From NCBI GenBank assembly GCA_029864185.1, contig JAOTTY010000006.1, forward strand, positions 1-35,391: a DNA stretch of 35,391 nt, given 5' to 3'. The notes below the pieces were generated by a model, which was not told where the DNA came from, did not search any database, and saw nothing but the letters and a program-made list of their open reading frames with translations. Each line of letters starts with the position of its first letter. Position 1 is the stretch's first letter. The stretch is from Gammaproteobacteria bacterium. Lineage in GTDB: Bacteria; Pseudomonadota; Gammaproteobacteria; GCA-001735895. A program made the position numbers and the translations under genes. Positions 1-35,391 of this stretch are shown here, piece by piece.

Positions 1-1
1 A

Positions 2-223
2 GAGGCTATGGCCCCGGCTGTGGCAGAGCAAGACGAGGAGAGCGCTCCGGAAACGGCTCCCGAGAAAAAAGCGGTGAGCAAGAAGGCCGCCACCAAGAAG
101 GCCGCCACCAAGAAGGCCGCCACCAAGAAGGCCGCCACTAAGAAAGCTGCGACCAAGAAAGCCGCCAGCAAAAAGGCAGCGCCCAAGAAAGCGGCAACCA
201 AAAAGGCTGCCAGTAAGGACTAA
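2..223 (+). CDS. rpsB: 30S ribosomal protein S2, C-terminal part (5' end outside window), with Lys/Ala-rich repeat tail
   Basis: Open frame to the left edge, immediately upstream of tsf (canonical rpsB-tsf order); tail is (KKAA[T/S/P])n. The S2 core is outside the window, so identity rests on synteny. Confidence 0.75.
   Translation, partial: EAMAPAVAEQDEESAPETAPEKKAVSKKAATKKAATKKAATKKAATKKAATKKAASKKAAPKKAATKKAASKD
67..219 (+). repeat. In-frame 15-bp tandem repeat encoding about 10 KKAAT-like pentapeptides
   Basis: Several near-identical copies of aagaaggccgccacc, degenerating towards the 3' end; protein reads KKAVS-KKAATx5-KKAAS-KKAAP-KKAAT-KKAAS. Confidence 0.9.
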
Positions 224-272
224 ACCAGGCCCTGCCGCGTTGACGGCAGCATGACAACTACGAGGATACCAA

Positions 273-1145
273 GTGGCTATTACAGCATCTTTAGTGAAAG
301 AACTGCGCGAACGCACCGGTGCGGGCATGATGGAATGCAAGAAAGCTCTGGTCGAGGCCGACGGGGATATCGAGGCCGCGGCCGAGCTGATGCGCAAATC
401 GGGCGCAGCCAAGGCGGATAAGAAAGCCGGCCGCGTTGCCGCCGATGGTGCTATCAAGGTGGCTATTGGCGACGATGGCAAGTCCGCGGTAATTCTGGAG
501 ATTAATTCCGAAACAGACTTCGTCGCCAAGGACGATAACTTCCAGGCTTTTGCCGATGCCGTTCTGGCCACGGTGGCCCAACACAGGCCTGCCTCGGCCG
601 AGCAGCTCGCATCGATGACAATGGCTGATGGGCAAACGGTCGAGGAGGCTCGTCAGGCCCTGATTGCGAAGGTGGGAGAAAATATCCAGGTGCGCCGTTT
701 CGAGATCGCGGAAACGCAGGATTCGCTTGCATCCTACCTGCATGGCGCCCGTATCGGCGTCGTGGTCGATTCCACTGCCGACGCCGAATTGGCGCGTGAT
801 ATCGCAATGCATATTGCGGCGGCCAATCCGCAATTCGTCGACCAGCAGTCGGTTCCGGCGGAGTTCATCGAAAAGGAAAAGGGAATCCTCGTTGCCCAGG
901 CCGAATCCAGTGGTAAACCCGCCGCGATCATCGAAAAGATGATCCAGGGAAGGCTCGACAAGTTTCTCGCTGAAATCACCCTGACGGGACAGCCCTTCGT
1001 CAAGGATCCAGAGCGGACGGTCGGCAAGCTGCTTGCCGACGCCGGCGCAAAGGTCAACGCGTTTACCCGTTACGAGGTCGGTGAAGGCATAGAAAAGAAA
1101 GTCGAGGACTTTGCCGCCGAGGTCGCTTCTCAACTTAATTCCTGA
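273..1145 (+). CDS. tsf: Elongation factor Ts
   Basis: [25 protein letters not shown]-terminus typical of EF-Ts; GTG start. Confidence 0.98.
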
Positions 1146-1153
1146 ACCTCGAG

Positions 1154-1181
1154 AGGCCGCGACCTTCGCGGCCTTTTTTTT
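1154..1181 (+). terminator. Rho-independent terminator after tsf
   Basis: Perfect 8-bp stem AGGCCGCG-acctt-CGCGGCCT followed by a T-run, 9 nt past the tsf stop. Confidence 0.92.
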
Positions 1182-1321
1182 GCGCCGGGCCGGATTTACC
1201 GGAATTGGATGAAATTATGATCTTAAAATGCACCTTCAATATCGATAGACTGCGGTGGTCGGTTGGTATCGAATGCATCGTTGTCGACGCCGCTTATTCC
1301 TGAATGGATTAACCTGAAACC

Positions 1322-2053
1322 ATGGCGCAGATCAAATACAAACGAATCCTGGTAAAACTCAGCGGCGAGGCGCTGATGGGTCGACAGAATTCGGGTATAG
1401 ACCCGGCCATGATCGATAAGCTTGCCGTCGAACTGATAGAGTTGCGCGACTCGGGTGTCGAAATCGGTATTGTCGTCGGCGGGGGTAATCTGTTCAGGGG
1501 GGCCGATCTCGCGACGGTTGGACTCGACCGGGTGGTTGGTGACCATATGGGCATGCTCGCCACGGTGATGAATGCGCTGGCGCTGCAGGACAGCCTGCTG
1601 CGTCACGGTGCGAATACGGTGGTCATGTCCGGCCTGGATATTCCGCAAGTCTGTGAATCCTATACCCAGCGCGCCGCAAGACAGCGCCTCTCGGCAGGAG
1701 AAATCATTATTTTTGCGGCCGGCACCGGCAGTCCATATTTCACCACCGATACGGGCGCGAGCCTGCGCGCGGTCGAGATTCGAGCCGATTTGTTGATCAA
1801 GGCCACCAAGGTGGATGGCATCTATGACAAGGATCCGCTCAAACACGCGGATGCAGTGCGTTTTACCAGCCTGGGCTACGAGCAGGCAATCGAGCAACGG
1901 CTCGCGGTGATGGATGTGGCGGCTATGATTTTATGTAATGATAACGGGCTTGATCTGGTGGTTTGCGATATTAATCAACCCGGGGCATTACTCGACCTGG
2001 CAAGGGGTGAAACGGTTGGTACAAGGGTAACCAGAAACGAGGCACAGCAATGA
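1322..2053 (+). CDS. pyrH: UMP kinase
   Basis: [14 protein letters not shown] and GGGNLFRG motifs; pyrH-frr synteny. Confidence 0.98.
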
Positions 2054-2607
2054 TAAAAGATATCCAGAAAGATGCGCTTAACCGCATGAACAAGAGTATC
2101 GAATCCTTCAAGGCCGAGCTCAGCAAAATCAGAACCGGCAGGGCGCATCCCAGCTTGCTAAATCACATCATGGTAGATTTCTATGGCAGCGAGGTGCCGG
2201 TAGGGCAGGCCGCAAATATCACCGTGGAAGATGCGCGCACGCTGGCGGTCACCCCCTGGGATAAGAGCATGGTATCGGTTATCGAAAAAGCGATCCTGAC
2301 ATCCGACCTCGGCCTGAATCCATCGACCGCGGGTACCGTAATCCGGGTGCCGATGCCGCCGTTGACCGAAGAGCGACGCAAGGAGCTGGTCAAGGTAGTA
2401 CGGGAACTGGCGGAGAACGCACGCGTTGCCGTGCGCAATATCCGTCGCGATGCGAACAGCGACCTCAAGTCGCTGGCGAAGGACAAGGATATTTCCGAAG
2501 ACGAGGAACATCGTGGCCAGGAGCTGGTTCAGCAGGTTACCAACCAGTCCACCGACGAAATCGAGTCGCTATTGCAAACCAAAGAAAAAGAATTAATGGA
2601 AATCTGA
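2050..2607 (+). CDS. frr: Ribosome recycling factor
   Basis: [12 protein letters not shown] and NIRRDAN motifs; 4-bp ATGA overlap with pyrH. Confidence 0.98.
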
Positions 2608-2628
2608 TCACGGCCAAGTTGCGGGATC

Positions 2629-3369
2629 ATGACTTTACAGACTCAGGGCTCGGTCCCAGGACATGTTTGCATCATCATGGATGGCAACGGGCGCTGGGCG
2701 AAAAAACGGCTGATGCCGCGCAGCTACGGACATCGCAAGGGCGTCGAAACCACCCGCCTGGCGGTCGATTTTTTTGCCCGCGCCGGTGTTCGGCATCTCA
2801 CCCTGTTTGCCTTTAGCAGCGAAAACTGGAATCGCCCCGTCGAAGAGGTGAACAGCCTGATGGATTTATTCATGCAGTCGCTGAGCGATTACACCGCGGA
2901 ACTCCACGAGCAGAGGATTCGGGTGCGTTTCCTCGGCGACAAAAGCCTGTTCTCGGCAGAATTTCAACGACGCATTGCCGCTACCGAGGAAGTAACCCGA
3001 GACAATCCCTATATGACGTTGAATATCGCGGTCAACTATGGCGGTCGATGGGACATCGTCAACGCTGCGCGGGGGCTGCTGCGACGCGTCCGCGTCGGTG
3101 ATTTACGGCCCGAGGAGATCGATGAGGCGGCATTTGCCGGTGAATTATCGCTCGCCGGCAGCCCGGACCCGGATCTTTTCATCAGAACCGGGGGCGAGCG
3201 GCGCATTAGCAATTTTCTATTATGGCAGCTGGCTTATACCGAGTTTTATTTTTGTGATGTATTGTGGCCCGATTTTTCGGAGCGCGACATGCGTGTGGCG
3301 TTGACAGAATATTCTCGCCGGCAGCGGCGTTTCGGCAAAACTGGCGAACAGGTCGAGCTGCCCGAATAA
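2629..3369 (+). CDS. uppS: Undecaprenyl diphosphate synthase
   Basis: HVCIIMDGNGRWAKKR and FAFSSENWNRP motifs. Confidence 0.98.
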   Translation: MTLQTQGSVPGHVCIIMDGNGRWAKKRLMPRSYGHRKGVETTRLAVDFFARAGVRHLTLFAFSSENWNRPVEEVNSLMDLFMQSLSDYTAELHEQRIRVRFLGDKSLFSAEFQRRIAATEEVTRDNPYMTLNIAVNYGGRWDIVNAARGLLRRVRVGDLRPEEIDEAAFAGELSLAGSPDPDLFIRTGGERRISNFLLWQLAYTEFYFCDVLWPDFSERDMRVALTEYSRRQRRFGKTGEQVELPE

Positions 3370-4184
3370 TGCTGAGGCAGCGCATCATCACCGGGGTTAT
3401 CCTCGGAATCGTTTTTATCGGCAGCGTGTTACTGCTGGAAACCCGTTGGGTCGGCGCGCTGTTCACGGTGGTATTGTTCGTGGCGACGCGGGAACTGCTC
3501 GCGTTGACGATCAAACCCTCGCCGATTTTTGCGGCCACGACGGCGGCAGGCTTTGCACTGTTGTTCTGGTGGTCGCTGTCGCTGGTGAACCCGTTGCTGA
3601 TCTTCGCGCAATCGTTAGCCGGGTTGGTGCTGTGGTTGGTGATCGCTCTGGGACTCCTTTTTTACCGCCACCACGGTAACTGGTCGTTATTTGTACGCTT
3701 GCTGATGCTGGCTCTTGGCCTGGATCTGCTGTGGATTTGCGTGCATAGCCTGGTTTACCTGCATTACGTTTATGGTGGCGAATTGCTGCTGTTCATGTTT
3801 ACCCTGGTCTGGGTGGCCGATATCGGTGCCTATTTCTGCGGTCGCAGATTCGGCCGGCATAAACTGGCGCCCGCGATTAGCCCCGGAAAAACCTGGGAAG
3901 GCGTAATCGGAGGCGTTGGTGCCAACCTTGTCTGGATACCGCTGGTGTTCTGGTTCCAGCAGGGCTCTGGGTTCGGCCTTGTCGAGTTTATGCTGATCGG
4001 CATCTCGACCGTGTTGTTTTCGATTATCGGGGATTTGTTCGAAAGCGTCCTGAAAAGAGAGGCGGGCGTCAAGGATAGTGGCAAACTGCTGCCTGGGCAT
4101 GGAGGCGTGCTGGACCGCATCGATAGCGTGATTGCGGCCGCGCCGGTATTCGTTTCCGGTCTGCTGATGGCGGGCTCGCCATGA
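3369..4184 (+). CDS. cdsA: Phosphatidate cytidylyltransferase
   Basis: Multi-TM protein; C-terminal signature SIIGDLFESVLKREAGVKDSGKLLPGHGGVLDRIDS. ATG overlaps the uppS stop; the longer track ORF starts inside uppS. Confidence 0.96.
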   Translation: MLRQRIITGVILGIVFIGSVLLLETRWVGALFTVVLFVATRELLALTIKPSPIFAATTAAGFALLFWWSLSLVNPLLIFAQSLAGLVLWLVIALGLLFYRHHGNWSLFVRLLMLALGLDLLWICVHSLVYLHYVYGGELLLFMFTLVWVADIGAYFCGRRFGRHKLAPAISPGKTWEGVIGGVGANLVWIPLVFWFQQGSGFGLVEFMLIGISTVLFSIIGDLFESVLKREAGVKDSGKLLPGHGGVLDRIDSVIAAAPVFVSGLLMAGSP

Positions 4185-5356
4185 AGCTGCTAACGATACT
4201 GGGTGCGACCGGCTCGATCGGACAATCGACGCTCGACATAGTCGCGCGCCACCGCGACCGGTATGCGCTTTACGCGCTGACCGCCAACAACAACCTGGAC
4301 AGGATGATAGAGCTTTGCCGTCAGTTCGAACCACGCTACGCGGTAATGCGTGACGCGCAGAGCGCGCGCCTTCTGAGCGATCAGATTGCGGACCTGGCGA
4401 CCGAAGTACTTGCCGGGGAACCGGGTTTGGTCGAGGTGGCGGCGGCGATCGAGGTCGACATCGTGGTGGCAGCCATCGTCGGCGCGGTTGGATTGCTGCC
4501 AACACTGGCAGCGATACGTGCGGGCAAGCGCATATTGCTCGCCAACAAGGAATCGCTGGTCATGGCCGGGGCCCTGTTCATGGACGAGGTCAGGCAACAC
4601 GAAGCCGAGCTGTTACCGGTGGACAGCGAGCATAACGCTATCTTCCAGTGTTTGCCGCCCGGCGCCATCGGCAGGGACGTTACCGAGCAGGGGGTATTCA
4701 AGATCATTCTCACTGGCTCCGGTGGTCCGTTTCGGGACATCGATCCGGCCGAATTGGGAGATGTCACTCCGGAGCAGGCCTGCGCGCATCCTAACTGGGA
4801 TATGGGGCCCAAGATATCTGTCGACTCGGCGACCATGATGAACAAGGGGCTGGAAATGATCGAAGCCTGCTGGTTGTTCGCGGTGGATCAATCCGCTGTC
4901 GAAATCCTGCTGCATCGACAGAGTATCGTTCACTCCATGGTTTCTTACCTGGATGGTTCGGTGATCGCGCAAATGGGAAATCCCGATATGCGCACGCCAA
5001 TCGCCAATGCGCTGGCCTGGCCCGAGCGCATAAATAGCGGTGTTGAACCATTGAATTTGTTGCAGGTCGGTCAATTAGACTTCACACTTGCGGACGAGTC
5101 CCGCTATCCATGCCTGGCGCTGGCCCGTGAGGCCTGGCGCCGGGGAGGAACCTGCATGGCGGTGCTAAACGCCGCCAACGAGATTGCGGTAGAGCATTTT
5201 TTAAACCGAAACATCGGATTTATCGAAATTCCGAAGGTAATAAACAGGGTAATGGAACAGATATCAACCGGGCCGGCTGACGACCTAGATACCATTTTCC
5301 AGGCGGATGCAGAAGCGCGCCGGCTGGCGCAACAGCTGGTCAGGATCGGAGTTTGA
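4181..5356 (+). CDS. dxr: 1-deoxy-D-xylulose 5-phosphate reductoisomerase
   Basis: LGATGSIGQSTLDIV, LPVDSEHNAIFQCL and MNKGLEMIEACWLF motifs; overlaps cdsA stop. Confidence 0.98.
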   Translation: MKLLTILGATGSIGQSTLDIVARHRDRYALYALTANNNLDRMIELCRQFEPRYAVMRDAQSARLLSDQIADLATEVLAGEPGLVEVAAAIEVDIVVAAIVGAVGLLPTLAAIRAGKRILLANKESLVMAGALFMDEVRQHEAELLPVDSEHNAIFQCLPPGAIGRDVTEQGVFKIILTGSGGPFRDIDPAELGDVTPEQACAHPNWDMGPKISVDSATMMNKGLEMIEACWLFAVDQSAVEILLHRQSIVHSMVSYLDGSVIAQMGNPDMRTPIANALAWPERINSGVEPLNLLQVGQLDFTLADESRYPCLALAREAWRRGGTCMAVLNAANEIAVEHFLNRNIGFIEIPKVINRVMEQISTGPADDLDTIFQADAEARRLAQQLVRIGV

Positions 5357-5361
5357 CGAAC

Positions 5362-6741
5362 ATGGATTTTCTCGGAATTATTTACAGTATTCTGGCCTTC
5401 GTCGTGGCCATCGGTATTTTGGTCACGGTGCACGAGTTCGGTCATTTCTGGGTAGCAAGAAAACTCGGTGTAAAAGTCCTGCGTTTTTCCGTCGGCTTTG
5501 GCAAGCCGATATGGATTCGGCGTTCGGGAGAGGATCAAACCGAGTACGTGATTGCGAGCATCCCTTTCGGCGGCTACGTCAAGATGCTCGACGAGCGCGA
5601 GGGTGAAGTCGCTGCGCACGAACTGGAACGTTCCTTCAACCGCAAATCGGTGTGGCGCCGCATCGCGATCGTGTCGGCGGGACCGGCCTTCAACTTCCTG
5701 TTCGCGATACTGGCATACTACCTGATATTCCTGGTCGGGGTGGGCGGGATCAAACCGCTGGTAGGCGAAGTCAGCGTGCCCAGCCCTGCTTATACAGCCG
5801 GCGTTCAGCAACAGGATCTTATTCTCTCGGTCAATGGCATCGAAACCAGGAGCTGGGAAAAGGCCAGATTCACCATGCTCGAAGAAGCGGTAGGCAAAGA
5901 TCGAATCGTGCTGCAGGTGCAGGGCCGGGACTTGCAGATCCGCGACAAGGTTATCGATATACGCGGCCTCGATTTACTGCAGCAGGAGCAGATCGACCTG
6001 ATGCGCGATCTGGGATTGTCCTCATGGAGGCCGGATATACCGCCTGTCATCGCCGAGGTGTTGCCGGATGGCGCTGCCGAGCAGGCCGGATTACAGGCCG
6101 AGGACAGGGTAGTGGCGCTCGATGGTATTGCCGTAGAAAACGCGCGGCAGTGGGTCAGGCTGATTCGCGAAAATCCCGGGAATACGATGAAACTCGAGGT
6201 GCTGCGAAACGGCGACGCGCTTGCGCTACAGCTGACGCCTCGTAGCCGAACCGAGGCCGGCGAAACCTATGGCTATATTGGCGTTAGAAACCGCGTCGAT
6301 ATCCCCGAATCGATTCGGCGCGAAATGACGGTGGTGGAACGCTACGGACCCGTCGAGGGTATGCTGGAATCGCTCGACAAGACCTGGCGCATGACCTGGC
6401 TGACATTGCGGGTGCTGGGCAAGCTCGTGATCGGCGAGGCGAGTGTGCGAAATCTGAGCGGCCCCATCACGATTGCCCATTATGCCGGAATTTCCGCGCG
6501 TATCGGACTGGAACCCTTTCTCGGATTTCTCGCTATCATCAGCATTAGCCTTGGCGTGCTGAACCTGCTCCCCGTGCCCATGCTTGACGGCGGACATTTG
6601 CTGTATTACCTGGTCGAAGTGATCAAAGGTAGTCCGGTCTCCGAACAAACCGAAATTATCGGTCAGAAAATCGGAATTCTGTTGCTCTTCTGCTTGATGT
6701 CGATTGCAATCTACAACGATTTACTGCGGCTGGTAGAGTAA
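5362..6741 (+). CDS. rseP: Site-2 intramembrane protease RseP
   Basis: HEFGHFWVARKLGVKVLRFSVGFG zinc site, PDZ-like regions, LNLLPVPMLDGGHL motif. A TTG 9 nt upstream (5353) is an alternative start. Confidence 0.97.
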   Translation: MDFLGIIYSILAFVVAIGILVTVHEFGHFWVARKLGVKVLRFSVGFGKPIWIRRSGEDQTEYVIASIPFGGYVKMLDEREGEVAAHELERSFNRKSVWRRIAIVSAGPAFNFLFAILAYYLIFLVGVGGIKPLVGEVSVPSPAYTAGVQQQDLILSVNGIETRSWEKARFTMLEEAVGKDRIVLQVQGRDLQIRDKVIDIRGLDLLQQEQIDLMRDLGLSSWRPDIPPVIAEVLPDGAAEQAGLQAEDRVVALDGIAVENARQWVRLIRENPGNTMKLEVLRNGDALALQLTPRSRTEAGETYGYIGVRNRVDIPESIRREMTVVERYGPVEGMLESLDKTWRMTWLTLRVLGKLVIGEASVRNLSGPITIAHYAGISARIGLEPFLGFLAIISISLGVLNLLPVPMLDGGHLLYYLVEVIKGSPVSEQTEIIGQKIGILLLFCLMSIAIYNDLLRLVE

Positions 6742-6743
6742 AT

Positions 6744-9053
6744 TTGAGAATTCGCGTCTGGATCAGTGCGTTAGTGCTGTTGTCAGCATCCTGCTGGGTG
6801 CACGCCGAGAGTTTCGTTGTCGAGAATATCGAAGTTGTCGGTATCAAGAAAATATCCATTGGTACGGTATTCAGCTATCTGCCTATAAACGTCGGCGAAT
6901 CGCTCGATATCGATCGCACGCCCGAAATCATACGAGAGCTCTATTCGACTGGTTTCTTCGACGATATCGAACTGGCGCGGCGTGATAACGTGCTGGTGAT
7001 CACGGTGGTAGAAAGGCCGTCGATTGCCGAGGTTAATTTCGAAGGTAACGACGACATCGAGGATGAGGCCCTACAGCAGGCGCTGGAGCAGATCAACATG
7101 TCGAAGGGACGGATATTCGATGAAAACAAACTCGAAAAACTCGAGCTCGAATTGCAGCAGGTTTACTACTCGCTCGGCAAATACGCGGCCCGCATCGAGG
7201 CCAGTTCGCGCAAGCTCGACGAGGACAGGGTTGCGATCGACATCACTATTTCCGAGGGGGTAGCGGCGACCATAAAATCGATTAACATCACCGGTAATCA
7301 GAGTTTTAGCGAGGAAGATCTGCTCGAGATTTTTCAGCTCGAATCGTCCAGTGAGGGGATGTTCGCGGATGACGAGTATTCCAGCTCCAAGTTAACCGCC
7401 GACCTGGAGTCGTTGAAATCATTCTATCTGGATCGTGGTTACATCCAGTTTCAGGTCAACTCACAGCAGGTAACAATAAGCCCCGACCGCAAGGATATCA
7501 GCATTACGATCAATCTCCGGGAAGGCCAGCAGTTTACGCTGGGCGATCTCGATCTGGCGGGTGAAATCGTAGTCGACGAGGCGGAATTGCGCGCGTTGAT
7601 CAGCCTGCGGGAGGGTGATGTTTTTTCGCGCAAGCGGATTAACGAGGTGATCAGCGCAATGCAGAAACGTCTCGGTGAAGATGGCTACGCCTTTGCCGAA
7701 ATTCGAATTCTGAACGAGGTGGACGAGGACCGGCGGCGGGTTTCACTGCAGTTTCTGGTCGAGCCCGGCCCGCAGGTACGGATCCGGTATATCAATTTTA
7801 TCGGAAATGAAAAAACCCAGGATGTCGTGTTACGCCGTGAAATGCGCCAGTTCGAGGGAGAAAGATATCAGCGCTCGAAGATCGATCGCTCGCGTATCCG
7901 CCTGCAACGCCTCAACTATCTCGGTTCGGTCAATATCCAGCTTAACAAGGTGCCAGGCATCGACGACCAGGTCGACCTCGATATCAAGGTAACCGAGCGA
8001 TTCTCCGGTAATCTGCAGGTCGGCGTGGGTTACTCTCAGGTACAGGGTGCCGTCGTCAATCTTGGTTTTGCCCACGAAAATATATTCGGCACGGGAAACT
8101 CGCTGGCGTTTAATTTTGACAATTCGGCTGCTTCGGAACGATATTCATTCGCCTACGAGAATCCGTACTACACCAGGGACGGGATCAGCCGCGGTTTCAA
8201 TTTCAGCGTGACACAAACCGATGCGTCCGAGAACAATACCAGTAATTACCTGATTGACCGTATTCAGTTTTCGGTGGATTTTGGAATTCCGTTATCGGAA
8301 TACAATCGGCTGAGGCTGGAGCTGGGGGTGCTGCGTAACGATCTCGAAACCACCGGCGCGTCATCGAACGAGGTCTTTGATTTTATCAGAAACAACAGCG
8401 ATATTTACGATGCCTCGACGCCCCAGGAAGAAATCGAGGGGGAGCAGTATGACACGGTATTCACCGCGATCAGCTTTGCCAAGGATACGCGCAATCGCAG
8501 GATATTCGCCGATTCCGGGTTTCTTAACAGCGTCAGTCTCGAAGTCCATGGCGGTGATCTCAATTTCTACAAGGCGCGATACCGGCACCAGACCGCATAT
8601 GCGCTCAGCGATACCCTTACCTTTTCGTTCAAGGGCAGAATCGGTTACGGCGAGAGTTACGGCGATTCAATCGATTTGCCGATCTTCGAGAAGTTTACCG
8701 CGGGTGGCGTACGCTCGGTGAGGGGCTACGAGTTTAACAGCCTGGGCCCGCTTGACAGCAACGGGGATCCTCTCGGCGGTAACCTGCAGGTTATTACCAC
8801 GACCGAGGTCCTGTTTCCGCTGGAGTATCTGGGCAGTTCAGAAACCTTCAGGCTTGGGTTATACTTTGACGCCGGTAGCGTCTTTGCCGACGCCGCGGCA
8901 TTCGAGGCTGACGAGTTAAGGCAGTCGGTGGGAGTATCGGCCAAATGGTTCTCATTTATCGGGCCGATAGAGTTCAGTTACGCGGTTCCGATTAACGATC
9001 AACCGGGTGATGACACCCGGAATTTTCAGTTCGCGCTCGGAGCGCAATTTTGA
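6744..9053 (+). CDS. bamA: Outer membrane protein assembly factor BamA
   Basis: Signal peptide, POTRA repeats, C-terminal barrel with SVRGYE (VRGY-type) and terminal Phe; TTG start, directly after rseP. Confidence 0.97.
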   Translation: MRIRVWISALVLLSASCWVHAESFVVENIEVVGIKKISIGTVFSYLPINVGESLDIDRTPEIIRELYSTGFFDDIELARRDNVLVITVVERPSIAEVNFEGNDDIEDEALQQALEQINMSKGRIFDENKLEKLELELQQVYYSLGKYAARIEASSRKLDEDRVAIDITISEGVAATIKSINITGNQSFSEEDLLEIFQLESSSEGMFADDEYSSSKLTADLESLKSFYLDRGYIQFQVNSQQVTISPDRKDISITINLREGQQFTLGDLDLAGEIVVDEAELRALISLREGDVFSRKRINEVISAMQKRLGEDGYAFAEIRILNEVDEDRRRVSLQFLVEPGPQVRIRYINFIGNEKTQDVVLRREMRQFEGERYQRSKIDRSRIRLQRLNYLGSVNIQLNKVPGIDDQVDLDIKVTERFSGNLQVGVGYSQVQGAVVNLGFAHENIFGTGNSLAFNFDNSAASERYSFAYENPYYTRDGISRGFNFSVTQTDASENNTSNYLIDRIQFSVDFGIPLSEYNRLRLELGVLRNDLETTGASSNEVFDFIRNNSDIYDASTPQEEIEGEQYDTVFTAISFAKDTRNRRIFADSGFLNSVSLEVHGGDLNFYKARYRHQTAYALSDTLTFSFKGRIGYGESYGDSIDLPIFEKFTAGGVRSVRGYEFNSLGPLDSNGDPLGGNLQVITTTEVLFPLEYLGSSETFRLGLYFDAGSVFADAAAFEADELRQSVGVSAKWFSFIGPIEFSYAVPINDQPGDDTRNFQFALGAQF

Positions 9054-9060
9054 GGCAACA

Positions 9061-9591
9061 GTGAAAACGTTATTACCCGTGTTTGTCGCGCTGCTGCTGG
9101 TAACCGCAGTGCAAACAGGCTCTGCCCAGGAGGCGGCGCACAAGATAGGCTTTGTCAATACCGCACGGGTTTTGAAGGAGGCGCCGCAGGCGCGCAAGGT
9201 CGAAGAGCGTCTAAAAGCCGAGTTCGAGCCGCGCGAAGCGCAACTCAAGCAAAAGCGACAGGAAATTCTGACACTGGAAGAGCAGCTGAAAACCGATTCC
9301 GGGCTGAGCGCAAACGCGGGGCGCAAACTGGAGCGTGAAATCAGGCTCAAGGTAAGCCAGTTGAAATTTCTCGAGCAGGAATTTCGCGAAGACCAGAATC
9401 TGCGCCGTAATGAAGAAATCCGCAAGCTGCAGCAGGTCATTTCCAACGTGTTAAAAATGCAGGGAGATTCCGGTAAATTCGACCTGATACTGACCGAGGG
9501 GGTCAGTTATGTTTCTGATCGTATTGACATTACCACGCAAACCATCGAAATGTTGAAACAGCTTTCTGAATCAGGCGAAGAAGCCCAGTAG
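9061..9591 (+). CDS. skp: Periplasmic chaperone Skp/OmpH family
   Basis: Signal peptide then KIGFVNTARVLKEAPQARKVEERLKAEF; charged coiled coil; position between bamA and lpxD. GTG start chosen at 9061 for a clean signal peptide. Confidence 0.92.
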   Translation: MKTLLPVFVALLLVTAVQTGSAQEAAHKIGFVNTARVLKEAPQARKVEERLKAEFEPREAQLKQKRQEILTLEEQLKTDSGLSANAGRKLEREIRLKVSQLKFLEQEFREDQNLRRNEEIRKLQQVISNVLKMQGDSGKFDLILTEGVSYVSDRIDITTQTIEMLKQLSESGEEAQ

Positions 9592-9638
9592 CTGCGGGCA
9601 AACCCGATTACTATCATTCCGGGCACAGCACAGCGTTC

Positions 9639-10658
9639 ATGGAACTCATTCTGCAACAACTGGCCGCAAAGCTTAAACTTGTCTACCAGGGCGATGGGGA
9701 TACGCCGATTAGTGGCGTCGCGTCGTTAAAATCCGCGACTACAGGCGACCTGTGCTTCATTCAGCAACGTAAATATCTCGATGATCTCGCCCGGAGTAGC
9801 TGCAGCGCGGTTATCGTGCCGCGGGATCTGGCTTGCGAGGTAAGCGGCAAGGCATTGCTGGTATCGGCAAATCCCCAGTATGATTTCGTGCGCGCTGTCG
9901 ATTTGCTGGGTGTCGGGCGCCGGTCGTCCAGCGTCGGTATACACCCCACCGCCCAGGTTGCTGCGAGCGCGCGGATTGGCCGCGATGTCAGTATCGGCGC
10001 GTTGACGACGATTGCCGAGGATGTCGATATTGGTGCAGGAACTTCGATTGGCTCAGGCGTCTCGATCGCCAGTTCCGTACGCATCGGCAAGCGTTGCCTT
10101 ATCCATGGCCGTGTCACGCTGGAGCAGGCTGTGGTTCTGGGGGATCGCTGCATATTGCATCCCGGGGTGGTGATAGGCTGCGACGGTTTCGGCCTGGTCA
10201 TGCACCGCAAGCGCTGGCACAAGATTCCCCAGCTGGGCGGCGTACGCATCGGCGATGATGTCGAGATCGGGGCCAATACTACCGTCGACCGGGGGGCGCT
10301 CGATGACACGGTAATCGAACAGGGATGCAAACTGGACAATCAGATCCAGATCGCTCATAACGTGCACATAGGCGCGCATACCGCGATCGCGGCCTGCGTC
10401 GGAATTGCGGGTAGCGCCGTGATAGGGCGCTACTGTAAAATTTCGGGAGCGGCGGTAGTGCTCGGGCATCTAAGTGTGGTCGATAACGTTACCATCACCG
10501 CGATGTCGCTGGTTACCAAGGACATTCGCGAGCCCGGTGTTTACTCTTCCGGGACGCCATTGATGGAGAACGGGCTCTGGCATCGCAGTAACGCGCGCTA
10601 CAAATCCCTGGAGAAGCTCGCTCAAAGCGTTGCGAGACTCGAGAAAGCTAAAAAATAA
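9639..10658 (+). CDS. lpxD: UDP-3-O-(3-hydroxyacyl)glucosamine N-acyltransferase
   Basis: Left-handed beta-helix hexapeptides, GCDGFGLV and QIAHNVHIGAHTAIAA motifs; synteny. Confidence 0.97.
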   Translation: MELILQQLAAKLKLVYQGDGDTPISGVASLKSATTGDLCFIQQRKYLDDLARSSCSAVIVPRDLACEVSGKALLVSANPQYDFVRAVDLLGVGRRSSSVGIHPTAQVAASARIGRDVSIGALTTIAEDVDIGAGTSIGSGVSIASSVRIGKRCLIHGRVTLEQAVVLGDRCILHPGVVIGCDGFGLVMHRKRWHKIPQLGGVRIGDDVEIGANTTVDRGALDDTVIEQGCKLDNQIQIAHNVHIGAHTAIAACVGIAGSAVIGRYCKISGAAVVLGHLSVVDNVTITAMSLVTKDIREPGVYSSGTPLMENGLWHRSNARYKSLEKLAQSVARLEKAKK

Positions 10659-10701
10659 ACGGCTGTTTGGCTCGTTTTCAACCTTACCATGAGGAACAAA
10701 A

Positions 10702-11142
10702 TTGGAACTTGATATCAGCAAGGTGATGGAACTCTTGCCACACCGCTATCCATTTCTGCTTATCGATCGGGTTGCCGAGATCGAGCGCGGCCAGAGCCTG
10801 TCGGCAATCAAGAACGTCAGCATCAACGAGCCTTTTTTTCAGGGTCATTTCCCGGGACAGCCGATTATGCCCGGCGTCCTGGTGCTGGAGGCGATGGCGC
10901 AGGCCACGGGGCTGCTGGCGTTCACCGAAATGGGGGATGAGCATAAATCCAAGCTATACCTGCTGGTCGGCATCGACAAGGCCCGGTTCAGGGGTAAGGT
11001 AGTTCCCGGGGATCAGCTGTTGCTGTCAATCTCGCTAAAGCGCAATATGCGGGGAATCGGGATATATCAATGCGAGGCGCACGTGGATGGCGAACTAGTC
11101 GCAGAGGCGGAGATGATGTGCTCGGCGCAGGAGCGCCGTTAA
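10702..11142 (+). CDS. fabZ: 3-hydroxyacyl-ACP dehydratase FabZ
   Basis: [14 protein letters not shown] and [23 protein letters not shown] motifs; TTG start. Confidence 0.97.
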
Positions 11143-11912
11143 TGATCCATTCGTCCGCTATCGTTGACCCCGGCGCCAAGCTGGCTGCCGATGTCGAGGT
11201 TGGCCCGTATAGCGTTATCGGGGCGGGTGTCGAAATCGGGGCGGGAACGATAATCGGGCCTCATGTCGTGATTATGGGGCCGAGCAAAATTGGTCGCGAG
11301 AACCGGATTTTTCAATTTGCGTCGATTGGCGATGCGCCGCAGGACAAGAAATACCAGGGAGAGCCGACATCGCTTGAGCTTGGCGATCGTAACGTGATTC
11401 GTGAATATGTAACGCTCAACCGCGGGACGGACGAGGGTAACGGTAAAACCACGATCGGCGACGACAACCTGTTTATGGCCTACAGTCACGTGGCGCACGA
11501 CTGCAGGGTCGGAAATCATACGGTATTCGCCAACGCTGCCTCGTTATCGGGACATGTCGAGGTCGGCGACTACGTGATTCTTGGCGGGTTTACCTCGGTA
11601 CACCAGTTTACCCAGATCGGCAGTCGGGCTTTCTGCGGCCTCGGCTCGGTCGTGACCCAGGATATCCCGCCCTTCTCCACCGCCGCCGGAAACCGTGCCC
11701 GCGTGGTCGGCATCAACAAGGAGGGTTTAAGGCGCAGGGGATTTTCGGCAGATTTGATTCGTGCACTACACAAATCCTTCCGGGAGCTACTAAAATCAAA
11801 GGCCTCCAGGCAGGATGCATTTGAAAACCTTCGGCCTTTGTGCGAGAAATACCCTGAGGTAGAAGAATTTGTCAATTTCGTCAGGAACAGTAAACGGGGG
11901 ATAGCCAGTTAG
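11142..11912 (+). CDS. lpxA: Acyl-ACP--UDP-N-acetylglucosamine O-acyltransferase
   Basis: IHSSAIVDPGAKL hexapeptide helix, FQFASIGDAPQDKKYQGE motif; start overlaps fabZ stop. Confidence 0.97.
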   Translation: MIHSSAIVDPGAKLAADVEVGPYSVIGAGVEIGAGTIIGPHVVIMGPSKIGRENRIFQFASIGDAPQDKKYQGEPTSLELGDRNVIREYVTLNRGTDEGNGKTTIGDDNLFMAYSHVAHDCRVGNHTVFANAASLSGHVEVGDYVILGGFTSVHQFTQIGSRAFCGLGSVVTQDIPPFSTAAGNRARVVGINKEGLRRRGFSADLIRALHKSFRELLKSKASRQDAFENLRPLCEKYPEVEEFVNFVRNSKRGIAS

Positions 11913-11978
11913 CCAGCTTTAAACAGATCCTGATCAATTGTAGGAGGCTAATCGAAGCGACCGGCTGAAGAACACTTT

Positions 11979-14900
11979 ATGAAAGCGCAGAAGAATTTCC
12001 ACGGCTTAATTTGCGCACTCTTTCTGACCGCTATTATCGGTCAGGCACAAGCCCTTGAAATCCTGCATTTTATCGAAGCAAAAGACTATTCCCCGATCAT
12101 GGAGGAGGCCAGGGGCTTAAAAATTACCGATGATGGAGTGGTTTACGTCACCAGCGAAGAACGAGGGACGCTGCTGAAAATTGTCGACGGAAACATCGAG
12201 GCAAGCAGTCTCTATCCTTCGGTCTTCAGGAACTCCAGTCTTGGAGGGATCGACCTTATGCCAGACGGCAACCTTGTTGTCGTAAACGAAGGTTCAGGTC
12301 AGGTCGGAATACTCGATACTAATTTAGCGTTACGAGCATTGTTTTCGCAATCCGGAAGATCGCCCGGAGAGCTGAATGATCCTGGACCGGTTGCTGCTTC
12401 ATTCAACAGGAAAATCTACGTCGGCGATGTCAATAATAAGCGGATTAGCGTGTTTAACAATCAGGGCCTTTATCTCAACAGTATAGGTAAGAATGGCGAT
12501 AGCGACACCGATTTGCTAAGACCCACGCATATCAGTGTCGACGCCGAGGAAAATATCTATGTTCTCGAAGGCCCGACACGAATATCGATTTACAACTTCC
12601 AGGGAGATTTGATCGAGCGCATTTCGGCACAGGATTTAAAGGCCTTTCTTGGAGAGGTACCCGAATTTACCGCGATGACGACAGATCTGCGTGGCAATCT
12701 GTATCTGGGTGATGACGTCGGTAAACGGATAGCATTTTTCGACTGGCGAAAACGCGAGCTGCTTGGACAGTTCGGAGGGCTGGGAAAATCCCGTGCACGC
12801 TACCTGGAAATTAGCCATCTCTCGGTAAACGCCGGGGGTCAACTCGCAGTCCTGGACAGCAGGAACAGGAAAGTCGAGGTTTTACAGCTCGAGCATGCCG
12901 TCTATGCAAATCCCGTGGCGATCGATCTGCTGGAGATTGGCGCGATTATCGATGCGCCCTGCGATGCCCTGGCCGCCTTTGTCGACAACAGAACCCTCTG
13001 TATCAGGCCCGACGACCAGGGCGTCGTATTACTGCGACCAGATGGTAGTGAGATTGGGAAATTTGCCGAGGAGGCCAAACAACCTCAAGCGATATATATC
13101 GGCGCCCAATCGGTTGCGATACTGGATAAAAACAGGCTGCATGCTTATACGCATGACGGCAAGCATCTTTTTTCTATCGGGCGCTTCGGAACTTCGGATG
13201 GTGGATTTCAGTACCCCAGCGACGTTTTCATACGGTACGGTAAGTATTACGTAACCGACAAGGGCAACAACCGCGTCCAGGTATTCTCGAATGATGGGCA
13301 ATTTCTGGAGGAGATAAATCAGCAAGAAGATGGTGAGCAACTGTTTGTCGAGGTCGGTCCTATTGCAGTAGATAGCGAGGAGAACCTGTACATCGCCGAT
13401 ACTGGTGCCGGAGGGGTGATCCAGGTTGTCAGCAAGGATCGCAAGAAAATCACTTCGCTAGGCATAGAGGGTAAATCGCTGCACAATTTCACCCGCTTCT
13501 ATGGGCTGGATATCGATCAACAGGACCGGCTCTACGTGCTGGCGGCCTCGGCGTTCAACGATTTCGGGGTTACCATATTCAGGAACTTCAAGCCCTATCG
13601 GTCTTTCGGGGCCGGGGGCAGCAACGATACCCTCGCGTATTTCGAAGAAGCGACTTCGATTTCGGTATCATCCGATTCGAAGAACAGCATTTATGTCAAC
13701 GACAGCGAACGACACAAGTATTTTCGATTCGATCTCCTGGAGTATCCTGACTCGGCTTTTGGCCTGAACATCAGCGCCAACAGACGGGCGCTCAACCTGG
13801 CATGGAGCAGCAGTAAATCGCCGTTGATCGTGAAATACGAAATCGAGGCAGCTTTATCGAGGGATGGGCCTTACGAATTTTTGGCGAGCAGTACCGAACT
13901 CGAGCGTAAACTATCGGTCGAGGCGGCCGGTAACTACACCTGGTTCAGGGTTGTATCCGTTAGCGACCACGGCTTGCGGGGAACACCCTCGGCACCGAAA
14001 CAGAATCATTTCCAAACGATTGTCGGTCTCTACGCACAAGACGAATTCGCCGAAACCGTGCGGCTGGCTGAAAAGATGCTCAAAATCGAACCGGATAACG
14101 CCGATGCCAGGGATTTGTTCGCGATGAGTCTTTATCGGCTCAAGGATTATACGCGCGCTATCGGCGAGTTCCGGCAATTGGAAGCCGTGAAATCCTATCG
14201 CGACAAGGCGATTCGCTACCAGGTTCGGGCGCATTATGAACTTGGGCAATACCTCGAGGCCAGAGCGTTAATCGACGAACTGCTGGAGCAGGAGCCCGTC
14301 GATGTCGAGCCCTATCTTATATGTACCCGATTAAGCCTGAACCTTGCCGATGCGCTTGGTGCGGTTGCCTGCGCCGAGGACGGCCTCGCCAGGCATCCCG
14401 AAAATATCGAGTTAAGTTATCTTCTGGGTCTGTCCTATATCGAGGCGGGTATTGTCGAAGATGGTTTATCCACATACCAGGCTATAGTCAAGCGCAACCC
14501 GGATAATCATGCAATCAGGCTCAGGATTGCACAGGATCTGTACAATCTGGGCAGGTATGAGACGGCGCTCGGACACTTTGCGGCGGTTGCTGCCGCGCAA
14601 TCGGATTCGGGTGCCGCCGCCGTCGGCAAGGCACGCTCGTTGCTGCGCCTTAATCGTGATGAGGAAGCAAAGACGGTAGCCGTCAAATTGTCCGGCAGCA
14701 AGGAAACCAGGAGTGAGGGTTATTACCTGCTGGGTAAAATTGCCGCCAAGCAGGGAAGGCATAAGGAGGCGGTTTTGCGACTCACGCGGGCCTGCAACGA
14801 CAGTCCAGAAGTAATCGACGCGTGGCTATCCCTGGCCGGTGCCTATGTCGAATTAAACCAGCCTGAACAGGCCGTAAAAGCCCTGGCACAGGGCATTGTG

Positions 14901-16943
14901 CATAATCCCGACATTGTTGAACTTCACGCGCTCGCGGGCAAGCTCGAGTTTGAACGTGAGCAGTACCAGGAAGCCAATATTTACCTGAACAAAGCCGTTG
15001 CCCTGAATCCGCAGGCGCTGCAGGAGCAAAAACTTTATGCGCGCAGCCTGTTTGCCACTCAAAATTATCGTTCCGCCGCAATTCATGCCGAGGCTGCATC
15101 AAGAATTTCGCCCGAGGATATCGACGTACTGGTGCTGCAGGCAGATATTGCCAATCAGCAGGGCAAAATCGGGTCTGCTATCGAATCGCTCAAGACCGCT
15201 ATCAACCTGAACTCCGCGTCCCCTGAGTTACAGTTCCGGATCGGGCGGATATACCAGGAGGCAAATCTGTTCGACGCGGCTCAGCAGCACCTCGAGCAGG
15301 CGGCCGCGATCCGGCCGGACTGGGCGGAACCACACGTTGCGTTGGGCAAACTCTACACCAAGCGGCGCATGTTCGATGCCGCGGTTAAGGAATATGAAAA
15401 GGCGGTCGAACTTGAGCCATCGGAGCGGAATCGGGCTATCCTGAATGTTGCGTTTGCCGAACATAAGAAATCGCTCGAATTCAAGAATAATGCTCCGCAA
15501 TTGTTGCTTTCGGACCTGAAATTACAGACGGTCTTCTCGGCGGCGTATAAACAATACCAGAACCGGCCGATTGGCAGTGTCAAATTGCAGAATGTCAGCG
15601 CTACGGATTACGGGAATTTGAAACTATCTTTTCAGATCAAGGAGTTCATGGATTTTCCGACCTCGATCGATATTGCAGACATCAAGGGCAAGGAATCCCG
15701 GGAATTCCCGATCAAGGCCACATTCAACAATAAAATTCTCGACGTGGACGAAGACACCGGGGTTCAGGTTGAAGTCAGGTTGAGCTATCAGCGCGATGGG
15801 CAAAAAGATGACATTACACTCACCCAGCCGATGACGATTTATGGAAAGAATGCGATGGTCTGGAAGGATGCAGAAATGATCGGTTCATTCGTTACGCCGA
15901 AAGATGACATGCTCAGAAACTACGTCCGTCAGGTCGTGAATACCTATCAACCCGATCCCGGGCCACTAAACCAGAAGCTTGTCGCCGCGATGGTCTATTT
16001 CAGCAGTCTCAGCGCATCCGGAACAAATTACATTGTCGATCCCAATACCCCGTTTTCCGAGCTTCGTGACGATCAGGTCGACTATGTCCAGTTTCCGCGT
16101 GAAACGCTACAGCTCAAAAGCGGGGATTGCGATGACTTGTCGGTGTTGATTAGCGCCGGGCTTGAGAACCTGGGAATCAAGACCGCATTCATCGAGATTC
16201 CCGGGCATCTGTTCCTGATGTTCGATACCGGTCTAGCCGAGCACGAAGCGGACCTGATAAGCCAGGACAGCAGCCTGTTGGCGGTAAAGGATGGAACCGT
16301 CTGGATACCGCTGGAGGCCACAATGGTAAATACCAGCTTCAACGAGGCCTGGGCCGAGGGTGCGCGCAAGTATCAGGCTGCGCTGCGCGCCAGCGAACTC
16401 GCGATAATCGACCTGAACCAGGCCTGGCAAAAATATCAACCGGTTACGCTGCGCAAGGCGAATTACCCGATCGAGCTGCCGGATAAGCATCGTACCGAAA
16501 ATCTTGTCCGACAGGCACAAAATCTGCTGTTGCAAAGGAGTATCGATCGTCTATTATTGCCTTATCAGGCAATGGTTGATAATAATCCGGATAATTCCGC
16601 TGCGCGGCTGCAGATTGCGATTCTCCTGGCACGTTACGGGCTCTATGAAAAGGCGGAGTTAGCTTTTGAAGCGCTGGATGAACTGACACCCAATAATAGT
16701 GCAGTTAACAGTAATCGTGGTAATCTTTACTTTTTACAGGAGGATTATCCGAAGGCGATCGAGTATTATACGCGTGCCGCCGAACTCGATGATGCGGATG
16801 GTGGCATCTGGATAAATTTGTCGATGGCGCAGTACAAGTCGGGTGATCTGGATGCGGCCAGGACCAGTTACCGACAGGCGCTGGGGTTAGATTCCAGCCT
16901 TGCAAAGGTGTATGATGCCTACAGTAAACTATTAAGCCAATAG
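11979..16943 (+). CDS. Very large predicted exported multidomain protein: NHL/6-bladed propeller-like, FnIII-like, TPR array, transglutaminase-like core, C-terminal TPRs
   Basis: Signal peptide (FHGLICALFLTAIIGQAQA); recurring NHL-like strings (YVTDKGNNRVQVFSNDGQF, KIYVGDVNNKRISVFNNQG); many TPR-like units; KSGDCDDLSVLISAGLENLGIKTAFIEIPGHLFLMFDTG resembles a transglutaminase-like Cys...His...Asp core. Domain calls by eye. Confidence 0.85.
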   Translation: MKAQKNFHGLICALFLTAIIGQAQALEILHFIEAKDYSPIMEEARGLKITDDGVVYVTSEERGTLLKIVDGNIEASSLYPSVFRNSSLGGIDLMPDGNLVVVNEGSGQVGILDTNLALRALFSQSGRSPGELNDPGPVAASFNRKIYVGDVNNKRISVFNNQGLYLNSIGKNGDSDTDLLRPTHISVDAEENIYVLEGPTRISIYNFQGDLIERISAQDLKAFLGEVPEFTAMTTDLRGNLYLGDDVGKRIAFFDWRKRELLGQFGGLGKSRARYLEISHLSVNAGGQLAVLDSRNRKVEVLQLEHAVYANPVAIDLLEIGAIIDAPCDALAAFVDNRTLCIRPDDQGVVLLRPDGSEIGKFAEEAKQPQAIYIGAQSVAILDKNRLHAYTHDGKHLFSIGRFGTSDGGFQYPSDVFIRYGKYYVTDKGNNRVQVFSNDGQFLEEINQQEDGEQLFVEVGPIAVDSEENLYIADTGAGGVIQVVSKDRKKITSLGIEGKSLHNFTRFYGLDIDQQDRLYVLAASAFNDFGVTIFRNFKPYRSFGAGGSNDTLAYFEEATSISVSSDSKNSIYVNDSERHKYFRFDLLEYPDSAFGLNISANRRALNLAWSSSKSPLIVKYEIEAALSRDGPYEFLASSTELERKLSVEAAGNYTWFRVVSVSDHGLRGTPSAPKQNHFQTIVGLYAQDEFAETVRLAEKMLKIEPDNADARDLFAMSLYRLKDYTRAIGEFRQLEAVKSYRDKAIRYQVRAHYELGQYLEARALIDELLEQEPVDVEPYLICTRLSLNLADALGAVACAEDGLARHPENIELSYLLGLSYIEAGIVEDGLSTYQAIVKRNPDNHAIRLRIAQDLYNLGRYETALGHFAAVAAAQSDSGAAAVGKARSLLRLNRDEEAKTVAVKLSGSKETRSEGYYLLGKIAAKQGRHKEAVLRLTRACNDSPEVIDAWLSLAGAYVELNQPEQAVKALAQGIVHNPDIVELHALAGKLEFEREQYQEANIYLNKAVALNPQALQEQKLYARSLFATQNYRSAAIHAEAASRISPEDIDVLVLQADIANQQGKIGSAIESLKTAINLNSASPELQFRIGRIYQEANLFDAAQQHLEQAAAIRPDWAEPHVALGKLYTKRRMFDAAVKEYEKAVELEPSERNRAILNVAFAEHKKSLEFKNNAPQLLLSDLKLQTVFSAAYKQYQNRPIGSVKLQNVSATDYGNLKLSFQIKEFMDFPTSIDIADIKGKESREFPIKATFNNKILDVDEDTGVQVEVRLSYQRDGQKDDITLTQPMTIYGKNAMVWKDAEMIGSFVTPKDDMLRNYVRQVVNTYQPDPGPLNQKLVAAMVYFSSLSASGTNYIVDPNTPFSELRDDQVDYVQFPRETLQLKSGDCDDLSVLISAGLENLGIKTAFIEIPGHLFLMFDTGLAEHEADLISQDSSLLAVKDGTVWIPLEATMVNTSFNEAWAEGARKYQAALRASELAIIDLNQAWQKYQPVTLRKANYPIELPDKHRTENLVRQAQNLLLQRSIDRLLLPYQAMVDNNPDNSAARLQIAILLARYGLYEKAELAFEALDELTPNNSAVNSNRGNLYFLQEDYPKAIEYYTRAAELDDADGGIWINLSMAQYKSGDLDAARTSYRQALGLDSSLAKVYDAYSKLLSQ

Positions 16944-16956
16944 GCGCTCGAATTCT

Positions 16957-17499
16957 ATGAAAAAAATATTCATTATTCTGTATTGTGTTAGCGCGATAAC
17001 CCTGCTGCCGTCAGTATATGCCGACGATAAGACCAGTTTTGTCGAAGGCAGTTCGCATAACGTTTTCACCGGCCTGTTCAGATCCGTATGGGCGCATCTC
17101 AAGTCCTATAATCCGGCTAAAAAGGAATCTGCCAGGTCAGAGATTCTCTATTCCGCCGGAATTCGGGGGGCTGAATCCACCGATACTTTGCTCCGCCCAT
17201 ACTGGAAAGACGATTTGTCCCGGGATCAGCAGTTTCAGAGCGAACTACACGAGTTCAGTCTGGCCCAGACCAGGCTAGACCGGGGTGAACTGGAAGCAGC
17301 GGTCAATTCGTTCGATCATTTCCTCCAGGCATTCGAGCAGAGCAGCTTGCGTCCCAATGCGCTTTTTGGCAAGGGCATCAGCCTTGCGGGGATCGGAAAA
17401 ACCGAACAATCGATCATTACCATCAAGCAGTTTATCGAGGAAAATCCAAGGCATCCACTGACAAGAGATGCCAGGCTGGTAATCGACGAACTCCAGTAG
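16957..17499 (+). CDS. Exported TPR-like protein, probable operon partner of the preceding gene
   Basis: Signal peptide (MKKIFIILYCVSAITLLPSVYA); C-terminal TPR-like helices (RGELEAAVNSFDHFLQAFEQSSLRPNALFGKGISLAGIGKTEQSI); 13-nt gap from the upstream gene. Confidence 0.75.
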   Translation: MKKIFIILYCVSAITLLPSVYADDKTSFVEGSSHNVFTGLFRSVWAHLKSYNPAKKESARSEILYSAGIRGAESTDTLLRPYWKDDLSRDQQFQSELHEFSLAQTRLDRGELEAAVNSFDHFLQAFEQSSLRPNALFGKGISLAGIGKTEQSIITIKQFIEENPRHPLTRDARLVIDELQ

Positions 17500-17558
17500 T
17501 CTGGCTTTTGCCAGGTCCGCGGCAATCCCGGCGCGGTCGCATTTCCGTCTGCAGTTTC

Positions 17559-17601
17559 GGGGACACAATACTCGTTTCAAAGAATCGAGTATTGTGTCCC
17601 C
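17559..17601. repeat. Perfect 16-bp inverted repeat, REP-like palindrome
   Basis: GGGGACACAATACTCG - tttcaaagaat - CGAGTATTGTGTCCCC, intergenic before tsaB. Confidence 0.9.
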
Positions 17602-17625
17602 CTGATTCCCCGATATTATAGCGGC

Positions 17626-18291
17626 GTGAACATTCTCGCCATCGACACCTCTACCGAGGCCTGCTCGGCCGCGCTACTGCGGGACGACGGCGCCGTGTTC
17701 GGCGAGTACGCGGTCGCGCCACGTCAGCACACCACGCTATTGCCGGCGATGATGGACGGCGTGCTGCAGGCCTCCGGGCTCGATAAAAGCGCTATTACCC
17801 ATTGCGCCTTCGCCAACGGGCCGGGTGCGTTTACCGGAATTCGAATCGCCGCCGCGCAGGCCCAGGGCATCGGTATCGCGCTTAATATTCCACTGTTGCC
17901 GATATCGACGCTCGCGGTGCTGGCACAGACCGGTTTTGATTGCCTCGATTGTCGCCGCATCCTGACCGCGCTCGATGCGCGCATGGGTGAAATCTACTGG
18001 GCGACCTACCAGCGTGACGAAAACGGCCATGCACGGCTGGTCGGCGTCGAACGGCTCGGCGCGGCGAACGAAATCGACATTGCCGACGATGTCGACTGCG
18101 GCATCGGACATGGCTGGAGCGACGAGTTGCGAGACAGGGTCGGTTTCGAGATCGACGCGGGGCTTTTGCCCGATGCCAGGGCGCTATTAAAGCTCGCCGA
18201 GTCCTCCGCCAGACTGGGTCTCGGGGTCGCCGCCGGCGCCGTCGGAATCAATTACCTGCGCAACCGGGTTGCCGAGAAAGCGAAACTTTGA
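17626..18291 (+). CDS. tsaB: tRNA threonylcarbamoyladenosine biosynthesis protein TsaB
   Basis: ILAIDTSTEACSAAL, FANGPGAFTGIRIAAAQAQGIG motifs. Confidence 0.95.
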   Translation: MNILAIDTSTEACSAALLRDDGAVFGEYAVAPRQHTTLLPAMMDGVLQASGLDKSAITHCAFANGPGAFTGIRIAAAQAQGIGIALNIPLLPISTLAVLAQTGFDCLDCRRILTALDARMGEIYWATYQRDENGHARLVGVERLGAANEIDIADDVDCGIGHGWSDELRDRVGFEIDAGLLPDARALLKLAESSARLGLGVAAGAVGINYLRNRVAEKAKL

Positions 18292-19310
18292 AGCCCGTCG
18301 ACCCGGTTTATCCCTACGGGCCGGCCTGCGCCAAAGGCGTGATCAAATCCAGCCCAGCGGACTTCGTGGTAATCGAGGAGCTCGGGTTCGAACCGTCTGG
18401 GGAAGGGGAGCACCTGTTGCTGCAGGTGGAAAAGACAGGAATGACGACGGCGGACCTGATCAGGCGGATCGCGACTGACTACTCGATGCATCCACGCAAT
18501 ATCGGTTACTGCGGGCTCAAGGACAGGAATGCCGTAACCACGCAATGGCTCAGCCTGCACCTGCCGGGCCGCGAGGTAAATGTAATCGATCCGGCGGACG
18601 ACGCTTACCGGGTGCTGCGTGCGTCAAGGCACCGCGCCAAGCTGCGTCGCGGCACCCATAAGGCCAACTCGTTTCATCTGCGAATACGCGGCCTCGGCGA
18701 GTGCAACGACAACTGCCTGCGCCAGCTCGACGCGATTCAGAGCCAGGGAATGGCCAACTATTACGGTCGGCAGCGCTTCGGGCGCGGGCAGGACAACCTG
18801 GAGCAGGCGCTTGCGCAATTATCCGCTACCAGGGTGAAACCGATGCGCAGGAGCATGTTGATCTCGTCGTTACGCAGTCACCTTTTCAACAGCGTACTAG
18901 CGCGGCGCATATCCCAGGACTGCTGGCAGCGACCCCTGGCGGGCGATGTATTCATGTTGCGCGGATCCCGCTCGATCTTCAGCACAGCCCTCGACGCAGC
19001 CCTGCAGCGGCGTTACGCGGAGCTGGACATTTCCAGCACCGCGAGCCTCTATGGCAGTGGCAAGAGTCTGTTGAGCGGCGAGGCGCTGCAGCTCGAGCGG
19101 CGGGTATTCGACGAAAACGACGCAATCACCGCATGCCTGGACCGGCACGGCGCCAGGCTGCAGATGAGGGCGCTGCGGGTGCCGGTGGAGGACCTGGATT
19201 ACGAATTCGACAAGGTCCGCAGGCTGCTCGAACTGAGGCTGCGCTTACCCGCGGGCAGTTACGCGACGGTCCTGCTAGAGCATTTCATGCATGCGGTCGA
19301 GACTGGCTAG
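18288..19310 (+). CDS. truD: tRNA pseudouridine(13) synthase TruD
   Basis: GYCGLKDRNAVTTQWLS, NYYGRQRFG motifs; TTG start overlapping tsaB stop. Confidence 0.94.
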   Translation: MKPVDPVYPYGPACAKGVIKSSPADFVVIEELGFEPSGEGEHLLLQVEKTGMTTADLIRRIATDYSMHPRNIGYCGLKDRNAVTTQWLSLHLPGREVNVIDPADDAYRVLRASRHRAKLRRGTHKANSFHLRIRGLGECNDNCLRQLDAIQSQGMANYYGRQRFGRGQDNLEQALAQLSATRVKPMRRSMLISSLRSHLFNSVLARRISQDCWQRPLAGDVFMLRGSRSIFSTALDAALQRRYAELDISSTASLYGSGKSLLSGEALQLERRVFDENDAITACLDRHGARLQMRALRVPVEDLDYEFDKVRRLLELRLRLPAGSYATVLLEHFMHAVETG

Positions 19311-19950
19311 CGGATTTCTGATAGACGCAAAACAGGCCCTCGGGAGGCGCATCCCGGTAGAAGCTGTCCATTTCGCGTTCCAGGCAACGGGCGACGCCGT
19401 GGTCGACCAGCTGCTCGAACTTGGTGCGGAATCCCAGCGCTTCCCAAAGGTCCTCGTGCACGGTGCAGGCGAGGATACCGCCCGGTTTCAGAATCCTGAA
19501 GATCTCGTCCAGCGGTTGCGGGCCGACGTGCCCATGCGTAAATGTTCCCGAGGAAATAACGCCGTCGTAGCTGGCGTCGTCCCGTTCCAGTGGCTGGTTG
19601 AGGTCGCCTACCAGCAGTTCGCGGTAGATGCCTCGCTGCCCGGCGACGCGGACCATTTCCGGGGACAGATCGATACCGTCGAGATTGGCATAACCCTTTT
19701 GCGCGAGGTATACGCAGGTCAGACCGGTACCGCAGCCGATATCGAGCACCGTCGCATCGGTCGACGGCAGGTGCGTGCTGAGTCGCCGCGCGATGCTGGT
19801 CGGCGAGGTGTAGCCGAGTTCGTCGAGCATCTGGTGATCGTAGTCCTCCGCCCACTTGCGGTAGAACTCGACTGTGCTGGCCTCGTCTTCGAGGTGATAA
19901 GCCGCATCGACGAATTCGCTGGGTCCTTTCGGATCAGGCATGATGCGCAC
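19285..19950 (-). CDS. Class I SAM-dependent methyltransferase
   Basis: VLDIGCGTGLTCVYLAQKG and DGIDLSPEMVRVA motifs; 3' end overlaps truD 3' end convergently. Confidence 0.9.
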   Translation of the reverse strand: MRIMPDPKGPSEFVDAAYHLEDEASTVEFYRKWAEDYDHQMLDELGYTSPTSIARRLSTHLPSTDATVLDIGCGTGLTCVYLAQKGYANLDGIDLSPEMVRVAGQRGIYRELLVGDLNQPLERDDASYDGVISSGTFTHGHVGPQPLDEIFRILKPGGILACTVHEDLWEALGFRTKFEQLVDHGVARCLEREMDSFYRDAPPEGLFCVYQKSASQSRPHA

Positions 19951-19953
19951 CCG

Positions 19954-20436
19954 CTAGAGGCTGTTCAGCATCGTTTCCGCGTCGCTGACCTTGAATTCCT
20001 TCGGCGCCTCGATGTTGAGCTGTTCGACCACGCCATCGTTGACGACCATCGAATAGCGCTGCGAGCGGATACCCATGCCTGTTGCGTCGCGGTCATCCTC
20101 CAGGCCAACGGCGCGGGTAAAGTGCGCGCTGCCGTCGGCGATCATCATGACCCGGTCGTCTACGTTCTGCTGCTGACCCCAGGCGTCCATGACGTGGGCG
20201 TCATTGACCGAAAGGCAGACTATTCGGTTTATACCCTTTTCGAAAAGCTTATCCGAATTAATTACGTAGCCGGGAAGATGTGCTGCCGAACAGGTTGGGG
20301 TAAAAGCACCGGGAAGCGCAAACAGCGCCACTTTCTTGCCGGCGAAAAGCTCGCTGGTATTAATCGTTTGTACACCTTCCTCAGTCTTGTATTGCACATC
20401 AATAGCAGGTAGTTTGTCGCCAACCTTTATCGTCAT
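19954..20436 (-). CDS. Peroxiredoxin (Prx5-like redoxin)
   Basis: FALPGAFTPTCSAAHLPGY peroxidatic motif; about 160 aa. Confidence 0.93.
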   Translation of the reverse strand: MTIKVGDKLPAIDVQYKTEEGVQTINTSELFAGKKVALFALPGAFTPTCSAAHLPGYVINSDKLFEKGINRIVCLSVNDAHVMDAWGQQQNVDDRVMMIADGSAHFTRAVGLEDDRDATGMGIRSQRYSMVVNDGVVEQLNIEAPKEFKVSDAETMLNSL

Positions 20437-20512
20437 AACCGTGTCCTTGAAATATGTTTCGAAGCGCCGATACTACAACGATTCAGCCATTTCCCCAAAG
20501 TTTTAGGTAATC

Positions 20513-21115
20513 ATGGCAGCCCCCGATTTGCTCAGGCATCGCAGGCACTGGATTTTCGATCTCGACGGCACGCTGACCGTCAGCGCGCATGATTTCGAGC
20601 ATATCCGCGAAGAACTGGGCCTGGCGCCTGCAACGCCGATACTCGAGGCGTTGCAGGCGATGCCCGCGGCCGAGGCCGCCCCCCTGTGGAAGCAGCTCAA
20701 CGAGCTCGAGTTTTACTATGCCGGCAAGGCTTCGGTGATGCAGGGCGCCGCCGAACTGCTGCAGCTATTGCACGACAGGGGGCGGCAGCTGGCGATATTG
20801 ACGCGCAATACCATGCCGGTGGTGAAACAAACCCTGCATGCCTGCAGGTTAGAGCATTTTTTCCCGGTGGATCATATACTCGATCGTGACTCGTGCATTC
20901 CCAAACCTTCGCCGGACGGGGTCAGGCATTTGCTCGAGTTCTGGCAGGCCGACGCCGACGACACGGTCATGGTGGGCGATTACCTGTACGATCTCGAGGC
21001 TGGTAAAGGCGCAGGTGTGGCGACGATTCACGTCGATACTCGCGGCAACAATGACTGGTCGGAGTATACCGATATCAGGGTCGAGGACCTCGGTGAAATT
21101 ATTGAATACCTATAG
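20513..21115 (+). CDS. HAD-superfamily hydrolase
   Basis: WIFDLDGTLT, ILTRNT, and MVGDYLYDLEAGKGAGVATIHV motifs. Confidence 0.92.
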   Translation: MAAPDLLRHRRHWIFDLDGTLTVSAHDFEHIREELGLAPATPILEALQAMPAAEAAPLWKQLNELEFYYAGKASVMQGAAELLQLLHDRGRQLAILTRNTMPVVKQTLHACRLEHFFPVDHILDRDSCIPKPSPDGVRHLLEFWQADADDTVMVGDYLYDLEAGKGAGVATIHVDTRGNNDWSEYTDIRVEDLGEIIEYL

Positions 21116-21124
21116 GCGGGCACA

Positions 21125-21841
21125 ATGAGAATAATCATGTTGGCGATAGCGCTGATCGCGCTGACGGGCTGTTCCGAGAAGGAATTGCGGCAGACGCTCG
21201 AAACCATTACTGCGTCGGCGGAGGAGCTGCCCCTGACCAATACCGAGGTCGTCGCCGCGCTCAAGGATTCGCTGGCCAGGGGAATATCGAAAGGCGCGAT
21301 AATCGCGTCGGCGCAAGATGGTTACTACGCAAACCCGTTACTGAAAATTTCGTTTCCGCAGGAAATTGCCAGGGTCGACCAGGCCTTGCGCCAGGTCGGA
21401 CTCGGTGGCGAAGTCGATCGTTTCGTGCTGCAGCTCAATCGTGCCGCGGAACTGGCGGCGGCAAAATCCAGGCCGATTTTTATCAAGTCCATCACCGCGA
21501 TGACAATCAGCGATGCGTTCGAAATTCTAAACGGACCTCCCGACGCCGCGACTCGATATCTGGCGCGAACCACGGGTGGCGAACTGCGCGCGCAATTCCT
21601 GCCAGTGGTCCGCGACAAGCTAGGCGAGACCCGCGCGACCCGCTACTACGGCGATATCATCAAAAAATACAACCAGTTGCCGTTTGTCAGCAAGGTGGAC
21701 CCGGATCTCGAAGGCTACGCGACCGACAGGGCTATCGAAGGGCTGTTCCTGCTGATCGCCGAAGAAGAGGCGAGGATACGCGCCGATCCGGGGGCGCGCA
21801 CGACCGCGTTGTTGCGCCGCGTCTTCGGCAGCCTGGACTAG
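21125..21841 (+). CDS. DUF4197-like putative lipoprotein
   Basis: Lipobox LTGC, ALKDSLARGISKGA segment and overall size resembling DUF4197 proteins; recognised by memory only. Confidence 0.7.
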   Translation: MRIIMLAIALIALTGCSEKELRQTLETITASAEELPLTNTEVVAALKDSLARGISKGAIIASAQDGYYANPLLKISFPQEIARVDQALRQVGLGGEVDRFVLQLNRAAELAAAKSRPIFIKSITAMTISDAFEILNGPPDAATRYLARTTGGELRAQFLPVVRDKLGETRATRYYGDIIKKYNQLPFVSKVDPDLEGYATDRAIEGLFLLIAEEEARIRADPGARTTALLRRVFGSLD

Positions 21842-21890
21842 TTTTACCCGATACCTGAAATATCGTCTGCGCGCCGGATTACGGTACGGT

Positions 21891-22358
21891 TCACTCTTTT
21901 ACCGCGATGGCGCCAGCTACCGGTTGCTCGATCTGCAGGTAATCGGAACAATCCATGCGTAAAATCTGTTCGTGCGAACCTGCGTTGAAGCAAAGGTCAT
22001 CGACCTCGGTCACCATCTCGTCGACATAGGTCCGCAGGTCGTAGAGCGACCCGAAAGGGGGCATGGCGCCGAGTTCGCAGTCCGGGAAAAGATCCTTGAT
22101 TTCATCCTCGGTAGCGAGCCGCGCTGCGGTTACCCCTGCCAGCTTGCGCAAGGCATCGAGGTCGACGTGGCGCGAGGCCGATATCACCGCCAGCACTTTT
22201 TCCCCGTCGAGATCGATGACGATCGTCTTGGCAAACTCGCGTCGGGGAACGAAAGTGGAAGCGGCCGTTTCGCGGGCCGTGTAGGCTGGTGAGTGGTTGA
22301 TACTGATGTACTTGATGCCGCGGTCATCGAGCATTTTCTTCAGTTTTTGAGCGGGCAT
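21891..22358 (-). CDS. YbaK/EbsC (aminoacyl-tRNA deacylase-type) domain protein
   Basis: Short single-domain protein with ARETAASTFVPRREFAKTIVIDLDGEKVLAVISASRHVDLDALRKLAG. Confidence 0.85.
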   Translation of the reverse strand: MPAQKLKKMLDDRGIKYISINHSPAYTARETAASTFVPRREFAKTIVIDLDGEKVLAVISASRHVDLDALRKLAGVTAARLATEDEIKDLFPDCELGAMPPFGSLYDLRTYVDEMVTEVDDLCFNAGSHEQILRMDCSDYLQIEQPVAGAIAVKE

Positions 22359-22480
22359 ATCACGAGTTCTCCATTTATCCGGTTACATTACTATGAATCA
22401 ATATTCGTCGGGGCTCACTGATTGGAATCAAGAGCTGCTGCAATTCTCCAATGGCAGGAGGATTGTCGAGGTGCCCGGGA

Positions 22481-24196
22481 TCAGCAGTTGGCCTCCTTTT
22501 CCTGGCGCAACAACGCTTCCATCTCTTCGCGCATTTTAAATTTCTGCAGCTTCCCGGTGACGGTCATCGGTAATTCGTCGACAATCCGGATGTACTTGGG
22601 AATCTTGAAGTGCGCGATTTTGTCCTGGCAAAATTCGCGTATTTCGTCCGCATCGACAGTGACGTTCGCGTGGGGTTTGATCCAGGCGGCGACCTGTTCG
22701 CCGAGGCGCCTGTCGGCTACGCCGAAGACCGCAACCTCCGCTATCCCGGGATGATTGAACAGGAAGTCTTCGATTTCTCGTGGGTAAATATTCTCACCAC
22801 CGCGGATAATCATATCCTTGCGCCGGCCCGTTATACTGACGTAGCCTTCCACGTCCATACTGCCCAGGTCTCCCGAAAGCAACCAGCCCGCGTCGTCGAT
22901 CGCTTCCGCGGTCTTCGCGGGTTCGCCGAAATACCCCCGCATCACGTGATAACCTCGAAAACAGATTTCTCCAATCTCGCCCATAGGCACGGTGGCCCGG
23001 CTATCGGTGTCGATAATCTTCACCTCCTGGTGCGGCAGGTTGCGGCCCACGGTGTCTATGCGCCGCTGGAAGCTGTCATCCCGCGTGGTCAGGTGGGTCA
23101 GGGGCGAGGCTTCGGTTTGGCCGTAACCGATCAGGATTTCGCGGCAGTGCATTTCCTCGATAACCCGGGTCATCAGTTCAGGCGGGCAGGGAGCTCCGGC
23201 CATGATGCCGGTGCGCAGGCTGGACAGGTCGAAACTGTCGAATTCCTCGTGTTCGAGTATTTCGATGAACATCGTCGGCACCCCGTGAATTGCGGTGCAT
23301 TTTTCGATTGCAGTCGCAGCGAGCACCAGGGCGGCATCGAAATGCTCGCAACCGATTACGATGCAGGCACCGACCGAGAGGCACATAAGATTGGCGAGCA
23401 CCATACCGAAACAGTGGTAAAACGGTACCGGCACGACAAGCCTGTCGTGTTCGTCGAAATGCATCGTTTGTGCGCTGAACCAGGCGTTGTTCAGAATGTT
23501 GTGATGGGTCAGCATCACCGCCTTGGGAAATCCGGTAGTGCCGGAGGTGTACTGGATATTGATCACATCATCGCGGTCCAGTTTCGAGCCCAGCGCCTGC
23601 AGCATGGTGGCGGAGATCGATTCGCCCGCCGCGAGCAGATCCTGCCAGCGCGTAAATCCGGCTGCAGCAGTTTCGGTTGCGGCGGGCTTCAAGGGATCGA
23701 AAACGAATATACGTTTCAGATCGGGGAACGCCTTGCTTGCGATAATTTCATCCTCGCGTCGCAGTTCGGGCACCAGTTCCAGCAGCATCCGGATATAGTT
23801 GCTGTCGCGGAATCGAGGGATGACGAAAAGCGCCTGGACTTTCGACTGCAGAAGAGAATACTCGAGCTCACGCGACCGGTAGGCAGGGTTGATATTGACC
23901 AGGATGACGCCGATTCGCGCGGTGGCGAGCTGTACCAGCAACCACTCGATATTATTGGTAGACCAGATGCCGATACGGTCACCTCGCCCGAAGCCAAGTT
24001 GCAGCAGCCCGCAAGCCAGCCGGTCGACGTTTTCACTCAACTGGCGGTAGGTCAGTCTTTGCCGCTGTGGCAGCGAGACCACGGCCTCGCGTTCGGGGAA
24101 GCGCTCGACGATGGTCTGGAAATGTTCGGCTATCGTCGACCCGAGCAGCGGGGTTATGGCACCGCGGTGGTAATAGCTTTTCGCATCTGCCTTCAT
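22481..24196 (-). CDS. AMP-binding acyl-CoA synthetase
   Basis: IQYTSGTTGFPKAVMLTHHN, GYGQTEASP, WLLSGDLGSMD and GRRKDMIIRGGENIYPREIE motifs. Confidence 0.94.
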   Translation of the reverse strand: MKADAKSYYHRGAITPLLGSTIAEHFQTIVERFPEREAVVSLPQRQRLTYRQLSENVDRLACGLLQLGFGRGDRIGIWSTNNIEWLLVQLATARIGVILVNINPAYRSRELEYSLLQSKVQALFVIPRFRDSNYIRMLLELVPELRREDEIIASKAFPDLKRIFVFDPLKPAATETAAAGFTRWQDLLAAGESISATMLQALGSKLDRDDVINIQYTSGTTGFPKAVMLTHHNILNNAWFSAQTMHFDEHDRLVVPVPFYHCFGMVLANLMCLSVGACIVIGCEHFDAALVLAATAIEKCTAIHGVPTMFIEILEHEEFDSFDLSSLRTGIMAGAPCPPELMTRVIEEMHCREILIGYGQTEASPLTHLTTRDDSFQRRIDTVGRNLPHQEVKIIDTDSRATVPMGEIGEICFRGYHVMRGYFGEPAKTAEAIDDAGWLLSGDLGSMDVEGYVSITGRRKDMIIRGGENIYPREIEDFLFNHPGIAEVAVFGVADRRLGEQVAAWIKPHANVTVDADEIREFCQDKIAHFKIPKYIRIVDELPMTVTGKLQKFKMREEMEALLRQEKEANC

Positions 24197-24283
24197 TTAC
24201 GAGCGCCTATATTCTCTTGCCCGTTGTCACGCCACGGTATTATCCGACCTCGATAATGTATCGATTTTGTACATTCGACCTGC

Positions 24284-25396
24284 TCAAAAGATATGCCAGC
24301 GGCGATAGTTCATCGCCTGCTCGACGCGTCTGCGCGCCATCGCAAACGCGGCGTCCCGTGGCAGGATCTGTTCGCGCCGGGCGGTTTCGAGCACCTCGCG
24401 CGTGTTGCGGCGCAGTTTTTCTTCGATCGACGCGAACGCCGCCGCCTCGCCCGACCCCTGGTATTCGACCGCCGCACAGATGACACCGCCGGCATTGGCG
24501 ATGAAATCGGGAATATTCAGAATTCCTCTCTCGTGTAGTATTTTTTCGGCGGCGTAGGTAACCGGAATATTGGCCCCCTGGGCGATCAATCTGGTGTTCA
24601 ACCGGTCCACGTTGCCCTCGTGAATGACATCTGGGCGCGCCGCCGGAATCCAGATATCGCATTCGATATCGATGATCGCGTCGCGGTCGCGCTTTTCGCC
24701 ATCGGCAGACTCGGTAACACTTTTCCCGGTGGATTTCAGTTCGATCAGGGCCTCGACGTCGAGCCCTTCAGGATTGAAAATAGTGCCTGCGCTATCCGAG
24801 ACGGCCACCGCGACCGCGCCCGCCTGGCCAAGAAACCGCGCGGCGTGCCTGCCAACGGCGCCGAAGCCCTGAACCGCGAATTTCGCGCCCCTTAGTTCGA
24901 ACTCGCAAAATTCCTGCGCTACATCGACCGCGTGACTCAACCCGAATCCGGTCGCGCCGATTTCGTCGAGTGGGATTCCATCGAGCTCGCGCGGAAGACC
25001 CACGGACCGGCCGATCTCGTCCTTGACCCAGGCCATACACTCTTCATCGGTACCCATATCGGGTCCGAAGATATACTGTTCGACCTCGCGCAGCGCGCAG
25101 CAGAATCCGCGAATCAGCGTTTCTTTGCGTGCTTTCGACATTTTGGGATCACCCACCAGGACCGCCTTGCCGCCACCGTGGGGCAGGTCCGCCGCGGCGT
25201 TCTTGAGGGTCATCGCGCGCGCCAGGCGCGCACATTCCTCGGTGGTTACGTCTGGCGCCATGCGCACTCCGCCTATCGACGGTCCCCTGGCGACGTTGTC
25301 TACTACCAGTACTCCTTTCAAATCGATGCCGGGCTCATGAACGTGGATTACCTTCAATGGACCCAGATCGTCCGCAAGTTCGAATATGTCGTTCAT
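24284..25396 (-). CDS. Glu/Leu/Phe/Val dehydrogenase family protein
   Basis: GPSIGGVRMAPDVT, DLPHGGGKAVLVGDP, GFGAVGRHAARFL and PDFIANAGGVI motifs. Start chosen at MNDIFELAD; ORF extends to 25471. Confidence 0.9.
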   Translation of the reverse strand: MNDIFELADDLGPLKVIHVHEPGIDLKGVLVVDNVARGPSIGGVRMAPDVTTEECARLARAMTLKNAAADLPHGGGKAVLVGDPKMSKARKETLIRGFCCALREVEQYIFGPDMGTDEECMAWVKDEIGRSVGLPRELDGIPLDEIGATGFGLSHAVDVAQEFCEFELRGAKFAVQGFGAVGRHAARFLGQAGAVAVAVSDSAGTIFNPEGLDVEALIELKSTGKSVTESADGEKRDRDAIIDIECDIWIPAARPDVIHEGNVDRLNTRLIAQGANIPVTYAAEKILHERGILNIPDFIANAGGVICAAVEYQGSGEAAAFASIEEKLRRNTREVLETARREQILPRDAAFAMARRRVEQAMNYRRWHIF

Positions 25397-25533
25397 CCTC
25401 TGCGCTCCGTAGCCGATCATTTTCCGGTTATTTTCTCGCATTTTAGATTTATGCAGCTTGACCATGGTCAATACCGCCGGGACCGGTGTAAATAAAATAA
25501 CAGCCAGACATTGAATTTCGAAAGGGGGATATC

Positions 25534-25758
25534 ATGACCAGCGACCCGAAATTGCTCGCCAGCAACGTCGTGGAATCGTTTCAGGCGCTGCTGGACAGGG
25601 AGCTACGAGAAGCGGTAGGCGAGCATCATTTCGATGCCCTGGACGGCATGGTCAGGGAAGCGATAGCAGAGCAGTCGGAAGCGATTCTCGAGCAATTGGA
25701 TCAGGCCGTGAAGCGAATCAGGAGCGATTGCGTTGAACGACGTCCGCTCGAGCTTTGA
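25534..25758 (+). CDS. Small acidic hypothetical protein (74 aa)
   Basis: Strong Shine-Dalgarno-like aaaggggg upstream of ATG; helical, charged composition; intergenic position. Confidence 0.6.
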   Translation: MTSDPKLLASNVVESFQALLDRELREAVGEHHFDALDGMVREAIAEQSEAILEQLDQAVKRIRSDCVERRPLEL

Positions 25759-25785
25759 TGACGACCGCCGCCGCTCCTGGCAGTT

Positions 25786-26220
25786 CTAGTCGCAGCGTGA
25801 CAACACCAGGAACTGACCGGACTCGTCCTGTAGGTACAAATCCACCCCGGAATTCCTGAAGCTTGCCCGGTAGCTGACAGGGTCCCCGCGCAGGCGATCG
25901 AGTACGACCGCATCGGGGCCCTGCAGTTGCCATTTGCCATAGTGAGCGTACATCCACCCGGTCTCCGAGTTTTCCCATTTGCCGCTGGCGCGGAGATTCC
26001 AGAACTGTTTGCCCAGGTTGGCCAGGGTGCTGACGCCCACTTCGGCGTTGGCCGTAGACGTCAATTCGCGGTTGTTGCACCACTTGCCGACCAGGTACTC
26101 CGGCTTGATCGGATCACCCTCGGCGAGGTTGGGGGCGAGCACCACCGGGTCGCTGGCGCAGGCGCATAGCAGCAGCATCGAGGCAAGGTAAAGAACTGGT
26201 TTAGGGCTAAGTCGAAGCAT
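25786..26220 (-). CDS. Hypothetical lipoprotein
   Basis: Lipobox-like MLRLSPKPVLYLASMLLLCACASD; start adjusted from 26256. Confidence 0.65.
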   Translation of the reverse strand: MLRLSPKPVLYLASMLLLCACASDPVVLAPNLAEGDPIKPEYLVGKWCNNRELTSTANAEVGVSTLANLGKQFWNLRASGKWENSETGWMYAHYGKWQLQGPDAVVLDRLRGDPVSYRASFRNSGVDLYLQDESGQFLVLSRCD

Positions 26221-26342
26221 CGTATCGGCGTTTCGGGTAGAAGGTTGCGAAGGCAAAACTCTAACATATAAAAACCGCTCGACGCCTGCTTATTTCAGCG
26301 CATGGTGTCGCAATTGATCCTGCTCCCGGGGCGCCGCTGGAT

Positions 26343-27059
26343 TTAAAGCAGGTTAGCGATCTTCAACTGCTGCCGGCTGACCGCGTCGTAGGGCTCGTCA
26401 CGGGTCCTGTCATGCACGTGCATGCGGTAGTGCACGAAGGCGTCCTCGTCGTCATAGTGCATGAATGGATTGCCTTCGATCTGTTCCCCGAGGGTAGAGG
26501 TTTGCTTGACCGAGTAATTATGGCCGGGATGAATCAGCATGTCATGGGGCAATTGATCTTTCATCTTCTTCAGTGTGACGAACATGTCTTCGGGACTGCC
26601 GCCGCTCAGGTCGCAGCGTCCACAGCCGAATACGAACAGGGTGTCGCCGGTAATGATTTCATTGCCGAGCTGGTAGCAGGCCGACCCCGGCGTATGCCCC
26701 GGAGTGTGCAGAATCCTGATGCGGGTGTCGCCGAGGCTGATTTCGTCGCCGCCATGATGCAGGCTCGGTTTATCGAGCTCGTGCCGCCAGAATTCGTATT
26801 CCGGCTTGAGCAGATGGACCTCGGCGCTGGCATGGTTCAGCAGGCCCTCGATGCCGTTGATATGGTCATGGTGGCTGTGGGTGAGCAGGATATCGGTCAC
26901 GTTCAACCCGAGCTCGCGGGCCCTGGCGACGATTTTATCGACGTCCCAGGCCGGATCGACCACGGCGCAACGGCGGCTGGCGACATCCTCTACCAGGTAC
27001 ACGAAATTCTCCATCGGCCCCAGTTCCATCGCGTGTACTGTGAAAGCGGATTCAGTCAT
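26343..27059 (-). CDS. MBL-fold metallo-hydrolase (glyoxalase II-like)
   Basis: [17 protein letters not shown] metal motif, [32 protein letters not shown]. Confidence 0.93.
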
Positions 27060-27182
27060 GTTACTCCCTCCGGTTCGAATCACCGCATTATACGCTGGTA
27101 CTGGATTTTTAAGCCAATTCTAAAGACAATACCCCCCTTTTTCAGCCCCGCACAGCCCGGGCAATCTCGCGACGGAAACGAT

Positions 27183-28390
<1,208 letters not shown>

Positions 28391-28394
<4 letters not shown>

Positions 28395-28831
28395 ACCGAG
28401 GCCTGCGCGGCGTTTTTTTGCTGTGCCTGCTGCTCTCCGTGCTGGCGGGATGTTCGTCGTCGACCGACGAAGAGGAGTTCCCGGCCAGCCAGAAGTATTA
28501 TTTTCTCGAATCGCTGAACCAGGTCGAGGACGGCGGCAGGCGGCTGCAGACAGCCGGGCTCGATCGGCAGGCGGTAACCGAGGCCCTGGCGGCGCTCGAC
28601 CAGGGATTGAAACTCGCGTTCCAGGTCGAACGTTCTTTCCTGGACCGGCTGGATCTGCGCCTGGGCAAGAATTTCGAGCGTTTTTTCATCAAGGGAGTCG
28701 AAAACTATCGCGTCGGCATCGAGGCCGGCGACGACGAACAGCAGCGCGAGGGCCTGCGATTGCTGGCACGCTGGGCCGAATTCTGGAATCCCGAGCAGGC
28801 GGCGATCCGCGCCAGGCTCAACCCCGAATAA
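28391..28831 (+). CDS. Hypothetical lipoprotein
   Basis: Lipobox [16 protein letters not shown] overlap with argG stop. Confidence 0.75.
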
Positions 28832-28968
28832 CATGCCAGGCCCGGTTCGGCGCGTCGTCCGTATCAACGATATGCCTGGCGCAGCCCGCGGGCCTTTCTT
28901 CGACGAAATCGATGTAACCAGGCTGGGTATGATTATTACCGAATTCAAGCACCGCATCGACCGGCGCA

Positions 28969-29247
28969 ATGGCACAGATGCGTAGCGTCAGGGGCTTCGC
29001 TTCGGGTCGGGTCCAGGGAGTGGGATTTCGCTACTTCGTAAAGCGCCAGGCCGAAGCGAGGCAGGTTCGCGGTTATGTGCGCAACCTGCGCGATGGCCGC
29101 GTCGAGTTTTTACTGCAGGGCGAGGCGGACGCAATCGCGGATCTCGTCGATCATATTCGCCACGGCCCGAGTCATGCGCGCGTAACCGAAGTGCGCATCG
29201 AGGAACTCGAGGACACGGCTATCGAGCAGGGATTCGTTATTCGCTGA
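28969..29247 (+). CDS. acyP: Acylphosphatase
   Basis: GRVQGVGFRYFVKRQAEARQVRGYVRNLRDGRVE signature. Confidence 0.95.
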   Translation: MAQMRSVRGFASGRVQGVGFRYFVKRQAEARQVRGYVRNLRDGRVEFLLQGEADAIADLVDHIRHGPSHARVTEVRIEELEDTAIEQGFVIR

Positions 29248-31291
29248 TTGCCGCGAGGCAGGGCGGCAGCAGCCGGTAGTCCGCCTCCAGCCAGGTCCGG
29301 AGCGCCTGTCCGCCACGCCGTTCGAGCGCCAGTTCCTCGAGACCCGCGACCAGGCCGCGGTAATGATCGCTAGCAGGCCAGTCGTCGGCCGAGATTCCGC
29401 TAAATTCGAGCGAGGCCGCCGGTGGCATCGGTGATTTTGCGATGGCAAAACCGGCTTGCCAGGCTTTGAGGCGCCTGAGAATACGCGGTGCGCACTGCAG
29501 CACCGCAGCCTGCGGGTTGTCTCCGGCAAGAAAACCGGGCGGATTGTCGCGGTCGTCGCGATGGCAGTGGGCGCAGTAAGGAACCAGCAAGGCCAGCTTG
29601 CCATCGAGTTTGCGCTCCGGTTGCGTGTTTACGGCGACGGCCGGCGCCATCGTCTCTGTCCAGGCCAGCGGATACATGTCCAGCCGTTGCATCAGTTTCT
29701 GCAGGATCTTGCTGCGCTCGAATACGTTCGCGGCAAGGCCGTCTCCCTGCCTCTGTCCGTCCTCATCGAGCAGCTGCTGTAACGCCCGGTCGATATGCTC
29801 GAACTCGGCGGCCACCTCGATTTCGAGGCTGGATTGGCTCTCACGCAGCGTATCCTTCCAGCTCAGAACCATGGCACCGATACGATCTCCGTTCGCCAGG
29901 CGCTGCGACAGGCCGGCCTCGTTGTTGGCCGGTTTCAACTCGAGCCTGCCGTTGCGCAACGTAACGGATGCAACATCCGGCTGCAGCAGGTTGGTATCAC
30001 GCGGCACGCGCAGCGACGTGATGCGTATCGAATCGACCTGGTCCCCGCGCAGCTCGAGCTCGAGCGTTGCCTGCAGGCTTTGCGCGCGGCTGTGGTCGCC
30101 GCAGGATAGAACCAGGCTCCGGGCGTCGGCTTGCACGGCGTGGCAGGACGCACGGTATCGATAGCCCGCGGAGGGGTTGGCATCGCCGAGTCTTGTCAGA
30201 TGGCGATCGATGCGGCGAATATCCGCCAGCGTGAAAAACCCGGCCAGCCGGTAGACAATGCCGCGTGCCAGCGTCGCATCGACCTGATACCAGGTGGCAT
30301 GGGGCGGTCGCGCGAACAACGGGTCCTGCTCGATGGTCATCGCCGCCGACGCAAACGGATCGCGGTCGGCGATGCGGCTTCCCGGCAGCGCCAGACCACG
30401 GGGCCAGAACCGGCTCCAGTTGCGCGTCAATTCGCCGAGGTAATCGCGTTGATACCCGGTCGCGGCCTCGGCAAAGTTCGATTCGCCGCTAAGCCGGTAT
30501 TGCAGTATCGCGCGCAATATCGCGGCGCGGCAACGACGCGTGGTGCAGCCCCGACGCCAGATCAACTGGGCCGCCGAAAGGTAATTGGCGCGCTCGACCA
30601 GCACGTCGATAACGCCGGCATCGGCGGTTACGGTGCCAACAAGAGAGTTGAATCGATCGGGCAGGGTTTCGACCAGCCTGCTCGCGACCGCCACGTTGAA
30701 ACTGGTTTCGCTCCAGGGTATCGCGGCGAAGATCGGTGCCGCGTTCTGATGGCAGCTCATGCACATCACCCGGTTTGCCGGTGCGACGCGCGGCTCGGTA
30801 TCGGCCGCATAATTTTCGACCACCTGGAACTCGAAACGACCGGCGCCATCGTTGTAACTGATGACTTCCAGGGTCCTGGTTTTGGGTTGATGCGCGATGA
30901 ACAGCCGGTACCTGAGCGCGAGCCCGGCTTCGTTATCGCGGGTAACGGGTTCCCCGTCGAGCGCGATTAACCGACGCGGAAACTGGAAGTAGTCGGGAGC
31001 GGGAGCCTCGCGTTGCAGCGATCTGCCTATCGGCACGAAGACCTGCAGGACCGCCGGTTCGTCTTCATTGTCGATACGCGCGTCGAGCGCTTCGATCAGC
31101 TCGTCGAAAGGGTAAGGAATACGGTAGCCGCCGTCCGCCTGCAGGAATAGTTGATCGAAGAGCGATTGCCCGCCGGGCGCAATGTCGGGTCCCGGCTTCG
31201 AGGCATGTTCGATCCAGCTTGGTGCGGATTTGACCGTACCGCAGGTCAGGAAGCAGACTATCAACAGCAGCGTTTTAAGCAGATCACTCAT
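29237..31291 (-). CDS. Predicted secreted protein with two CXXCH (heme c-type) motifs
   Basis: Signal peptide MSDLLKTLLLIVCFLTCGTVKSA; CMSCH and CAHCH motifs; start moved from 31333. Confidence 0.75.
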   Translation of the reverse strand: MSDLLKTLLLIVCFLTCGTVKSAPSWIEHASKPGPDIAPGGQSLFDQLFLQADGGYRIPYPFDELIEALDARIDNEDEPAVLQVFVPIGRSLQREAPAPDYFQFPRRLIALDGEPVTRDNEAGLALRYRLFIAHQPKTRTLEVISYNDGAGRFEFQVVENYAADTEPRVAPANRVMCMSCHQNAAPIFAAIPWSETSFNVAVASRLVETLPDRFNSLVGTVTADAGVIDVLVERANYLSAAQLIWRRGCTTRRCRAAILRAILQYRLSGESNFAEAATGYQRDYLGELTRNWSRFWPRGLALPGSRIADRDPFASAAMTIEQDPLFARPPHATWYQVDATLARGIVYRLAGFFTLADIRRIDRHLTRLGDANPSAGYRYRASCHAVQADARSLVLSCGDHSRAQSLQATLELELRGDQVDSIRITSLRVPRDTNLLQPDVASVTLRNGRLELKPANNEAGLSQRLANGDRIGAMVLSWKDTLRESQSSLEIEVAAEFEHIDRALQQLLDEDGQRQGDGLAANVFERSKILQKLMQRLDMYPLAWTETMAPAVAVNTQPERKLDGKLALLVPYCAHCHRDDRDNPPGFLAGDNPQAAVLQCAPRILRRLKAWQAGFAIAKSPMPPAASLEFSGISADDWPASDHYRGLVAGLEELALERRGGQALRTWLEADYRLLPPCLAAISE

Positions 31292-31478
31292 CTTGCAGGC
31301 GCGCCTGAACCCGGGCCTGGCCTTGCTCGTCAACCTCGACGATGAAATCGATCGGCCGGCAACAGATTTCGCAGTCTTCGGTGTATTCCTGCAATGCCAC
31401 GGATGCGTCGATCAGCAAGGAGAAGGCTTCCCAGCAGTAAGGGCATTGCACCCGGCTTTCGATAATCTCGTTGATCAT
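31284..31478 (-). CDS. CPXCG-motif cysteine-rich small protein
   Basis: 64 aa with CPYC...CEICCRPIDFIVEVDEQG, matching the remembered CPXCG small-protein family. Confidence 0.85.
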   Translation of the reverse strand: MINEIIESRVQCPYCWEAFSLLIDASVALQEYTEDCEICCRPIDFIVEVDEQGQARVQARLQDE

Positions 31479-32614
31479 CTATCGGGACGGATACGCAGAA
31501 TACGGCCGCTGTCGGTAGAAAAGTAGATGAAGTCGTCCGGTCCCTGGATCAGCGCCCGAATACGTTCGCCTAGATCTCCCAGGATACGTTCTTCAGCGGT
31601 CGCCTCGGCGGTTTCCGACAAGGCTACCCGGTTGATGTGCTGCAGCTTGAGTGCCCCGGCAAACAGGCTGCCACGCCACGCGGGAAAAGCGTCTCCGCGA
31701 TACAGCATCAGGCTGCCCGGGGCAATGGATGGAATATACACCTTGCGCGGTTGCTCCATGCCCGGTTTGCTGGTGCCTTCACCGACGGCCACAGGACCCC
31801 AGTATTCCTTGCCGTAGCTGATCACCGGCCATCCGTAGTTGCGTCCTTTTTCGATCAGGTTAATCTCGTCACCACCGCGCGGACCATGCTCTATCGACCA
31901 CAGCCTGCCGGTGCCGCGGTCGAACAGCAGGCCCTGTGGGTTGCGGTGACCGTAGCTCCAGATTTCGTCACGCGCCTTCGCAATGCCAACGAACGGGTTG
32001 TCGGCGGGGACGCTGCCGTCGAGATTGAGGCGCATGATGGTGCCGATGTGGTTGCCGAGGTCCTGTGCCATATCGCGCTTGCCGCGGTCTCCGACCCCGA
32101 AGAAAACGTGGCCCTGGTCGTCGAAGGCGATGCGGCTACCGAAGTGGCGGCGGGTATCCGTGGCCGTATCGGTGATCAGCAGATCCTGCCAGTCGACCAG
32201 CCGGGTCTGTTGCAGGCGCGCCCTGGCCAGGGTGGTGGCGGCCTCGGAACCCGAGCGTTTACTGTAGGTGAAGTAAATCCAGCCGTCATCGGCGTAGCCG
32301 GGTCCGACCGCGACGTCCAGCATGCCGCCCTGACCCTCGGCGACGACCCCCGGGCTACCGCTCAGGGTAACGATCGAATTATTCTCGATATCGAGCAGTC
32401 GTAGCCGACCGCTACGTTCGCTTACCAGCAACTGTCGTGGCGACACGAATGCGATACCCCAGGGAACGCCAAGGCCACTGCTGACCTGCTCGACGCGGAT
32501 CCCGGGATAATCCTGTTCGACCTCGGGATAGGTTTGCGCCGCGACCGGGGTAACGACCACCAGGGCGAGCAGCAGCTGCAGTAAGGGTGCGGGTGAACTG
32601 GATAGCTTAATCAT
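31475..32614 (-). CDS. PQQ-dependent (aldose) sugar dehydrogenase family protein
   Basis: Signal peptide; GVPWGIAFVSPRQLLVSERSGRLRLLD, YGHRNPQGLLFD, EHGPRGGDEINLIEKGRNYGWPVISYG. Start chosen at MIKLSSSPAPLL. Confidence 0.92.
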   Translation of the reverse strand: MIKLSSSPAPLLQLLLALVVVTPVAAQTYPEVEQDYPGIRVEQVSSGLGVPWGIAFVSPRQLLVSERSGRLRLLDIENNSIVTLSGSPGVVAEGQGGMLDVAVGPGYADDGWIYFTYSKRSGSEAATTLARARLQQTRLVDWQDLLITDTATDTRRHFGSRIAFDDQGHVFFGVGDRGKRDMAQDLGNHIGTIMRLNLDGSVPADNPFVGIAKARDEIWSYGHRNPQGLLFDRGTGRLWSIEHGPRGGDEINLIEKGRNYGWPVISYGKEYWGPVAVGEGTSKPGMEQPRKVYIPSIAPGSLMLYRGDAFPAWRGSLFAGALKLQHINRVALSETAEATAEERILGDLGERIRALIQGPDDFIYFSTDSGRILRIRPDR

Positions 32615-32705
32615 GGCTTTACAGTACAAAAGCTGCACGCATAATACCAGAGCGCTTAACAAACCCGAAAATCGACCGCAGCAATTATGCCGTTTTACCT
32701 CAACC

Positions 32706-33767
32706 ATGGATGAGCCTGCAATCACAACCGACCTGGTCCTGATCGGGGGAGGGCATAGCCATTTATTCGTCCTCGGGAATTTTGCCATGAATCCGTTACC
32801 GGGAGTCCGGCTGACCCTGGTAACGCGCGACCTGCACACGCCTTATTCGGGCATGCTGCCCGGATACATCGCCGGGCATTACGATTTCGACGATACGCAC
32901 ATCGACCTGCCGCCGCTGGCACACCTTGCCGGTGCGCGCGTTATCCACGATTCGGTCACCGCGCTCGATGCCGACCGCGGCCGCATCAGATTCGCGCACC
33001 GGCCTGCGCTCGATTACGACCTGGTTTCGATCAACATCGGTTCGCGGCCGACGAGCCCGCTTGCCGACGACGACGGATTGCAGTTCGCGGTCAAGCCGGT
33101 CGATCGTTTTATCGACTGCTGACGCCGGCTCGAACGGGAATTGCTTGACGGCGCCGACGATTTCCGGTTGGCCATCATCGGCGGCGGAGCGGGAGGGGTG
33201 GAACTGGCCCTGTCGCTGATATCGACCGGCGACCGCCATGCGGTGGCCAGTCGCGGTCGCCGGGCGCTGCAGGGACGCTGGTGCTGGTGGCTGAAGGACC
33301 GTATCGACCGTAACTTTGTGTGGCGTTTTTCCCGGTTGCCCGATATGTCGACCGGCGATTCCGAAGTTCTGGAGCTGGCGCCGATGCGTTGCGGCGGCTG
33401 TGGCTCGAAGGTCGGCAGCGAGATGGCGCGCGCCTCTGGCTGTGCCGTCGAGATACTGGTCGACCGACTGCCGCTCTACCCGGGTGCCGCCGCGCTGGCG
33501 CGCCAGGGTATCGAGAGCTCGCTGCTGCCACAGAACATCCGCATTCGTCACAGCATCGACGACGCGCGTAATCTCGCGTCGCATGCTGCTTACCCGGTAA
33601 TGTTCGACCCACAAACCGCGGGTGGCATGCTGGCTAGCGTCGCTACCGAAGGCGCCACGCAATGCCTGCAGGCGCTGCGCGACCTCGGCTATGGCCAGGC
33701 GCAAATCGTCGCGCGTGCAGTCGAGCGATCCCACCCCGACAAAAGCCTGTCGCTGGTCAGTTCCTGA
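32706..33767 (+). pseudogene. selD: Decayed NADH-dehydrogenase-like/selenide water dikinase (SelD) fusion
   Basis: N-part LVLIGGGHSHLFVLGNFAM...LVTRDLHTPYSGMLPGYIAGHYDF; in-frame TGA at 33120-33122; same frame resumes RRLERELLDGADDFRLAIIGGGAGGVELALSL; later MRCGGCGSKVG and YPVMFDPQTAGGMLASV typical of SelD. About half the expected length with core segments absent. Confidence 0.85.
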
Positions 33768-34674
33768 TCTCGAGCAGCCCCGATTCGCGGATCACCTGGG
33801 CGCAGGAAGCCTCGCCGTGCGGCGCCATCAGATGGGCGCCGGCACAGCCCTCGATTTCCGAGAAAGCCTGCAGCAGTTCGGCGCAAATCGCGCGGCCCTC
33901 GGCCTTTTGATCCGCGGCGCCCTCGAGGCGCTCGATGATGTTATCGGGTATGTGCACGCCAAACAGGTTTTCATTCATCCAGAGTGCCGATCTGGCCGAT
34001 GCCAGCGGCCCGATGCCGATCAGAAAATACGCCTGTTCGGTAAAACCGCCGTCGACCAGGGCCTGACAGTAGCGTTTGACCTTTTCGAGCTCGAAACAGT
34101 ACTGGGTCTGGAAGAACTGGGTGCCGTTGTCGATCTTGGCCTGTAGCCGCGCCGCCGGCCAGTTTTCCCCGGGCTCGGCCGGCATTTCGGCGGCGCCGAG
34201 AAACAGGCTCGGCGCGGGATCGATCTTACGCCCCGACGGAAAGCTGCCGTTATCGCGCATGTCACGCATCTGGCGCATCAGCTCGCCGCTGTCCATTTCG
34301 AACACCTCGGCCGCGTCGGGCTGGTCGCCGGCGGACATCTTGTCGCCGGTCAGGCACAGAAAATTATGTATACCGAGCGCGGAGGCGCCCACGACGTCGC
34401 CCTGCAGCGCGATCCGGTTGCGGTCCCGCGTGGTCAGTTGCAACACCGGCTCGATACCCTCGCGGGCCATGATCGTGGCCGCGGCGAAAGCGGACATGTG
34501 AACGCGCGCACTCGCGCCGTCGGTTACGTTGACCGCGTCGGCCAGACCCTTGAGGCAGGTAACTCGATCGATTACGGCCTGCGCCGAGGCCGCATCGGGG
34601 GGAGAGGTTTCGGCCGTCATGGCGAAATGCCCAGCCTGTAATGCTCGTGCAAGATTACTCGGTGCCTGTTTCAT
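33757..34674 (-). CDS. metF: Methylenetetrahydrofolate reductase family protein
   Basis: MTAETSPPDAAS, LQLTTRDRNRIALQGDVVGASALGIHNFLCLTGD motifs. Confidence 0.88.
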   Translation of the reverse strand: MKQAPSNLARALQAGHFAMTAETSPPDAASAQAVIDRVTCLKGLADAVNVTDGASARVHMSAFAAATIMAREGIEPVLQLTTRDRNRIALQGDVVGASALGIHNFLCLTGDKMSAGDQPDAAEVFEMDSGELMRQMRDMRDNGSFPSGRKIDPAPSLFLGAAEMPAEPGENWPAARLQAKIDNGTQFFQTQYCFELEKVKRYCQALVDGGFTEQAYFLIGIGPLASARSALWMNENLFGVHIPDNIIERLEGAADQKAEGRAICAELLQAFSEIEGCAGAHLMAPHGEASCAQVIRESGLLEIRN

Positions 34675-34701
34675 GGTTCGTTTCCGGGAAGGGATCTGGT
34701 G

Positions 34702-35391
34702 TCAGGGTGAATTCGCTGGTTCGACCAGCTTGATCGTGTCCGCGATCAGGTAGGCCAGCTCGAGAACCTGGTCGGCATTCAGGCGCGGATCGCAGCTGGT
34801 CAGGTAGCGGGTCGACAAATCGGAATCGGTAATCTGGTAGGCGCCGCCGGTACACTCGGTGACATGTTCACCGGTCATTTCCAGGTGTATGCCGCCCGGG
34901 TAACTGCCCTCCGCCTGGTGCACGGCGAAAAAACTTTGCAGCTCGCGCAGGATATCGTCGAATTGCCGGGTCTTGAAACCGCTGCTGGATTTAACCGTGT
35001 TGCCGTGCATCGGGTCGGATGACCAGACCACGTTGGCGCCTTCCTTTGTTACCGCACGAATCAGCGCGGGTAGCACCTCACCCAACCGGTCGGCGCCCAT
35101 CCGCGTGATCAGCGTCAGCCGCCCCGGTTCGTTTTCGGGATTGAGCGCCTCGATAAGGCGCATTAATTCGTCTGCCCCGGTGTCCGGGCCGATCTTGACG
35201 CCGACCGGGTTTTCGATGTGCTTGAAAAACTCGACATGCGCGTGGTCCGGTTGGCGGGTGCGCTCCCCGATCCAGACAAAATGCGCAGAGCAGTTGTAGC
35301 AGCGGCCGGTGAACGAATCGATACGCGACAGGGCTTCCTCGTAGTTCAGCAGCAGTGCCTCGTGCGACGTGAACAGCTGCGTTTCGCGGAT
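34702..35391 (-). CDS. Class II 3-deoxy-7-phosphoheptulonate (DAHP) synthase, C-terminal part (gene continues past right edge)
   Basis: Frame open to 35391 ([62 protein letters not shown]); [12 protein letters not shown] and [18 protein letters not shown]. Confidence 0.95.

Follow-up and report, generated by a model that had tools for sequence, protein, structure and literature searches.

A conserved gene pair for a large exported protein with a transglutaminase-like core and its small TPR partner

Two reading frames behind lpxA

Downstream of lpxA (11070-11912) in the window, the 35,391-nucleotide stretch of DNA analysed here, lie two open reading frames, BIG and SMALL, both on the + strand and separated by 13 nt; tsaB and truD follow SMALL. 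Do these two genes form a unit, and what might their products do in the cell envelope? The list of open reading frames has both at the positions and with the spacing given in a preliminary description of this DNA, and their conservation across two bacterial classes indicates that they are genes rather than chance open reading frames. Their features are as follows.

11979..16943, + strand: BIG, a 1654-aa predicted exported multi-domain protein (open reading frame; full-length homologues in two classes)
11979..12056, + strand: BIG signal peptide, aa 1-26, cleavage placed by eye after AQA (hydropathy and inspection; no lipobox)
12057..13748, + strand: BIG beta-propeller region, about aa 27-590 (Pfam DUF5128/NHL; conservation)
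13761..14018, + strand: BIG FnIII-like segment, about aa 595-680 (fn3 match behind the propeller of homologue L076)
14019..15488, + strand: BIG long TPR array, about aa 681-1170 (Pfam TPR families; TPR matches in the PDB)
15516..15863, + strand: BIG Ig-like beta-sandwich, about aa 1180-1295 (AlphaFold2 strands; homology to the ProA N-terminus)
15876..16508, + strand: BIG transglutaminase-like core, aa 1300-1510 (Pfam PF01841/PF04473 in 22/22 homologues; AlphaFold2/Foldseek; hhalign to the ProA module)
16128..16130, + strand: codon of Cys1384, invariant
16206..16208, + strand: codon of His1410, invariant
16314..16316, + strand: codon of Glu1446, invariant, candidate third catalytic residue
16596..16940, + strand: BIG C-terminal TPRs, about aa 1540-1654 (Pfam)
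16957..17499, + strand: SMALL, a 180-aa predicted exported partner with a C-terminal TPR pair (open reading frame; alignment A2; AlphaFold2; CpoB/BamD-like TPR fold)
17158..17208, + strand: SMALL signature GIRGAESTDTLLRPYWK (conservation in 25 homologues)

By inspection and hydropathy, both N-termini resemble Sec signal peptides, in agreement with the preliminary description. The same means revealed no lipobox, clear later transmembrane helix or sorting signal in BIG, and no lipobox or clear later transmembrane helix in SMALL. The proposal that BIG is anchored in the envelope is not supported, and it appears to be a soluble exported protein. The idea of an exported multi-module scaffold stands; next to the export signal, Pfam recognises the propeller (DUF5128, E 4e-17; NHL, E 2e-14) and ten stretches of TPRs (TPR_19, E 5e-43), and the order of modules follows from sequence and prediction. 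The FnIII-like segment is partly confirmed: fn3 matches just after the propeller in the distant homologue L076 (Pfam, E 5e-9), but the corresponding segment of the window protein has no direct Pfam match. The Ig-like segment is seen in the AlphaFold2 model. Two cysteines of the propeller, Cys328 and Cys341, are invariant in the family and absent from L076.

After its signal peptide, SMALL is modelled by AlphaFold2 with low confidence in the middle and with good confidence in a C-terminal TPR pair, whose closest solved folds are the TPR domain of CpoB/YbgF (Foldseek top match 2xev) and BamD. The middle bears a conserved G(V/I)RGAEsT..L.PYWK signature, in which G68, R70 and P81 are invariant and W83 nearly so among 25 homologues; minimal versions of the protein (131-151 aa) retain GVRG...YWKG. 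One locus (L043:10962-12087) has a tandem duplicate of SMALL, the second copy having kept the TPRs and not the signature.

The window's genome comprises 439 contigs, and its close relatives are gammaproteobacterial metagenome assemblies. Within positions 11070-19310, lpxA is not followed by lpxB; tsaB and truD are found there instead, as they are in relatives that lack the pair. The gap between SMALL and tsaB contains an inverted repeat (17559-17601, GGGGACACAAT...ATTGTGTCCCC) that looks like a REP-type palindrome, and this pair of arms occurs only once in the window.

Co-occurrence of the pair and its genomic settings

The preliminary description had staked its reading beforehand on co-conservation of the two genes, and this holds: in about 35 loci, SMALL is the next gene downstream of BIG. 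These loci belong to Gammaproteobacteria and Zetaproteobacteria, occupy several unrelated gene neighbourhoods and reach down to ~25% identity. A homologue scan with one genome per species gave 21 convincing loci, plus a 22nd in Bacteroides that is a weak partial match. BIG homologues with identities between 81% and 29% are collinear throughout, and SMALL comes directly after BIG in every locus whose DNA extends that far.

A genome-wide search for the pair, which the preliminary description had proposed, was run on an even draw of 370 Gammaproteobacteria. Full BIG was found in eight of these genomes and full-length SMALL in the same eight (in two copies in G152), so that full-length SMALL is confined to BIG genomes in this sample. 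The only other strong SMALL match there is in G004, with the pair split over contig ends. Candidates for SMALL without BIG were therefore rejected, G004 being this contig split and the remaining matches TPR-only (E 1.7e-11 or weaker). In the family holding the Ghiorsea loci, BIG is present in 14 of 61 genomes: most of genus g358 (with L026, which is G546), some of a second genus, and one of about 22 genomes of a third. Distances between BIG proteins track those between SMALL proteins (r = 0.96 over 20 loci, ancestry-related loci being counted as independent). Since BIG and SMALL are gained and lost together, they are presumably a real two-part envelope machine; by all sequence evidence, they are one conserved two-gene unit.

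The setting of this unit is far less constant. The bamA-skp-lpxD-fabZ-lpxA context is specific to the window's family, while elsewhere the pair adjoins glgB, gshA, MoxR-DUF58-TgpA, a CHASE2 cyclase, cobT-aroE-pilB, comEC or map (names given by inspection of translations, CHASE2 excepted). The only recurrent neighbours of BIG are SMALL and, in part, the CHASE2 cyclase. We rejected deducing a function from a fixed neighbour, as the lpxA, glgB, gshA, cobT, comEC, map and MoxR contexts are lineage-specific. Carriage on a mobile element was also rejected, there being no plasmid or phage match; no defence-island context was seen, the neighbourhoods consisting mostly of housekeeping genes; and the distant loci examined had no CXXCH-rich neighbours of the kind expected in a multi-haem/electron-conduit context.

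Several loci have features of their own. The pair lies divergently beside the MoxR-DUF58-TgpA operon in L044, L047 and L048 (and L023), from two different families. In one zetaproteobacterial genus, the gene after SMALL encodes a second exported TPR protein, about 460 aa long (L078:6838-8238, L129:9550-10920). Large open reading frames with many near-identical repeats (PTVTAVSPTGGPTAGGTTVTITGTNF type) lie downstream of the pair in L021 (14440-21036).

In the window's genus, 22 of the 31 genomes have BIG; G004 makes a 23rd, with the gene split. Five others (G003, G011, G016, G018, G026) have an empty slot, with tsaB directly after lpxA, and two have a contig edge at this position. In G005, all that is left is a broken remnant of SMALL within a gap of 450 nt, its pieces sharing 57% and 46% identity with the window's SMALL; here SMALL is decaying where BIG has gone, making loss the clearest single event. 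The slot is also empty in three genomes from sister genera (G031, G034, G035). The preliminary description had the pair "inserted after lpxA". The slot is indeed variable and empty in relatives, but two genera of the family hold the pair in this same lpxA-tsaB slot, so repeated loss is the simplest history that the sequences suggest.

The transglutaminase-like core and the CHASE2 cyclases

The conservation of BIG peaks at aa 1351-1410 and 1441-1470. Cys1384, His1410 and Glu1446 are invariant across the aligned homologues, including L076 at 26% identity; this invariance spans two classes and sits at the conservation peak. Of the catalytic candidates named earlier, Cys1384 (nt 16128-16130) and His1410 thus stand, but the Asp of FDTG does not. 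This residue, Asp1416, is D, N or S among homologues and hence probably not catalytic; it was rejected as a candidate, and the invariant third residue is Glu1446. The order C1384, H1410, E1446 is that of the superfamily, although the third residue is usually Asp/Asn-like and a Glu is unusual.

An AlphaFold2 model of aa 1180-1545 (mean pLDDT 84.5) has a beta-sandwich, then a helix starting at the Cys, then strands bearing the His and Glu regions. The top Foldseek matches of the core are PNGases and transglutaminases (PNGase, transglutaminase 2), at a weak E of 0.0015 or more, with none passing E 0.001. All 22 homologues match PF01841 and PF04473 (E up to 1; best E-values 1e-4 and 2e-5, respectively). 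The window's BIG scores below the Pfam gathering scores (14.9 vs 23 bits for PF01841, 17.5 vs 20.5 for PF04473), and its Pfam scan has no transglutaminase family above threshold, so we term it transglutaminase-like rather than a family member. The 22/22 Pfam matches support the core proposed earlier, and the AlphaFold2 model and Foldseek agree weakly with it; on these predictions, it is transglutaminase-like but divergent.

Such divergence could also mean that the core is now a binding domain, and that BIG and SMALL are a purely structural scaffold, assembling or stabilising an envelope complex without chemistry. This would suit a protein made mostly of protein-binding repeats, with a partner whose TPR pair is similar to CpoB and BamD, two proteins of envelope assembly. 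However, Cys, His and Glu are invariant though the neighbouring Asp1416 drifts, and nothing else in BIG is as well conserved as the core; we consider this explanation somewhat unlikely.

A gene for a CHASE2-class III adenylate cyclase directly adjoins the pair in three unrelated arrangements. In two Muproteobacteria (L022, L024), the cyclase gene is upstream and divergent; in L079, it comes after SMALL, at a distance of 10 nt; and three species of G713's genus have it upstream in the same orientation (L076, L126 and L127, the last two cyclases being identified by similarity to the first). Chance is an unlikely explanation of this adjacency, which was noticed post hoc and is missing from most lineages, the window's included. 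In the class sample, CHASE2 is found in 8/8 BIG genomes vs 200/362 others (p about 0.009, or about 0.05 with families counted once; hypergeometric estimate). The three arrangements suggest that the pair is linked to cAMP signalling. The related cyclase of the window's genome (743 aa) is on a different contig (C437), in a cluster (L087) with what reads as an FHA gene, a PP2C-like phosphatase, a second CHASE2 gene and a cyclic-nucleotide-binding-like protein.

Could BIG and SMALL then serve a CHASE2 adenylate cyclase as its input arm in the periplasm, with sensing rather than client catalysis as their main task? The recurrent adjacency and the co-presence would both fit such a signalling module, as would two precedents. 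In S. meliloti, genetics connects CHASE2 cyclases with exported TPR or FecR proteins (PMC5498481), and in magnetotactic bacteria the TPR gene mtxA precedes a CHASE2-cyclase gene (PMC4439547). However, the adjacency is post hoc and absent from most lineages, CHASE2 is common anyway, and the S. meliloti exported partners tested were targets of the cascade and dispensable for signal perception (PMC5498481). We find this explanation decidedly unlikely.

Possible function and known systems

The NCBIfam model NF058533 matches 21/21 members of alignment A1 over the sandwich and core, although the BIG score (46.7 bits) is far from the cut-off of 1500. Aligning the module of BIG with that of ProA by hhalign gave a probability of 95.7 (E 1e-8, 285 columns), and placed GDCDD on ATCLD, PGHL on QGHSF and WIPLEAT on VFETT. 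Since these motifs pair up, the C/H/E set is common to BIG and the ProA module. By these profile comparisons, the closest named relative of the BIG sandwich and core is the N-terminus of ProA (a DUF4011 helicase), not LapG or TgpA. The likeness consists of an N-terminal beta-sandwich and transglutaminase-like module with the same Cys, His and Glu. Beyond this N-terminus, the two differ: ProA goes on with helicase and nuclease domains, and the members read lack an evident signal peptide, whereas BIG is predicted to be exported, with a propeller and TPRs. One ProA member scanned in full reads DUF4011 - SF1 helicase - REase_MTES_1575 - DUF3320, all of which are missing from BIG in Pfam. ProA is above the NF058533 cut-off in 20/204 Pseudomonadota genomes. 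The ProA N-terminus (L133-L142) is itself a beta-sandwich/transglutaminase-like region with Cys-His-Glu, previously unannotated in Pfam. As the literature searched yielded no paper on ProA, its "anti-phage" name rests on NCBI's label (NF058533).

An envelope-level anti-phage defence, which this homology and the scattered occurrence of the pair at a single site in one genus might bring to mind, is highly improbable, given that the neighbourhoods are mostly housekeeping genes rather than defence islands, there are no plasmid or phage matches, PADLOC yields a TPR-type match only, and ProA, a helicase-nuclease with no evident signal peptide, shares only its N-terminus with BIG.

The reading we prefer, which to us is evenly poised between right and wrong, is that the two genes encode a thiol enzyme built on a periplasmic scaffold and the obligate partner of this enzyme, with a tie to cAMP in some lineages. 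We infer its catalysis, the contact between BIG and SMALL, the client and the signalling output. The propeller and TPR solenoid of BIG would capture at least one envelope protein as a client, which the sandwich and core, with its Cys1384-His1410-Glu1446 site, would cut or otherwise modify by thiol chemistry. SMALL would be an obligate adaptor, activator or substrate that binds through its TPRs and may dock through its GVRG...PYWK segment. Some lineages would have the unit tied to an inner-membrane CHASE2 adenylate cyclase, and so its state may feed into cAMP signalling. A fuller version of this thiol-enzyme reading, in which BIG and SMALL process a client and thereby set the activity of the CHASE2 cyclase (or are set by it), we regard as quite unlikely.

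The fold and modules of BIG were already known. Searching the literature for an NHL/TPR/transglutaminase protein brought up nothing useful, and the literature searched yielded no description of the architecture of BIG, its obligate partner, the C/H/E set in common with ProA or the CHASE2 association; these are the new part. They define a two-gene unit that had no annotation and has stayed together in both Gammaproteobacteria and Zetaproteobacteria (Ghiorsea among them), and point to a Cys-His-Glu branch of transglutaminase-like proteins common to BIG and ProA helicases. To our knowledge, the inputs of CHASE2 adenylate cyclases are largely unknown, and the pair offers a testable link between them and exported TPR proteins.

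Other known systems resemble the pair in part. TgpA is a membrane protein (DUF3488-Transglut_core) whose transglutaminase-like core faces the periplasm, and its operon adjoins BIG divergently in two families; a relationship was rejected, at an hhalign probability of 0.3, no better than chance. CpoB/YbgF resembles SMALL in being exported and in its C-terminal TPR fold, with a weak NCBIfam match. However, SMALL is below the family cut-off (30.9 vs 90.1 bits) and has its own GVRG...PYWK signature, and no tol-pal genes were seen beside the pair in the loci examined. MtxA and S. meliloti SMb20495 (with SMc02177/SMc02178) have TPRs and a tie to CHASE2 cyclases by gene order or genetics, and SMb20495 is predicted to be exported like BIG and SMALL; unlike in BIG, neither a transglutaminase-like core nor a propeller is described for MtxA or SMb20495 in the available parts of the papers (PMC4439547, PMC5498481).

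The LapG/BTLCP proteins have the periplasmic location and the transglutaminase-like fold that are predicted for BIG, and share with it a GDC(E/D)D-type Cys motif. Membership was rejected, with no PF06035-type match in 22 homologues and 4u65 chain E at E 0.35. LapG and HvyA have a C/H/D or C/H/N triad, whereas BIG homologues are all C/H/E, and they are small, with no fusion to TPRs or a propeller. HvyA requires its Cys and His (PMC4241560), and LapG is linked to second-messenger signalling (PMC4359373). LapG-LapD (PMC4359373) and HvyA (PMC4241560) are thus earlier examples of regulated periplasmic enzymes of the transglutaminase-like kind. If BIG and SMALL did set, or were set by, a CHASE2 cyclase, the three would be for cAMP what the LapG-LapD protease switch is for c-di-GMP, and at their centre would be a Cys-His-Glu transglutaminase-like module that a cytoplasmic anti-phage helicase also uses.
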